Assembly (NCBI GenBank): GCA_018827375.1
Contig: JAHJYW010000042.1
Location: 62,001 to 126,000, forward strand
Length of the DNA: 64,000 nt
Direction of reading: 5' to 3'
Source: Alphaproteobacteria bacterium
GTDB taxonomy: Bacteria > Pseudomonadota > Alphaproteobacteria > Caulobacterales > Hyphomonadaceae
Both the position numbers and the translations under genes were made by a program. Under the pieces are notes generated by a model, which was not told where the DNA came from, made no database searches, and saw only the letters and a program-made list of their open reading frames with translations. Numbering within the stretch: position 1 is the stretch's first letter; each line of letters opens with the position of its first letter. Positions 1 through 64,000 of the stretch are shown here, piece after piece.

Positions 1-1968
1 TTTGGTCGTGAGCTGTTCGAGTTCGGCTTGAAGCGGCTCGATCTCTTTTTGTGCGGCCTCCAGCCGGGCCTGTTGTTCAAGCCGGGCAGCGGCGGATACG
101 GGCGCATCCGGTGTGCGTGTGAAACCATCCCAGCGCCATAGATGCCCTTCGCGCGAAACGAGGCGCTGGCCCGGTTTCAGCTCGGCCATGAGACGGGCAC
201 CGTCTGCTGACGCCGCAACGCCGCACTGAGACAAGCGGGCCGACAGCTCGGACGGCGCTTCGACGAATTCGCTCAATGGCGTTGCACCAGCAGGCAGGGA
301 CTGGGTGGCGGGACCAGCGCCGCTCCAGAACATGGCCGCGGAACGGTCAGTCGGCGCCTCGATATCGTCTCCGAGTGCCGCGGCAACGGCCTTTTCGTAG
401 CCGTCACGCGTACGAATTCGGTCAATCACGGGTGGCGCGCTAGGGCCGTCGGCTTTGCGTAGAAGCTTCTGCAGGCCGGCAATCTCCGCCTCAAGCGCGC
501 GCACGTCCTTGTCGGCGGCGTCGCGCGGAGGCTGGGCGTCGGCTTCGGCGGCGCGTGTTGCAGTCAGTCTTGCTTCGGCGGCTTCGACGGCCGTCTCTGC
601 ATCCTGCAATGCGTGCTCCGCCTGGGCTTCAAAGTCCTTGGCATCCTTCAGCTTGCGCACGAGCGACACAGCATCTTCGAGGCCAGCCATCTCGGCTGTA
701 AGCCGGTTGATTTCAGATGTGATCTGGTCGCGGCGACGCGTCTGAGCACCCACATTTTCTTCTGATGCCTTGCGGCGAGCGCGCACTTCAGAGAGTTGTG
801 CCTGCGCATCATCGGCGGCTGCTTCGGCGGCAGAGAGCTGGCTGCGGGCTGCGTCAAGCCGCGCACGAATCTCGGCCTCGATCTCGTCATTGCGCGCTTC
901 GTCCATGACGGGCAGCGCGGAAAGTTCATTCCGGGCGTTTTGTGTCGCGGCTTCAGCTTCGGCTTTCGCCGCCTGTTCACGTTCAAGGTCTTCGACAAGA
1001 CGCGAGGCCTCTGCCTCCAGTCGGGCGTGGGCATCCGCGGCGATCTTGCGCTCGGTTTCCAGTCTGGCCAGAGCGATGCGGGCTTGGCCCAGTTTGGCCG
1101 ATGCAAAGCTTTCAGCTTCGCGTAGCGGACCGAGGCCTTCGCTGGCCTCAATGCGCTCTCGCTCGCAAATCGCGTCCTGACGAGTCAGGTCTTCGACGGC
1201 TCGGCGGGATTCTTCGAGCTTTTCGCGGGCAATGTCGCAAGCGAGCTTGGCTTCACTCCAGCGCAAATGGGCGACAAGCGCGTCGAGTGCATGGATCTCG
1301 TCCGAAAGGCGCTTGTACTTGCGGGCCTTGCCAGCCTGACGCTTGAGACTGGCAAGCTGGCGCTCCACTTCCGCGGACACTTCTGTCAGGCGCTCAAGAT
1401 TGGATTCGGCGCCATTAAGCTTGAGTTCGGCTTCGTGACGACGGGTATTGAGGCCGGCGATACCCGCTGCCTCTTCCAGAATGCGACGGCGGTTCTGGGG
1501 CTTGGAGCCAATCAGCTCAGAAATCTGGCCCTGACGTACGAGGGCAGGGGAGTTGGCGCCTGTCGAGGCATCGGCGAACAGGAGCTGGATGTCCTTGCCG
1601 CGCACTGTCCGGCCGTTGAGCTTGTAGGATGTGCCCGCGCCGCGGCGCAGCTTGCGCACGATTTCAAGCGTGTCCGAGGAATTGAACTCTGGCGGTGCAG
1701 TGCGCTTGGAATTATCCAAAACGAGCGTCACTTCGGCCGTCTCGCGCGCAGGCCTGTCCTGCGCGCCCGAGAAGATGAGGTCGTCCATCTCGCCGCCACG
1801 CATGGCCTTTGCAGAGCTGGCACCCATGGCCCAGCGAAGAGCCTCAAGCAGGTTGGACTTGCCACAGCCGTTCGGGCCCACAATGCCCGTCAGGCCCGGT
1901 TCTACGGGCACGGTTTGCGGGTCGACGAACGACTTGAAGCCGGCGATGCGGAGTTCGGTTATCTGCAT
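1..1968 (-). CDS. smc: Chromosome segregation protein SMC, N-terminal part (runs off left edge)
   Basis: The first 656 codons of an SMC ATPase, which forms the ring-shaped condensin that compacts and segregates the chromosome. The protein opens MQITELRIAGFKSF and has the Walker A segment GPNGCGKSN near residue 32, followed by the Q-loop region (LVRQGQISELI) and a long Ala/Glu/Arg-rich coiled coil. Around residues 500-620 the coiled coil gives way to a globular stretch (VIDRIRTRDGYEKAVAAALG) that fits the hinge. The returning coil, signature motif and Walker B lie beyond the window. The gene starts 15 bp after the stop of the upstream DsbA-like gene, so it is probably the last gene of a dciA-like/dsbA/dsbA/smc operon. 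Confidence 0.96.
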   Translation of the reverse strand, partial: MQITELRIAGFKSFVDPQTVPVEPGLTGIVGPNGCGKSNLLEALRWAMGASSAKAMRGGEMDDLIFSGAQDRPARETAEVTLVLDNSKRTAPPEFNSSDTLEIVRKLRRGAGTSYKLNGRTVRGKDIQLLFADASTGANSPALVRQGQISELIGSKPQNRRRILEEAAGIAGLNTRRHEAELKLNGAESNLERLTEVSAEVERQLASLKRQAGKARKYKRLSDEIHALDALVAHLRWSEAKLACDIAREKLEESRRAVEDLTRQDAICERERIEASEGLGPLREAESFASAKLGQARIALARLETERKIAADAHARLEAEASRLVEDLEREQAAKAEAEAATQNARNELSALPVMDEARNDEIEAEIRARLDAARSQLSAAEAAADDAQAQLSEVRARRKASEENVGAQTRRRDQITSEINRLTAEMAGLEDAVSLVRKLKDAKDFEAQAEHALQDAETAVEAAEARLTATRAAEADAQPPRDAADKDVRALEAEIAGLQKLLRKADGPSAPPVIDRIRTRDGYEKAVAAALGDDIEAPTDRSAAMFWSGAGPATQSLPAGATPLSEFVEAPSELSARLSQCGVAASADGARLMAELKPGQRLVSREGHLWRWDGFTRTPDAPVSAAARLEQQARLEAAQKEIEPLQAELEQLTTK

Positions 1969-1983
1969 GCCGGCCTCATATCC

Positions 1984-2655
1984 TTATTGTCCTGCCGTGT
2001 CGCCAGCGAGCAATGAATCAAGCTTCGCTGAAAAGCCTTCAACTGTACGGATGTCGCCTTCGAATCGGGACACCTGGCCGTTGAATATGAAGGTTGGGGT
2101 GCTGTCGACGCCGTCCTTTTGAGCTTCGTCATATGTTGCCTTCAGGCGAGCCCGAATGGCCTCATCAGACATGCAGGCGTCAAATTCCGCCTCGTCAGCA
2201 ATCCCGTGGCGTTGGCCAATGGCGACCAGTGCAGCCTTAAGCACGCCATTGCGCGCCGCGTCTGTGATGCCGGACTGGTGCTCGTACATGTCGTCCAGCA
2301 CATCGAAGAACTTGCCTTCGCCTGCGCACAGCGCCATCGCATAAGCGGGCACGTCAATATCGTGCACGGGGTATTCGCGGAAAACCATGCGAACCTTGCC
2401 GGTCGAGATGTATTTCTCGGTGATTTCGGGCAGGACCGAGTCGTGGAAATATTTGCACGCCGGGCAGGTGGGCGAAGCGTATTCGATGAATGTAACCGGC
2501 GCATCGGCCGGACCGATAGCGTGCCCGATCGCAGCAGGGTCGCTACCGGGTGTTTTTGCGCCAGTTGCCTGATCATCACCGCCACCACAGGCAGCAAGCG
2601 CCAGCGCCGATACGGCGGCCAAAACGGTTCGTCTGGAGATGCGTTCCATCATCAT
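1984..2655 (-). CDS. DsbA-family thiol:disulfide oxidoreductase lipoprotein (CPAC)
   Basis: A 223-residue thioredoxin-fold protein of the DsbA/BdbD type, expected to oxidise or reduce disulfides in periplasmic proteins. The active site is CPAC at residues 64-67 in the context YASPTCPACKYFHD; the cis-proline loop is in STPTFIFNG. The N-terminus has SRRTVL followed by a hydrophobic stretch and the lipobox ALAAC (Cys23), so it looks like a lipoprotein with a possible twin-arginine signal. ATG codons at 2655, 2652 and 2649 are all possible starts. It is closely similar to the next gene upstream and looks like one copy of a tandem duplication. The substrate is unknown. Confidence 0.88.
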   Translation of the reverse strand: MMMERISRRTVLAAVSALALAACGGGDDQATGAKTPGSDPAAIGHAIGPADAPVTFIEYASPTCPACKYFHDSVLPEITEKYISTGKVRMVFREYPVHDIDVPAYAMALCAGEGKFFDVLDDMYEHQSGITDAARNGVLKAALVAIGQRHGIADEAEFDACMSDEAIRARLKATYDEAQKDGVDSTPTFIFNGQVSRFEGDIRTVEGFSAKLDSLLAGDTAGQ

Positions 2656-2719
2656 AACCTTCGCGTTAAGAATTGAGTCGGGTTGGTTGCCAAATCGTTA
2701 ATGCTGTTTGCGGGCGGGC

Positions 2720-3385
2720 CTATTGGGCCAGTTTGGCCAATTCGCCATTCAAGTAAGCCTCGAAAGCTTCACCAGAACGGACATCCTGATCAGCCGCTTT
2801 CATCTGACCATTGACCACAAAGGTCGGCGTAGCGCGCACACCGAAGACCTCGCCCGTCATGATCGTGTCGGCAAGGCGCTGGCGAATAGCCCGGTTGGTG
2901 GTGCAGGCATCGAAGGCTTTTTCGTCGGCGATGCCATGGCGTGCGCCGATGTCGAGCAGGACCTGCTTGATGGTACCGGTCTTAGCGGCTTCGAAGATGT
3001 CTGGCTGGTGCTCGAACAGGTCGTCCAGAACGTCGAAGAACTTGTTTTCGCCTGCGCAATTCGCCATCGCATAAGCAACCGTGTCGATGTCGTTCAGCGG
3101 ATATTCCCGGAAGATGAACTTCACTTTTCCGGTGGCGATGAACTTCTCTTCGACGGTCGGCATGACGTCATCATGGAAATGCTTGCAGTGCGAGCAGGTT
3201 GGGGACGCATATTCAATAACGGTCAGCGGCGCATCTTCGGCACCTTTGCTGTGTCCCAGCACGGCGGGCGCAGCAGGGGTATCGGCCGGAACCGGCTTGG
3301 CGGCGTCTCCCGTCGCGTTGCCGCACGCGGCAATAAGGAATGCGAGAGCCGTGACGAGGGCAGACGGGCGAGGAACAAGAGACAT
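2720..3385 (-). CDS. DsbA-family thiol:disulfide oxidoreductase lipoprotein (CSHC)
   Basis: A 221-residue paralogue of the neighbouring DsbA-like gene, with the active-site motif CSHC at residues 64-67 in place of CPAC and the cis-proline loop ATPTFVVNG. A hydrophobic signal ends in the lipobox LIAAC (Cys21), without a twin-arginine motif, so this copy probably uses Sec export. Shared blocks such as FREYP, DID..AYAMA, CAGE.KFFDVLDD and RHGIADE show that the two are duplicates. The different central CXXC dipeptides suggest different redox potentials. The gene starts 26 bp after the dciA-like stop codon. Confidence 0.88.
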   Translation of the reverse strand: MSLVPRPSALVTALAFLIAACGNATGDAAKPVPADTPAAPAVLGHSKGAEDAPLTVIEYASPTCSHCKHFHDDVMPTVEEKFIATGKVKFIFREYPLNDIDTVAYAMANCAGENKFFDVLDDLFEHQPDIFEAAKTGTIKQVLLDIGARHGIADEKAFDACTTNRAIRQRLADTIMTGEVFGVRATPTFVVNGQMKAADQDVRSGEAFEAYLNGELAKLAQ

Positions 3386-3411
3386 TGAAACGGGCCTTCG
3401 GGACAGGAGGT

Positions 3412-3984
3412 CTACGTGGCCGGACGCGGGTCCGGGGTGGAATTATCGGAGTCGTCTGCGGTTAGCACAGCTGCGCCCAGCGCAACAATCGCGGCGCGCA
3501 GGCTGGAATCCTGAATGCCGGCGGTCCGCGCTTCCAGGGCTTGGCGCTCTGCAGCCGTTAGGGGGCGTTTCTTGCGGCGCGGCGCGGTAGGCTCGCTGGT
3601 CGTCAGGGCGCCCTGAATGATCTTGATGGCAACTATGTCGCCGCCTGCCGACACTGATACACGCTGGCGGATCGTCTCGGCCTGATGCTGCACCAGAGGT
3701 GCGGCCTGCGGAATCACGCGCAGGGTGAGGACGCGGCCATCCTTGCCGCCGGTGATCTTCTCCGGGCGGCAGAAGGGGTAGAGCTTCTCTCCAACAATTT
3801 CCCGCCAGCGGCGCTGCAGGATTTGCACGGCGGGCAGTTTCTTCGCGCCGGACTTGCGTGTCAGGCGTTCGGCGGCAAGGCCAATCTGCGATATGCCGGG
3901 ATGCACTTTGCGAGCCCGCAGATAGCGCAGCCGAACGCGTGCGCGCGCCTCTTCGATGGGGTCGAGGGTTGATCTTGTAACCAT
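3412..3984 (-). CDS. DUF721/DciA-like protein
   Basis: A 190-residue protein whose N-terminal half resembles DUF721, the DciA family. DciA proteins promote loading of the DnaB helicase in bacteria that lack DnaC/DnaI. Recognisable features are the basic start (ARVRLRYLRARK), the tryptophan block LQRRWREIVGEKLYPFCRPEKI and the strand pattern GRVLTLRV. The C-terminal part is basic and low in complexity (PRRKKRPLTAAE). I chose ATG 3984 (MVTRSTLDP). Longer readings run into mutY on the other strand and are not credible. The start lies 42 bp from the divergent mutY start, so both promoters share a very short region. Confidence 0.82.
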   Translation of the reverse strand: MVTRSTLDPIEEARARVRLRYLRARKVHPGISQIGLAAERLTRKSGAKKLPAVQILQRRWREIVGEKLYPFCRPEKITGGKDGRVLTLRVIPQAAPLVQHQAETIRQRVSVSAGGDIVAIKIIQGALTTSEPTAPRRKKRPLTAAERQALEARTAGIQDSSLRAAIVALGAAVLTADDSDNSTPDPRPAT

Positions 3985-4026
3985 TCCCCAAGACAAGCAC
4001 GGCTTGGTGGCGAGGAAAAGGCACAC

Positions 4027-6344
<2,318 letters not shown>

Positions 6345-7478
6345 TCAAAAACCAAAGCGCAGCTGGCCATTTGGGGCGATAGGTGGCTGGAAAAGGTCTG
6401 TCCTCAGTGCAGGGCGCGGCGCATCGAGAGCAAGCCGCCGTGTTTCGCGCGCAAAGCGCTGAGAAATTATCTGCGCCACAGGGCCGCGACCGCTGCCGCG
6501 TTCGAACCAGCGCGCGTCATAATCCTTCCCGCCGCGCATTTCACGGATCGTGTTGATCACCTTCGCCGCGCGGTCGGGCACATGTGTCATCAGCCATTCG
6601 TGGAAGAGGTCCTTTATCTCGTGCGGGAGGCGCAACATCACATAGCCTGCGCCTGTGGCCCCGTGATCAGCGGCAGCCTCCAGGAGGTGTTCGATCTCAT
6701 GGTCGGTCAAACCGGGAATGATGGGCGCGGTCATGACCGTGACAGGTATGCCCGCGTCGGAAAGGGCGCGGATGGTCTGCAATCGCCTTGCGGGTGTCGC
6801 GGCACGCGGTTCCATCTTTCGGGCCAGCGTACGGTCCAGTGTGGTGATAGAGACGCCGACACGCAGCAGGCCGGCTTTTGCCATAGGGGCAATAAGGTCG
6901 ATATCCCGCTCAATCAGGGATGACTTCGTGAGCAGGCTGACAGGGTGACGATACTCGGACAGGATTTTGAGTAGTTCCCGCGTCAGTCCCATCTCGCGTT
7001 CGACAGGCTGGAAGGCATCCGTGTTGATGCCCAGAGCAATTGCGCGGGGGCGGTAACCGGGCCGTGACAATTCCCGCTTCAGCAATTCAGGTGCGTTCGG
7101 CTTGAAGAAAAGCCGGCTTTCGAAATCAAGCCCCGCGGACAGGCCGCCATAGGCGTGGCTGGGCCGTGCGAAGCAATAGATGCAGCCATGCTCACAGCCC
7201 CGGTAGGGGTTGATCGACCGATCAAACGAAATGTCGGGTGACTTGTTGAAGGTGATGATCGTCTTGGCAGCTTCGCGCGTCAGCGTCGTCTCGATACGGG
7301 CTGCTGCTTCTTCGACAGTGTCCCACCCGTCATCGAAGGTGTGACGCGTTTCCGGTTCGAACCGGCCGGTCTGGTTGGATACCGCGCCGCGCCCGCGCTG
7401 GTCAGACCGTTCAGTGGCCTGCTGCGTGTCGATCAGTGTTACGCGGCCCGTAGGCTTCAGTTTCTGTCCTGTCCTCAT
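6345..7478 (-). CDS. PA0069-family radical SAM protein
   Basis: A 377-residue radical SAM enzyme with the iron-sulfur motif C-X3-C-X2-C in NPYRGCEHGCIYCFARPSHAY. This context is typical of the PA0069 family, which is distantly related to spore photoproduct lyase. Family members keep the SAM-cleaving core, including here TKSSLIERDIDLI and the GVSITTLD strand, but have no established substrate. I chose ATG 7478 (MRTGQKLKPTG); a TTG at 7520 would add 14 residues of unlikely sequence. The next gene upstream encodes a flavin photoreceptor, but nothing shows a functional link. Confidence 0.85.
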   Translation of the reverse strand: MRTGQKLKPTGRVTLIDTQQATERSDQRGRGAVSNQTGRFEPETRHTFDDGWDTVEEAAARIETTLTREAAKTIITFNKSPDISFDRSINPYRGCEHGCIYCFARPSHAYGGLSAGLDFESRLFFKPNAPELLKRELSRPGYRPRAIALGINTDAFQPVEREMGLTRELLKILSEYRHPVSLLTKSSLIERDIDLIAPMAKAGLLRVGVSITTLDRTLARKMEPRAATPARRLQTIRALSDAGIPVTVMTAPIIPGLTDHEIEHLLEAAADHGATGAGYVMLRLPHEIKDLFHEWLMTHVPDRAAKVINTIREMRGGKDYDARWFERGSGRGPVAQIISQRFARETRRLALDAPRPALRTDLFQPPIAPNGQLRFGF

Positions 7479-7563
7479 GTGGCTTATGTGCCCATAAGGA
7501 CCGGAACAAAACAAGAACAAATTTAAGTGTGGAGCCGAGAAGCTGTGGATTCAGGTGCGCGTG

Positions 7564-7974
7564 TCAACACCCCAACAGATTGTCGAAGTTCCTGATGATC
7601 GTGCGCACATTGTCCGGCATCTCCAAGGCCATGATTTCAGGCATCGTCACTTCGGGAATATGGTCTTCATCGGTCGTATCCGGTTTGGCCTTTTTGAACA
7701 GCATGGACCAAGGCGCAAAAATCCGTGTGTCGGCTTCGCCCTGAAGGATGGAGGCAACAGACACATGGCGTACGTCCTTGGTGATTTTTTCGAACAGGGG
7801 TTGGACGTCGTCCTGACTGCCTTCAAGCACCTGCATGAAGTTCAGCCCGTTGTACATCAACAGGCCGGTGATCTCCATTTCCCGGTTATTGGTCACAGCT
7901 GTCGACAGAATATCCCGTATGTCTGATATGGAAGTCTCGTCGGACGCGGAACTGATATAGATAAGCCGATACAT
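7564..7974 (-). CDS. Stand-alone BLUF-domain blue-light sensor
   Basis: A 136-residue protein that is little more than one BLUF domain, which binds FAD and senses blue light through rearranged hydrogen bonds. The key positions are all present: Tyr6, Asn30, Gln48 (in FMQVLEG), Trp89 and Met91. Each lies 15 residues before its AppA counterpart (Y21, N45, Q63, W104, M106, from memory). After residue 95 only about 40 residues follow, with no EAL, GGDEF or other output domain, so it probably signals through a partner protein. A near-perfect inverted repeat lies just upstream of the ATG. Confidence 0.93.
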   Translation of the reverse strand: MYRLIYISSASDETSISDIRDILSTAVTNNREMEITGLLMYNGLNFMQVLEGSQDDVQPLFEKITKDVRHVSVASILQGEADTRIFAPWSMLFKKAKPDTTDEDHIPEVTMPEIMALEMPDNVRTIIRNFDNLLGC

Positions 7975-7981
7975 GCTGTCC

Positions 7982-8002
7982 CCTAACGTTTGAAATGTTA
8001 GG
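7982..8002 (-). promoter_or_regulatory. 21-bp inverted repeat in the BLUF gene leader
   Basis: Reading towards the BLUF gene, CCTAAC and GTTAGG arms enclose ATTTCAAAC. The whole 21 bp is a palindrome except for one mismatched pair and the central base. It ends 8 bp before the ATG and its right arm runs into the likely ribosome binding site AGGGGA. It could be a repressor operator or an RNA hairpin that partly hides the ribosome binding site. Confidence 0.45.
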
Positions 8003-8055
8003 TTAATCCACAGGCATTCAGGCGCTCAAGCGATAACATAAATTAATTCCACTGC

Positions 8056-8655
8056 TCAGCGGGCTGCATTCCACGCATGCCAGTCATCCGCTTCATCAAT
8101 ATCATCCAGCACGGGCAAAAGACCGACGCGTGCGTGCAGCGGAAGGTTTCCCAAGACATCTTCCATCGCGTGCGGTCCTGACCAGCGCACATTGCAGAAC
8201 GGTGAGCGCGTACGCGGTCCCTTGTTAAGCCCGAACAGCCAGAAGCCGCCGTCCCGCGCAGGGCCGAACACGGCGTCATTGTTTTGCAGCGTGCGGATCG
8301 CATTGCGCAAAAGGGCGGGCGCAATGTCCGGTGCGTCCGCGCCAATGAACAGGACCGGGCCGGGCGGCGCCTCCGCGAGACCCTTGTTCAGCCGCTCGGT
8401 CAGGCCGCCATGCCCCTGGCTTCGCCGCGCAAGGCTGGCCGGCCAAAGCCCGCCGACGCTATCGGTCATTGCCATGTCAGGTGCTGCATACAGAACGCTC
8501 GTCCAGTGCCCGTTAAGCGCTGCGCGCATAGTGCGCGCGAGGGTGAAGTGGGCTACCCGGCGCGCTTCGGTGAGACCGAGCCCGGCGGCCAGTCGCGTCT
8601 TCGAAAGACCCATGCGGGGCGGTTTGGCGTAAATGAGCAGCGTTGCTTTGGTCAT
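8056..8655 (-). CDS. TIGR04282-type (DUF2064) glycosyltransferase, arsenosugar-associated family
   Basis: A 199-residue nucleotide-diphospho-sugar-transferase-fold protein with the DUF2064 hallmarks: the start LLIYAKPPRMGLSKTRLA, the block FIGADAPDIAP and the signature ARDGGFWLFGL. The family was named for a place in arsenosugar biosynthesis clusters. Many genomes carry it without the arsenic genes, so the substrate here is open. Together with the TIGR04283 enzyme at 9252-9935 it forms the usual pair, interrupted here by a lipoprotein gene on the other strand. I see no ArsM or ArsS homologue in the window. Confidence 0.85.
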   Translation of the reverse strand: MTKATLLIYAKPPRMGLSKTRLAAGLGLTEARRVAHFTLARTMRAALNGHWTSVLYAAPDMAMTDSVGGLWPASLARRSQGHGGLTERLNKGLAEAPPGPVLFIGADAPDIAPALLRNAIRTLQNNDAVFGPARDGGFWLFGLNKGPRTRSPFCNVRWSGPHAMEDVLGNLPLHARVGLLPVLDDIDEADDWHAWNAAR

Positions 8656-8712
8656 GGCCCGGCCATACTTTCGACCTCAATCAGAGGAAAGCTGGGATTG
8701 AGAGGAGGGAGA

Positions 8713-9255
8713 ATGATCATGGCCCCATTTCGTATTTTCACAGCGCTGGCGAGCCTGATGGCTCTATCTGCCTGCTTTTACAGCGAGGTGCCTTTGATAC
8801 CACCCGGCGAGCAAGTCACTTTGCCGTATGACGGCGTCGTGCTTTGCCTCGCTGACGATTGCCGCAATGTGATGGTTGGCGGTGATGGCGCCTATGAAAT
8901 CCCGCCGCCGCCGGACGAGGCCGATGAAAAGCCGCTGCAAGTACGTTTCCAGGCGTTGATGACGAATGTGAACAATCCGGTCTACCTTGCCGAAGTCGAG
9001 ATGCGCGATGACGAGGCGGTGAGCTTTCACTATCTTGTCGCTCATATCCGCGAAGGCGCGGCCACACATGTGCCTACCTATGAATTCGCGATGCCGGCAT
9101 GCAATGACGCCGATGAAGACACGCAGCGTGAAAGCAGCTTTGAAAGGGTCGATGCCTATTCCTGCAGGGTGAAGGATCTCGCCGCGTTCAAGGACTATCT
9201 CATCGCCGAACATGGCGCTGATTTCGGCACGGAAGCGTTCTGGACCGAAGACTAG
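8713..9255 (+). CDS. Small lipoprotein of unknown function
   Basis: A 180-residue protein starting MIMAPFRIF, preceded by the strong ribosome binding site AGGAGGGA at 8702-8709. The hydrophobic leader ends in the lipobox LSAC (Cys21), so the mature protein should be anchored to a membrane. The rest is acidic, with a proline run (IPPPPDEADE) and five further cysteines (two in LCLADDC, then PAC and SC), which could form disulfides. I recognise no family. A longer reading from 8284 overlaps the glycosyltransferase on the other strand and was rejected. The stop overlaps the convergent neighbour's stop by CTAG. Confidence 0.75.
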   Translation: MIMAPFRIFTALASLMALSACFYSEVPLIPPGEQVTLPYDGVVLCLADDCRNVMVGGDGAYEIPPPPDEADEKPLQVRFQALMTNVNNPVYLAEVEMRDDEAVSFHYLVAHIREGAATHVPTYEFAMPACNDADEDTQRESSFERVDAYSCRVKDLAAFKDYLIAEHGADFGTEAFWTED

Positions 9256-9935
9256 GTATACTCTTTGGCGAGCTTATCCGGGCTGACGCCCAACAGGAAA
9301 CGCGCCAGCATCCATGAGTTCTTCCACGCGCGGCGTCTCCACCCATCGCGCTCATACTTCACCGCCGATGTGCGTGCTTCTGCATCCAGGAAGGTCAGCC
9401 TGCTCTTGCCGACGGCCCGAACGATCATGACGTCTTCCATCAGGCGAACATCCGGGAAGCCGCCCACGCCTTCGTAGAGCTCGCGGGAGATCAGCAGGCC
9501 CTGATCGCCGTATGGCAGGCCAAGCCAGCGCGCGCGACGATTGGCGCGTGATTCAAGCCAGCGCGCGCGCTTGTCGTCGGAGCGGTACTTGAGACGGAAG
9601 GCGCCCGCATTGCCGGGGCGTTCGCGAATATGGTCAGCAACCCGCTCGGCCCATTCCCGTGATAATAGCGTGTCGGCATGCAGGAACAAGAACCAATCGC
9701 CGCGCGCGGCTTCGGTTCCGGCGATCAGCTGGCGGCCGCGGCCCTTGGCTGTGGCGATATAAGTTGCCCCGGCTGCCTCGGCGATAGCGGCCGTTCCGTC
9801 TTCGGAAAAGGCATCGCATACAATGACTTCACGTATGAGGCCGGACTCAAGGCCTGGCATCAGGCTTTCGAGGCAAAGCGGCAGGTCATATGCGGCGTTC
9901 AGTGTGGGAATAATTACGGAAAGGGGAGCGGGCAT
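9252..9935 (-). CDS. TIGR04283-type family 2 glycosyltransferase, arsenosugar-associated family
   Basis: A 227-residue GT-A glycosyltransferase. It shows LSVIIPTLNAAYDLPLCLESL at the nucleotide-binding start, the metal-binding strand FLHADT and the acceptor-side signature LPYGDQGLLISRELYEGVGGFPD with LMEDV. These features mark the TIGR04283 family, which usually accompanies TIGR04282. The pair is known from arsenosugar clusters, but the true donor and acceptor are not established for clusters without ArsS, as here. Confidence 0.87.
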   Translation of the reverse strand: MPAPLSVIIPTLNAAYDLPLCLESLMPGLESGLIREVIVCDAFSEDGTAAIAEAAGATYIATAKGRGRQLIAGTEAARGDWFLFLHADTLLSREWAERVADHIRERPGNAGAFRLKYRSDDKRARWLESRANRRARWLGLPYGDQGLLISRELYEGVGGFPDVRLMEDVMIVRAVGKSRLTFLDAEARTSAVKYERDGWRRRAWKNSWMLARFLLGVSPDKLAKEYT

Positions 9936-10026
9936 TGGAAATCCCTAGCAGGCGCTTGTGATATCAGGAACTCTCTTGGGTCAGCTGCGTTCCATCTCCA
10001 ATCCCAAATGCACAAGGAATACACAT

Positions 10027-10503
10027 ATGACCAGCATCTATGATCGGCTGAAATCTGACCACGACCGCCAAAGAGACATGCTCGCGAGCCTCGCCCACAC
10101 GTCCGGCGACAGCGACGAACGCCGCAAGCTCTGGAAGGCTTTTTACTACGATATCGGCGCTCATGCAGCAGCCGAAGAAGAAGCGTTCTATGCGCCACTG
10201 ATGGAAGATTCAAAGGGCCAGCCCAAGGCTCGCCACTCTGTCTCAGAGCACCATGAAGTCGATGAAATGATTCAGGACATCGAGGAAATGGATTTCAGCT
10301 CGCCGGGCTGGCTCACGCGCTTCAAGACGATGCGCGAGCGCTATGAGCACCACATGAAAGAGGAAGAAGACGAGATCTTCGTAACGGCCCGCAAGGTGCT
10401 TGGCGCGGATGCGTCGGGCGAAATGGCGGACAAGTTCGACACGCGAAAGAAGAAAGAGCGCGAACTTGTCGACAAGAAAGCTGAAGCCGCGCTTGAGGAG
10501 TAA
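10027..10503 (+). CDS. Hemerythrin-like HHE domain protein
   Basis: A 158-residue four-helix protein with iron-ligand candidates in SDHDRQRDML, HAAAEEEAFYAPL, SEHHEVDEM and YEHHMKEEEDEIF. This spacing fits the HHE cation-binding family, whose members bind a di-iron centre and have been linked to oxygen, nitric oxide or iron stress. The C-terminus is strongly charged (DTRKKKERELVDKK). I chose ATG 10027, preceded by AAGGA; an in-frame start 69 bp upstream lacks such a site. It ends directly against the convergent uracil-DNA glycosylase gene, with no spacer. Confidence 0.87.
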   Translation: MTSIYDRLKSDHDRQRDMLASLAHTSGDSDERRKLWKAFYYDIGAHAAAEEEAFYAPLMEDSKGQPKARHSVSEHHEVDEMIQDIEEMDFSSPGWLTRFKTMRERYEHHMKEEEDEIFVTARKVLGADASGEMADKFDTRKKKERELVDKKAEAALEE

Positions 10504-11307
10504 TCAGGTAAGTTCGGTGAGGCGCTGCTCGATCAGCAACAAGTCGCGCCAGGCGCGGCTCTTGTCCTGAGGGCGGCGGAGCAGGTAGGCCGGGTGCAGG
10601 ATCGGGATCAGCGGGATGCTGTTCCCGTCTTGAGCCTGAAAAACGTGTTCGGTGCCGCGCAATCGCATGATGCCGTCACTTTTGCCGAGCAAGGCTTTTG
10701 CCGGAACACCGCCCGCCGCAATAATAAGCTTCGGCTTTCCGAGCACGATCATCCGCTCGACGAAGGGTCGGCAAACGTCCAATTCCTCGTCTTCAGGGTT
10801 GCGGTTTCCCGGTGTGCGCCAGTAGTTCACATTGGTGATGAATGTGTTCTTAGTGCGCGAGCGGTCAATGGCAGCCAGCATCCTATCGAGTAACTGGCCA
10901 GCCTTGCCGATGAAAGGCAGGCCGCGCCTGTCTTCTTCCGCGCCAGGGCCTTCGCCTATGACCATCAAATCGGCGCAGGGCACACCATCATAGACGACGC
11001 TGTGATCACATGAGGCTTTCAGCGGGCAGCCCTCGAATGCCTCAATGGCCGCTTTCAGCGCCTCGAGCGAATCGGCTCCCGCTGCTGCTGTTTCCGCTTC
11101 GGTGACCCAGTTTTTAGGTGCGCGGGTTCGACGCGGCACGGGTTTGATGGCTGTTGATGTGGGTTTGGTCTGACTGTCTGATGGCTTTTGGGATGGTTTT
11201 ATTTCCCGCATCAGCGCGTCAATACGGGCCGAATCCACCTCGACGCCCATGTCCTGCCACCACTCTGTCAGGGCCTCAAGGGCTGCAGTTGACGTAGGGG
11301 TGGACAT
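10504..11307 (-). CDS. Family 4 uracil-DNA glycosylase
   Basis: A base-excision enzyme that removes uracil from DNA. The 267-residue protein has the family motif GEGPGAEEDRRGLPFIGKAG, the C-terminal HPAYLLRRP loop and IIAAGGVPAKALLG. Cysteines in EGCPLKASC, together with those in GVPC and DVC, are candidates for the [4Fe-4S] cluster of family 4 and 5 enzymes. The first 90 or so residues form a poorly conserved, Ser/Thr/Lys-rich extension (SQKPSDSQTKPTS), as is common in alphaproteobacterial members. It is divergent from the ETF-ubiquinone oxidoreductase gene. Confidence 0.92.
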   Translation of the reverse strand: MSTPTSTAALEALTEWWQDMGVEVDSARIDALMREIKPSQKPSDSQTKPTSTAIKPVPRRTRAPKNWVTEAETAAAGADSLEALKAAIEAFEGCPLKASCDHSVVYDGVPCADLMVIGEGPGAEEDRRGLPFIGKAGQLLDRMLAAIDRSRTKNTFITNVNYWRTPGNRNPEDEELDVCRPFVERMIVLGKPKLIIAAGGVPAKALLGKSDGIMRLRGTEHVFQAQDGNSIPLIPILHPAYLLRRPQDKSRAWRDLLLIEQRLTELT

Positions 11308-11399
11308 TGCGACGCTCTGGACCTTCCTGAAACAGGCTGTAATTGCTTAATGTTTGAAACGTACGGCGTTATCCTACACGCCAAAATGAGGAGTTACCA

Positions 11400-13082
11400 A
11401 TGGCTGATGACGCCCCGCAGCGCGAGTCGATGGAATATGATCTGGTCATCGTCGGCGGCGGCCCTGCAGGGCTCTCCGCGGCGATCCGGTTCAAGCAGCT
11501 AGCCAATGAAAAGGGCGAAGACCTTTCGGTCGTCGTGCTTGAAAAGGGCGGCGAGATCGGTGCGCACATTCTGTCGGGCATCGTGCTCGACCCCAAGGCG
11601 CTGGACGAATTGCTGCCTGACTGGCGCAACAACAGCGACTGTCCACTCAAGACTGAAGTCAAGATCGACCGCTACAAGCTGCTTGGCGAGAATGGCTCGG
11701 CCGAACTCGGCTGGCTGCCTTTCCCGCCGTTGATGAGCAACCACGGCTGCTACGCGGGCTCGCTCGCCAATGTTTGCCGCTGGCTCGGCCGTGAAGCCGA
11801 AGCGCTGGGCGTGGAAATCTATCCGGGCTTTGCTGCCTCCGAAGTCGTCTACGATGCCGAAGGCGTCGTGCGCGGTGTGGTCGCTGGTGTCATGGGCATT
11901 GGTGCTGATGGTCAGAAGAAGGCCGATTATGAGCCTGGCATGGAATTGCTCGGCAAATATGTCCTGTTCGCCGAAGGTGCCCGTGGATCGCTCACAAAGC
12001 AGGTCATGAACCAGTTCAACCTGCAGGCCGATTGCGATCCGCAGAAGTTTGGTATTGGCCTCAAGGAAGTCTGGTCCGTGCCGGAAGAAATCTTTGTCGA
12101 CGGCCTCGTCCAGCACTCATTTGGCTGGCCGGTTCAGGACAAGGATGGCAATGGTGGCGGCTTCCTCTATCACTTCCGCGATAATGGCGAGCCTTTTGTT
12201 TCGGTCGGCTACGTCGTCCACCTGAACTACAAGAACCCTTATCTGGCGCCCTATCAGGAATTCCAGCGCTACAAGCATCACCCCGATATCCGCCGTTACC
12301 TCGAAGGCGGCAAGCGCGTCGCCTATGGTGCCCGCGCCATCACGTCGGGCGGCCTGCAGTCTATTCCGAAGCTCAGCTTCCCGGGCGGCGCGCTGATCGG
12401 TTGCTGCGCGGGCTTCGTGAACCTGCCGCGCATCAAGGGCACGCATAATGCCATGAAGACCGGCATGCTCGGTGCCGAGTCTGTGTTTGCAGCGCTGCAG
12501 TCTGGCCGCTCAGGCGACGAGATGACCGAATATGATGATGCAATGCATTCGAGCTGGGTGCAGAAGGATCTCTCGACCGTGCGCAACATGAAGCCGCTGA
12601 TGTCGCGCTTCGGCACCATGATCGGCGCCATGATCGGTGTGCCGGACATGTGGCTGCGTTCACTGATGGGCTTCGGCTTCCTGCCAACCCTCAAGCACGG
12701 CAAGACTGATGCGGCTTCGCTGAAACCGGCCAAGGATTACAAGCCGATTGCGTATCCAAAGCCTGATGGCGTGCTCAGCTTCGACAAGCTGACCAACGTG
12801 TCCTTCACCAACACATTCCACGGCGAAGACCAGCCATGCCACCTGATCGTCAAGGACATGGCGCTGCAGAAAGCTTCCGAGCACGATGTCTATGCTGGCC
12901 CTTCGGCGCGTTATTGCCCGGCTGGTGTTTACGAGTGGATCGGCGAAGGCGCAGACCTCAAGTTCCAGATCAACGCGCAGAACTGCATCCATTGCAAAAC
13001 GTGCGATATCAAGGACCCCAACCAGAATATCAACTGGACCGTGCCCGAAGGTGGTGGTGGTCCGGCTTACCCGAATATGTAG
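11400..13082 (+). CDS. Electron transfer flavoprotein-ubiquinone oxidoreductase
   Basis: A 560-residue inner-membrane flavoprotein that passes electrons from ETF, fed by fatty-acid and amino-acid dehydrogenases, to ubiquinone. It shows the FAD-binding Rossmann motif DLVIVGGGPAGLSAA near the N-terminus, the ubiquinone/FAD region GGLQSIPKLSFPGGALIG, and the C-terminal [4Fe-4S] ligands in RYCPAGVYEW and NCIHCKTCDIKDP followed by INWTVPEGGGGP. Length and order match the family. A strong hairpin terminator follows. The ETF alpha and beta genes are not in the window. Confidence 0.97.
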   Translation: MADDAPQRESMEYDLVIVGGGPAGLSAAIRFKQLANEKGEDLSVVVLEKGGEIGAHILSGIVLDPKALDELLPDWRNNSDCPLKTEVKIDRYKLLGENGSAELGWLPFPPLMSNHGCYAGSLANVCRWLGREAEALGVEIYPGFAASEVVYDAEGVVRGVVAGVMGIGADGQKKADYEPGMELLGKYVLFAEGARGSLTKQVMNQFNLQADCDPQKFGIGLKEVWSVPEEIFVDGLVQHSFGWPVQDKDGNGGGFLYHFRDNGEPFVSVGYVVHLNYKNPYLAPYQEFQRYKHHPDIRRYLEGGKRVAYGARAITSGGLQSIPKLSFPGGALIGCCAGFVNLPRIKGTHNAMKTGMLGAESVFAALQSGRSGDEMTEYDDAMHSSWVQKDLSTVRNMKPLMSRFGTMIGAMIGVPDMWLRSLMGFGFLPTLKHGKTDAASLKPAKDYKPIAYPKPDGVLSFDKLTNVSFTNTFHGEDQPCHLIVKDMALQKASEHDVYAGPSARYCPAGVYEWIGEGADLKFQINAQNCIHCKTCDIKDPNQNINWTVPEGGGGPAYPNM

Positions 13083-13108
13083 CTACGGCTACACAATGGC
13101 GTGACAAG

Positions 13109-13139
13109 AGCGCGGGCAGGGCAACCTGTCCGCGCTTTT
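13109..13139 (+). terminator. Rho-independent terminator after the ETF-QO gene
   Basis: A 12-bp stem (13109-13120 paired with 13125-13136, one G-T pair) closed by a GCAA tetraloop and followed by a short T run. It starts 26 bp after the ETF-QO stop codon. Confidence 0.8.
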
Positions 13140-13215
13140 ACCATCTGGCGCCTTGCTCTTGCCGCAAGGGGCTGCTTCACTCTTTGCGTACGCGAAACGG
13201 AGATACCTGACGCCC

Positions 13216-15129
13216 ATGCGCTTCAAGCCAGCACTTGCCGCCTCTGCTCTTACCATTGCTATTGCGCTTGGCGGGTGCGCCTCAACACAACCGGGTGGAT
13301 TAAATGCGGCGACAGCCACGGCTTATCCGCAAGACACACTCTCTCCCGCAGCCCGCTCGACAGCCGTTCTGGGTCAGAACGGGAAAGCGGTTGGCATATC
13401 CGCCTATCCGGCGCCCATTGATGCGGTGAAAGCAGGCGACATGGCCGCTTTTCTGGTCATGACACAGGGCCTCGACCCGGATGACAGGAACTCCAATCCC
13501 TTCTTCAACGCCTTCCTCGCACTTGATCGTGCCGCTGCCGGCGACACTGCAGGCGCTCGCAGCATTCTCAATATTCAGGATGAAGTTGAAGGGGCGGAAG
13601 CCGGTTCCAATCTCTACGCCTATTTAGATGCCTGGTTTCTCGCGATGGACGAGCAGCCGGATGAGGCTATTGAGCGTCATCGCAGCGCCGCCTCGGGCAT
13701 GCCGGGCCTGACAGGCGAATTATCCCTTGCAGCCATGCTCGAAGCCATTGGGCGGCCGGAACAGGCCTTGGCCGTTTACGACTCTCTCACGCCTTCACAG
13801 ATTGAAGCGCCTGAGCACCAGTTCGATCCGCGCGGGCTGCTTTATTCGCATATCAAAACCGTGATTTCGCGTCATGCGCTGCTGCTTCAGCGGCTTGGCC
13901 GTATCGAAGAGGCAAAGGCCGTCTACCAGCGCCTCGCTGATGCGGAGCCGGAAGAGGCGATCAGCTACGCTGCAGCGCTTGATAGTCTCGAGACCGGCAA
14001 GAACCTGAAGAACGAGCCGCTAACCGTTCGTGCGGCGTTCGCCCAATCACTCGCCGATGTGTCGCGCACGCTTCAGGAGCAGCGCATCATCCGCAAGATC
14101 ATGATGGGCGGTCGGCCCGACGGGTTTGATGACCAACGCTCAGCGCTCGATCAGGTCGCGCTGCTCATAAATCCTGAGGATGACGGCCTGCGCTCGGCGA
14201 TCATCGATGATTTCTACGATAACGCGCTTTACGATTCTGCTGCACACATGGTGACGGTCAGCCCCAAGCCGACGGCGTCTCTTGAGTTAGCTGCCGGGCA
14301 GGCGCTGCTGATGGCGGGCAAGGCGGATGCAGCGCGCGATGCCATCGACAAGGCGCTTTCGCTGTCGACCGATGAGAACCGGCTGCCGACGCTTTATGGC
14401 GCTTTGCAGCTGACGACCCTGCTTGATGATGAGGCCCGCTCCAACAAGCTGCTCGAGGAATTGCTGAAGACGGCCGGCAGCCAGGCAGAGCGGGCGTCCG
14501 CGCATGGACTGGCCGCAGAAATCTATGGTCAGTTCGGCAATTACGAGAAAGCCGCGACGAATGCCGAGGAGGCGCGGAATCTTGACGATACGCATGACCG
14601 CCGGCTGGCGCTGGCCGATGCGCTCGGCAAGGTTGGCCGCGTCAATGAGGCGGTCATCCTGCTTCGCACCGAGCGCCTGGCCAGACCCAATGATCCCTAC
14701 ACGCTGAATTCGCTCGGATATTTTCTGATCGTTAATACTGACAAGTATGAGGAGGGCTATCGGATATTGGCGCGTGCGCGGGCGCTTGCCCAGCACGATC
14801 CATATATTTCGGACTCTTTTGGCTGGGCCCTCTTCAAGATGGGTGATCTTGAGGCCGCCCGCCGCATGATCGAATCTTCGCGTCAGGAATTACAGCCGCA
14901 CCGTCACTGGGAGATCGAAAACCATCTCGGCGATATCTACTGGTATCTCGACCGGAAGGATGAAGCACGGGAGGCGTGGCAATATGCACTCGACAATCGC
15001 CCTCCGGCCGTTGAGCGCAAGCAGTTGGAAGGCAAGCTCGCCTCCGGTCTGACAGCGCCAGCGCCCGAGAAGCGCCCTCTGCCTGATGTTTCGCTGACCG
15101 ATGGGGAAGTTGATCGGCAGGACATCTGA
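13216..15129 (+). CDS. TPR-repeat lipoprotein
   Basis: A 637-residue protein with a signal peptide ending in the lipobox LGGC (Cys21), then helical repeats with TPR character, for example VNEAVILLRTERLARPNDPYT and DSFGWALFKMGDLEAARRMI. TPR lipoproteins of this length in alphaproteobacteria are usually scaffolds for envelope complexes; no specific partner can be named. I chose ATG 13216 (MRFKPALAAS), which begins the signal peptide; an upstream start at 13153 would bury it. It precedes the PBP1A gene by 107 bp on the same strand. Confidence 0.83.
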   Translation: MRFKPALAASALTIAIALGGCASTQPGGLNAATATAYPQDTLSPAARSTAVLGQNGKAVGISAYPAPIDAVKAGDMAAFLVMTQGLDPDDRNSNPFFNAFLALDRAAAGDTAGARSILNIQDEVEGAEAGSNLYAYLDAWFLAMDEQPDEAIERHRSAASGMPGLTGELSLAAMLEAIGRPEQALAVYDSLTPSQIEAPEHQFDPRGLLYSHIKTVISRHALLLQRLGRIEEAKAVYQRLADAEPEEAISYAAALDSLETGKNLKNEPLTVRAAFAQSLADVSRTLQEQRIIRKIMMGGRPDGFDDQRSALDQVALLINPEDDGLRSAIIDDFYDNALYDSAAHMVTVSPKPTASLELAAGQALLMAGKADAARDAIDKALSLSTDENRLPTLYGALQLTTLLDDEARSNKLLEELLKTAGSQAERASAHGLAAEIYGQFGNYEKAATNAEEARNLDDTHDRRLALADALGKVGRVNEAVILLRTERLARPNDPYTLNSLGYFLIVNTDKYEEGYRILARARALAQHDPYISDSFGWALFKMGDLEAARRMIESSRQELQPHRHWEIENHLGDIYWYLDRKDEAREAWQYALDNRPPAVERKQLEGKLASGLTAPAPEKRPLPDVSLTDGEVDRQDI

Positions 15130-15236
15130 CACTGCACCCTTTAACGTGCCGCCGACGCGCCTTACTATCGCCGGAAACGAATGCGATTCCAGCGCGCGGC
15201 GCCAGGAATGGCTGGCCTCTGTAACAGGACAAGCAC

Positions 15237-17864
15237 ATGGCTGATGCCTACGAGAAACCCCGCATTCCGGCTTGGGTTTGGCCCGTCGCAAAGTGGACCG
15301 TCATTGTCGGCTTTGTGCTGGCGATCATCGGTTTCATTGCCGTCTGGATGTATTTCCTCGCGCTTGGCCGCGATGTGCCCAGTATCTCCAAGCTCAAGCA
15401 GTATGAGCCGCCGATCACGTCGCGCGTTCACGCAGGCGACGGCACGCTGATCGCAGAGTTCGCTGACGAGCACCGTGTTTTCGTTCCTTACGAGTCCATG
15501 CCCAAGCATGTGATTGATGCCTTCGTGGCGGCCGAGGACAAGAACTTCTTCACGCATGACGGGCTCGACTATCAGGGCATTGCCCGGGGCGCCGTCAACT
15601 CCGCGAAAAACAAGCTGACCGGTTCCGGTGGGCTGCAGGGCGGTTCGACCATCACGCAGCAGGTGGCCAAGAACATGCTGCTGACGCGTGACCAGAATCT
15701 CACCCGCAAGGCGAAGGAAGCAATTGTCGCCCAGCGCATGGAGAAGGAATTTTCCAAGGGCGAGATTCTCGAACTGTACCTCAACGAGATCTATCTCGGC
15801 GGACGGTCCTATGGTGTCGGCTCGGCCGCGCTCAACTATTTCAACAAGTCGCTCCCGGAGCTGAGCCTGTCCGAAGCTGCTGTGCTTGCATCGCTCGCCA
15901 AGGCACCTTCAGCGGTAAACCCCTACACGAACCCGGAAAAGCTGCTGGCCCGACGCAATTACGTGCTCAACCGCATGGTCGAGGACAAGTACATCACACG
16001 GGAACAGGCCGATGAGGCCATCGCGATGCCGCTCACAACGACCAAGCGTCTGCGCGGGCCGGAATATGCTGCTGCGACCTACTTCGTGCAGGAACTGCGC
16101 CGCGACCTGATCAAGACCTATGGCGAGGAAACGCTGGAGCAGGGTGGCCTGTCCATCCGTTCGACGATCGACACGCGTATGCAGCTGGCCGCGCAGGAAG
16201 CACTGCAGAATGGCCTGATCGCATACGACCGTCGTCATGGCTATCGCGGTCCGGTCACCAAGCTCACCGTTGGCGACGGTATGCTGGAAGCGCTGAATGC
16301 GGTGGAGCTGCCCGGCGGCTACGGTACGTGGGAGGCTGGCCTCATCACATCCATGAATGACAAGGGCGCCCAATTGCTGCTGATCGACGGGGCAAAGATC
16401 AGGCTGCCCGCTGAAGAACTCGAATGGGCCGCAAAGACTTACAAACCCAAGGACGGCAAGCCAGGTCTTCAGGTCGGCGACGTCGTGCTGGCAGAGCTCA
16501 AGCGTCAGGTTCTGAACGCCAAAGAAGTGTCAGCGCCAGCAATGAAAGAGGAGCTGGACGAAGAGGGCAACCCGATTGCAACGCCGGTCGCTCAACCGAT
16601 GCTGCTGCCCGTCGGCAACGCGACCCTTCGCCAAGTGCCGGAAGTGGATGGCTCGCTAGTAGCGCTGGACCCGCACACTGGCCGAATTCTTGCGATGCAG
16701 GGCGGCTACTCCTTCTTCAAGAGCAGCTACAACCGGGTAACGCAATCCAGACGCCAGCCGGGTTCGAGCTTCAAGCCGTTCGTTTACGCTGCAGCACTTG
16801 AGAAGGGCTACACACCCGCGACACGCATGCTCGATGCGCCTTTCGTGTCATTCGATGTGTCGACTGGCGACTATTGGCGCCCGGCCAACTATACCGAGGG
16901 TCGCTCCTACGGCATGGTCACATTGCGGATCGCGCTCGAAAAGTCGCTGAACCAGGTCACGGCGCGCGTTGCTCAGGATATCGGCATGGATGCGGTCTCC
17001 GAGCTTTCGGAACGTCTCGGCGTCTATGAGAAGCTGCCGCCATATGCGGCCATGTCGCTCGGCGCCGGTGATGCCTACCTGATCGATATGGCCAAAGGCT
17101 ACGCAGCGTTCGTCAACGGCGGCAAGAAGATCTCGCCGACATTGCTCGACCGCGTGCAGGACCGTCATGGCCGTACGCTGTTCCGTCATGACCAGCGCGT
17201 GTGCGAAGGCTGCGAGTCAGAGGAATGGAACGGGCAAGAACCGCCGCTCCTGCCGGAAACGGGCGAGAAAGTGCTTGATCCGATCATCGCATATCAGGTG
17301 ACACACATGCTAGAAGGCGTTGTGGAACGCGGCACGGGCCGTCGGGCACTGCGCGTCGGAAAGCCGCTGGCCGGCAAGACCGGTACAACGGATGATTATC
17401 GTGATGCCGTCTTCATGGGCTTCTCGCCAGACATCGTGGTCGGGATACGGGTTGGCTTTGATGATAACCGGTCGCTTGGCGAAGGTGAGGCCGGCGGCTC
17501 GGTTGCTGCGCCGATCTTTACGGACTTCATGGAAAAGGCCCTCGAAGGCACACCGGCTATCCCGTTCCGGATTCCTCCCGGCGTCCGTCTGGTGAAGATT
17601 GATGCCCGCACGGGCGAGCTTCCGGGGCCAAGCACGTCGGTGATCATTGACGAGGCCTTCCGGCCCGGCACTGAGCCTGGCATGGCGGCCTTCAATGGTT
17701 CTGATGACTGCCTGTCGATTTCCGGCAATTGCGGCAACGGCGCAGGGACGGGCACATACGGAACGTTTGACCCGCGTACGGGCGAACAACCAGTGCCCGA
17801 GGATGGCCAGCCGGCCAAAGCACCTGAAACAACATCTGGCGGCAATCTCGACGGGATTTTCTGA
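15237..17864 (+). CDS. Penicillin-binding protein 1A, bifunctional peptidoglycan synthase
   Basis: A class A PBP of 875 residues. A transmembrane helix at about 17-42 precedes a GT51 glycosyltransferase domain with catalytic Glu100 (AAEDKNFF) and GGSTITQQVAKN. The transpeptidase domain has S510-SFK, SLNQVT and K714-TGT. A central OB-like insertion (about 350-480) is typical of PBP1A. The Gly/Pro-rich tail (about 810-875) carries two cysteines. It polymerises and cross-links peptidoglycan at the cytoplasmic membrane. Confidence 0.96.
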   Translation: MADAYEKPRIPAWVWPVAKWTVIVGFVLAIIGFIAVWMYFLALGRDVPSISKLKQYEPPITSRVHAGDGTLIAEFADEHRVFVPYESMPKHVIDAFVAAEDKNFFTHDGLDYQGIARGAVNSAKNKLTGSGGLQGGSTITQQVAKNMLLTRDQNLTRKAKEAIVAQRMEKEFSKGEILELYLNEIYLGGRSYGVGSAALNYFNKSLPELSLSEAAVLASLAKAPSAVNPYTNPEKLLARRNYVLNRMVEDKYITREQADEAIAMPLTTTKRLRGPEYAAATYFVQELRRDLIKTYGEETLEQGGLSIRSTIDTRMQLAAQEALQNGLIAYDRRHGYRGPVTKLTVGDGMLEALNAVELPGGYGTWEAGLITSMNDKGAQLLLIDGAKIRLPAEELEWAAKTYKPKDGKPGLQVGDVVLAELKRQVLNAKEVSAPAMKEELDEEGNPIATPVAQPMLLPVGNATLRQVPEVDGSLVALDPHTGRILAMQGGYSFFKSSYNRVTQSRRQPGSSFKPFVYAAALEKGYTPATRMLDAPFVSFDVSTGDYWRPANYTEGRSYGMVTLRIALEKSLNQVTARVAQDIGMDAVSELSERLGVYEKLPPYAAMSLGAGDAYLIDMAKGYAAFVNGGKKISPTLLDRVQDRHGRTLFRHDQRVCEGCESEEWNGQEPPLLPETGEKVLDPIIAYQVTHMLEGVVERGTGRRALRVGKPLAGKTGTTDDYRDAVFMGFSPDIVVGIRVGFDDNRSLGEGEAGGSVAAPIFTDFMEKALEGTPAIPFRIPPGVRLVKIDARTGELPGPSTSVIIDEAFRPGTEPGMAAFNGSDDCLSISGNCGNGAGTGTYGTFDPRTGEQPVPEDGQPAKAPETTSGGNLDGIF

Positions 17865-17951
17865 TATGGCGTTTTGACGGATTGCCGGTGCTCGGCTATC
17901 CCCGGCGCCAGCCAATCAAGTCATGTAATTCAGCCCGAAGAGGCCAGAGCA

Positions 17952-19071
17952 ATGTCCGCAGAAATAAAGTCCCTGATCGATCAGATCCGCCAGTCGTCAG
18001 AACTGCTGCGGAGGCGTCTTTGACTGGGATACAGCCACAAAACGCCTTGATGAACTGACGGCACTTTCCGAGCGGCCGGACTTCTGGGACGATCCACAAA
18101 AAGCTCAGGACATGATGCGCGAGCGTCAACGTCTCGCTGATGGTATTGCCACTGTGGAGGCGCTGCAGCAAGAAGCGGCCGATGCCGAAGAACTGCTTGA
18201 GCTGGCAGACGGCGATTCGTCGATGATCACCGATATTGAAAAAACACTCTCAAAAGCTGCCCAACGCGCTGAAAAGGCCGAGCTGGCGGCACTGCTGTCG
18301 GGCGAGGTCGATGCAAATGATGCTTTCGTCCAGATCAATGCTGGCGAAGGGGGAACCGAGAGCCAGGACTGGGCGAATATTCTGCGCCGCATGTACATGC
18401 GCTGGGCAGATGCGCACGGCATGAAGGTTGAGGAACTCGACGAGCGTGAGGGCGAGGAAGCTGGCATCAAGTCAGCGACTGTGCAGATCAAGGGTGAGAA
18501 CGCTTATGGGTGGCTGAAGTCGGAACAGGGCGTTCACCGCCTCGTGCGTATTTCGCCCTTCGACAGTTCTGCCCGGCGTCATACGAGTTTTGCCTCAATC
18601 AGCGTGACGCCCGTAATTGACGATACGATCGAAATCGAGATCAACCCCGCCGATGTGCGCACTGACACATACCGCGCATCTGGTGCGGGTGGACAGCATA
18701 TCAACAAAACCGACAGTGCCGTACGACTGACCCACGCGCCCAGTGGCATTGTCGTGGCCTGCCAGGTGTCGCGCTCGCAGCACCAGAACCGTGACCAGGC
18801 CTGGCGCATGCTGCGCTCGAAACTCTACGAGCAAGAATTGCAGAAGCGCCGGGATGCCGTCTCGGATGCCAATGCTGCAAAAAGTGCCATCGGCTTTGGC
18901 CACCAGATCAGATCCTACGTACTGCAACCCTATCAGATGGTGAAGGACCTGCGCACGGAGGTTGAAACTTCTGACACGCAGGGTGTACTTGATGGCGACA
19001 TTGACCGGTTTCTGAGCGCCGCGCTGGCGGCCGCCGTGGAAAGTGAAAGTGGAGCCGATGATGCGGCGTGA
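17952..19071 (+). CDS. prfB: Peptide chain release factor 2 (programmed +1 frameshift)
   Basis: RF2, which terminates translation at UGA and UAA. Twenty-three codons from ATG 17952 end at an in-frame TGA (18021-18023). The rest reads in the +1 frame from GAC at 18022, giving 372 residues in total. The downstream part has the stop-codon-reading SPF tripeptide ([13 protein letters not shown]) and the catalytic GGQ loop ([14 protein letters not shown]). The site has the classical slippery CTT-TGA-C and a Shine-Dalgarno-like GGAGG just upstream. RF2 scarcity favours the shift, giving autoregulation. The gene's end overlaps the next gene by 11 bp. Confidence 0.97.
18009..18024 (+). promoter_or_regulatory. 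prfB programmed +1 frameshift site
   Basis: CGGAGGCGTCTTTGAC: an internal Shine-Dalgarno-like GGAGG (18010-18014), three bases of spacing, the slippery codon CTT (18018-18020) and the poorly terminating TGA-C. This matches the known bacterial prfB autoregulatory signal element by element. Confidence 0.95.
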
Positions 19072-19675
19072 AGGCCGCCTGGTTGAATGGCATGCGGATC
19101 GGGGCTTTGGCTTCATCGCTCCCGATGATGGTGGACCCAATGTGTTCCTCCATATCCGTGCTTTGCCAAAGCGGGATAAAAGACTCGATATTGGCCAAGC
19201 CTATTCCTTCGAGGCTGTGATTTCGCCGGATGGCAAGGAGCGGGCCAGCAATGTTGTGCCGCTGGATGTGCCAGTTACACCGCAACCGGAGCCAGACAGG
19301 CCGCGGCGCAGCCGTTGGCGGCTGTTGGAACACTTGCCGCCTTTTCTTGTCATCGTTGCGTTTGCCGGGATCTTCTTTTCGGTCTCCCAAGTGACCAATG
19401 TGTCGTCGAACTGGTACATCATCTATGGGGAGGCGAGCTTTGCCTGCCTGGTTGGCTACTGGATCGACAAGAACGCGGCCATCAAGAATAACTGGCGCGT
19501 TTCGGAAACCATTCTGCTTCTTATCGGCTTGGTGGGTGGTTGGCCCGGCGCGATCGTGGCGCAGGAGCTTTTCCGCCACAAAACGCGCAAGGGCACGTTC
19601 CGCTACCTTTTCTGGATGACGGTCGCGATCAACATGGCAGCCTTCGTGCAGATCAACGTCTTCAAGTCGCTCTAG
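19061..19675 (+). CDS. Cold-shock domain / DUF1294 membrane fusion protein
   Basis: A 204-residue protein in two parts. Residues 1 to about 65 are a cold-shock-type nucleic-acid-binding domain with the RNP1-like [15 protein letters not shown] and the RNP2-like NVFLHIRAL. Then come a Pro/Arg-rich linker and a DUF1294 membrane domain with four hydrophobic segments and the signature [24 protein letters not shown] and [11 protein letters not shown]. This fusion is known in many bacteria, without a defined function. ATG 19061 has GGAG six bases upstream; ATG 19058 and GTG 19043 are alternatives. It overlaps prfB by 11 bp, suggesting translational coupling. Its stop overlaps the convergent gene by CTAG. 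Confidence 0.88.
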
Positions 19676-21015
19676 CCGTAGGCGCTGAGCACTTCATCCA
19701 CGGCCCGTTCCAGATCCTTCAGCGTCGCCACATGGCTCATCTGCGTACAGAAGGGCAGGTAGCGGGGTATCGCGCTGTCCCCTGTGCCCCATAGCGGGCG
19801 GCCTTCGGGATTCAGCCAGATCATGCTCTTCGCGCGCTGGGCAAACTCGCGGAAAAGATCGGCACGCGGGTCGCCATAGTTCGACCGGCCATCCCCCAGA
19901 ACGATGACAGTGGTTCGGCGGTCAATGATGCTCTCATGATTGACCTTCAGGTCAGACCAGGCCTGACCATAGTCGGTTGAGCCCATGCCTAGCTCGCGAA
20001 TGATCTTTGTCATGGCCTGCTCGAACTCATTGTCGGCGAGAATGTCGTCGACGGGTTTCAGCCGGTGCGAGAAGGCAAATGCGTGAATGTCCGGTACAGC
20101 GTCTGCCAGCGAGTAAAGCAGCAGCAACAGGAATCGGACATATTGGGCGACCGATCCCGACACGTCGCAGATGGCGACGATCTTCGGCCGGTCCTTCTTC
20201 TTCTGGCGCCAGATCACATTGAACGGGACACCATCGAGCCCGGCATTGGCGCGCATCGTGCGGCGGACATCGAGCTGGCCGCGATTGCGTTTCTTGCGGC
20301 GCCGCGAATGTTTGACAGCGAGGCGCTTGGCGATCTTGGCGATCAGCGTTTTCATCCGCTCCATGTCGTAGCGGTCGAGCGCGTTGAGCCGTTTCTCGGC
20401 GGCGAAGTCGTCACGGAACTGCTGGGTCTCGCCAGCGCCGAAAACGTCGAAAGCGCGCTCGGCGCGTTCGCGGGCCCGCATTGTCAGGTCGCGGCGGATG
20501 TCGATCAGGTCTTGGGCTTCGGCATCACTTTCAGGGCTGCGGCCTTGCAGCGCTTCGAGCAGGCGTTCCTGGAGGCCTTCGCCGCCCATCTGCTTGATAA
20601 TCTGCTGGGCGTAATAGGCGACCTGGGTGGAGAAGCGGATGTCGTCGATGCCGGCGGCCTCGGCGGCGCGTTCCATGGCTGTGGAAATGGCGGCCTCATC
20701 GCCAGACTGCATCAGCTCGACGAGGTTCTCCGGGGCAGGCTGGCCTTCGCCGTCTGCAGTTTGGGACTCGTCGGCGCTGGAATCGGATTTCGGCGTGGAT
20801 TCGGAATGAGAGAAATAGAGGTCGAACAGGCGGTCGTGAACCTGTTTCTCCTGCTCTGATTTGGCCAGCACACAGCCGAGAGATTCCTTCAGCAGGGAGC
20901 GGTCGGCATAGCCAATCAGGGCAACAGCGCGGGTCGCATCGAGCGCCTCACCCGTTGATACGCGCACCTCGGAAGAGCGCAGGGCCCGGATGAAATTGGT
21001 GAGCGTCCGCTCCAT
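19672..21015 (-). CDS. VWA-domain (CoxE-like) protein
   Basis: A 447-residue protein with a C-terminal von Willebrand factor A domain carrying a metal-ion adhesion site: DVSGS (in VAICDVSGSVAQYV), GMGSTDYG and LGDGRSN. The N-terminal half is helical and charged, with a low-complexity acidic stretch near residue 75 (ESTPKSDSSADESQ). CoxE-like proteins work with MoxR AAA+ ATPases as chaperone pairs that insert cofactors or remodel metalloenzymes. The MoxR partner gene lies 5 bp upstream. No client enzyme such as CO dehydrogenase is adjacent. Confidence 0.9.
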   Translation of the reverse strand: MERTLTNFIRALRSSEVRVSTGEALDATRAVALIGYADRSLLKESLGCVLAKSEQEKQVHDRLFDLYFSHSESTPKSDSSADESQTADGEGQPAPENLVELMQSGDEAAISTAMERAAEAAGIDDIRFSTQVAYYAQQIIKQMGGEGLQERLLEALQGRSPESDAEAQDLIDIRRDLTMRARERAERAFDVFGAGETQQFRDDFAAEKRLNALDRYDMERMKTLIAKIAKRLAVKHSRRRKKRNRGQLDVRRTMRANAGLDGVPFNVIWRQKKKDRPKIVAICDVSGSVAQYVRFLLLLLYSLADAVPDIHAFAFSHRLKPVDDILADNEFEQAMTKIIRELGMGSTDYGQAWSDLKVNHESIIDRRTTVIVLGDGRSNYGDPRADLFREFAQRAKSMIWLNPEGRPLWGTGDSAIPRYLPFCTQMSHVATLKDLERAVDEVLSAYG

Positions 21016-21020
21016 CTCCG

Positions 21021-22013
21021 CTATCCGAGATCAGGATAGCCGGAGGATGTGCGGCCTGCCTTGTCCGGCCCGGCGGCCTCGCGGACGAGCCGGGGGATTT
21101 CCTTCGACACGGCCGCGATATCGCTCTCATGCTTGAGGAGAACGTTAAGCGTCGAGCGCACAAAGTTTTCGTCGAGTGCGCTCGCGTGCATCAGGAGCAG
21201 CGTGCGGGCCCAGTCCACCGTTTCGGAGATTGAGGGCCGTTTCTTGACGTCGGTTTCGCGCACGCCCTGAACGAAGCTGACCAGCTGTTTCAGCAAGGTT
21301 TCGGCCACATCCGGCACGCGGGCCTGAACAATCAGACGTTCGCGGGCTGCATCCGGGAAGCCGATATGGAGGTGGAGGCAGCGGCGCTTCAGGGCGTCGC
21401 CCAGCTCGCGGACATTGTTGGACGTGAGAATCACGATGGGCGGGACATTGGCGCGGATCGTGCCGATTTCCGGAACCGTGACCTGATAATCCGACAGGAC
21501 TTCCAGAAGGAAGGCCTCGAACTCCTCGTCCGACTTGTCGATCTCGTCGATCAGCAGAACGGACCCTGCGGGCTGTTGCATGGCCGTCAGCAGCGGGCGC
21601 GATTCGAGGAACTGCTCGGAGAAGAACAGGTCTTCAAACGAGGCGAGCTTTCCCAGAGACTGGGAGAGATTGTCGGCCGAGCCGATAAGCTCGTTGAGCT
21701 TCTCTTTCAGGATCTGTGTGTAAAGCAGCTGCTTGCCGTATTTCCATTCATACAGCGCCTTGCCCTCGTCGAGGCCCTCATAGCATTGCAGGCGCAGGAC
21801 CGGCAGGTTTAGCCATTTGGCGAGCGACTGGGCGAGATCGGTCTTGCCAACGCCGGCCGGGCCTTCGATCAGGATCGGCTTGCGCAGGCCATGGGCCAGG
21901 AAAACCGAAGTCGATATCTCGCGCGTCGAAATATAGCCAACGGTCGACAGGCCTGACGTGACGGCCTCGATGGATGTGAGCGGCTCGTAGCCGGTGGAAA
22001 TGTCTTTTGCCAT
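21021..22013 (-). CDS. MoxR-family AAA+ ATPase
   Basis: A 330-residue AAA+ protein with Walker A GPAGVGKTD, Walker B LLIDEIDKS, sensor 1 VILTSNN and the arginine-finger region ALKRRCLHLHIGFPD. These are typical of the MoxR family. It presumably drives the VWA protein encoded 5 bp downstream. ATG 22013 (MAKDISTGYEP) is preferred; a TTG at 22049 would add 12 Pro-rich residues. Confidence 0.9.
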   Translation of the reverse strand: MAKDISTGYEPLTSIEAVTSGLSTVGYISTREISTSVFLAHGLRKPILIEGPAGVGKTDLAQSLAKWLNLPVLRLQCYEGLDEGKALYEWKYGKQLLYTQILKEKLNELIGSADNLSQSLGKLASFEDLFFSEQFLESRPLLTAMQQPAGSVLLIDEIDKSDEEFEAFLLEVLSDYQVTVPEIGTIRANVPPIVILTSNNVRELGDALKRRCLHLHIGFPDAARERLIVQARVPDVAETLLKQLVSFVQGVRETDVKKRPSISETVDWARTLLLMHASALDENFVRSTLNVLLKHESDIAAVSKEIPRLVREAAGPDKAGRTSSGYPDLG

Positions 22014-22278
22014 GGCAAAAGGGGTAGGGGGCAGGCGAATGGCTGGCAAGGCATATCGCTAGGTCAGCCCCAGCGCTGATACGTATAGAGCAGTGCTGGG
22101 GCGATCACGTTTCCATGCAATTTTTGATGCCGCGAGATAGCGCGTGAGGCGACCGCTCCTGAGATGACTTCGGCCATATTCGTGCCGAACGCGACTTCCA
22201 TGACTTATCATCCCTGTTCCGAATGACAGGCTTGCGTGCTTAATCGTGTAAGCGAGGCGAGGGCTTGTTTTCTGAGAT
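22014..22278. other. Gap between moxR and the tautomerase remnant; one possible 45-residue ORF
   Basis: I recognise no established gene in these 265 bp. On the minus strand, ATG 22201 opens a 45-codon frame (22064-22201, starting MEVAFGTNMAEVISG and ending YTYQRWG) with GGGA about 10 bases upstream. It resembles nothing I can name and may be a remnant, since it adjoins the truncated genes to the right. Confidence 0.25.
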
Positions 22279-22622
22279 CTAGCGCTTCTCGTCTTGTGTG
22301 CCTTCGCGCGCTGGATAGAAGCCCTGAATGGACCAAAGATCGAAAGGCGTTTCATCGATATGGAATTCCCAGTCGAAGCCGCGGTCTTTCACCCACGGTG
22401 TGATCAACTCATTCACGGCATCAAAGAAGCGCTTGCTTCCTTCCTTTGACGGAAACGCGCGCGCGATGTGATCCATCGTGATCCGAACGAAATCATTGCG
22501 CGGCTCTCCGCCGATAAAGAATGAATCTTCCGGTACTTCTTCAAACAAAACATTCACGTAGAATTTGGGCATGACGCGGGCATAGATGCTGGTCATCTTC
22601 TGGGCAAAGGCGCGCTTCTCAT
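22279..22622 (-). pseudogene. Tautomerase-superfamily gene lacking its 5' end
   Basis: The frame reads like the C-terminal three quarters of a putative oxalocrotonate-type tautomerase: KRAFAQKMTSIYARV, FYVNVLFEEVPEDSFFIGGEPRND and DLWSIQGFYP. Family members begin with Met-Pro, and Pro1 is the catalytic base. Here about 20 N-terminal residues, including that Pro, are missing, and similarity stops near 22620. Upstream of that point the frame has only a GTG at 22653 and reads antisense to a MarR fragment. The gene is probably dead; translation from internal ATGs at 22596 or 22572 would give a product without Pro1. Confidence 0.7.
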
Positions 22623-22862
22623 CGCACGAGTCTGACGCGCAACCTGAAGCCACTTGAGGCGGTAGGCTATGTCACTCGGGGGGAGGAGGGCGCGGGCCGC
22701 AAGCGCAAGATCGCCCTCACACCTGCGGGAGAAGACATCCTAGAAAAGGCCTATCCGCTGTGGGAAGCCGCCCAGACACGGGTCGAGGACAGCTTTCCGG
22801 GCGCTGCCTATGCTGAGGCCAAGGACGTTCTCAAAACCCTGAGGCGCATATCAGCTGAATGA
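22623..22862 (+). pseudogene. MarR-family regulator fragment lacking its 5' end
   Basis: An open frame without a start codon, ending with TGA at 22860-22862. It encodes about 79 residues that match the second half of a MarR regulator: the recognition helix RTSLTRNLKPLEAVGYV, the wing RGEEGAGRKRKIALTPAG and the dimerisation helix ILEKAYPLWEAAQTRVE. The first helices and start are absent. Similarity begins at the same place where the divergent tautomerase loses similarity, so one deletion probably removed the 5' ends of both. Confidence 0.72.
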
Positions 22863-22886
22863 CAAGGGTTTGAACCCCAGTCTGGA

Positions 22887-23126
22887 TTAGCCCTCAACGT
22901 CGGTCTGCGGGCGGTCTTCGCCGTGGGCGTATTCTTCGTGCCATTTGCCGTTTTCGTCTTCCCAGGTGATGTGGGCATCCTTGCCGGGCAGGTTCTGTCG
23001 GCGGGCGGCAGAGAGGGCGGCGGCGCGGGCCGCGTCATGGCTGGGGAATTCTTCGGAGATGGTGTCGCCGAGCTTGTAGGCCCAGCCGTCACCGTGCTTG
23101 ACGACGTGATAGACGATCTTTTCCAT
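22887..23126 (-). CDS. DUF2188 family small protein
   Basis: A 79-residue soluble protein with the DUF2188 pattern: YHVVKHGDGWAYKLGD at the start, then an alanine-rich helix (SHDAARAAALSAAR) and the ending ITWEDENGKWHEEYAHGED. The family's function is not established. ATG 23126 (MEKIVYHV) gives the family's usual length; an upstream alternative at 23195 adds an unlikely basic extension. Confidence 0.78.
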   Translation of the reverse strand: MEKIVYHVVKHGDGWAYKLGDTISEEFPSHDAARAAALSAARRQNLPGKDAHITWEDENGKWHEEYAHGEDRPQTDVEG

Positions 23127-23250
23127 GGGGTGTCTCTTTCCGGGATGCCTCGGATGCAACCCTCTCTTCATATTGGGAAGCGCAGAGGGGCCCACAAGTG
23201 ACCTGTCCCGGCGGGATGACGCCCCGCGCTAACGGCGCTAAGCCAAAGCC

Positions 23251-25419
23251 ATGGCTGTTGCGCGGATTCTCTTTGTCTTGCCCTTGCCGGAACCGTTCGA
23301 TTACGCGGTGCCGGAGGGGATGGATTTGCGCGTCGGTTCCTACGTCACGGCGCCGCTGGGCCAGACTGAGCGGCTGGGCGTTGTGTGGGAGCTACTGGGC
23401 GATGAGTCCGTCGCTGGCCGCACCCTGAAGCCTGTGCTGTCGGTCTATGACGTGCCGCCGATGCGGGATGCGATGCGCGAATTCATCAGCTGGGGCGCGA
23501 AATATACAGTGTCGCATCCAGGGCACGTGCTGGGCATGACGCTGCGGGCGCGAGGCGGGCTCTCGCCCTCGCCGACGGAGACCGTGTTCCACCTGACGGG
23601 CGATGTGCCGGGGAAGCTGACCGATGCGCGGCGGCGCGTGCTGGACGTGGCGGAGGAAGTGGGCGCTGTGAACGCGGCGACGCTGGCGGCGGCGGCGGGC
23701 GTGTCGAGCGGCGTGGTGAAAGGGCTGGAGAAGGTTGGCGCGCTGCGGGCCGAGGAGATGGCGGCGGACCTGCCATTTGCCTTGCCGCAGCCGGACCTGC
23801 CGGGCGCGACGCTGACAGGCGAGCAGGCCGAGGCGGCCGAGGTGATGAAGGCATCAATGCGCACGGGTGGCTTTGCGGCTTTCCTGCTCGATGGCGTGAC
23901 GGGCTCGGGCAAGACGGAAGTGTATTTCGAGGCGATTGCGGAAGCGCTGCGCGTGGACCCTGAGGCGCAGATACTGGTGCTGCTGCCGGAGATTGCGCTG
24001 ACGCAGGCGATTCTCTCGCGGTTCGAGGCGCGGTTCGGGGCGGCGCCGGCGCCATGGCATTCGGGCCTCTCGGATAAGGAGCGTCGGCGGACATGGCGCG
24101 AGGCGGCGCATGGCCGCGCGCGGATCGTGATTGGCGCGCGCTCGGCGCTGTTCCTGCCTTATGCGAACCTGAAGTTGGTCATCGTCGATGAAGAGCATGA
24201 TGGCAGCTACAAGCAGGAAGACGGCGTGACCTATCATGCACGCGACATGGCGGTGATGCGGGCGAAGCTGGAAGGCGCGGCCGTTGTGCTGGCCTCTGCG
24301 ACTCCGGCGCTGGAAACAATGGTGAATGCCGAGGCCGGGCGTTACACGCGGCTGATGCTCGCGGCGCGGCCGGGGGCCTCGCGCCTTCCGGATGTGGAAC
24401 TGGTGGACCTGCGCAGGGCGCCGCCGGAGAAGAATCACTGGCTGTCGCCCTGGCTGATCCAGGCGCTGAAGGAGACGCTGGCGGCGGGGGAGCAATCGCT
24501 GCTGTTCCTGAACCGCAGGGGCTATGCGCCGCTTGTGATCTGCAAGGCGTGCGGCGAGCGGCTGAAGACGCCGGGCACCGAGAACTGGCTGACCGAGCAC
24601 CGCTATAGCGGGCGGCTGGTGTGTCATGTGACGGGCTATTCTATTCCCAAGCCGAGCGTCTGCCCGGCTTGCGGAGCCAAGGATTCGCTGATGGGCGTCG
24701 GGCCGGGGGTGGAGCGGGTGGCCGAAGAGGTACGCGTGCTGATGCCGGAGGCGCGGATCGAGATATTCTCGTCAGACACGGCGATGGGCGGCGATGCGAC
24801 GCGTGGCATTATCGAGCGGATGGAGACCGGCGACATTGATGTGCTGATCGGCACGCAGATCGTGGCCAAGGGGCACAATTTCCCGAACCTTACACTTGTC
24901 GGCGTGGTGGACGCCGATTCGGGCATGAAAGGCGGCGACCTGAGGGCCGGGGAGCGGACCTACCAGTTGCTGAGCCAGGTGGCGGGCCGGGCCGGGCGAG
25001 CCGAGCGGCCGGGTAGGGCCTTGGTGCAGACCTATGCGCCGGACAATCCGGCCATGCTGGCGCTGGCGGACGGTGACCGGGACGGTTTCCTGCAGATCGA
25101 GCGGGATGTGCGGGCGGAACTTGGCCTTCCACCGTTTGGCCGACTCGCGGCGATGATCGTCTCTGCGCCGAGTGCGGAAATGGTTGAGGAAGCCTGCCGC
25201 GAGATATCGCTGGCGGCGCCGAACGGTGCGGGAATCGAGCTGTTTGGACCAGCCCCGGCGCCGATTACGGTGCTTCGTGGGCGGCACAGGCGGCGATTCC
25301 TCGTGAAATCGCCAAGGAACGTTGATCTTTCGGCCTATATGGCGGCCTGGATGGCGCGGCTGAAACCCCCGCGCCCTGTCAGGATATCGGTGGATATCGA
25401 CCCGTATTCGTTCATGTAG
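23251..25419 (+). CDS. priA: Primosomal replication-restart helicase PriA, with altered zinc module
   Basis: A 722-residue superfamily 2 helicase that rebuilds replication forks. It has Walker A TGSGKT (217-222), the DEEH box (313-316), GTQIVAKGHNFP and QVAGRAGR. Bacterial PriA usually has eight cysteines binding two zincs. Here C431, C434, C471 and C474 (site 1) remain, but the second pair is T440/T443 and the third is C458 with T461, so only one of four site-2 ligands survives. The rest of the protein looks intact. The zinc region normally helps unwinding and loading of partner proteins. Confidence 0.95.
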   Translation: MAVARILFVLPLPEPFDYAVPEGMDLRVGSYVTAPLGQTERLGVVWELLGDESVAGRTLKPVLSVYDVPPMRDAMREFISWGAKYTVSHPGHVLGMTLRARGGLSPSPTETVFHLTGDVPGKLTDARRRVLDVAEEVGAVNAATLAAAAGVSSGVVKGLEKVGALRAEEMAADLPFALPQPDLPGATLTGEQAEAAEVMKASMRTGGFAAFLLDGVTGSGKTEVYFEAIAEALRVDPEAQILVLLPEIALTQAILSRFEARFGAAPAPWHSGLSDKERRRTWREAAHGRARIVIGARSALFLPYANLKLVIVDEEHDGSYKQEDGVTYHARDMAVMRAKLEGAAVVLASATPALETMVNAEAGRYTRLMLAARPGASRLPDVELVDLRRAPPEKNHWLSPWLIQALKETLAAGEQSLLFLNRRGYAPLVICKACGERLKTPGTENWLTEHRYSGRLVCHVTGYSIPKPSVCPACGAKDSLMGVGPGVERVAEEVRVLMPEARIEIFSSDTAMGGDATRGIIERMETGDIDVLIGTQIVAKGHNFPNLTLVGVVDADSGMKGGDLRAGERTYQLLSQVAGRAGRAERPGRALVQTYAPDNPAMLALADGDRDGFLQIERDVRAELGLPPFGRLAAMIVSAPSAEMVEEACREISLAAPNGAGIELFGPAPAPITVLRGRHRRRFLVKSPRNVDLSAYMAAWMARLKPPRPVRISVDIDPYSFM

Positions 25420-25599
25420 CGCGGGTTCATCGTTTCGCTTGCCATTTCGCCGCAGAAATTGGCGCGGCGGCTATGTTGTCAGGGTGATTTTCTGGTGCTA
25501 AGCGGCGCACAGATCAATGGGGCGCGCGTGTCGGGCACGCTGTCTCTTTAACATAATTCCGGGCCTTACCCGCCCCGACAAGTAACGGATCCTGGACCC

Positions 25600-26160
25600 T
25601 TGGCGGCATCGACACGTACACATGCGAGTGAAGCTGCCCGGCGCTATGCGCGGGCACTGTTTGAACTTGCGCAGGACAAAGGCCAACTGGCCGATGTCCA
25701 CAATGATTACAAGGCTTTCGTCGAAATGGCGGCTGGCTCGAAAGACCTCGGCATCCTGCTTGAATCGCCCGCGTTTTCGCGCGACGAGAAGGTGAAGGCG
25801 CTGGCCGAAGTGATGAAGAAATCGGGACTTGGCACACTGATGGCGAACTTCGTCGGCGTGATGGCCACGAATGGCCGCACGGCAGACATTGTGCCGGCCC
25901 AAAGTGCCTTTGATGAACTTTATGCGAAACAACGCGGCGTTCAGCGCGCAGTTGTTCGCACCGCAAAAGACATGACAGGCGCCGAGCGCGCCCGCATCGA
26001 ATCGATCCTCGCCAAGGCCGTTGGCGGCGAGGTGGAACTGACCAGCGAGGTTGATCCCTCGCTCATCGGCGGCATCCAGCTGCGCATCGGATCCAAACTG
26101 GTCGATGCGAGCATTTCCGCCAAACTTGAACGCATGAACACCGCCATGAAGGGAGCATAG
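25600..26160 (+). CDS. atpH: F1 ATP synthase delta subunit
   Basis: A 186-residue stator subunit linking F1 to the peripheral stalk. The N-terminal helix [20 protein letters not shown] and the C-terminal [23 protein letters not shown] are typical. The only sensible start is a TTG at 25600 ([17 protein letters not shown]), since no ATG is in frame upstream; a TTG start could lower delta synthesis. It is the first gene of atpHAGDC. Confidence 0.94.
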
Positions 26161-26168
26161 TCAGCTCG

Positions 26169-27704
26169 ATGGATATCAGCGCAGCAGAAATTTCGGGCAT
26201 CCTGAAGTCGCAAATCGAAAACTTTGGCGTTGACGCTGAAGTCTCCGACGTCGGCCAGGTGCTTTCGGTAGGTGACGGCATTGCCCGTATCTATGGCCTC
26301 GACAGCGTGCAGGCTGGCGAACTCGTCGAGTTCGACGGCGGCATCAAGGGCATGGCCCTGAACCTCGAAACCGACAATGTCGGCGTCGTGATCTTCGGTA
26401 GCGACAGCTCGATCAAGGAAGGCGACACTGTCAAGCGCTCCGGCGAGATCGTGTCTGCGCCGGTCGGCAAAGGCCTTCTCGGTCGCGTCGTTGACCCGCT
26501 GGGTGAGCCGATTGATGGTAAGGGCCCGCTGACAGACGTTGCTTCGCGTGACCGCGTCGACGTCAAAGCGCCCGGCATTATCCCACGTAAAGGCGTTCAC
26601 GAGCCAATGATGACAGGTATCAAGGCGATTGATGCCATGATCCCGGTCGGCCGTGGCCAGCGCGAACTCGTCATCGGTGACCGTCAGACCGGCAAGACCG
26701 CTGTCTGCATCGACACGATCCTGAACCAGAAGGCGACGAATGACGCTGCCAAGTCCGACAAGGACAAGCTGTTCTGTATCTATGTTGCTATCGGCCAGAA
26801 GCGTTCGACGGTTGCTCAGGTTGTGAAGACGCTCGAAGAGCGCGGCGCCCTCGACTACACGATCGTTGTGTCCGCTACGGCTTCCGAGCCTGCTCCGCTC
26901 CAGTACCTTGCACCCTTCACCGGCTGCACGATGGGCGAATGGTTCCGCGACAACGGCATGCACGCCCTCATTATCTATGATGACCTTTCCAAGCAGGCTG
27001 TTGCGTATCGCCAGATGTCGCTGCTGCTTCGCCGTCCACCAGGTCGTGAAGCCTATCCGGGCGACGTGTTCTACCTTCACTCGCGTCTGCTCGAACGCGC
27101 TGCGAAAATGGGTGATGCCGCCGGTGCCGGTTCGATGACCGCCCTGCCGATAATCGAAACGCAGGCCAACGACGTGTCGGCCTATATTCCGACGAACGTG
27201 ATCTCGATCACCGACGGCCAGATCTTCCTTGAAACCGACCTGTTCTATCAGGGCATCCGCCCTGCCGTGAACGTTGGTCTCTCGGTCTCGCGTGTGGGCT
27301 CTGCCGCCCAGACGAAAGCGATGAAGAAGGTTGCCGGCTCGATGAAGGGTGAACTCGCTCAGTATCGCGAGATGGCCGCTTTTGCGAAATTCGGCTCCGA
27401 CCTTGATGCTGCCACCCAGCGCCTGCTGAACCGTGGTGCGCGCCTGACTGAACTTCTGAAGCAGCCGCAATACTCGCCGCTGCTTATGGAAGAGCAGGTT
27501 TGCGTGATCTACGCGGGTACGCGCGGTTATGTGGACAAGGTGCCGGTTGCTGACGTCACCCGTTACGAGAAAGAGCTTCTGGTCCACCTGCGTGGTGCCA
27601 AGAAAGACCTGCTCGCAACGATCCGCGATGAAAAAGCCGTGTCGGACAAGACAGAAGCCGAGCTCAAGACGACGCTCGAATCCTTCACGTCGAAGTTCGC
27701 CTGA
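26169..27704 (+). CDS. atpA: F1 ATP synthase alpha subunit
   Basis: A 511-residue subunit with P-loop GDRQTGKT (170-177) and the alpha signature region around [28 protein letters not shown]. It forms the non-catalytic nucleotide sites in the alpha3-beta3 ring. It begins 8 bp after atpH. Confidence 0.98.
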
Positions 27705-27749
27705 TCCCGCCCGTCCTGACGCATAGTTTGAACAACCAGAAGGCCTGAC

Positions 27750-30105
<2,356 letters not shown>

Positions 30106-30122
30106 GATACAGGATCAGCCTT

Positions 30123-30530
30123 ATGGCCGACAAACTGCACTTCTCTCTCGTTTCGCCCGCCCGGGAAATGTTCTCGGGTGATGTGGACCATGTGATCGCA
30201 CCGGGCACCGAAGGCGAATTCGGTGTGCTGGCACATCACGCGCCGTTCATGACGACACTGAAGAACGGTATCGTGCGTGTTCTTGAAGGCGACACGACCA
30301 AGATGCGCATATTCGTGCGCGGCGGCTTTGCCGACGTGACGCCGGACGGCCTGACCATCCTGGCTGAAGAGGCCCGCGATCTTGAAGGTGTGAAGGTCGA
30401 AGAAGTTCAGGCGGAAATTGACGCCACACTTCTGAAGATTCAGGCTATGGACCAGGACGACACGGCCAAGGCCACGCTGCAGGCGCACTTCGACTATCTC
30501 GAAAGCCTGAAAGCTGCATTGGTCCACTAA
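30123..30530 (+). CDS. atpC: F1 ATP synthase epsilon subunit
   Basis: A 135-residue subunit with the beta-sandwich sequence LHFSLVSPAREMFSGDVDHV and PGTEGEFGVLAHHAPF, and a C-terminal helical pair that regulates ATP hydrolysis. It ends the operon. F0 genes are absent, as is usual in alphaproteobacteria, where F0 forms a separate operon. Confidence 0.97.
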   Translation: MADKLHFSLVSPAREMFSGDVDHVIAPGTEGEFGVLAHHAPFMTTLKNGIVRVLEGDTTKMRIFVRGGFADVTPDGLTILAEEARDLEGVKVEEVQAEIDATLLKIQAMDQDDTAKATLQAHFDYLESLKAALVH

Positions 30531-30545
30531 AGGACCAGTCCAAGC

Positions 30546-31337
30546 CTACCCAAAAATTGCAATTGTCTGACGGCCAACCATCACAGGTTGGCCGTTTGCG
30601 TTCCAGAGGGTCATGGCCTGACTGGAATAGCCGTGGCGGGCCGTTTCCGCGATATGGCGCGCGAGGAACCAGCCGTCGCGTGTTGTGATTTCGTCAGTCA
30701 GGAATTCCGCCATCCAGGTCATCGAGCTGATCCGGGCGGGCGCCTTGAACATGGACATTGCGGCAGGGGGGGGGGCATCGGCAATGGCGAGCACGGCGAC
30801 AGCGTCAGGCACGACCGCCGGATCGACATGGCGCATCCAGATTGTGACGTCGCCCTTGTCCGCGCCTGAAATCGGACGCTCGCCCGCCGCCATGCGCATG
30901 TTAAAATTGCGCGTGAAGTTGGGGCGGTTGGGATTCTCGCCGAAATAGCTGACCGTTTCCTCGGGCGAGGTCACGTCAGGCGCTTTGAGATTGTTGAAAT
31001 CGAGCGCTGATTCCCGCGCTGCGCCGAAAGCGAAGATGGCTTCGGCGGCCACGCCATCGCTGCCCATCATGCGGACCGAGACGAAGACCGTGTTTTTGCC
31101 CTGCCGCAGCAGCGTTGGGGTACACGTCACCTCGCCGCCGACCGGGCCGACAAAGGCGACCTGGGCAGAGCGGATCGGCATGCCGGGGGCCAGCGGCATG
31201 GCTGCTTCGAGGCATAGCGCCGCTGTCAGGCCGCCATAAGTGGTGCGGCCCTGCATCCATGCATCGGGCAGCACCACTTTTGTGGCGTTCGCGTCATCCC
31301 TGCGGATGCCTGCGAGCAGTTCGGTATAGGCAGCCAA
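30546..31337 (-). CDS. Acyl-CoA thioesterase-like double hot-dog protein
   Basis: A 263-residue TesB-like protein. An N-terminal hot-dog domain has the block MQGRTTYGGLTAALCLEAA and RSAQVAFVGPVGG; a C-terminal hot-dog domain has MTWMAEFLTD and DGWFLARHIAETARHGYSSQAMTLWNANG. It likely hydrolyses acyl-CoA esters. A run of ten C residues on the coding strand (30766-30775) encodes three prolines (DAPPPAAMS). The gene follows the ferredoxin gene by 3 bp, so the two are probably cotranscribed. Confidence 0.82.
   Translation of the reverse strand: MAAYTELLAGIRRDDANATKVVLPDAWMQGRTTYGGLTAALCLEAAMPLAPGMPIRSAQVAFVGPVGGEVTCTPTLLRQGKNTVFVSVRMMGSDGVAAEAIFAFGAARESALDFNNLKAPDVTSPEETVSYFGENPNRPNFTRNFNMRMAAGERPISGADKGDVTIWMRHVDPAVVPDAVAVLAIADAPPPAAMSMFKAPARISSMTWMAEFLTDEITTRDGWFLARHIAETARHGYSSQAMTLWNANGQPVMVGRQTIAIFG
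30570..30597 (+). terminator. Hairpin beyond atpC, inside the convergent thioesterase 3' end
   Basis: A perfect 10-bp stem (ACGGCCAACC / GGTTGGCCGT) with a 6-base loop, followed only by TTT. It begins 40 bp after the atpC stop codon but lies inside the thioesterase coding sequence. It may end atp transcription; the short T run makes this tentative. Confidence 0.4.
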
Positions 31338-31340
31338 GAC

Positions 31341-31661
31341 CTAGTGCTGGCTTTCCGGCGTCGTGACCTTGAGGCCATCAAGCGCGTCAGAAACGGTGAT
31401 CTGGCAGGACAGACGGGAATTTTCCTGAACGTTTTCAGCGAAGTCGAGCATCGACTTTTCCATTTCCTGCTGCTCGCCGACTTTATCCATGAAGGCTTTG
31501 TCGACATAGACATGGCAGGTGGCGCAGGCGCAGGCGCCGCCGCAATCGGCATCGATGCCGGGAATGCCGTTTTTTACAGCGGCTTCCATCACGGATTCGC
31601 CGTTGGTGGCCTCGACGACGCGTTCTGTGCCGTCATTGTCTACGTAAGTGATCTTTGCCAT
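31341..31661 (-). CDS. Adrenodoxin-type 2Fe-2S ferredoxin
   Basis: A 106-residue ferredoxin whose cluster ligands are Cys40, Cys46, Cys49 and Cys86 (C-X5-C-X2-C and a distal C), in the context [18 protein letters not shown]. This is the putidaredoxin/adrenodoxin class, which carries electrons from a flavin reductase to cytochrome P450s or to iron-sulfur assembly. A reductase gene lies immediately upstream in the same orientation. No P450 gene is in the window. Confidence 0.93.
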
Positions 31662-31678
31662 TTGCTGTATTGTCTCCT

Positions 31679-32926
31679 TCAGGCGGCAGGAACTGCCGCG
31701 GCAATGTCTTTCATCGAAACTGATGTATCGCCAAGCACGGCGGGCGCAAGCTTCGCCCCCGACATGATAAGCTTTTTCGAGGCGAGGAATTCCGGTGGGC
31801 TGTTCACAGCATCCACCGCAATCAGGGTTCCGTTGCGCAGGTAGAAGGCCGCAAACTTGCGGTCCTTCGGGTCGCCGCGCACGACGATTTCATCATAATC
31901 CTGGCTGAGGCCGGCAATCTGCAGCTTCAGGTCATACTGGTCAGACCAGAACCAGGGGCAGTCTTCGGCCGGGCGCGGTTTGCCGAGAATGGCCGCCGCG
32001 GCGAGCTTGCCCTGCTCGATTGCGTTGTGGACGCTTTCGAGACGGCCGGACCGGCCGAAATGGACGAGCGGGCGGCTGGCGCAGTCACCGGCTGCGAAAA
32101 CGCGCGGATCGGATGTGCGGGCATCGCGGTCAACCAGGATGCCATTGTTGCAGCCGATGCCGGTATCCTTGGCGAGTTCTTCATTGGGCAGGATGCCGAT
32201 GCCGACAAGCACGATATCCGCATCAATGCGGGTGCCGTCTGCTAGTACGGCGGCGGTGACCTTGCCATCTGCGCCGTCGATATGATCGAGGCGGGCGCCA
32301 GTGAGGATGGTGACGCCCTGTGCGCGGTGTTCGGTTTCGAAGAATTCGCTCATGACCGGGCTGGTGACGCGGGCAAGGACGCGAGAAGCCATTTCCAGCA
32401 CGGTGACTTCAAGGCCCATCTGACGGGCCACGGCAGCCGCTTCAAGGCCTATATAGCCAGCACCGATGATGACCATCTTGCGGCCCGAAATCATGTTGGG
32501 GCGGATGCGCTCGACATCCGAAAGGTCCCGCAGGTCGTGCACGCCATCAAGATCGGCGCCTTTGGTGGGCAGGACGCGCGGGCGTGAGCCTGTCGCGATG
32601 ATCAGCGCGTCATAGTCGATTTTTCCGCCATGGGGCAGTTCCACCGTCTGCGCCGTGCGATCAATCTTTGCGGCGTGGGTGGAGAGGATGACTTCGATCT
32701 TCTGATCCTGGTACCAGGCTTCGGGGCGGAAATAGAGGCGCTCCTCGGAGAACTCGCCCTTCATGTAGGCCTTGGATAAAGGCGGGCGCTGATAAGGCAG
32801 GGCCGCTTCATCAGCAACAAGCGTCAGCTTGCCCTCATAGCCACCCTGGCGCAGCGACTGAAGCGCTTGCGCGCCAGCCTGTCCGCCGCCGATGATGACG
32901 ATGCGTGTTGCGCCTGTCAGATCCAA
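31679..32926 (-). CDS. NAD(P)H-dependent ferredoxin reductase (putidaredoxin-reductase type)
   Basis: A flavoprotein of about 415 residues with two dinucleotide folds: FAD site [19 protein letters not shown], and NAD site [35 protein letters not shown] and the FAD-binding [10 protein letters not shown] complete the ferredoxin-reductase pattern. The start is a TTG. I prefer 32926 ([14 protein letters not shown]), with GGGA 7 bases upstream, because a TTG at 32956 would fall within the predicted -10 element. It forms an electron chain with the downstream ferredoxin. Confidence 0.9.
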
Positions 32927-32954
32927 AATGCGTTCCCGTCCCGTGGTTTTGATC

Positions 32955-32983
32955 AAATTATGACGCTAGCGTCATTTTTGCAA
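32955..32983 (-). promoter_or_regulatory. Promoter with 14-bp operator-like palindrome, ferredoxin reductase operon
   Basis: On the minus strand a -35 candidate TTGCAA (32978-32983) and a -10 candidate TAATTT (32955-32960) are 17 bp apart. The spacer contains the perfect palindrome TGACGCTAGCGTCA (32961-32974). An operator in the spacer is a classic repressor position, so the reductase/ferredoxin/thioesterase genes are probably controlled by a dedicated regulator, not encoded here. Confidence 0.6.
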
Positions 32984-33093
32984 TCCCTTATGGCACTGGA
33001 GTTCCAGCCGGAGGCGCTGGTGTCAAGAACCCTGTCTGATCCCACAGGGAATTGCGCGTAGCCGGGACGGCAGGAGTGGCTATATTGCGCGGC

Positions 33094-33549
33094 ATGGAAT
33101 TGACGTTTGACCTTGCAGACGATGCCGCCACGCGGAGCCTTGGCGTGCATCTCGCAGCCCTCCTGCGCGTGGGAGACGTTGTGGCCCTGCATGGCGATCT
33201 GGGGGCAGGCAAGACCACGCTGACCCGCGGTCTCGTTCAGGCGCTGTGCGGCGCCGATGAAGAGGTGCCGAGCCCGACATACACGCTGGTCCAGTACTAT
33301 GAAGCGCCTGAATTTCCCATCTGGCACTTCGACTTGTACCGCATGAACACGCCGGATGAGGTGATGGAACTGGGGTGGGATGAGACGCAAGGCGGTGTTG
33401 CGCTGATCGAGTGGCCAGAGCGGGCCGGGCGCTATTTACCGACGCTGAGGCTGGACCTGACACTTGAATTGGTTGGGGAGCAGCGCCGCGCGAGGCTGGA
33501 ACCTGTGGGCGAAGACTGGCAGAAGCGGCTGGATGGATTTCGATTCTAG
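33094..33549 (+). CDS. tsaE: tRNA threonylcarbamoyladenosine biosynthesis ATPase TsaE
   Basis: A 151-residue P-loop protein with Walker A GDLGAGKTTLTRGL, followed by the family block VPSPTYTLVQYYE, FDLYRM and LIEWPERAG. With TsaB, TsaC and TsaD it makes the t6A37 modification of ANN-decoding tRNAs. ATG 33094 is preferred over an in-frame start at 33052. It overlaps the next gene by 17 bp. Confidence 0.95.
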   Translation: MELTFDLADDAATRSLGVHLAALLRVGDVVALHGDLGAGKTTLTRGLVQALCGADEEVPSPTYTLVQYYEAPEFPIWHFDLYRMNTPDEVMELGWDETQGGVALIEWPERAGRYLPTLRLDLTLELVGEQRRARLEPVGEDWQKRLDGFRF

Positions 33550-34627
33550 CCACCGCACAGCGCAGATCGATACCTTTCTGGCCAAGGCCGGGTGGGACGA
33601 GGCAACGCGCATTCCGCTCGGCCAGGATGCTTCGACGCGCCGCTATGTAAGGCTGGTGCGGCCAGATGCCGCGCGGGCCCTGCTGATGGACGCGCCCCGG
33701 ATTGAGGCCGATCCGTGCCCGCCGGACGCTGATGAATCAACGCGGAACGCGATGGGCTGGAACGCCCAGACACGTCTTGCCGCGTCACGTGTCGATGCAT
33801 TCGTGCTGCTCGCCGAATTTCTGGCGGGGCATGGACTCAATCCGCCGCGCATAATGGCGCATGACACCGAGGCCGGGCTCGCGCTGATTGAGGATTTCGG
33901 CGATGGCCGGGAAATTGCGCGCCAGATCGAACGGGGGCTTGTGGGTGAAACCGAGGCCTATGTCGCAGCGGCTGACGTGCTCGCGAGGCTCGACGGCCTG
34001 CCAGTGCCCGCCCTGCTGGAAGGTGGCGGCGAGGTATGGCCGATCCTGGAATTTGATCGGCTGGCCTTGGCGACCAATGCGGACCTCTATGCCGACTGGC
34101 TGCCGCAACAGGCGGGTGGCGGACCGCTCGACGGCAAGATGCGGGCGCGCTGGGAAGCCGAGCGCGATGCGCTGATCCAGCAAGCCATGGTCTTCCCGCG
34201 CGGGCTGACCCTGCGCGACTTCCATGCCGAGAACCTGCTCTGGCTGGAGGGCGGCCAGATTGGCTTGCTCGACTTCCAGGACGCCGTGAAGGGCTGGGAT
34301 GCCTGGGACATAGCGATGCTGACGCAGGATGCGCGACGCGCCGTGTCGCCGGAAGCGGCGGAGGCTGCGATCAGTCATTACGTGAACACTACCGGCAAAG
34401 ACCGCGCCGCGTTCGACGAGCGGCTGGCTGTGATCGGCGCGCTCAATGCATTGCGGATTGCCGGCGTTTTCGCGCGGCTGATGATCCGTGATGGCAAGCC
34501 GCGTTATGGCGATTTCCAGCCGCGCCAATTGTCGACCCTTGCGCGCAATCTGTCCCACCCGGCGCTGGAAGGCATGGCGGCCTTCGTGCGTGAGACGACG
34601 CCGTTCGTATTTGAGGCAAAGCCATGA
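33533..34627 (+). CDS. amgK: Anomeric N-acetylmuramate/N-acetylglucosamine kinase AmgK
   Basis: A 364-residue aminoglycoside-phosphotransferase-fold kinase with the phosphate-transfer region LTLRDFHAENLLWL and the metal-binding LLDFQDAVKGWDAWDIA. In Pseudomonas and Caulobacter, AmgK phosphorylates MurNAc at carbon 1, the first committed step of the MurU recycling route that bypasses fosfomycin-sensitive synthesis. The identification rests on fold plus direct overlap (4 bp) with a MurU-like gene. ATG 33533 (MDFDSSHR) was chosen over 33464, which would lie deep inside tsaE. Confidence 0.9.
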   Translation: MDFDSSHRTAQIDTFLAKAGWDEATRIPLGQDASTRRYVRLVRPDAARALLMDAPRIEADPCPPDADESTRNAMGWNAQTRLAASRVDAFVLLAEFLAGHGLNPPRIMAHDTEAGLALIEDFGDGREIARQIERGLVGETEAYVAAADVLARLDGLPVPALLEGGGEVWPILEFDRLALATNADLYADWLPQQAGGGPLDGKMRARWEAERDALIQQAMVFPRGLTLRDFHAENLLWLEGGQIGLLDFQDAVKGWDAWDIAMLTQDARRAVSPEAAEAAISHYVNTTGKDRAAFDERLAVIGALNALRIAGVFARLMIRDGKPRYGDFQPRQLSTLARNLSHPALEGMAAFVRETTPFVFEAKP

Positions 34628-35349
34628 GCGTTCCGGTTCCCCACACAGCCATGGTGCTTGCGGCTGGCCTCGGCACGCGGATGCGACCGCTGACGGATGG
34701 CACGCCGAAGCCACTGATCGAGGTTTGCGGGAAGCGGCTGATCGACCGGATGCTGGACCCGCTGGCGGCGGCAGGCGTGAAGCGCGTGATCGTCAACGTG
34801 CATTATCTGGCCGACCAGCTGGAAGCACACCTTGCCCAGCGGGCCGATCTGGAAGTGGTTATCTCCGATGAGCGCGGCGAAGTGCTCGAGACCGGTGGTG
34901 CGCTCGCCAAGGCGCGGCCCCTGCTGGGCGATGATCCGATCTTTGTGATCAATACGGATGCCTTCTGGGCACCGGAATCTGATGCGCCCCTTCGGGCGAT
35001 GGCAGACGCGTTCGACCCTGAGCAGGCCGATGCGCTGTTGATGGTCGCTGACACGGGACGAAGCCTTGGTTTTGACGGCGCGGGCGACTTCTTCCTTGCT
35101 GACGACCGCCGCATGGTACGTCGCGGCGATGCTGCGTCTGCGCCATGGGCCTATGCAGGTGCGCGGATCATCCGGCCGCAGCTCTATGACGATACGCCTG
35201 TTGAGCGCTTCTCGGCGCTGCGTGTCTGGGATGAGTTGATCGCCAAGGGGCGCCTGATGGGCTGGCCGCTGGACCGGTTCTGGCTGCATCTGGGCGATCC
35301 CGGCGCGCTGAAGGATGCGGAAATGTGGCTGCGCTGCCATGGCGAATGA
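34624..35349 (+). CDS. murU: N-acetylmuramate alpha-1-phosphate uridylyltransferase MurU
   Basis: A 241-residue sugar nucleotidyltransferase with the nucleotide-binding signature LAAGLGTRMRPLTDGTPKPLIEVCGK and the metal-binding Asp in FVINTDAFW. It would convert MurNAc-1-phosphate, made by AmgK, to UDP-MurNAc and return cell-wall sugars to peptidoglycan synthesis. The ATG overlaps the amgK stop (ATGA). Confidence 0.9.
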   Translation: MSVPVPHTAMVLAAGLGTRMRPLTDGTPKPLIEVCGKRLIDRMLDPLAAAGVKRVIVNVHYLADQLEAHLAQRADLEVVISDERGEVLETGGALAKARPLLGDDPIFVINTDAFWAPESDAPLRAMADAFDPEQADALLMVADTGRSLGFDGAGDFFLADDRRMVRRGDAASAPWAYAGARIIRPQLYDDTPVERFSALRVWDELIAKGRLMGWPLDRFWLHLGDPGALKDAEMWLRCHGE

Positions 35350-38300
35350 GGGGCAGGTCTTTGGGGCCGGGCGCCCGAAAGTCTGGTCCATTCCGCCAGG
35401 GGCTAATTTCCTGCGGGCGCTGGCGACAACGCTGGCAAAGGAAACGCAGCTGAGTGAGCAGCCTGACGCGCTCAGCGAGGCGATCATTTATGTGCCGAAC
35501 AGCCGGTCATCGCGTGCGCTGATCCTGGAGCTGTTCGTTGCGGCGGGGGAGAAATCGATCCTGCCGCCGGATGTGCGCACGCTGGGAGACCTTGAAAGCG
35601 AGGAGGCGCCGCCGAATGCGGAGACGGCGCTGGTCGGCCTGCCGCCCGCACTGTCGCCCGCCCGGCGGCTTGGCGCGTTGGCGGCGCTGGTTCGCAAGTT
35701 TTACGAAGCGGAGTACCGCGTCGACCTGCCGCCCGCCTCGGCGCTGGCGGCGGCGCGGGAACTCTCCCGGCTGCTCGATCAGGCGGCGCTCAGTGCAGGT
35801 GCGGACTGGTCGAAGCTTGATACGCTGGTCGGCGAGTCAGACCTGGCAGCGCACTGGCATCGGTCGGTTGCGTTCCTGAAGATCATTACGGCGGCCTGGC
35901 CGGAATGGCTGAATGACAATAATGCGATGGACCCGTTTGCGCGGCGCCTCGCTGCGGCGGAGGCGCTGGCCGCAGACTGGTTGGCGAACCCGCCATCTGC
36001 CCCGGTCATCATTGCGGGCTCTACCGGCGCCACGCCTGCTGGACGTGTGCTGATGAAAGCGGCGCTGACGCTTCCCAAAGGACTGATCGTCCTGCCGGGC
36101 CTCGATATGGATGCGGACGAAGAGGCGTGGAATGCGATCCGGCAATCAGTGAGCCATCCGCAGAATTCGCTGATTGATGCGCTGGATCATCTCGCTGTGG
36201 CGCCTGCCGATGTGGCGGTGTGGCCGGGGATCAAAGAGCAGAACACGAATACGGCCCGCCGACGGCTGATCCACGAAGCGCTTGCACCGGCCGATGCGAC
36301 CGCTGACTGGCGGGCCACGCTGAAAGTGCTGGCGAAGGCGACCGGCTCGACAGTTGAAGGCTTTGCCGTGGATGCGCTGTCGGGCCTGACGGTGATCGAG
36401 GCGCCTGATGAGGCGGCCGAGGCGGAAGCCGCTGCACTGCTGATGCGCGAGACGCTGGAAACACCGGGCGAGACGGCCGCGCTGGTGACGCCGGATGCCG
36501 GGTTGGCGCGGCGTGTGTCCGCCTTGCTCAAGCGCTGGGGCGTGGATGTGCCGCCGTCGGCGGGTGTGCCGCTGGGGCGGACGCCTGCGGGCAGCCTGAT
36601 CGGGCTTTGCGCGAACTGGGCGATTGACCCGTCTGAGCCGGTGGCGCTGACGGCTGCCTTGAAACATGGCTTCGTGAAGGATCGCGAGGGCCTGCCTGTT
36701 CTTGAGCGGCATTTCCTGCGCGGCCCCCGGCGCTGGCGCGACCTGACCGGCCTGCGGGAGAGCATTGAAACGCGCGGCGAGATCGAACCCTATGCGAGCT
36801 TCACGCGGGACGACCAGGACGCGGCCATGGCGCTGGTCGATCGGCTGATCGCCGTTTTTGAGGAAACCGATGCTGACCTCTCCGTCGAAACGCTGGTAGA
36901 CGGTACGCAAGGCGCTGAGCGGATCGCCGCGCTTGCCGGACGGATCAGCGAAGCGCCGTTGCCATGGGCAGGTGAGGATGGCCGCGGGGCGACCAAGCTG
37001 CTTGAAAGCATCAGCGAACTCTCCGGGCAACTCGGCCCGATGGCGCCATATGCGCTGGTCGACCTAATCCATGCCCAGAGCGCGCAGATGACAATCAGTG
37101 CCGGGATCGTTGAGCATTCGCGGCTCTCGATTTGGGGCCCGCTGGAAGCGCGCCTGCAGTCTGCCAGCCGCGTCATACTTGCGGGCCTGAACGAGGATGT
37201 CTGGCCGCACCGCCCGGCGCCGGATGCTTTCCTGCCGCGCCGGTTTCGGCAGGAACTCGGGCTGAACGATCCCGAAGACCGGCTGGGCCTCTCGGCGCAT
37301 GACTTTGCCCAGCTCGCCTGCGCGCCGACCGTGGTGATGCTGCATGCTGCGCGGCGCGATGATGCGCCTGCCGTCGCCTCGCGTTGGGTCTGGCGCCTGA
37401 AGACGCTGGCGGAGGGGGCGCTTGACGACAAGGCCGCTGCCGCGCTCGCGCCTGTCGGCGGGCACCCGCTGGACTGGGTCGCAGCGATGCAGGATCGGGG
37501 AACCGGCACCTTGCCGAAATACTTCCCTGTGGAGCCGAAACCGACACGCCACCCGGAAGGCTGGCCCAAGCGGCTGTCTGTGACGCGGATCGATCTCTTG
37601 CAACGTGATCCTTATGCAATGTGGGCGGAGAATGTGCTCGGCCTCGAGACGATTGATCCGATGAATGCGCCGCTGGGCCCGGCGCCACGCGGAACCGCGA
37701 TCCACCATGCGCTTGAACTGCTGGAAGAAGATGGCGCACCCAAAACGCCGCAACACCTGATGATGCTGCTGGAGCAGGAACTCGCGCGAGTGGGCGAGCC
37801 TCGGGAAGACTGGGTGGCGCGCCGAGCTGTCTGGCAGAAGACCGTGGACTGGTATCTCAACTGGCGCACCACGCGTGATACGGGCGGGGCAAAACCAAGG
37901 CTCGAAGTCAAAGGCCATATTGACTATGAAATTGCGGGCCATCCCTTCACGCTGTCGGCAACGGCGGACAGGATCGAGCGGACGGCCACCGGCGACCTCG
38001 TGATCGTCGACTTCAAGACGGGTAGCCCGCCATCCGACAAGGAAATTGCGACGGAGCTGAGCCAGCAGATGCCTTTGCAGGCGCTGATAGCGCGCGCCGG
38101 AAAATACGAGGGCATTGCTGCGGCGTCCGTCGCCGCGCTGGAATATGTGGCCTTCAAGGCCAAGCCGGATTCGCGGGTTGTCGGCACGTCGCGGGCGTTG
38201 ACGGCCAAGCCGGGAGAACTGGCCGACAAGGCGGAAGAAGGCATGAAGCGACTGATCGCCAATTACCGCCAGCCGGACACGAGCTTCCTGTCTGCGCCGC

Positions 38301-38398
38301 GCGTGAAATTCGTGAAGTATGACAATGGCTTCAATCGTCTTGCGCGCCGCGCGGAGTGGGCGGGCGATACCGAAGACGGAGAGAGCGACAATGGCTGA
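35339..38398 (+). CDS. addB: AddB subunit of the double-strand-break helicase-nuclease
   Basis: A 1019-residue alphaproteobacterial AddB. The N-terminal helicase-like part is degenerate, as in the family (YVPNSRSSRALILELF). The C-terminal RecB-type nuclease domain shows GTAIHHALELLEE, DLVIVDFKTGSPP and QMPLQALI. With AddA it processes DNA ends for RecA loading. ATG 35339 overlaps murU by 11 bp. Confidence 0.93.
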   Translation: MANEGQVFGAGRPKVWSIPPGANFLRALATTLAKETQLSEQPDALSEAIIYVPNSRSSRALILELFVAAGEKSILPPDVRTLGDLESEEAPPNAETALVGLPPALSPARRLGALAALVRKFYEAEYRVDLPPASALAAARELSRLLDQAALSAGADWSKLDTLVGESDLAAHWHRSVAFLKIITAAWPEWLNDNNAMDPFARRLAAAEALAADWLANPPSAPVIIAGSTGATPAGRVLMKAALTLPKGLIVLPGLDMDADEEAWNAIRQSVSHPQNSLIDALDHLAVAPADVAVWPGIKEQNTNTARRRLIHEALAPADATADWRATLKVLAKATGSTVEGFAVDALSGLTVIEAPDEAAEAEAAALLMRETLETPGETAALVTPDAGLARRVSALLKRWGVDVPPSAGVPLGRTPAGSLIGLCANWAIDPSEPVALTAALKHGFVKDREGLPVLERHFLRGPRRWRDLTGLRESIETRGEIEPYASFTRDDQDAAMALVDRLIAVFEETDADLSVETLVDGTQGAERIAALAGRISEAPLPWAGEDGRGATKLLESISELSGQLGPMAPYALVDLIHAQSAQMTISAGIVEHSRLSIWGPLEARLQSASRVILAGLNEDVWPHRPAPDAFLPRRFRQELGLNDPEDRLGLSAHDFAQLACAPTVVMLHAARRDDAPAVASRWVWRLKTLAEGALDDKAAAALAPVGGHPLDWVAAMQDRGTGTLPKYFPVEPKPTRHPEGWPKRLSVTRIDLLQRDPYAMWAENVLGLETIDPMNAPLGPAPRGTAIHHALELLEEDGAPKTPQHLMMLLEQELARVGEPREDWVARRAVWQKTVDWYLNWRTTRDTGGAKPRLEVKGHIDYEIAGHPFTLSATADRIERTATGDLVIVDFKTGSPPSDKEIATELSQQMPLQALIARAGKYEGIAAASVAALEYVAFKAKPDSRVVGTSRALTAKPGELADKAEEGMKRLIANYRQPDTSFLSAPRVKFVKYDNGFNRLARRAEWAGDTEDGESDNG

Positions 38399-41300
38399 TC
38401 CGTTTGATCCTGTCCGCGAGAGCGATGAGGCGCCGGCCTTTCTGCAGGCGATCGGCGTGCAAGCCGCTGTGGCCAATCCGGCGATCCCCGCTTTCGTGTC
38501 TGCGAATGCTGGTAGTGGCAAGACCAAGGTTCTGATCGACCGCGTCGCGCGCCTGTTGCTGCGGCGTGAAGACGGTCGACCGGGCGCCGCGCCGGATTCC
38601 ATCCTGTGCATTACTTATACCAAGGCGGCGGCAAGTGAGATGCTTTCGCGCCTGTTCAAGACGCTGGGCCGCTGGTCGGTGATGGCGGATGACAAACTCC
38701 GTGCGGAACTCGCCAAGCTCGAGGGCCGTCCTGAGGAGGCCTACAAGCCGGATGACCTCAAAGCGGCGCGCGCCCTGTTCGCGCGCGCTCTGGAATCGCC
38801 CGGCGGCCTGCGCATCGAGACGATCCACGCCTTCTGTTCACGCATCCTTCGGCGGTTCCCGCTAGAGGCGGGCGTGTTGCCGGGCTTCGCCGAGATCGAG
38901 GAAGACGAGGCGGCGACGCTATGGAATGCGGCGCGGGCGCAGGCTGTTCTACAGGCGCAGGAGGAAGCGCCTGACCTGCTGGATCTTCTGGCGCTGGAAG
39001 GCGGGCATGAAGGCGCGATGGCGGCGCTGGATACGCTGCGCTGGTCGGGCGGCGTTGTGCTCGATTTTGCTGACACGCATGAGTTCGATTTTGACGCGAT
39101 GGATTTTGCCCTTCGCGAAAGCCTCAATGCGCCTGAAGCGAGCGCGGACGAGATGCTCGAACTGGAGATGGGCGAAGAACTGCCCATAGCTGACCTGCGT
39201 GCGATTATCGGGGCGCTCCAGGGCGGCGCGGCGACGGATGTGAAGACGGCGGACGCGCTGGTCGCTGTCATGGAGGCCGTTGGCCCCGTTGCGCGGTGGG
39301 AGACCTATCTCGGCATCTTCACGACGGGGACGGGGGATTTCCGCAAGTCCAATCCCTACACCGCGCCGACCGCCAAGCAGACGCCCCTGATTGCCGATCT
39401 CTTCCAGATGAAGGATGGCGAGGGCAGCGAAACCGCGCGGGTGCGCGAACTGGCCGAGGCTCTTGCCCGCGCGCGGGCGTTCGAGCGAACGTCGGCTCTG
39501 TTCCGGGTGGGTGTGCCGGCGCTGCTGGCCTACCAGAAGGAAAAGGCGGCGCGGGCGGCGCTCGACTTTGATGACCTGATCCATAAGACACGCCTCCTGC
39601 TGACGCAGACAGGAATGTCTGACTGGGTGCTCTACAAGCTGGATGGCGGCCTTAGCCACGTGTTGCTGGATGAAGCGCAGGACACGAGCCCGCCGCAATG
39701 GGAGCTGATCAGCGCCCTGACGGCAGAGTTCTTCTCAGGGATGGGCGCCGAGCGCTTGCAAGACCCGCGAACGCTGTTCGTGGTCGGCGACGAGAAACAA
39801 TCGATTTATTCCTTCCAGGGCGCGGACCCGTCGAAGTTCCGCCAGAAGGCGCAGGAGTTCACGCAGCTGTCGACGGACATGCTGATCGACTCGATGAACA
39901 TGTCGTTCCGTTCGTCGCCGCAGGTTCTGGAATTTGTCGACCAGGTCTGGAACACGGCGCCGCCGATTGAGGGCGCGCATGCGCCTGATGCACCGATGGT
40001 GGCCGATCTTGTGAAACATACGGCCCGCCGGGCAAGCCAGCCGGGCTGTGTCGAGCTTTGGCCGCTGGAGCCACCGGCCGAGGATGTACCGGAAGATGCC
40101 TGGGACAGGCCGGTCAACGCCATGCGGGAGGCCTCGCCCAAGGCGCAGCTGGCGAAACATCTGGCGACTGAGATCAAGGGCATGATCGACCGGCGCGAGA
40201 CCGTTTGGGTAGAGCAGCCGGATCGGTCTTGGATACGGCGGGAGGTGAAGCCGCAGGACGTGCTTGTTCTCGTGCGAAGCCGGACGGGCGGATTGTTTGA
40301 TGCAATGATCGGCGCCCTGAAAGCTGTCGGCCTGCCGGTGGCGGGGGCGGACAGGCTGAAGCTTCTGGATCATATCGGCGTGCAGGATTGCCTGAATCTC
40401 TTGCGGTTCGTTACGCTGCCGGAGGCGGACCTCACGCTGGCGGAAATCCTGCGTGGTCCATTTCTCGGGCTTGTCGATGATGACCGGTATCTCTATCCGC
40501 TTGCCGTAGAGCGCAAACGCAAGGTCTCACTCTGGACGCGGGTTCAAGAAAGTAAGGACCTGGATGTCATTGCGGCGGCGGCCTTCCTGCAGAGCCTGCT
40601 GCAGCGAGCGCAATTGGCGCCTTATGAGTTCCTCTCATCTGTCATGGATCAGCCGGGACCAGACGGCCTGACGGGTTGGGAAAAGATCAACGCGCGGCTG
40701 GGGACGCCAGCGCGCGATCCGGTCGAGGCGTTGATGGCGCGGGCGCTGGCACATGACTCGGCTGAGCCCGCCTCACTACAGGGATTCCTTGCGGCGATGG
40801 AGGCGCATGACACTGAAATCAAACGTGATTTGGCCGCGCCGGAACGTGAAGTGCGGGTCATGACGGTGCATGGGGCCAAGGGCCTGCAGGCACCGGTTGT
40901 GGTGTTGCCGGATACGACGGCGGGACCACGCGGCGGCTCGGGACGTATGTTCGATGTGGACGGCGTGCCGATCTGGTCGCCGCGCAAGGACACCGATACG
41001 CCAGACGTGGCTGCTGTAAGGGCCATTGCAGATGCCAAGGCGGAGGAGGAGCATCGGCGCCTGCTCTATGTGGCGCTTACGCGGGCGCAGGACCGGCTGA
41101 TTATTGCTGGTCACTGGCATGGCGGTGGCAAGGACGGCTTTAATAAAAAGAGCTGGTACGCGCTCTGCGCCGAGGCGATGGATTCCTTGGCACGTGCAGG
41201 GGACGAAGGGGTGCGGATATACGGCACCCGGGGCCCTTCGAAGGTGGTTTCGGACCATTCCGTGACCGTTCCGGGAGGATTCCCGGACTGGGCCTTGCGC

Positions 41301-41924
41301 AAGCCGCCGGTTGACGGGCCTGCCCGCAAGCTGAGTGCGCCGACCAGCCTGCTGGCGCGCAACACGCCTGTGCTCGCCCCGCTCGGGCCACGCCGTGAGC
41401 AACAGATGCGGCGCGGTCGCCTGATACACTCGCTGCTGCAATACCTGCCAGCAATTCCGGAGGCGAAACGCGAGGCGGCCGGTCAGGAATTCCTTCGCCG
41501 GAATCCGGACCTGGACGATGCCCAACGTGCCGAGATGCTTAGTGCGGCCATGAGTGTGATGACGGACCCGGCCATGGCGGAGATATTCCAACCCGGCGGG
41601 CGGGCGGAAGCGGCTGTGATTGGCGCAGCAGATGGACTGCTGCCGAAAGGCACTGTGATCAATGGCCGGGTCGACCGGTTGGTGGTGACGCCGGAACGCG
41701 TACTCATCATTGACTTCAAGACGGACCAGCCTGCGCCAGCAACGGCAGCAGGCGTAGCGGACACGTATCGGGCGCAGATGGGCGCCTATTGGGCGGTGCT
41801 GAAACAGGCCTATCCGGGCCGCGAAGTGGTGGCGGCGCTATGCTGGACCGACGGCCCCAAACTCATGGTCCTGCCTGAGGCAGACCTGTTAGAGTCACTA
41901 AAGCGTGCGCAGAGCGAGGTTTGA
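38391..41924 (+). CDS. addA: AddA helicase-nuclease subunit
   Basis: A 1177-residue UvrD/Rep-type helicase with Walker A GSGKT (41-45), ILCITYTKAAASEM, Walker B LLDEAQDTSP, VGDEKQSIYSFQGADP and MTVHGAKGLQAPVV. A C-terminal RecB-like nuclease motif, LIIDFKTDQ, follows GRLIHSLLQYLP. It is the motor and one of two nucleases of AddAB. ATG 38391 overlaps the addB stop by 8 bp. Confidence 0.96.
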   Translation: MADPFDPVRESDEAPAFLQAIGVQAAVANPAIPAFVSANAGSGKTKVLIDRVARLLLRREDGRPGAAPDSILCITYTKAAASEMLSRLFKTLGRWSVMADDKLRAELAKLEGRPEEAYKPDDLKAARALFARALESPGGLRIETIHAFCSRILRRFPLEAGVLPGFAEIEEDEAATLWNAARAQAVLQAQEEAPDLLDLLALEGGHEGAMAALDTLRWSGGVVLDFADTHEFDFDAMDFALRESLNAPEASADEMLELEMGEELPIADLRAIIGALQGGAATDVKTADALVAVMEAVGPVARWETYLGIFTTGTGDFRKSNPYTAPTAKQTPLIADLFQMKDGEGSETARVRELAEALARARAFERTSALFRVGVPALLAYQKEKAARAALDFDDLIHKTRLLLTQTGMSDWVLYKLDGGLSHVLLDEAQDTSPPQWELISALTAEFFSGMGAERLQDPRTLFVVGDEKQSIYSFQGADPSKFRQKAQEFTQLSTDMLIDSMNMSFRSSPQVLEFVDQVWNTAPPIEGAHAPDAPMVADLVKHTARRASQPGCVELWPLEPPAEDVPEDAWDRPVNAMREASPKAQLAKHLATEIKGMIDRRETVWVEQPDRSWIRREVKPQDVLVLVRSRTGGLFDAMIGALKAVGLPVAGADRLKLLDHIGVQDCLNLLRFVTLPEADLTLAEILRGPFLGLVDDDRYLYPLAVERKRKVSLWTRVQESKDLDVIAAAAFLQSLLQRAQLAPYEFLSSVMDQPGPDGLTGWEKINARLGTPARDPVEALMARALAHDSAEPASLQGFLAAMEAHDTEIKRDLAAPEREVRVMTVHGAKGLQAPVVVLPDTTAGPRGGSGRMFDVDGVPIWSPRKDTDTPDVAAVRAIADAKAEEEHRRLLYVALTRAQDRLIIAGHWHGGGKDGFNKKSWYALCAEAMDSLARAGDEGVRIYGTRGPSKVVSDHSVTVPGGFPDWALRKPPVDGPARKLSAPTSLLARNTPVLAPLGPRREQQMRRGRLIHSLLQYLPAIPEAKREAAGQEFLRRNPDLDDAQRAEMLSAAMSVMTDPAMAEIFQPGGRAEAAVIGAADGLLPKGTVINGRVDRLVVTPERVLIIDFKTDQPAPATAAGVADTYRAQMGAYWAVLKQAYPGREVVAALCWTDGPKLMVLPEADLLESLKRAQSEV

Positions 41925-41979
41925 CTTCGCCGATGAGTCCCTATGTATCAACCAAGAAACAAGCATAAAGGAGCCAATC

Positions 41980-42300
41980 ATGGCTGCAGTGAATGTAACG
42001 GACGACGAATTCGACTCCGTGATCGCCAATTCCGAGCTTCCGGTCGTTGTCGACTTCTGGGCTGAATGGTGTGGCCCGTGTAAGCAGATGTCACCCCATC
42101 TGGAAGCCGTCTCGGAAGAGATGGCCGACAAGGTAAAAGTCGCCAAGATCAATGTCGACGAAAACCCGATGGTCGCATCGAAATATGGCGTGCGTGGCAT
42201 GCCGACTCTGATGGTCTTCAAGGACGGCAAGGTTGCCGCGACCCATCTTGGCGCGATGAGCAAGCAAGCCATCGCTGACTGGATCAAGCAGAGCGTCTAG
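41980..42300 (+). CDS. trxA: Thioredoxin 1
   Basis: A 106-residue classical thioredoxin with the active site WCGPC (30-34) and the cis-Pro loop GVRGMPTLMVFKDG. It is the general cytoplasmic disulfide reductase. The ribosome binding site AAAGGAG is at 41968-41974. It lies 55 bp after addA and its stop overlaps the convergent ABC gene by CTAG. Confidence 0.97.
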   Translation: MAAVNVTDDEFDSVIANSELPVVVDFWAEWCGPCKQMSPHLEAVSEEMADKVKVAKINVDENPMVASKYGVRGMPTLMVFKDGKVAATHLGAMSKQAIADWIKQSV

Positions 42301-43256
42301 GCCGCTTCCGGTTCGCTGGTCAGCGACAGGAACACGTCTTCCAGATCGGGGGCCTCGGTAACGAGGTCCCCGATACTGATTCCAGAGGCGCGTACCTGCT
42401 CCAGGATGCGACCAATACCCGTTTCGCTCGTGCGGAACGTGATAGCCAGCGTACCCGTGTCGCGGATCTTGGCGTCGAAGTCTGCCAGGTTGGCGGGAAC
42501 AGCCGTAAGCGGCTCACGCGGCGTGATGACGAGCGTCTTGTAGTCGAGGCGGGCGAGCAATTTCGGCGTTGGCTCGCTGGCGACGATCTCGCCATGGTTC
42601 ACGATGGCGATCGAATCGCAAAGCTCCTCGGCCTCTTCCAGATAGTGCGTGGTGAGGATGATGGTCGTGCCGCGGTCGTGCAGTTCGCGCACATAGGTCC
42701 AGAGCGACCGTCGCAGTTCCACGTCAACACCAGCGGTCGGCTCGTCGAGAATCAGTACGGGCGGATTGTGGACGAGCGCCTTGGCGACCATGAGTCGGCG
42801 CTTCATGCCGCCTGAGAGCTGGCGCACATAGGCGTCTTTCTTGTCATCAAGGCCCAGCGCGGTGAGGATTTCGAGGCTGCGGCGCTCATTTTTCGGCACG
42901 CCGTAGAAGCCAGCCATGAGTTCTAGCATTTCCATGGGGGTGAAAAAGGGATCGGCCACGATCTCCTGGTTCACGACGCCAATGGCCGCGCGGCTCTGGC
43001 GTGGATGCTGGTCGATATCGAGGCCCCAGATGCGGGCTCTGCCGGATGTCTTGTTCACAAGACCGGCGAGAATGTTGATGAATGTGGACTTTCCCGCGCC
43101 GTTCGGGCCGAGCAGGCCGAAGACCGAGCCGCGCGGAATGCGCAGGCTGATGTCCTTCAGGGCGTGCTTTTCGGGCATCTTGCCCGAGGCGCTGTAGATT
43201 TTCTGGAGGTGTTCGATCTCGATCGCGTAGTCAGGGGCGGTCTTTGCGTTGGTCAT
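42297..43256 (-). CDS. ABC-2-type transporter ATP-binding protein (no adjacent permease)
   Basis: A 319-residue nucleotide-binding subunit with Walker A GPNGAGKST, Q-loop VNQEIV, signature LSGGMKRR, Walker B LILDEPTAGVD and switch His in TTHYLEE. The C-terminal 80 or so residues resemble the extension of DrrA/NodI-like exporters. ATG 43256 (MTNAKTAPD) has GGAGG just upstream and is preferred to 43268. No membrane permease is encoded on either side, so it must act with a distant partner. Confidence 0.92.
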   Translation of the reverse strand: MTNAKTAPDYAIEIEHLQKIYSASGKMPEKHALKDISLRIPRGSVFGLLGPNGAGKSTFINILAGLVNKTSGRARIWGLDIDQHPRQSRAAIGVVNQEIVADPFFTPMEMLELMAGFYGVPKNERRSLEILTALGLDDKKDAYVRQLSGGMKRRLMVAKALVHNPPVLILDEPTAGVDVELRRSLWTYVRELHDRGTTIILTTHYLEEAEELCDSIAIVNHGEIVASEPTPKLLARLDYKTLVITPREPLTAVPANLADFDAKIRDTGTLAITFRTSETGIGRILEQVRASGISIGDLVTEAPDLEDVFLSLTSEPEAA

Positions 43257-43372
43257 AGGGGCCTCCATGCTGTTGCAGGGCGATCTTGCGCAGCGCGGCC
43301 CTGCGGACTAGTTAGGTCCGTGATGCGGCGTGAACAAGACTTGCGCCGGAAACTCCATGGAAAGCCGCCAGC

Positions 43373-43576
43373 ATGAGCAAACCCCGTGATGTCTTCAGCC
43401 CGCCTGAAATCGTGCTGTCCAACAGCCATAAGGTCTCCTGTGTTGGTGCCGGTGGCGCGCTCGGGCATCCGAAAGTGTGGTATGAAATGGGCGACGAAGA
43501 CTATGTCGAATGCAAATACTGCGATCGCCGATTCGTTCTGATTGGCGGCAAGGAAGACCGTTCGCAAAAGCGATAG
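43373..43576 (+). CDS. Zinc-finger CHCC protein (NDUFS6-like)
   Basis: A 67-residue protein with the zf-CHCC metal site Cys23, His32, Cys47 and Cys50 in CVGAGGALGHPKVW and VECKYCDRRF. It is the bacterial relative of the complex I accessory subunit NDUFS6, common in alphaproteobacteria. Confidence 0.9.
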   Translation: MSKPRDVFSPPEIVLSNSHKVSCVGAGGALGHPKVWYEMGDEDYVECKYCDRRFVLIGGKEDRSQKR

Positions 43577-43588
43577 GCGGCATTAGCG

Positions 43589-44794
43589 ATGAAAATCCTG
43601 ATTGCAGGGGGTGGTATCGGCGGGCTCACAACTGCGCTGGCGCTCACGCAATTCGGTCACGATGTCGTTGTGCTGGAGCAAGCCGAGGCGCTCGGGGAAG
43701 TCGGCGCAGGCCTGCAGCTCAGCCCAAATGGGATGAAAGTATTCGAAGCGCTCGGCATGTCCGACAGGATCGCCGCGCAGGCTTTCCAGCCGGAGGGCAT
43801 CGAGATGCGCATGGGCCAAAGCGGCCGGATCGTTTTCGATATTCCGCTTGGCCTGCGCGCCGCTGACCGCTGGGGCGCTCCTTACCTTCACATTCACCGC
43901 GCCGATCTCATCAATGCGCTCTCGGCTGAGCTTGCCGAGCGGGCGCCGGCCGCCGTGCGGCTTGGGGCAAGGATTGCTTCCTACGCCCAGGATGGCCAGA
44001 CCGTCACCGTGGAACTTGAGGACGGCACATTTGTCGACGGCGGCGTGCTTGTGGGCGCCGATGGTATCCATTCGGTCGTGCGCAGGCAGATGCTGGGCCC
44101 GGACAAGCCGCGATTTACCGGCAATGTGGCCTGGCGCGCTGTCGTTCCGATTGAGCTTCTGGGAGATGACCTTCCGCCGCCGACAGCCTGCGCTTGGGTT
44201 GGCAAGGGGCGCCATGCCGTGACCTACCGCCTGCGCGGCGGAGCGCTGGCCAACTTTGTGGGCGTCGTGGAGCACGATGGCTGGGAGGTCGAGTCTTGGT
44301 CCGGCGAGGGCCTGCTCGAGGATGCACTGGCAGACTTTGCGGGGTGGCACCCGGTGATCCTGAAAATGATCCGTAAGGCCGATGTCTTGAACCGATGGGC
44401 GCTGTTTGATCGGCCAAGCTTGCCGCGTTGGCATGATGGCCGGGTCGTTTTGATGGGGGATGCCTGCCACCCGATGCTGCCTTTCCTGGCGCAGGGGGCG
44501 GTCATGGCGGTTGAGGACGCGTGGGTGCTGGCGGCGCGCCTGTCCGCAGGCGGCGATGTGAGTGTCGCACTGGAAGCCTATGAAGCTGACAGGCAGGGGC
44601 GAACGGCGGCCATTCAGGCCGGGGCGCGAAACAATGCGAAACTGTTCCACCGGCATAACCCAATCACCCAGCTTGCGACCTATGGGCCAATGTGGCTGGC
44701 CGGGCGCGCGGCGCCAGAATTTGTGCATTCACGTAATGACTGGATCTATGGTCACGACGTGACAGCGGGATTGCATGCCAAGCCCTTGCCTTGA
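43589..44794 (+). CDS. FAD-dependent aromatic-ring monooxygenase
   Basis: A 401-residue class A flavoprotein hydroxylase. The FAD dinucleotide motif is ILIAGGGIGGLTTALAL, the second FAD/NAD(P)H motif LVGADGIHSVVR, and the ribose-binding motif VVLMGDACHPMLP. It is closest in character to salicylate/3-hydroxybenzoate 6-hydroxylases, but the substrate cannot be read from sequence. It lies 12 bp after the zinc-finger gene. Confidence 0.87.
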   Translation: MKILIAGGGIGGLTTALALTQFGHDVVVLEQAEALGEVGAGLQLSPNGMKVFEALGMSDRIAAQAFQPEGIEMRMGQSGRIVFDIPLGLRAADRWGAPYLHIHRADLINALSAELAERAPAAVRLGARIASYAQDGQTVTVELEDGTFVDGGVLVGADGIHSVVRRQMLGPDKPRFTGNVAWRAVVPIELLGDDLPPPTACAWVGKGRHAVTYRLRGGALANFVGVVEHDGWEVESWSGEGLLEDALADFAGWHPVILKMIRKADVLNRWALFDRPSLPRWHDGRVVLMGDACHPMLPFLAQGAVMAVEDAWVLAARLSAGGDVSVALEAYEADRQGRTAAIQAGARNNAKLFHRHNPITQLATYGPMWLAGRAAPEFVHSRNDWIYGHDVTAGLHAKPLP

Positions 44795-44848
44795 GACCCT
44801 GCGGCGGGCAGGCATGGTGGTTCAATGTTGCCACGAGCGGACATAGCC

Positions 44849-46225
44849 ATGCTTTCAGTTCTTGATCTCTTCCGCGTCGGCATCGGTCCGTCGAGTTCCC
44901 ACACGGTTGGGCCGATCCGGATTGCCAAACGGTTTGCCGCGCTGCTTGGCGATTCCGGTGTCGTGGGTGACGTGGCGCGTATCGAGGTGGAATTGCAGGG
45001 GTCGCTCGCGCTGACGGGCGCGGGGCATGCGACACCCAAAGCCGTCGTGCTGGGCCTGCTCGGACTGGATCCCGAAACACTGGACCCTAATACGGCCGAT
45101 GCCGATGTGGCGGCCGTCTATACGGGCAAGCGGCTGAAACTGTCTGATGGGCGTGAAATTGATTTTGATCCGGAGGCAGACATTATCTTTGCCTATGGCG
45201 TGCTGCCGGAACTTCACCCCAATGGAATGAAACTCTCGGCTTTTGATGCCGATGGGGCCACTCTTCAGGACGAGACATATTACTCTACGGGCGGCGGCTT
45301 TATTGCGACAGCCAAGCAGCTGCGCACGCCGCCAGAGGACGATATCGTCAAGGCGGGCAATGATGTGCCATATCCTTTCGGGTCGGCAGCGGAACTCCTG
45401 TCGATCTGCGCTGACAGGGGCATGGCGATCCATGAGGTGATCCTGACGAATGAAGACGCCATGCGTCCTCGTGAAGAGACCGAAGCGTCGCTGGACCGGA
45501 TCGCTGGTGTGATGCTTGACTGTATCGAGCGCGGGCTCGTGCACGAAGGCATCCTGCCGGGCGGACTGAAGGTGCGCCGTCGTGCGCCGGAGATCTGGAG
45601 CAAGTTGCAGGCCTCGCCGCAATCGAACGAGCGCGAACAGATTTTTGACTGGCTGAACGTGTATGCGATGGCGGTGAACGAAGAGAATGCTGGCGGCGGG
45701 CAGGTGGTGACGGCGCCAACCAATGGCGCGGCGGGCATCATACCGTCTGTGATCAAGCATTATTGCGCCGACGCGGAGGATCGCACTGTGCGGCTGCGCA
45801 AGTTCCTGCTGACGGCGGGAGGCGTGGGCCTGCTCTACAAGCAGCGGGCGTCGATCTCGGGCGCCGAGATGGGCTGCCAGGGCGAAGTGGGCGTGGCCTG
45901 TTCGATGGCGGCTGCCGGATTGGCGGCTGTCTGGGGCGGCACGTCGCAGCAGTGCGCCAACGCGGCGGAGATCGGCATGGAGCACAACTTGGGGCTAACG
46001 TGTGATCCCGTTGGTGGTCTTGTCCAGATCCCGTGCATCGAACGCAATGCCATTGGCGCGGTGAAGGCGGTGAATGCGGCGCGCCTCGCGCTGCACTCGG
46101 TGGAGCAGACCAAGGTGTCGCTCGACCAGGTGATCGAGACCATGCGCCAGACGGGCATCGACATGTCATCGAAGTACAAGGAGACCAGCCAGGGCGGTCT
46201 GGCCGTGAACGTTATCGAGTGCTGA
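44849..46225 (+). CDS. sdaA: L-serine ammonia-lyase (iron-sulfur, single chain)
   Basis: A 458-residue enzyme that converts L-serine to pyruvate and ammonia. The N-terminal beta domain starts [21 protein letters not shown]; the C-terminal domain carries the cluster cysteines in [23 protein letters not shown] and QIPCIERN. Length matches E. coli SdaA. ATG 44849 fits family alignments; ATG 44825 is in frame 24 bp upstream. Confidence 0.95.
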
Positions 46226-46228
46226 GCC

Positions 46229-48853
46229 TCAGCCCTTGGTGAACATGCGCTTTAGGCCGCCGCTGGTGAGCATGGCCACATCGCCCAGTGCGATCGGCAG
46301 CGAGAGACCGGCAGGGGCGGCAAGGTAGAGCGGGTCCCAATCCGGCAGGAATTTCTTCTTGTAGTTCCTGAGGCCCTCGAAGCCGTAGATCTTGTTGGCA
46401 TGCTCGTAGACGAACGCGCCGAGCTTGGACGTGAGCGTCGCCAGCCGGTGGCCTTCTAGGCCGGAGAGCGGTGCCATGCCTAAGTCGAACGTCTGGGCGC
46501 CTTGGGCCTTGCCCCATAGCATCAGTTCAATGAAGAGGAAGTCCATCACGCCCTTGGGCGCGGCATGGCCGTAGCGCATCAGGTCGATAGCGATTTCCTT
46601 GCCGTCAGATGTGGACATCAGGTTGGCGAAGGCAACGATCTGGCCGTCGCACCAGGCAACACCCATCGGGAAGTTGCGCAGGTAGTCCCGGTCGAAGCGG
46701 CCGAGGGAAAAGCTTTTCTCCGCGCCACCATGGATGGCGAGCCATTCGTCGGAAATGGTTGCGAGGTCTGGCAGGATATCATCGCAGGCACTCGCAGGAA
46801 TGATCTCGAAGGTGAGGCCGTCGCGAAGCGCGCGCTTGTGGCTGGCGCGCAGGCCGGAGCGAGCGGAGCCTTCGAGCGAGAAGTCCTGAAGCGGCACGAG
46901 GGCTGTCTCGCCGATCTTCTGGGCACTGAGACCAAGGTCGAGCGCGAGCGGCAGGAATTCCTTCCGTACCGAATAGAAGACCGGGACGGCGCCATAGAGA
47001 TCAGCTTGTTCGCGGAAAAGCCAGAGCAGGGGGCCGATTTCCTCCTGCTTGCCGACGGGGGCACTCATGGCGATCCAGTGGCGACCACGCACGCCGTACA
47101 TGATGAAGCTGTCGCCGCTCGGGCTGAACAGGAATTGCTTGTCGTCCAGCAGGGCGAGCGCGCCATCTGCATAGCCTGTTTCTGCGCTTGCGAGGATTTC
47201 CGCGATCCGTCCGGGTTCAGGCGCCTCGGCGGCTGCTTGGTGTTTGCGGATTGCGGGCTGCAGCCAACGCCAGAGCGACGCGAGCAGGAGCACGATCGGG
47301 ATGGCGGCTGCGGCGCGCAGGAAGCGCGATGTCTGGCCGTTGATCGAGAAGCTCCACCAGAGTTCGTCGCGATAGGCGACATGTTCGTATGAGAAGAAGC
47401 CAAGCCAGATGGCCGCGCTGACGGCGCCAAGGATGGCGAGGATCCAGGGCAGGGTGAGGCGCGCCTGGCTGAGCGGGGTCTTGCGATAGAAAGCCTTGCG
47501 CGACGTCGCGAGCAGGCCGAGCGAGACGAGAAGGATGATCGCCTCGTGCGGATGCGCGCCCTTGAGCAGGGTCAGCCCCGTACCGAGCACAAGCAGGATC
47601 ATCCCGATCGTCCAGGCATGGTCGAGCTTCTGGCGTAGGCCGAGCGCCACGATGAGAAGTAGCACGCCGACGATGGAGGCCAGGAAGTGGGATAGTTCGA
47701 TCACGGGCAGTGGCAGGATGCGCCCCGCGGCCTCCAGTGGCCCGGCAAGCGTTGGTGTCGTGGCCGAGATCAGCATGAACGCTCCCGCGAGGAAGGCGAT
47801 CAGCGAGAACAACGTCGGGGCAAAGAGTTCCGTGACGTCCTGCGCAGCGGCAGCCGCGCCTTTGATCTGGGCGCCAGCGTGACGGTACTGGTGCACCGCG
47901 AGCAGGATAGCCGCTACAGCGAGTGGCATCAGGTAGTAAAGCACGCGGTAGGCAATGAGACTGGCCGCTAGGGCTTCGCTGCTGCTGGCCGGGACCATGA
48001 GCAGGATGACGGCTTCGAACACGCCGACTCCGCCGGGCAGACCGCTCATGCCGCCAATGAAAGTGGCTGCTACGAATATCGGGACGAATGCGAGAAAGGA
48101 GAGCCCGGTGTCGGGTGGCAGGACGGCGAAGAGGACAAGGCTCGCCCCGGCCCAGTCGGCAAGGCTTACAAGCAGCTGGCCTGTCGCCACGGGCAGGCCG
48201 GGTGGCGTGATCTCGTAAGAGCGTACGTGCCATGTCCTGCTGGTGAAACGGGAGAGCACGAGAAAGGCCAGCACGAGAGCCAGGAAGACGAGGCCGGCGG
48301 TATGCGCGAGGACGGCCGGGACATGGAAAACGGACTCAAAACGGTCTGCTTCGACGAGCAGGCCCAGCCCGGCAATGGTGAGCGCGCCGACATAGAGCGT
48401 TGCGCCGGTCACCACGGCGAGGAGGCCGACATCCTTCGCTGTCAGGCCCCAGCTGGAATAGAGCCGGTAACGCACGGCGCCCCCGGTCAGCAGCGGCATG
48501 CCCAGCGTGTTGGACAAGGCATAGGAGGTGAAAGAGGCAAATGCCGTCTTTGGGTAGGAAAGCGGCCTGCGCGCATAACGCAGCGCCAGCGTGTCATAGC
48601 CTGACACGCCGAGATAGCTGATGACCGTGCCCGCCAGTGCCAGCATTACCTGGCCGGATGTGAGGCCCCTCAGTTCGGCATAGATCTTGTGGACCGACAT
48701 GTGTCGCAGCTCGGTATGCACAGCGACGATGGCGGCCACGAACAGAAGCGCGACGATCAAAAGCCCGAGTCGGCGCTTCCATGGCGCGAGGGCGATGACG
48801 GGCTGTTCATCGAAAGTGGCGGTGGGTTGCTCAGGCACCCTGCGGCGCTCCAT
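46229..48853 (-). CDS. mprF: MprF-type bifunctional aminoacyl-phosphatidylglycerol synthase/flippase
   Basis: An 874-residue membrane protein. The N-terminal half has many hydrophobic segments and the flippase landmarks LSNTLGMPLLTGGAVRYRLYSSWG and GGMSGLPGGVGVFEAVIL. The C-terminal cytosolic domain (about 580-874, DUF2156/GNAT fold) has FSLGRFDRDYLRNFPMGVAW and IAIDLMRYG. MprF transfers an amino acid, often lysine or alanine, from tRNA to phosphatidylglycerol, which lowers surface charge and protects against cationic peptides. The amino acid cannot be told from sequence. It overlaps the upstream DUF1003 gene by 23 bp. Confidence 0.93.
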   Translation of the reverse strand: MERRRVPEQPTATFDEQPVIALAPWKRRLGLLIVALLFVAAIVAVHTELRHMSVHKIYAELRGLTSGQVMLALAGTVISYLGVSGYDTLALRYARRPLSYPKTAFASFTSYALSNTLGMPLLTGGAVRYRLYSSWGLTAKDVGLLAVVTGATLYVGALTIAGLGLLVEADRFESVFHVPAVLAHTAGLVFLALVLAFLVLSRFTSRTWHVRSYEITPPGLPVATGQLLVSLADWAGASLVLFAVLPPDTGLSFLAFVPIFVAATFIGGMSGLPGGVGVFEAVILLMVPASSSEALAASLIAYRVLYYLMPLAVAAILLAVHQYRHAGAQIKGAAAAAQDVTELFAPTLFSLIAFLAGAFMLISATTPTLAGPLEAAGRILPLPVIELSHFLASIVGVLLLIVALGLRQKLDHAWTIGMILLVLGTGLTLLKGAHPHEAIILLVSLGLLATSRKAFYRKTPLSQARLTLPWILAILGAVSAAIWLGFFSYEHVAYRDELWWSFSINGQTSRFLRAAAAIPIVLLLASLWRWLQPAIRKHQAAAEAPEPGRIAEILASAETGYADGALALLDDKQFLFSPSGDSFIMYGVRGRHWIAMSAPVGKQEEIGPLLWLFREQADLYGAVPVFYSVRKEFLPLALDLGLSAQKIGETALVPLQDFSLEGSARSGLRASHKRALRDGLTFEIIPASACDDILPDLATISDEWLAIHGGAEKSFSLGRFDRDYLRNFPMGVAWCDGQIVAFANLMSTSDGKEIAIDLMRYGHAAPKGVMDFLFIELMLWGKAQGAQTFDLGMAPLSGLEGHRLATLTSKLGAFVYEHANKIYGFEGLRNYKKKFLPDWDPLYLAAPAGLSLPIALGDVAMLTSGGLKRMFTKG

Positions 48854-49400
48854 CGCGTGGCGCCTGAACCAGTCTTTCCAGAAGCGCCAGTTGGGCGGCC
48901 TGCTGTTCGAGCACGGTCGTGAGCTGGTTCTGGCGCATTTCATCGAGCTTTTCGTGAAGCTGGAGGATCTCCAGCTCGGCCTTGAGGTTCACTTCATAGT
49001 CGTAACCCGCCGCCGCACGGTCTTTTGAAGCCTGCCTGTTCTGCGACATCATGATGACGGGCGCCTGGATGGCGGCGAGCATGGAGAGAATCAGGTTGAG
49101 GAAAATGAAAGGGTAGGGATCAAACGCATCGGCCTTGCCCAGAACGAGGATCGTGTTCCCGCCAATCCAGAGGGCGAGCACCACACCGAACAGGATGATG
49201 AACTTCCAGGAGCCTCCAAAGGCCGCCACCTTGTCGGCAAGCCGGTCCCCGAAGGACATGTCCTTGTCCAGCATCTTGCTGATATTGCGCGATATGCGGC
49301 GCCGCTCGATAAAACGCTCAAGGACACGGCGTTCGCGTTCAGTAAGGTCTTCCGGCCTGGTGTGCAGAAATTGGCGCGCTAGGGTCGCGATATCCTTCAT
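48831..49400 (-). CDS. DUF1003 membrane protein
   Basis: A 189-residue protein with two hydrophobic helices around the DUF1003 core: FGDRLADKVAAFGGSWKFII, DPYPFIFLNLILSMLAAIQAPVIMMSQNRQ and KDRAAAGYDYEVNLKAELEI. A C-terminal coiled coil is likely. The family's function is unknown. Overlap with mprF implies cotranslation. Confidence 0.9.
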   Translation of the reverse strand: MKDIATLARQFLHTRPEDLTERERRVLERFIERRRISRNISKMLDKDMSFGDRLADKVAAFGGSWKFIILFGVVLALWIGGNTILVLGKADAFDPYPFIFLNLILSMLAAIQAPVIMMSQNRQASKDRAAAGYDYEVNLKAELEILQLHEKLDEMRQNQLTTVLEQQAAQLALLERLVQAPRDGAPQGA

Positions 49401-49430
49401 GCCGGTGTTCCTCCCGTGGCGTGACCGATC

Positions 49431-50333
49431 CTATACGCCTATTTCAGGCTGGTCATGCGCGGCTTTGTCGGGCTGCGGTATTTGGCTCCAGGGCACCTGT
49501 ATGCGCGTCATGTAGCGAACCTCGCGGGCGATGCGAGCGGCATGGGCTGGATTCAGCAAGGACGTATGTGTCTCGCCTTCGAGTGCAAACAGGCGGCCGT
49601 AACCGCCCTGATTCGATACTGATTTGACAAGGCCGGCATTCTCGCCACCATCGGCTTGGCGCGAAAAGACGGAAACGGGCGTTGTCACGGCCACCGACTG
49701 ATCGAAACAGGATGCCTCAGGATCAATCGCCAGCACCTCCTCGAGCGCTGCTGTCCAGTGATCTGTCTTGCGGAAAAGGAATCGCTTTTCCAGACGACGC
49801 TCTTTCGGCAGCTTGATGTCGTCGCCGGTGACAGGCGCAATCAGGTTGAGCGCGCCAATTTTCGACGCGACCCTGCCGATTCGCAGCAGCCGCCCAAAAG
49901 CCTTCAGCAAGCGCATGCCGCCTTTGGGCCGAAGGTTGGTGGGGTTCATCGCATCGACAAAGACGCGGCCAGCCAGCTCGGCAGGATGGAGATTGGCAAA
50001 TGCATGCAGCCGCAGGCCCGCCATGGAATGCCCGACCAGGATATAAGGCGGCCGCGCCCCCAGCAGATCCAGAAGGCGGCGAAGGTCTGCAATATGGAAT
50101 TCGGGCGTGAGGGCCGTGCCTTCGGGGGCGGGATCGCTCCAATCCATGCCGGCGCGGCCGTATAGCACGACGCGATGATCGCTCTTCAAGGCCTCCTTGA
50201 TCCACCAGCCATCAGCATAGCTGCCAAAGGCGCCATGATCGAAGATGACCCATGGTGCATCTGGCGGCCCTTCGACACAGACGTGCAGGCGCCGGCCAGG
50301 CTCGACTTCGACGAGGTCAAAGGGGGCATGCAT
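49431..50333 (-). CDS. Alpha/beta hydrolase
   Basis: A 300-residue alpha/beta-hydrolase-fold protein. The oxyanion strand reads PWVIFDHGAFGSYADGWW, the nucleophile elbow is GHSMAG (Ser in VGHSMAGLRLHA), and the likely catalytic His is in EGETHTSLL. No signal peptide is seen. ATG 50333 (MHAPFDLVEVEPG) is preferred; an in-frame start at 50513 would add 60 low-similarity residues. The substrate is unknown. Confidence 0.82.
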   Translation of the reverse strand: MHAPFDLVEVEPGRRLHVCVEGPPDAPWVIFDHGAFGSYADGWWIKEALKSDHRVVLYGRAGMDWSDPAPEGTALTPEFHIADLRRLLDLLGARPPYILVGHSMAGLRLHAFANLHPAELAGRVFVDAMNPTNLRPKGGMRLLKAFGRLLRIGRVASKIGALNLIAPVTGDDIKLPKERRLEKRFLFRKTDHWTAALEEVLAIDPEASCFDQSVAVTTPVSVFSRQADGGENAGLVKSVSNQGGYGRLFALEGETHTSLLNPAHAARIAREVRYMTRIQVPWSQIPQPDKAAHDQPEIGV

Positions 50334-50546
50334 TGCGCAAGGACTCCGCGGGAGGCTGACGGTTGGGCGCGCCGGTGCAGGCGCTGTGAGGGTCTGCCCG
50401 TTTATAGGAGGGACCGTTGACGACCGGAACAGGGCGACACAGGTCGCGTGCATTATTGGCGCGAGCCGTGACAGTGATGACACGGCAACAGAGTGCGCAC
50501 CCGAATGATACATCAGACGTCATCGGGGTTGGCTGGGGAAGGGGGG

Positions 50547-50622
50547 TGGCTCCGCGAGTAGGACTCGAACCTACGACCGGGCGATTAACAGTCGCCTGCT
50601 CTACCAACTGAGCTATCGCGGA
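50547..50622 (-). tRNA. tRNA-Asn (GTT), CCA encoded
   Basis: A full cloverleaf on the minus strand. The 7-bp acceptor stem is TCCGCGA/TCGCGGA, the anticodon arm GGCGA-CTGTTAA-TCGCC gives anticodon GTT, and the T arm is GTAGG-TTCGAGT-CCTAC. Discriminator G is at 50550 and the encoded CCA at 50547-50549. Confidence 0.97.
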
Positions 50623-50706
50623 TCAGCCGAGAGCGGGTGAATAGCAGACCAATGGTCCGGTTCAAGCCCCAACATGCTGCTTCAGTCCAAAAACTTGTGT
50701 TCCGAT

Positions 50707-50737
50707 AAAAAAATGGCGGAAGCTAAAAGCTCCCGCC
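50707..50737 (-). terminator. Rho-independent terminator between the two tRNA genes
   Basis: On the minus strand GGCGGGAGCT and AGCTTCCGCC form a 10-bp stem (one G-T pair) with a TTT loop, followed by A and seven T residues. It lies about 150 bp downstream of tRNA-Cys, so it ends either that transcript or a separate small RNA. Confidence 0.75.
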
Positions 50738-50805
50738 GAGGCGTTGGGTGATGGTGGGTGTCTCCAAGAGAAGACAACGCCAAGATCGCCCGAATTGGTT
50801 AACGC
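50707..50805 (-). ncRNA. Candidate small RNA upstream of the terminator (tentative)
   Basis: The stretch between tRNA-Cys and tRNA-Asn ends in a strong terminator. Just before it lie a second possible stem, GGCGTTG with CAACGCC, and an unpaired C-rich stretch containing CACCCACCATCACCC, all on the minus strand. It contains no convincing ORF. The 5' end is a guess; it could instead be the trailer of tRNA-Cys. Confidence 0.3.
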
Positions 50806-50884
50806 GCCGTAAATGATTAACCCGCAAAGGCGCAAAATTAGCGCAAGAGTGCGTTAAGGATGATCCAAGGATGTGGAATTTGTC

Positions 50885-50958
50885 TGGAGGCTCCACCCGG
50901 AATCGAACCGGGGTGCGCGGATTTGCAATCCGCTGCGTCACCACTCCGCCATAGAGCC
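50885..50958 (-). tRNA. tRNA-Cys (GCA), CCA encoded
   Basis: A cloverleaf on the minus strand: acceptor GGCTCTA/TGGAGCC (one T-G pair), anticodon arm GCGGA-TTGCAAA-TCCGC giving GCA, and T arm CCCGG-TTCGATT-CCGGG. Discriminator T is at 50888 and CCA at 50885-50887. Confidence 0.97.
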
Positions 50959-51104
50959 TGACCAGAGGCGCGTCACTAGCAAGCAAAAGGCAGGCTTTCA
51001 ATCAGCGTTTTCAGCCCCCGTGCGTTTATCGCGCATTGCACGGGGCGCGGCCCATGCTAAAGGGCGGTTCTAGTCCTTACTTACCAAGAGGAAAGCACGC
51101 GCCC

Positions 51105-51758
51105 ATGAGCTTTGACGCAGCCCGCGAAATCATGGTGGATAGCCAGATCCGTCCGAATGATGTCACCGATGCGCCGATTGTCTCGGCTTTCCTGCGCACG
51201 CCGCGTGAAGCTTTCGTGCCGAACTCCCGCAAGTCGGTTGCCTATTCCGAAATGGAAATCGCGACATCGCCGGGCCGTTCGCTCTGGATTCCGCGTGATA
51301 CGGCCAAGCTCATCAAGCTGGCCGCGATTCGCCCGACAGATATTGTCCTCGTGATCGGCGCAGGCGCGGGCTACGAAGCGGCCCTCATCAGTCACCTGTC
51401 CGAAACCGTCATTGCGCTCGAAGAGACGACTGAACTGGTTGATGCCATGTCCGAGCGTTTTGCCACACTGGGCCTGGATCGCGCTGTCGCGGTTGAAGGC
51501 AAGATCGAAGCTGGCATGCCTGACCAGGCGCCGTTCGACGTGATTTATGTTTGCGGCATGGTCGAAGTCGTTCCGGACGCCTGGACCGCGCAACTGGCCG
51601 ATGGCGGACGTCTGGCGGCGGTTGTCATGGAGCGCGAAGGCCTTGGCCGCGGCAAAGTGTTCACCAAGTCAGGTGACACGGTTGCGGCGCGCGACGGGTT
51701 TGACGCCTTCCCTCCCAAATTCGAGCAATTCAATCATAAGCAGGCCTTCGTTTTCTGA
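51105..51758 (+). CDS. Protein-L-isoaspartate methyltransferase-like protein
   Basis: A 217-residue Rossmann-fold protein of the Pcm family, with MVDSQIRPNDVTD, REAFVP, SPGRSLWIPRDTAKL and the SAM-binding stretch VLVIGAGAGYEAALIS. Canonical PCMT has GSGSGY at the SAM loop; GAGAGY here is a mild variant. It belongs to the divergent alphaproteobacterial group found next to TolC genes and may not repair isoaspartate. ATG 51105 follows AAGAGGAAA. Confidence 0.85.
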   Translation: MSFDAAREIMVDSQIRPNDVTDAPIVSAFLRTPREAFVPNSRKSVAYSEMEIATSPGRSLWIPRDTAKLIKLAAIRPTDIVLVIGAGAGYEAALISHLSETVIALEETTELVDAMSERFATLGLDRAVAVEGKIEAGMPDQAPFDVIYVCGMVEVVPDAWTAQLADGGRLAAVVMEREGLGRGKVFTKSGDTVAARDGFDAFPPKFEQFNHKQAFVF

Positions 51759-51817
51759 AGCTGGCTGCGCTGATTGCCCGCATCAGAGGATTAATGCCCA
51801 GCATTTAAGACTCCCGA

Positions 51818-51859
51818 AAAGTGAACAGTGTTCACTTTCTATTCGGGTGTCGCTATATG
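51818..51859 (+). promoter_or_regulatory. tolC promoter with TetR-type operator
   Basis: Arms AAAGTGAACA (51818-51827) and TGTTCACTTT (51829-51838) form a perfect 10-bp inverted repeat around one base. A -35 candidate TTCACT (51831-51836) lies inside the right arm, and a -10 candidate TATATG (51854-51859) follows after 17 bp. The repeat therefore covers the -35 element, as expected for a repressor site; its form resembles TetR/AcrR operators. Confidence 0.62.
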
Positions 51860-51893
51860 ATGCTGCTGAAACCGGGTTATCAAGGAGCTCAGG

Positions 51894-53198
51894 ATGCGTC
51901 TGAAGTATCGTTGCCTTATGGGCGCGGCGGTCGTCGCCAGCATTGTCGGAAGCTCTGCTACGGCGGAAACGCTGGATCAGGCCATTGCCTCGGCCTTTGC
52001 AACGAATCCCCAGCTCGACATTCAGCGCTATGAAACAGATGTGGCGCGTGAAAGTCTGGCGCAGGCCCGCTCAGGCGGCCGCGCAACGGTCGATGTCGTC
52101 GGCAGCGCCGGATACGAATATGTCGATACGACCTCGCCCTTCGCGTTCGGGCTTGGCGACCGGCCGATTGCCTCTGCACAGGTTCAGGCCGTGCAGCCGC
52201 TTTATACCGGCGGCCGTGTCAGTGCCGGCATCCGTCAGGCAAAGGCGGGCATCAATGCCGCCAAATCGCAGTATGACGCCGCCCAGCAGGACATGATCCT
52301 TCAGGTCGTGACGGCCTATGTCGATGTGCGAAGCGACCGTGAGGCTGTGTCGATCCGCAAGAACAATGTTGATGTTACGGGCGAGCAGGTCCGCGCCGCG
52401 GATGACCGATTCGAAGTGGGCGTTGTGACACGGACGGACGTTTCACTCTCCAAGGCGCGCCTTGAAGGTGCCCGCGCGGCGCTAGCCGGAGCCGAGGCCG
52501 CGCTTGAGGCAAGCGAAGCCAATTACCAGTTTCTCACCAGCCTCAAGCCGGGCGACTTGCCCCCGCCACCGCCTGTGCCGCCCCTGCCAGGCTCGGTGGA
52601 CGAAGCTGTGCTCATCGCCCTTGATGGTAACCCTGACATTCAGGCCGCTCGCCATTCCGAGCGGGCTGCCAACGAAGCCATTGCGGTTGCCAAATCGCAG
52701 TACCGGCCACAGATCAGCATTGTCGGCACAGCTGGTGTCGAGCAAACGTACGGCGATCCGGAACAGCGCAACACGAGCGTTTCCGCCGTCGCGCAGGGCC
52801 GGATTCCCATTCTCTCGGGTGGCCTGATCAAGAGCCAGGTCAGCGAAGCGCGTCTGCGCCGCGATCAGGCGCGCCAGCAGATTGACCTGCTTGAGCGCCA
52901 GGTGCGCGCTCAGATCGCACAGGCCTGGTACGGTTATGATGCGTCCCTGCGCGCGATCGAGGCGTCCCGCCGTCAGGTCGACGCTGCCGAAATCGCGTAT
53001 GATGGCGCCAAGGAAGAACTGGCTGTCGGAGTTCGCACCACGCTGGACGTTCTGGACCAGGAACAGCAGTTGTTCGAAGCGCGGCTCGCGCTGGTTCAGT
53101 CTGAGCGTGACGCCTATGTTGCGGCATTCCGCCTGCTGCGTGCGGCCGGTGAGCTGGACAAGCCTATTCCGACTGGAGCCGCACCCGAATCTGAATAG
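51894..53198 (+). CDS. TolC-family outer-membrane channel protein
   Basis: A 434-residue TolC-like protein. A signal peptide (MRLKYRCLMGAAVV..., probable cleavage after SSATA) precedes ETLDQAIASAFATNPQLD. The two repeated halves with long helices include AVQPLYTGGRVSAGIRQAKAG and GRIPILSGGLIKSQVSEA, typical of the beta-barrel segments. It exports proteins or drugs together with inner-membrane pumps. An AAGGAG site lies 6 bp before ATG 51894. Confidence 0.93.
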   Translation: MRLKYRCLMGAAVVASIVGSSATAETLDQAIASAFATNPQLDIQRYETDVARESLAQARSGGRATVDVVGSAGYEYVDTTSPFAFGLGDRPIASAQVQAVQPLYTGGRVSAGIRQAKAGINAAKSQYDAAQQDMILQVVTAYVDVRSDREAVSIRKNNVDVTGEQVRAADDRFEVGVVTRTDVSLSKARLEGARAALAGAEAALEASEANYQFLTSLKPGDLPPPPPVPPLPGSVDEAVLIALDGNPDIQAARHSERAANEAIAVAKSQYRPQISIVGTAGVEQTYGDPEQRNTSVSAVAQGRIPILSGGLIKSQVSEARLRRDQARQQIDLLERQVRAQIAQAWYGYDASLRAIEASRRQVDAAEIAYDGAKEELAVGVRTTLDVLDQEQQLFEARLALVQSERDAYVAAFRLLRAAGELDKPIPTGAAPESE

Positions 53199-53200
53199 GG

Positions 53201-53258
53201 TTAACGTCGTCAAGCGGTTGTTAACCGATACATCTTACCGATTAACCTGTATTGATTC
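53201..53258 (+). promoter_or_regulatory. popZ leader: spaced TTAAC motifs and a GANTC site
   Basis: Three TTAAC motifs start at 53201, 53221 and 53242, 20 and 21 bp apart, and the last two read TTAACC. A GATTC (GANTC) site is at 53254-53258, 26 bp before the popZ ATG. TTAACC resembles a CtrA half-site and GANTC is the CcrM target, so cell-cycle control is plausible but unproven. Confidence 0.45.
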
Positions 53259-53284
53259 TGATGGGTAAAGAGTAAGGGGCTGAG

Positions 53285-53950
53285 ATGGCCAACGAAGCGC
53301 ACAAGGAACCGACGATGGAGGAAATCCTCGCGTCGATCCGCAAGATAATTTCAGAGGACGATGCCAGCACGGCCCGCCGTCCCGGTGCGCCAACGCCAGT
53401 GCGCGAAGAGGCGATCGAAGAAGAGAGTGATGACGGTTTCTCCGACATGACTTTTGATTCTGCTGAGGACGACCTTGATGAAGGGATGTTCGAGGCTGAA
53501 GAAGACGACACCTTCGTCGTTGAAGAGCCAGAAGTCGTTGCCGAGGAGAGCGAGCCGGAACCCACCGATTCGTTTGAAGAACTGCTCAGCGCAGCACGCT
53601 CTGTCGAAGATCCTGAACCAGCGCTCATGTTCCGCCATGAGCCAGAGCCAGAACCCATTCCGGAACCTGCCCCCCTTCCAAAAGCCTACGCTCCCACGGA
53701 GAATGAAATGCCCGCCAGCGCCCGCTACCAGCAGACCGTCCTGACCGACGACTCAACGTCCGATGCCGCCGCCGGCTCGCTCGGCAAGCTGATTTCCAAG
53801 ATGGATTTCGGTGGCGACAACACGATCGAGGGCCTCGTTCGCGAGCTTCTCAAGCCGATGATCAAGGAATGGCTCGACGCCAATCTGCCAAGCATAGTCG
53901 ATGAAAAGGTCGAAGCGGAAGTACAGCGCATCGCCCGCATGGCGCGCTAG
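53285..53950 (+). CDS. popZ: PopZ-like polar organising protein (DUF2497)
   Basis: A 221-residue protein with the PopZ layout. The N-terminal helix EPTMEEILASIRKIISED (8-25) binds client proteins. A long acidic, proline-rich disordered linker follows (about 26-140, e.g. EPEPEPIPEPAPLP). A C-terminal block (about 165-221) with SLGKLISKMDFGG, IEGLVRELLKPMIKEWLDAN and LPSIVDEKVEAEVQRIARM drives assembly. In Caulobacter PopZ tethers the centromere at the pole and recruits signalling proteins. The linker is longer than in the 177-residue Caulobacter protein. valS follows. Confidence 0.9.
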   Translation: MANEAHKEPTMEEILASIRKIISEDDASTARRPGAPTPVREEAIEEESDDGFSDMTFDSAEDDLDEGMFEAEEDDTFVVEEPEVVAEESEPEPTDSFEELLSAARSVEDPEPALMFRHEPEPEPIPEPAPLPKAYAPTENEMPASARYQQTVLTDDSTSDAAAGSLGKLISKMDFGGDNTIEGLVRELLKPMIKEWLDANLPSIVDEKVEAEVQRIARMAR

Positions 53951-53978
53951 CCTCTCCCGCCAAATTGTTTATAGGGAA

Positions 53979-54011
53979 GGGCGCGCCGCCACCGGTGCGC
54001 CCTTTTCTTTT
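53979..54011 (+). terminator. Terminator between popZ and valS
   Basis: GGGCGC (53979-53984) pairs with GCGCCC (53997-54002) across a 12-base GC-rich loop, followed by TTTTCTTTT. It lies 28 bp after the popZ stop and just before valS, so valS probably has its own promoter or relies on readthrough. Confidence 0.65.
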
Positions 54012-54032
54012 GCCCTGGAATACGCCTGACCC

Positions 54033-56771
54033 ATGCTCGACCAACGATTTGACCCCGCCGAAGCCGAAACCCGCCTCTACAAGGCCTGGGAGAACCGCGG
54101 TTGTTTCAAGCCTTCGGGCGACACCAGCGCGCAGGCCTATTCCATCGTCATCCCGCCGCCGAACGTCACCGGCGTGCTGCACATGGGCCACGCGCTGAAC
54201 AATACGCTTCAGGACGTGCTGGTCCGCTTCGAGCGCATGCGCGGCAAGAACGTGCTCTGGCAAGCCGGTACCGACCATGCAGGCATTGCCACGCAGATGG
54301 TGGTCGAGCGCCAGCTGGCTGAAGCAGGCAATGAAAGCCGCCGCGAAATGGGGCGTGATGCTTTCGTGGACCGCGTCTGGGCGTGGAAAGAGGAATCCGG
54401 CGGCGCCATTGTTGGCCAGCTGAAGCGCCTTGGCGCCTCGTGCGACTGGTCGCGTCTCGCATTCACGATGGGCGACCGGGCAGAGCCTGACAACAACATG
54501 ATGCGCGCCGTCACAAAAGTGTTCGTCGAGCTGTACAAGAAGGGCCTGATCTACCGCGACAAGCGCCTCGTGAATTGGGACCCGCATTTCCAGACGGCGA
54601 TCTCGGACCTCGAAGTCGACCAGCGCGAGGTCAACGGCCACTACTGGCACCTGCGCTATCCGCTGGCCGATGGCGTGACCTATGAGCATCCGGTCAAGGA
54701 CGAGGACGGTAACGTCACCGGTACCGAAACACGCGACTATATCGTCGTCGCCACATCGCGCCCTGAAACCATGCTCGGTGATACCGGGGTGGCGGTGCAT
54801 CCGGAAGATGAGCGCTATGCGGGCCTGATTGGCATGTTCGTTGAGCTGCCCATCGTTGGCCGCCGCGTGCCGATCATTGCGGACGATTATGCGAATCCTG
54901 AAAAAGGCTCCGGCGCGGTGAAGATCACCCCGGCGCATGATTTCAACGACTTTGAGGTCGGCAAGCGGGCGGGTCACACACCGCTGAACATCCTGAACGC
55001 CACGGCGCACATCGTTGATGGTGATGATGCCGATGCGGCCGGTATTCCTGCAGACTATCGCGGCCTCGACCGTTTCGACGCGCGCAAGAAAGTGGTTGAG
55101 GCGTTCGAGGGGCTCGAACTGCTGCAGGAAATCGAGAACCTCAAGATCGAGCAGCCATTCGGCGACCGTTCCAACGTGGTCATCGAGCCGTGGATGACCG
55201 ACCAGTGGTATGTCGACGCGAAGACCATGGCCCAGCCCGCCATCGCGGCTGTGAAAGAGGGCAAGACCCGCTTCGTGCCTGAGAACTGGGAGAAGACCTA
55301 TTACAACTGGATGGACAACATCCAGCCATGGTGCGTCAGCCGCCAGCTCTGGTGGGGACACCGGATCCCGGCTTGGTTTGGTGACGACGGCAAAATCTAC
55401 GTCGCCTATTCGGAAGAAGAAGCCCAGAAACAAGCCGGCAGGGGCGTGAAGCTGAAACAGGACGAGGACGTCCTCGACACATGGTTTTCGTCTGCGCTGT
55501 GGCCATTCTCGACGATGGGCTGGCCGGACAAGACGCCGGAACTGGACGCATTCTATCCCACCGCCACGCTCGTCACGGCGTTCGACATCATTTTCTTCTG
55601 GGTCGCCCGGATGATGATGATGGGCATCGAGTTCATGGGCGAAGTTCCGTTCAAGGATGTCTATATCCACGCCCTCGTCCTCGACGAGAAGGGCCAGAAG
55701 ATGTCCAAATCCAAGGGCAATGTCATGGACCCGCTGGAACTGGTGAACGAATACGGCGCCGATGCGCTGCGCTTCACCATGGGCCGCATGGCCGGGCAGG
55801 GGCGCAACATCCGCCTCTCGAAGCAGGCCGTCGAAAGCAACCGTAACTTCGCGACCAAGCTCTGGAACGCTGCCCGCTTCGCCGAGATGAACGAATGCGG
55901 CGCGCCGGGCGAGATCGATTTTGCGAAAGTGACGAGCCCGGTGAACCGTTGGGTTCTGGGCGAGCTTGCCGCGTGCGAGGCCGAGGCCACCAAAGCCATC
56001 GCTGAATACCGTTTCAACGATGCAGCTGGTGCGCTTTACAAGTTCATCTGGAACGTCCTCTGCGATTGGTATCTCGAACTCATCAAGCCGCTGCTGATGG
56101 GCATGGACGATACGGCCAAGCAGGAAACGCGCGCAGTGTGCGGCTATGTGCTGGATGAGTCGCTGAAGCTGCTCCACCCGTTCATGCCATTCGTGACGGA
56201 AGAGCTGTGGGAGCGCCGCGCCGCGGGCCGCGTGGACGAGCAGGGTTTCCTGATGCTCCAGTCATGGCCGGAATACGATATCGCGCGTGACGCCGAAGCC
56301 GACGACGAGATCCAGTGGGTCATCGACCTGATCACGGAAGTCCGCTCGCTGCGCAATGATCTCGGTGTGCCCGCAGGCTCGAAGATCCCGCTGTCGCTGG
56401 TCAAGGCCGGCCCGGTGGTCGAAGATCGCGCCTACCGGCATGAGGACATCCTGAAGCGCATCGCGCGCCTCGAGGACATTGTTGTCAGTGAGTCTGTCCC
56501 GGATGGTGCCGTCTCAACTGTTGTCGGCGAAACGGTCGTTGCGCTCGGCATTGCGGACCAGATCGACGTGGATGAGGCGCGCAAGCGGCTCGACAAGGAA
56601 ATCGGCCAGCTGGACAAGGACATCGTGTCCACCGAGAAGAAGCTCGGCAACGAGGCGTTTGTATCAAAGGCGCCGCCCGAGATCGTCGAGGAGAACCGCG
56701 AGCGGATCGTCGACTGGACCGGTCGGCGTGAAAAGCTCAAGGCCGCCCGTAAAAGCCTTGAAGACCTCTAG
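54033..56771 (+). CDS. valS: Valyl-tRNA synthetase
   Basis: A 912-residue class I synthetase that charges tRNA-Val. HIGH is HMGH (50-53) after PPPNVTGVL; KMSKS is at 556-560. The editing domain has TSRPETMLGDTGVAVHPED and the C-terminus has the tRNA-binding coiled coil (ARKRLDKEIGQLDKDI). Length and domains are normal. Confidence 0.98.
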   Translation: MLDQRFDPAEAETRLYKAWENRGCFKPSGDTSAQAYSIVIPPPNVTGVLHMGHALNNTLQDVLVRFERMRGKNVLWQAGTDHAGIATQMVVERQLAEAGNESRREMGRDAFVDRVWAWKEESGGAIVGQLKRLGASCDWSRLAFTMGDRAEPDNNMMRAVTKVFVELYKKGLIYRDKRLVNWDPHFQTAISDLEVDQREVNGHYWHLRYPLADGVTYEHPVKDEDGNVTGTETRDYIVVATSRPETMLGDTGVAVHPEDERYAGLIGMFVELPIVGRRVPIIADDYANPEKGSGAVKITPAHDFNDFEVGKRAGHTPLNILNATAHIVDGDDADAAGIPADYRGLDRFDARKKVVEAFEGLELLQEIENLKIEQPFGDRSNVVIEPWMTDQWYVDAKTMAQPAIAAVKEGKTRFVPENWEKTYYNWMDNIQPWCVSRQLWWGHRIPAWFGDDGKIYVAYSEEEAQKQAGRGVKLKQDEDVLDTWFSSALWPFSTMGWPDKTPELDAFYPTATLVTAFDIIFFWVARMMMMGIEFMGEVPFKDVYIHALVLDEKGQKMSKSKGNVMDPLELVNEYGADALRFTMGRMAGQGRNIRLSKQAVESNRNFATKLWNAARFAEMNECGAPGEIDFAKVTSPVNRWVLGELAACEAEATKAIAEYRFNDAAGALYKFIWNVLCDWYLELIKPLLMGMDDTAKQETRAVCGYVLDESLKLLHPFMPFVTEELWERRAAGRVDEQGFLMLQSWPEYDIARDAEADDEIQWVIDLITEVRSLRNDLGVPAGSKIPLSLVKAGPVVEDRAYRHEDILKRIARLEDIVVSESVPDGAVSTVVGETVVALGIADQIDVDEARKRLDKEIGQLDKDIVSTEKKLGNEAFVSKAPPEIVEENRERIVDWTGRREKLKAARKSLEDL

Positions 56772-56811
56772 GTAATCAGTCCATCCTGCCTTCAATGATC
56801 TGGAGGCGGCG

Positions 56812-57846
56812 ATGACAATGAAATCCCTGACGACCTTGGCGGCAGCTGGCCTGTTCCTGGCGGCGTGCGCGACGCCCGTGGTGCCTGAGCCTGCTGCGGC
56901 GCCCGAATGGCACCTCGCGATTCATGGCGGTGCAGGCGTGATCCTGCGCGAGACCATGACCGCCGAAGAAGAGGCAGCCTATGTCGCGGGTCTTAACGCA
57001 GCGATGGAAGCGGGCGCGGCCGTGCTGCGCGAAGGCGGCAGCGCGGTGGACGCCGTGCAGGCCGCGGTCATTCCGATGGAGGACAACCCGCTATTCAATG
57101 CGGGCTATGGCGCCGTCTTCGCGGCCAATGGCACGCATGAACTTGATGCCTCGATCATGGACGGGCGCGACCGCAATGCCGGCGCCGTCGCAGGCGTCAT
57201 GCGCGTGAAAAACCCGATCCTCGCGGCCCGCGCCGTCATGGACAAGTCAGAGCATGTCATGTTCGCCGGGCCGGCAGCAGACCAGTTTGCGGATGTGCAG
57301 GGGCTCGAAATGGTCCTGAACTCGTATTTCGACACAGACCGCAGGCGTGAGGCGCTGGAGCGACTTCTGGAATCACGCGCGGGCACACCGCTTGCTGAAC
57401 GGCGCACGGCCGAGGAACGCTTCGGGACGGTCGGCGCGGTTGCCATGGATAGCGCAGGCAATCTGGCGGCGGCGACCACGACCGGCGGCATGACGGCAAA
57501 GGCGCCGGGCCGCGTCGGTGACGCCCCGCTTATCGGCGCAGCGACCTATGCCGAGAATGGCGTCTGCGCCGTGTCGGCCACCGGGCATGGCGAATATTTC
57601 ATCCGTGTCGGCGTGGCCAAGACAATCTGCGACCGGGTCAAGTTCAAGGGCGAAAGCGTCGGCGAGGCCGCTGGTGTGGCGCTTGGCGAAGTTGCAGCGC
57701 TGGGCGGTGATGGCGGCGTGATCGTGATCGATGGCGCAGGCAATGTGGACTTCGTGTTCAACTCGGCCGGCATGTACCGCGGCGAGATCAGCGCGGCAGG
57801 GTCGTCCACCGCCATCTTCCGTGAGCCAGTACTGGGAGACGAATAG
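56812..57846 (+). CDS. Isoaspartyl peptidase/L-asparaginase-like Ntn hydrolase with lipoprotein signal
   Basis: A 344-residue plant-type asparaginase. The N-terminal WHLAIHGGAGVI and the autoprocessing site FGTVGAVA are clear, with Thr206 the expected nucleophile after cleavage at Gly205-Thr206. TTTGGMTAKAPGRVGDAPLIGA and ATGHGEYFIR complete the site. An N-terminal signal with lipobox LAAC implies export and lipid anchoring. GGAGG precedes ATG 56812. It forms a tight run with the next two genes. Confidence 0.92.
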   Translation: MTMKSLTTLAAAGLFLAACATPVVPEPAAAPEWHLAIHGGAGVILRETMTAEEEAAYVAGLNAAMEAGAAVLREGGSAVDAVQAAVIPMEDNPLFNAGYGAVFAANGTHELDASIMDGRDRNAGAVAGVMRVKNPILAARAVMDKSEHVMFAGPAADQFADVQGLEMVLNSYFDTDRRREALERLLESRAGTPLAERRTAEERFGTVGAVAMDSAGNLAAATTTGGMTAKAPGRVGDAPLIGAATYAENGVCAVSATGHGEYFIRVGVAKTICDRVKFKGESVGEAAGVALGEVAALGGDGGVIVIDGAGNVDFVFNSAGMYRGEISAAGSSTAIFREPVLGDE

Positions 57847-58782
57847 ATGCAAATGCGAGCGCTCGGAAAATCCGGCCTGAAGACGGCGCCTCTCGTGCTT
57901 GGGGGCAATGTGTTTGGATGGACGGCGGACAAGGCAACCTCGTTCGATATTCTTGATGCGCTCATTGATGCGGGGTTCAATGCGGTCGACACGGCGAATG
58001 TCTACTCTCGCTGGGTGCCGGACCATTCGGGCGGTGAGTCGGAGACGGTCATCGGTGAATGGTTTGCCGCGCATGGCAAGCGCGACAAGACGCTGTTGAT
58101 CACCAAGGTCGGCATGGATATGGGTGAGGGCCGCAAGGGGTTGAAGGCGGACTATATCGTCAAGGCCTGCGAGGCCTCGCTGAAGCGTCTGCAGACCGAC
58201 CATATCGATCTCTATCTCTCCCATTCGCCAGATGAAGACACACCGATCGACGAGACGCTGGAAGGGCACCAGCGCCTGATCGATGCGGGGAAAGTGCGGG
58301 CTATTGGCGGCTCCAACTATGACGGGCCGGGGCTCAAGGCTGCGGTAGACGCGGCGGGAGACGGCAAGGCGCGCTATGAGGTGCTGCAGCCCCACTATAA
58401 CCTACTTGTGCGAGATCAGTATGAGGGTGCGCGCGAGGATGTCTGCGTCGCCGAAGGGTTGGGCGTTATTTCATATTTCTCCCTCGCGAGCGGCTTCCTG
58501 ACCGGCAAGTACCGCACCGAAGACGACCTGAAGAAGAGCCCGCGCGGTGGTCAGATGAAGTCTTTGCTGGAAGGGCGAGGCCCCAAAGTGCTGGCTGCTC
58601 TCGACAAGGTTGCTGCGCGGCATGGCGCGACCCAGGCTCAGGTCGCGCTAGCCTGGCTGATGGCGCGTCCGTCGATCACGGCGCCGATTGCAAGCGCCAC
58701 GAGCGTGGCGCAGCTGCAGGAAATCCTGCCCGCAGCATCAATGAACCTTTCCACCGAAGACATGGCTGACCTCGACATATGA
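57847..58782 (+). CDS. Aldo/keto reductase
   Basis: A 311-residue (alpha/beta)8 oxidoreductase using NADPH. The start LGKSGLKTAPLVLGGNVFGW, DTANVYSRW with the catalytic Tyr, the Lys in LITKVGMDMG and YLSHSPD with the His are present, as is the C-terminal cofactor site APIASATSVAQL. It belongs to the YajO/Tas-like group. It starts directly after the upstream stop; substrate unknown. Confidence 0.92.
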   Translation: MQMRALGKSGLKTAPLVLGGNVFGWTADKATSFDILDALIDAGFNAVDTANVYSRWVPDHSGGESETVIGEWFAAHGKRDKTLLITKVGMDMGEGRKGLKADYIVKACEASLKRLQTDHIDLYLSHSPDEDTPIDETLEGHQRLIDAGKVRAIGGSNYDGPGLKAAVDAAGDGKARYEVLQPHYNLLVRDQYEGAREDVCVAEGLGVISYFSLASGFLTGKYRTEDDLKKSPRGGQMKSLLEGRGPKVLAALDKVAARHGATQAQVALAWLMARPSITAPIASATSVAQLQEILPAASMNLSTEDMADLDI

Positions 58783-59813
58783 GCGACTCGCAACCAGACC
58801 TGCCAAGCGGAGAACCATTGCCGGTCGATCCCGAGATTACGGCTGCGCTTGCTGGTTTGCCGGAGGGGTTCAAGCATTTCGGGCAGATATTCCAGGACGA
58901 GATTCGCCCCGCCCTGCAGGCCCGCGAGGGCGACCGTCTGGCCGCCGTGTCGAAGGCCCGGCAGGCGCGCTACGTCGGCGGGGGCATCGGTGTCATTGGG
59001 GTTCTTGTTGCGCTGTTTGTGGCCAAGATGCCCTTCGTGGCGTTTATCGCGGCCATTGTCGGGTTTGGTTATGTCTGGTGGGGATCGCGGGACATTACGC
59101 AGCTGGGCAAGGAGGCCAAGACGCTTCTGGTCACGCCGGTGGCGCACCAGTTCGGTCTCGATTTCAAGGCTGATCCGGGGCAGGTGGACGCCATCCACAG
59201 GCATCGGGAAATCGGGCTTGTCCCCAGCTGGGACCGGGCCAGCTACGAAGACTTGGTCACCGGCGCCCGCAAGGGGGTGGAGTTCGAGCTGTTTGAAGCG
59301 CATCTGGAAGAGCGCCGCCAGACGACCGATTCCAAGGGACGTTCGCGCACCCATTGGGTCACGGTGTTTAAAGGCCAGTGCCTCCGCTTCGAATTCGACA
59401 AGACCTTCTACGGTCGCACACTGGTGACCCGTGATGCCGGTTTCTTCAACTGGTTTGGCGGCGGCAAAGGCATGCAGCGGGCTGCTCTGGAAGACCCGGT
59501 CTTCGAGAAGATCTTTGAGGTCTACACGACCGATCAGGTCGAGAGCCGTTATCTGCTGACGCCCGACCTGATGCAGAAGCTGGTCGATATGGAAGAAGCC
59601 TTCCATGGCGGTAAGCTGAAGTGCTGCTTTGATGGTGGCGACATGTTCATCACCCTGCAGGGCGGCAACCTGTTCGAGCCGGGCAGCATGTTCAAACGGC
59701 TGGATGATCCCGATCGCGTGCGCGAACTGTTGACCGACTTCGCGGCCGTGTTCGACATTATTGATTCCGTGGTCGCCAACCGCCGCGCACAGGACCCTCG
59801 CGCAGGCAGTTAG
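58779..59813 (+). CDS. DUF3137 membrane protein
   Basis: A 344-residue protein. Two hydrophobic helices near residues 66-105 (GIGVIGVLVALFVAKMPFVAF) are followed by a soluble domain with DASYEDLVTG-like, FKGQCLRFEF and KGMQRAALEDPVFEKIFEVYTTDQVESRYLL, which fit DUF3137. The function is unknown. The ATG overlaps the aldo/keto reductase stop by 4 bp. Confidence 0.85.
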   Translation: MSDSQPDLPSGEPLPVDPEITAALAGLPEGFKHFGQIFQDEIRPALQAREGDRLAAVSKARQARYVGGGIGVIGVLVALFVAKMPFVAFIAAIVGFGYVWWGSRDITQLGKEAKTLLVTPVAHQFGLDFKADPGQVDAIHRHREIGLVPSWDRASYEDLVTGARKGVEFELFEAHLEERRQTTDSKGRSRTHWVTVFKGQCLRFEFDKTFYGRTLVTRDAGFFNWFGGGKGMQRAALEDPVFEKIFEVYTTDQVESRYLLTPDLMQKLVDMEEAFHGGKLKCCFDGGDMFITLQGGNLFEPGSMFKRLDDPDRVRELLTDFAAVFDIIDSVVANRRAQDPRAGS

Positions 59814-59824
59814 CGCTCCACCGG

Positions 59825-60055
59825 TCAGGCCACGTGAGTGGCAGCCGTTCCGGCCGAGCCATTTGCGTCTGCCGGCAGGGCAGGAACCGTGAACGCAGCC
59901 AACATGGCGATTGGCAGGATCAGGGTCCATTTCGGCGCCCAGCGGGCCCGGCTGAGCTCAGCTGGCACTTCTAGCGGCGCAACCAGCTGATCGAGGGTGA
60001 GGGCCATGTCCATTGCGGGGTTGATCAGGGCGGTTTCGGTCTTCGAGGTCGGCAT
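59825..60055 (-). CDS. Small single-pass membrane protein, unknown function
   Basis: A 76-residue protein with one hydrophobic segment (TLILPIAMLAAFTVPALPA, about 44-62) and an Ala/Gly-rich tail. AGGAGA precedes ATG 60055 (MPTSKTETAL). I recognise no family. Repeated operator-like motifs lie upstream. Confidence 0.55.
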   Translation of the reverse strand: MPTSKTETALINPAMDMALTLDQLVAPLEVPAELSRARWAPKWTLILPIAMLAAFTVPALPADANGSAGTAATHVA

Positions 60056-60284
60056 GATCTTTCTCCTGAGTAGTCGCTATGTGAGCGAACGATCACAAAA
60101 TTGCCTCAGAATAGGGCGAAAATACGGCAAAGTGAGCGTTTGATCATTTGTTTATTATCGAATGACGTCCTCCGTGGAAATCAGGGCGTATCCGGCCTCA
60201 AATGAGGCCAGTCTGTGACGGCTTCATTCAGGTTTGCTTCAGCCGTCATTGGGCATTAGCGAGACTATGAAGAAGGACCCTGCC
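60056..60284. promoter_or_regulatory. Divergent intergenic region with a repeated GTGAGCG..YGATCA motif
   Basis: GTGAGCGAACGATCA (60081-60095) and GTGAGCGTTTGATCA (60132-60146) agree at 12 of 15 positions and start 51 bp apart. The first is also a near-palindrome (GTGAGCG-AA-CGATCAC). Spacing near five helical turns and a location just upstream of the small membrane protein suggest paired operator sites. Confidence 0.4.
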
Positions 60285-60662
60285 ATGATCCGTTTGCTCG
60301 TTGTCTCGCTTGCCCTGGCTGTCGCCATGCCGGCGGCTGCCGATTCGCTTTCGCCCAAGCAGATGGAGCGTTGCAAGGCGATGCAGGTAACCCTGGCCCC
60401 CAAGAAGGCGGAGCTGGAAGCGGCAACGGCCAACCGGGACGCCCTTGCGACAAAGACGGAGGCGCTGGGTGAGCAATACGAAGACGCGCAAGTCATGCGT
60501 CTCGCTTCTGCGTCAAATGCGAAAGCGGCAGATTCCGCAAAGGCCGAATTCGACGCTGCCAAGCGTGCGTTCGCGCAAGCGGAGTTGGCGCTGCAGGCAA
60601 ATGCGCGCCAGTTCAACCAGGATGTGTCTGACTACAATCAGTCCTGCACGCCTAAAAAGTAG
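60285..60662 (+). CDS. Exported small coiled-coil protein
   Basis: A 125-residue protein with a signal peptide (MIRLLVVSLALAVAMPAAA, cleavage before DSLSP) and a long Ala/Lys/Glu-rich helix predicted to form a coiled coil. The mature protein has two cysteines (ERCKAM and QSCTPKK), near its ends, which could pair. ATG 60285 has AAGGA 8 bases upstream; ATG 60267 is an alternative. Family not recognised. Confidence 0.65.
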   Translation: MIRLLVVSLALAVAMPAAADSLSPKQMERCKAMQVTLAPKKAELEAATANRDALATKTEALGEQYEDAQVMRLASASNAKAADSAKAEFDAAKRAFAQAELALQANARQFNQDVSDYNQSCTPKK

Positions 60663-60665
60663 GCA

Positions 60666-61442
60666 TCAGTCCTCAAATATGCCGACCACCGGCACATGGT
60701 CTGAAGGTTTTTCCAGCGTCCTGGCCTTGCGGTAAATCTCGACGCCGGTGAGCCGGTCTGCCGCCTGCGGAGAGCAGAGCAGGTGATCGATCCGGATGCC
60801 GTGATCCTTCTGGAAGGCGCCGCCCTGATAGTCCCAGAAGGTATATTGATGAGCGCGGCCATCGCAGGTGTCGAACACATCGGTCAGGCCGAGATTGCGC
60901 AGGCGTCGGAAGGCCTGACGCGTTTCGGGCAGGGCGAGCGCATCGTCGGTCCAGACGGTCTCGTCCCAGCTGTCATTGATTCCGGGAATGACGTTGTAGT
61001 CGCCGCACAGGACAAAGGCTTCTTCCTGCTTCAGCAACTGGCGCGTATGGCCCTCAAGCGCTTCCATCCATTCAAGTTTATAGTCGTACTTCTGCCCCGG
61101 CGCGGGATTGCCATTGGGCAGGTAGAGGCCACCCACGCGGATTGGTGTATCGGCCATGACGAGCGCTTCGATATAGCGTGACTGGTCGTCCACCATGGTC
61201 GACAGGCCCTTCTGGATGTCATCCAGCGGGAATTTCGAGAGGATGGCGACGCCATTGTAGGACTTCTGCCCGTGCACGGCGCAGGTCCAGCCCAGCTCCT
61301 CGAGTTCCATATAGGGAAAGCCGTCAGTCTCACACTTGAGTTCCTGCAAGCAGACGACGTCACATTCGATTGCGCCCAACACCTCCAGAACGGTGGAGAG
61401 GCGGGCCTTGATCGAGTTGACATTCCATGTGGCGATACGCAT
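60666..61442 (-). CDS. xth: Exodeoxyribonuclease III
   Basis: A 258-residue AP endonuclease/3' exonuclease that cuts DNA at abasic sites. It shows [25 protein letters not shown] with the metal-binding Glu, [17 protein letters not shown] and the ending [11 protein letters not shown] with the catalytic His. ATG 61442 is the standard family start. It works downstream of glycosylases such as MutY in this window. Confidence 0.96.
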
Positions 61443-61529
61443 GCCACTCCCTTTAACAGCTTCGCCCCATTGTTCCAGCAGGAACGGAGCGCTATGCTGC
61501 AATGCGAAACACCTAATCAGGAGGCCCCC

Positions 61530-61751
61530 ATGGGCTCAGTCGGACCTCTCCAGATCATTCTCGTCATCGTGGTGGCATTGTTGCTGTTCGGCGGCCGCGG
61601 CCGGATCTCCTCCATCATGGGCGACATGGCCAAGGGCGTTAAATCGTTTCGCAAGGGGCTCTCAGATGATGATGAGCCCAAGGCCGTCGACAAGGAAGAC
61701 CTCGTCGATGTGACCCCGAAGAAGAAAGACGAGTCGAAAGTCTCGTCATAG
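61530..61751 (+). CDS. tatA: Twin-arginine translocase subunit TatA
   Basis: A 73-residue protein with an N-terminal transmembrane helix ([16 protein letters not shown]), the FG-type hinge and the amphipathic helix [18 protein letters not shown], then a charged tail. It forms the protein-conducting assembly for folded exported proteins. CAGGAGG precedes ATG 61530. Confidence 0.95.
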
Positions 61752-61773
61752 TGTTCCTGGTGGAGGGCGCATA

Positions 61774-62205
61774 ATGCTGCCCGGCGTCGGATTTTCCGAA
61801 CTCCTTGTTTTGGCCCTTGCGGCGCTCATTATCGTGGGCCCGAAGGATCTGCCGTTGATGATGCGCAAGGTCGGCCAGATGGTCGGCAAGGGCCGCGCCA
61901 TGGCCCGCGAATTCCAGGCCGCCTTCGAAGATATCGCCCGCCAGAGTGAGCTGGAAGAGCTGCGCAAGGAAATCGAAGATCTCAAACGCACCAACATGAT
62001 GACAGAGGCCGAGGCCGACCTCGCCAATATGGAAGGCGAGATCAATTCCGCCGTCATGAAGAAAACCATGGCTGAGGAGAAGGCCGCCGCACAGAAGGCT
62101 AAAGAAACCAAGGCCGACAAGCCGGCTGCTGAAACGGCCGAGGCAACGGCGGTACCCGCATCCTCCGAAGCATCAGCGCCCAAGTCCAAGGACGATGCTG
62201 CGTGA
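61774..62205 (+). CDS. tatB: Twin-arginine translocase subunit TatB
   Basis: A 143-residue subunit with MLPGVGFSELLVLALAALIIVGPKDLP, an amphipathic helix and a long Ala/Lys/Glu-rich tail. With TatC it forms the signal-peptide receptor. It starts 22 bp after tatA and overlaps tatC by 4 bp. Confidence 0.95.
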   Translation: MLPGVGFSELLVLALAALIIVGPKDLPLMMRKVGQMVGKGRAMAREFQAAFEDIARQSELEELRKEIEDLKRTNMMTEAEADLANMEGEINSAVMKKTMAEEKAAAQKAKETKADKPAAETAEATAVPASSEASAPKSKDDAA

Positions 62206-63029
62206 ACACGACCCCGCCCAAGGACGAACAACCTGAAATTCTGGATGATGAAGTGGAGGCGAGCCGCGCCCCGCTGCTCGAACACCTGTCCGAGCTGCGC
62301 ACACGCCTGATCATCTCGCTGTCGGTGCTTGGCATCGCCGCACTCGGCTGCTTCTTCGTCGCCCAGCCGATCTATGACTTCCTGCTCGCGCCTTTCGCCG
62401 CCAAAGCCGAAGCGCTGCGCGGCGCCCCACTGGAGCTGATTTTCACCGCGCCGATGGAATTCTTCTTTGCCAAGGTGAAGCTCGCTCTCTTCGCGGGCAT
62501 CTTCCTGTCTTTTCCGGTCATCGCCTGGCAGATTTACGCCTTCGTGGCGCCGGGCCTCTACAAGAACGAGCGGGGGGCCTTCTGGCCTTTCCTTGTGGCC
62601 GCCCCCATCCTGTTCACAGCGGGCGCCACGTTCGTCTACATCCTGATGCTGCCCATGCTGGCGCGCTTTTCGATCTCGCAGGAGCAGATCAATAGCGGCG
62701 TGGCGACGATCAAGCTTCTGCCCAAAGTGTCGGAATACCTGTCGCTGGTGATGGCCTTGATGCTGGCCTTCGGCATTTCCTTCCAGCTGCCGGTGATCCT
62801 CACGCTGCTTGCCAAGATCGGCATCATCACGGCGCAGACGCTGATCAGTGGCCGCAAGTATGCCATCGTCATCATTCTCCTGTTTTCGGCCGTGTTCACG
62901 CCGCCGGATGTGATTTCCCAGCTCCTGCTCACCGGACCGGTCTATTTTCTCTACGAAATTTCGATTTTCTGCGTGAAGCTGATCGAGAAGAAGCAGGCCG
63001 AGCAGGATGCCGACTCCCCGGCCGAATAG
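62202..63029 (+). CDS. tatC: Twin-arginine translocase subunit TatC
   Basis: A 275-residue six-helix membrane protein with the signal-binding HLSELRTRLIISL, FTAPMEFFFAKVK, FVAPGLYKNERGAFWPF and AVFTPPDVISQLLL motifs. The operon order tatABC is complete. The first DsbA-like lipoprotein in this window has a possible Tat signal. Confidence 0.97.
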   Translation: MNTTPPKDEQPEILDDEVEASRAPLLEHLSELRTRLIISLSVLGIAALGCFFVAQPIYDFLLAPFAAKAEALRGAPLELIFTAPMEFFFAKVKLALFAGIFLSFPVIAWQIYAFVAPGLYKNERGAFWPFLVAAPILFTAGATFVYILMLPMLARFSISQEQINSGVATIKLLPKVSEYLSLVMALMLAFGISFQLPVILTLLAKIGIITAQTLISGRKYAIVIILLFSAVFTPPDVISQLLLTGPVYFLYEISIFCVKLIEKKQAEQDADSPAE

Positions 63030-63117
63030 TTAATTTTGGTGCGGTGCACGGTTGCTTTCCGGGCGCTTATGTAGAACATCAGCACTCGCTCATTCCGCGA
63101 ATCAGGGAGAAACCCTT

Positions 63118-64000
63118 TTGTCACGCGTTAACAGCGTCCTGCTTGTCGACTTCGACAATATCCACGCTGCGACGGGCGAGGCCTTCACTGAAAAAGTTGC
63201 GAACTGGGTTCTGTGGCTGGAGGACGGTGCGCTGTCGCATCGTCAGAAACGGCGCAGGTTCCTGAGCAAGCGCGTCTACTGGAATCTGCAGCACGATGTG
63301 CACAGGCAGACATTTGAGGCTGCCGGTTTCGAGGCCTTTAACTGTCGCGCCTTTGCCAAGAACAAGATTTCGTCGGGCAAGAGTTCTGCCGATATCGTCC
63401 TGACCATGGATGCGGTCCAGATGGCCGATCGGCTTAAGAATGTTGAGGAAATCATCGTCCTGACGACCGACTCCGATTTCGTGCCTGTGGTGAATCGAAT
63501 CCAATCTCCCCGTTTGCGTGTCGTCGTCGGTGGCAAGGAAACTGATCCCACATACGAGCTCTACAGCCAGCATGCCGATGCCGTCGTGCATATGTCGGCG
63601 CTGAAGACCGCGTGCGACTATGAGCGGACCAAGCGCAAATGGTATCGCTTCCGCAGTCCGCCGCCCGAAGTGCCCGAACCGCGTCTGGTTCAGGAGCGCC
63701 GCTCGCCCCTGATGATGAAGGTGCGTAGCGCTGTCCGCGACGAGATGGATTCGCGCGGCGACCGCCCCCGTCCGGAAGATGAACATCCCCATCTCACGCG
63801 CGCCGCCGAACTTGTCATGCAGCTGGGCGCCCGAACGCCGGACCAGCCCATCGCGCGCGAGAAGATCATCAAGGCACTTTCCGCCATTCCGGATTTCACG
63901 CCGACGCCGAAAAAGGGCAAACCGGCCTGGTTCGGCCTGCGTAATTTCGCCGTGATGATGATGCGCCTGCGCGTCCTCGAGCCTTGCATCGAGGTGCGTC
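63118..64000 (+). CDS. NYN-domain (PIN-like) putative ribonuclease, partial
   Basis: The frame opens at TTG 63118, 8 bases after GGGAGA, and runs off the window after about 294 codons. It has the NYN-domain acidic residues: Asp11/Asp13 in LLVDFDNIH, Asp92 in SSADIVLTMDAV and Asp118/Asp120 in TTDSDFVPVV. NYN proteins are metal-dependent nucleases related to PIN domains. After residue 165 comes a basic linker, then a further domain (EKIIKALSAIPDF...WFGLRNFAVMM) that resembles a winged-helix, perhaps LOTUS-like, RNA-binding module. The C-terminus is outside the window. Confidence 0.82.
   Translation, partial: MSRVNSVLLVDFDNIHAATGEAFTEKVANWVLWLEDGALSHRQKRRRFLSKRVYWNLQHDVHRQTFEAAGFEAFNCRAFAKNKISSGKSSADIVLTMDAVQMADRLKNVEEIIVLTTDSDFVPVVNRIQSPRLRVVVGGKETDPTYELYSQHADAVVHMSALKTACDYERTKRKWYRFRSPPPEVPEPRLVQERRSPLMMKVRSAVRDEMDSRGDRPRPEDEHPHLTRAAELVMQLGARTPDQPIAREKIIKALSAIPDFTPTPKKGKPAWFGLRNFAVMMMRLRVLEPCIEVR

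Follow-up and report, generated by a model that had tools for sequence, protein, structure and literature searches.

The priA gene on the stretch of alphaproteobacterial DNA analyzed here (64,000 nucleotides, hereafter the window) raised the question of how a replication restart helicase would hold its DNA-splitting hairpin when one of its two zinc sites appeared to be missing. PriA has been described as the only restart factor to be conserved throughout bacteria (PMC10218098), and the zinc fingers of the E. coli protein have been called essential (PMC7290993). The window protein was 99% identical to Hyphomonas oceanitis PriA and 98% identical to H. chukchiensis PriA, nearest named relatives that place the window in a Hyphomonas genome, and a search of that genome returned a single PriA match. 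It scored 583.5 bits with TIGR00595 (cut-off 230.35) and 1062.5 bits with NF004070 (cut-off 921), and PF17764, PF00270, PF00271, and PF18074, all over cut-off, marked the 3′ DNA-binding, DEAD motor, and C-terminal domains; PF18319, the model of the PriA CRR zinc ribbon, reached 12.8 bits against a cut-off of 26. The AlphaFold2 model of the protein had a pTM of 0.88, its nine best Foldseek matches were all PriA chains, and the best solved match by fold in VIA-align over the PriA rows was 4nl4 (Z 33.5, 4.2 Å over 679 residues). The helicase motifs, described as intact in an earlier note on this DNA, were indeed so: Walker A residues G215, T217, G218, G220, K221, and T222 and the motor residues D313-E314-E315-H316 (DEEH) were invariant in an alignment of 58 PriA proteins.

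The same note had read a cysteine pattern of C431/C434, T440/T443, C458/T461, and C471/C474, which was borne out by the codons and by an alignment with Klebsiella PriA that ran with no gap over the four CXXC pairs (Table 1). The site-1 cysteines were all encoded by TGC (C431 at 24541, C434 at 24550, C471 at 24661, C474 at 24670), and the site-2 positions read T440 ACG (24568), T443 ACC (24577), C458 TGT (24622), and T461 ACG (24631). We take the eight PriA cysteines to form two nested sites, one made by cysteines 1, 2, 7, and 8 and the other by 3, 4, 5, and 6, a scheme that fitted because the three inner cysteines were lost jointly. With this assumed pairing, the claim that site 1 was intact and that site 2 lacked three of its four ligands held: of the features of a two-zinc CRR, the window PriA had the site-1 Cys4 and lacked the site-2 Cys4, three of the four positions being Thr. 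The E. coli site-1 knuckles, presumably Cys436/439 and Cys476/479, agreed with the numbering that the note had used (E. coli minus 5). This numbering also fitted the residue numbers given in PMC10175261.

Table 1. Positions in the window of priA, the parts of its zinc module, and dciA
Feature	Position	Strand	Basis
priA, 722-aa replication restart helicase	23251-25419	+	One intact frame; TIGR00595 and NF004070 matches
Site-1 knuckle A, Cys431-x-x-Cys434, kept	24541-24552	+	Codons; Cys-Cys in 245/245 rows compared
Former site-2 knuckle A, Thr440-x-x-Thr443 instead of CXXC	24568-24579	+	Codons, alignment
14-residue hairpin 444-457 between the site-2 knuckles	24580-24621	+	Model; putative wedge by homology
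Candidate replacement packing V457, Y463, I465, K467	24619-24651	+	Comparison of loser and keeper columns
Former site-2 knuckle B, Cys458-His-Val-Thr461 instead of CHHC	24622-24633	+	Codons, alignment
Site-1 knuckle B, Cys471-x-x-Cys474, kept	24661-24672	+	Codons; kept in all losers
DciA gene	3412-4221	-	PF05258, 34.1 bits, match 3631-3876; one of the weaker class-sample matches

The zinc module was aligned over Hyphomonadaceae and other alphaproteobacteria, a comparison that the earlier note had proposed, and the loss was shared by an entire order and by three small ones. PriA proteins without Cys440, Cys443, and Cys461 are called losers here, and those with all three are called keepers. Among the 256 PriA rows compared (251 distinct proteins), 124 distinct proteins lacked all three cysteines, 126 had all three, and one (L060) lacked one; no loser among the 251 retained one or two of the three, an all-or-nothing pattern, and site 1 was complete in every loser. 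In the window's order, which we take probably to include Caulobacter, a PriA match was obtained in 98 of the 105 genomes from the family and in all 200 from the order, and all 104 genomes fetched as a sample, from five family codes, were losers. Outside the order, 205 of the 207 genomes sampled from the class had a PriA match, and 60 were fetched, chosen among rows with better scores, with one genome for most families; 56 were keepers, and the four losers (L186, L187, L188, and L191) fell in three small orders. These orders comprised 5, 3, and 4 genomes, and all 11 with a readable module were losers, the twelfth (G471) having only a PriA fragment outside the module. A set of 80 named loci held nine losers (L045–L052 and L056, the last a Parvularcula MAG), 68 proteins with all eight cysteines, and L060, without one inner cysteine. 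The named loser assemblies included H. oceanitis, H. johnsonii, H. chukchiensis, and Henriciella marina, and none of the 33 loci placed outside alphaproteobacteria by title had lost site 2. The earlier statement that each lost ligand had become Thr was correct for the window protein and failed in the wider group, where Ser, Ala, Thr, and rarely Val were present.

Judged from these sequence comparisons, the loss of site 2 is an old, conserved trait of the whole order and three small orders and not a defect of one genome. Chance or sequencing error was ruled out, as the three cysteines were jointly absent in 124 distinct proteins from many assemblies. That the pattern reflects an artefact of sequencing or assembly, or that a second, intact PriA exists elsewhere, is hardly credible; we found no evidence for either, and both are countered by the recurrence of the same states in those proteins and by the finding of a single PriA match in the genome. 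The window PriA was missed by PF18319, a Pfam model based on cysteines, which at E 0.01 matched 48 of the 58 members of the PriA alignment (nine losers in it), P0001 being among the ten misses. NF004070 was rejected as a marker of either group, as it scored over cut-off in four losers, five keepers, and L060 alike; because it does not separate losers from keepers, the NF004070 result of the Caulobacter control was uninformative on the site of that protein. Two other departures were seen among the 80 named loci. L060, from the MAG alphaproteobacterium IP29b_bin.24, had Arg at one inner cysteine and kept the other seven, the sole one-ligand case among the 251, and L093 and L096 (Pelagibacteraceae) had Asp aligned at the eighth cysteine, in site 1 (CCCCCCCD), where the alignment was loose.

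The earlier note had also held that the gene was not decaying, and the substitution pattern agreed. In 24 sequences of the window's family, uncorrected and with high pS (about 0.56–0.66), pN/pS was 0.151 for residues 438–464, against 0.248 for the site-1 flanks, 0.245 for HD1, 0.137 for HD2, 0.478 for residues 1–185, and 0.273 for the C-terminal domain. Because this ratio was low, the 438–464 stretch is, by this measure, maintained under purifying selection. Mean entropy of the stretch was 0.75 in losers and 1.28 in keepers, the keepers being somewhat more diverse (mean identity of 0.533 in keepers and 0.574 in losers). Its rank in excess conservation varied with the reference set, from 38 of 696 when the 84 keepers were used to 50 of 696 with a dense set of 30; excess conservation in losers peaked at 452–480, and the lowest stretches started at 452–454. 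These values bear on the idea of relaxed constraint, by which a lineage lacking E. coli-type restart partners would have depended less on the wedge, lost site 2, and left the module to drift. We consider such drift quite improbable, as the low pN/pS, the lower entropy in losers, the invariant motor residues, and a hairpin between the inner knuckles fixed at 14 residues in 124/124 losers (117/126 keepers) all speak against it, although the variation of the ligand positions among Ser, Thr, Ala, and Val and the failure to find PriC or PriB over cut-off in the 58-genome class sample would fit, as would the description of E. coli PriA-PriB restart as independent of helicase activity in vivo (PMC10175261).

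The changes around the lost site were followed in 67 losers and 84 alphaproteobacterial keepers, non-redundant at 85%, and positions 440, 443, and 461 took the top three places for clade specificity among the 722 columns. None of these columns carried Cys or His in a majority of losers without also doing so in a majority of keepers, which indicated that nearby cysteines do not supply the missing ligands, and the claim of a lost site stood against that alternative. Residue 457 was V, I, or M in 129/129 losers and 27/127 keepers; residue 463 was F, Y, or W in 129/129 and 69/127; residue 465 was M, I, or L in 129/129 and 22/127; and residue 467 was K or R in 126/129 and 13/127. The set of four was complete in 126/129 losers and 1/127 keepers, counts that are to be read as a pattern and not as a significance test, because the same data served to choose the columns and the rows share ancestry. 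In keepers, positions 457, 460, 465, and 467 were mostly variable or occupied by different residues, and the only keeper with the whole set was L082, a Bradyrhizobiaceae MAG with all eight cysteines, which would fit a permissive background. Residues 442 and 444 were mostly acidic in losers, with Gly442 in the window protein, and a salt bridge from acidic 442/444 to basic 467 is possible. Four of the top 20 gains in hydrophobicity fell inside 438–470 (P 0.007, relatedness ignored).

H450 and H459 were invariant in losers and keepers alike, and C458 was kept in nearly all losers, which raised the alternative that site 2 is still metal-bound through altered ligands, namely Cys458 (or Asp458), His459, His450, and an acidic residue at 442 or 444. 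The three residues were invariant in the 58-row alignment, Cys458 where lost was replaced by Asp, a possible ligand, and the acidic residues of losers could complete such a site. However, the two histidines were equally invariant in keepers with the full Cys4, Ser, Thr, Ala, and Val are poor ligands, and the window protein has glycine at 442, so that a rebuilt metal site appears unlikely. Asp stood in place of Cys458 in 3/3 genomes of the order to which G266 belongs, and Cys458 would therefore be dispensable.

The explanation that we favor as probable is that this single-copy PriA has kept zinc site 1 and that its zinc site 2 has been replaced by metal-free packing. Elsewhere, zinc 2 would tie both ends of the DNA-splitting hairpin, and in losers small polar residues and a hydrophobic patch, perhaps with the 442/444–467 salt bridge, would take over that tie. 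The all-or-nothing, clade-wide loss, the constant presence of site 1, the dispensability of Cys458, the lack of a replacement Cys/His column, the low pN/pS, the residue set at 457, 463, 465, and 467, and the predicted fold argue for metal-free packing; the lower pLDDT of the module, the peak of excess conservation at 452–480, the occurrence of the whole residue set in L082 beside eight cysteines, and the capacity of H450, H459, and C458 to hold a metal argue against it. Cys-to-Gly mutants of E. coli PriA, a result attributed to Zavitz and Marians in 1993, were reportedly helicase-deficient, and this, like the description of the E. coli zinc fingers as essential, also counts against metal-free packing. 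In E. coli, the CRR hairpin acts as a wedge that is essential for unwinding, and the CRR swings about 85 degrees, closing a pore around the lagging-strand ssDNA and exposing the PriB-docking face (PMC10175261). Loser PriA would still unwind the lagging strand with one zinc instead of two, and its CRR would still swing to form the ssDNA pore.

The predicted strands flanking the hairpin were arranged alike in the window PriA and in the canonical PriA of Kaistia adipata (L066). The pLDDT per ten residues over 431–480 of the window protein was 84, 78, 81, 86, and 89, and over 421–470 of L066 (shifted by 7) it was 90, 92, 86, 91, and 93. The AlphaFold2 inputs held 58 and 56 sequences and, because both alignments mixed losers and keepers, the two models were pulled together. 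A broader proposal, which we offer as a rather doubtful one, is that the PriA of a large group of alphaproteobacteria naturally carries one zinc, its hairpin being held by packing alone, a state that possibly goes back to one ancestor of several orders. If PriA of this group does carry one zinc, its replication restart could tolerate zinc loss or thiol oxidation to some extent, and the group would display residues able to replace a structural zinc.

The earlier note had suggested that the change alters partner loading. With the assumed numbers of the E. coli cysteines, the residues on which PriB docks fall in and right after the site-1 knuckles. These residues were given as Asp438, Ser481, Thr482, and His483 (PMC10175261). 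Because losers keep site 1 and the site that they lost borders the hairpin, the change would be expected to affect the wedge and not the known partner face. PriC was found by profile search in 0/58 genomes of the class sample, and PriB was over cut-off in 0/58, with three weak matches below cut-off; both searches found the E. coli control. In the window's own genome, PF07445 and TIGR04418 gave no match at E 0.001, the E. coli control being found by both, and the PriB and PriC genes of an E. coli-type PriB/PriC restart system were not found there. DciA was over cut-off in 51/58 genomes of the sample, and the Caulobacter vibrioides control was found. In the window, dciA lay beside a divergent gene at 4027–5070 (+) that, from its motifs, is presumably MutY-like. 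A dciA/MutY-type neighborhood has been described for Caulobacter (PMC9825169). The two known losers in the 58-genome sample, the window's own genome (G000) and G266, had DciA, and PriB and PriC were not found in them, as in most genomes sampled. Altered partner loading was thus not supported, as the PriB-docking residues flank the kept site 1 and these two known losers, a small number, resembled keepers, although another partner of this region may exist.

A related alternative is that the changed module affects how a restart partner docks and evolves together with DciA or a lineage-specific partner. In E. coli, partners dock on the CRR (PMC10175261) and Zn-finger motifs are described as needed for contacts with primosomal proteins (PMC7290993); the loser-specific conservation spans 452–480, towards site 1, and DciA, which is encoded in the window, may act with PriA in Caulobacter (PMC9825169). 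Nevertheless, the PriB face of E. coli PriA adjoins the site 1 that losers keep, PriC and PriB were not found over cut-off in a 58-genome sample where DciA was mostly present, and the two known losers showed no visible difference; we therefore consider this alternative unlikely.

The states at the lost positions also suggested how the loss proceeded. The three small orders carried mostly Ser (S-S-C-S, S-S-C-T, and S-S-D-T; one member A-T-C-T); in the window's order, position 440 was mostly Ser, Ala, or Thr, position 443 was mostly Thr or Ser, and position 461 was Thr. The simplest path would run from Cys to Ser, followed by Ser to Thr or Ala. In a tree built without the module, losers needed three changes, and a single loser clade had a p-AU of 0.242; with only the four ligand columns removed, three changes were again needed, the p-AU was 0.435, and 16% of bootstrap trees contained the single clade. 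Three changes were also required by a quick tree of 93 rows. In the tree without the module, the loser order L260–L262 grouped with keepers L185 and L192 at 94/95, a grouping that would require a second, separate loss of site 2 or its recovery. One origin is favored by the Ser states and by the residues common to all loser orders at 457, 463, 465, and 467, but these may be compensation. One origin is possible, being neither shown nor rejected by the trees. Residue 483 (24697–24699) was a further Cys in 83% of alphaproteobacterial keepers and 16% of losers, was Val in the window, and was still Cys in the three small loser orders.

Compared with the two-zinc PriA of E. coli and Klebsiella (4nl4, 6dgd, and 8fak), the window PriA shared the domains, fold, motor residues, site-1 Cys4, and 14-residue inner spacing, and differed in having three of four site-2 cysteines replaced and PF18319 below cut-off. 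The site-2-less PriA is a variant of a known protein and no new system. Zinc ribbon folds persist after cysteine replacement in ribosomal protein paralogues without zinc-binding cysteines. These paralogues coexist with the zinc form, whereas here the sole PriA found in the genome is the changed one. The PriA pseudohelicase of Deinococcus is likewise a lineage-specific loss of conserved PriA residues, but the residues lost there are those of ATP hydrolysis and helicase activity, whereas the window PriA keeps the motor and has lost a zinc site (PMC4504706). In the portions available to us of a mostly open-access literature on the PriA zinc sites, the CRR, and alphaproteobacterial restart, we found no description of site-2 loss. 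An order that does without site 2 helps to separate the role of each zinc, as site 1 always stays and site 2 is replaceable, and the losers amount to a natural experiment on the DNA-splitting hairpin.

Eight-Cys alphaproteobacterial PriA, such as that of K. adipata, has cysteines at 440, 443, and 461, unlike the window PriA; NF004070 was over cut-off in both groups, and an atpA motif followed priA in part of both. In the window, priA lay just upstream of an ORF at 25600–26160 and a gene at 26169–27704, which from their motifs we take to be ATP synthase delta-like and the alpha subunit gene. The atpA motif followed priA in 20/45 of loci L045–L089 (5/9 losers, 15/36 others) and in 2/35 of loci L090–L124, some flanks being short, and the window priA is probably the inherited orthologue, as these counts suggest. 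Genome G035 had a second, partial PriA match (contigs C14 and C6), 66% identical to the query over residues 233–722, which is perhaps contamination (5% estimated) or a duplicate.
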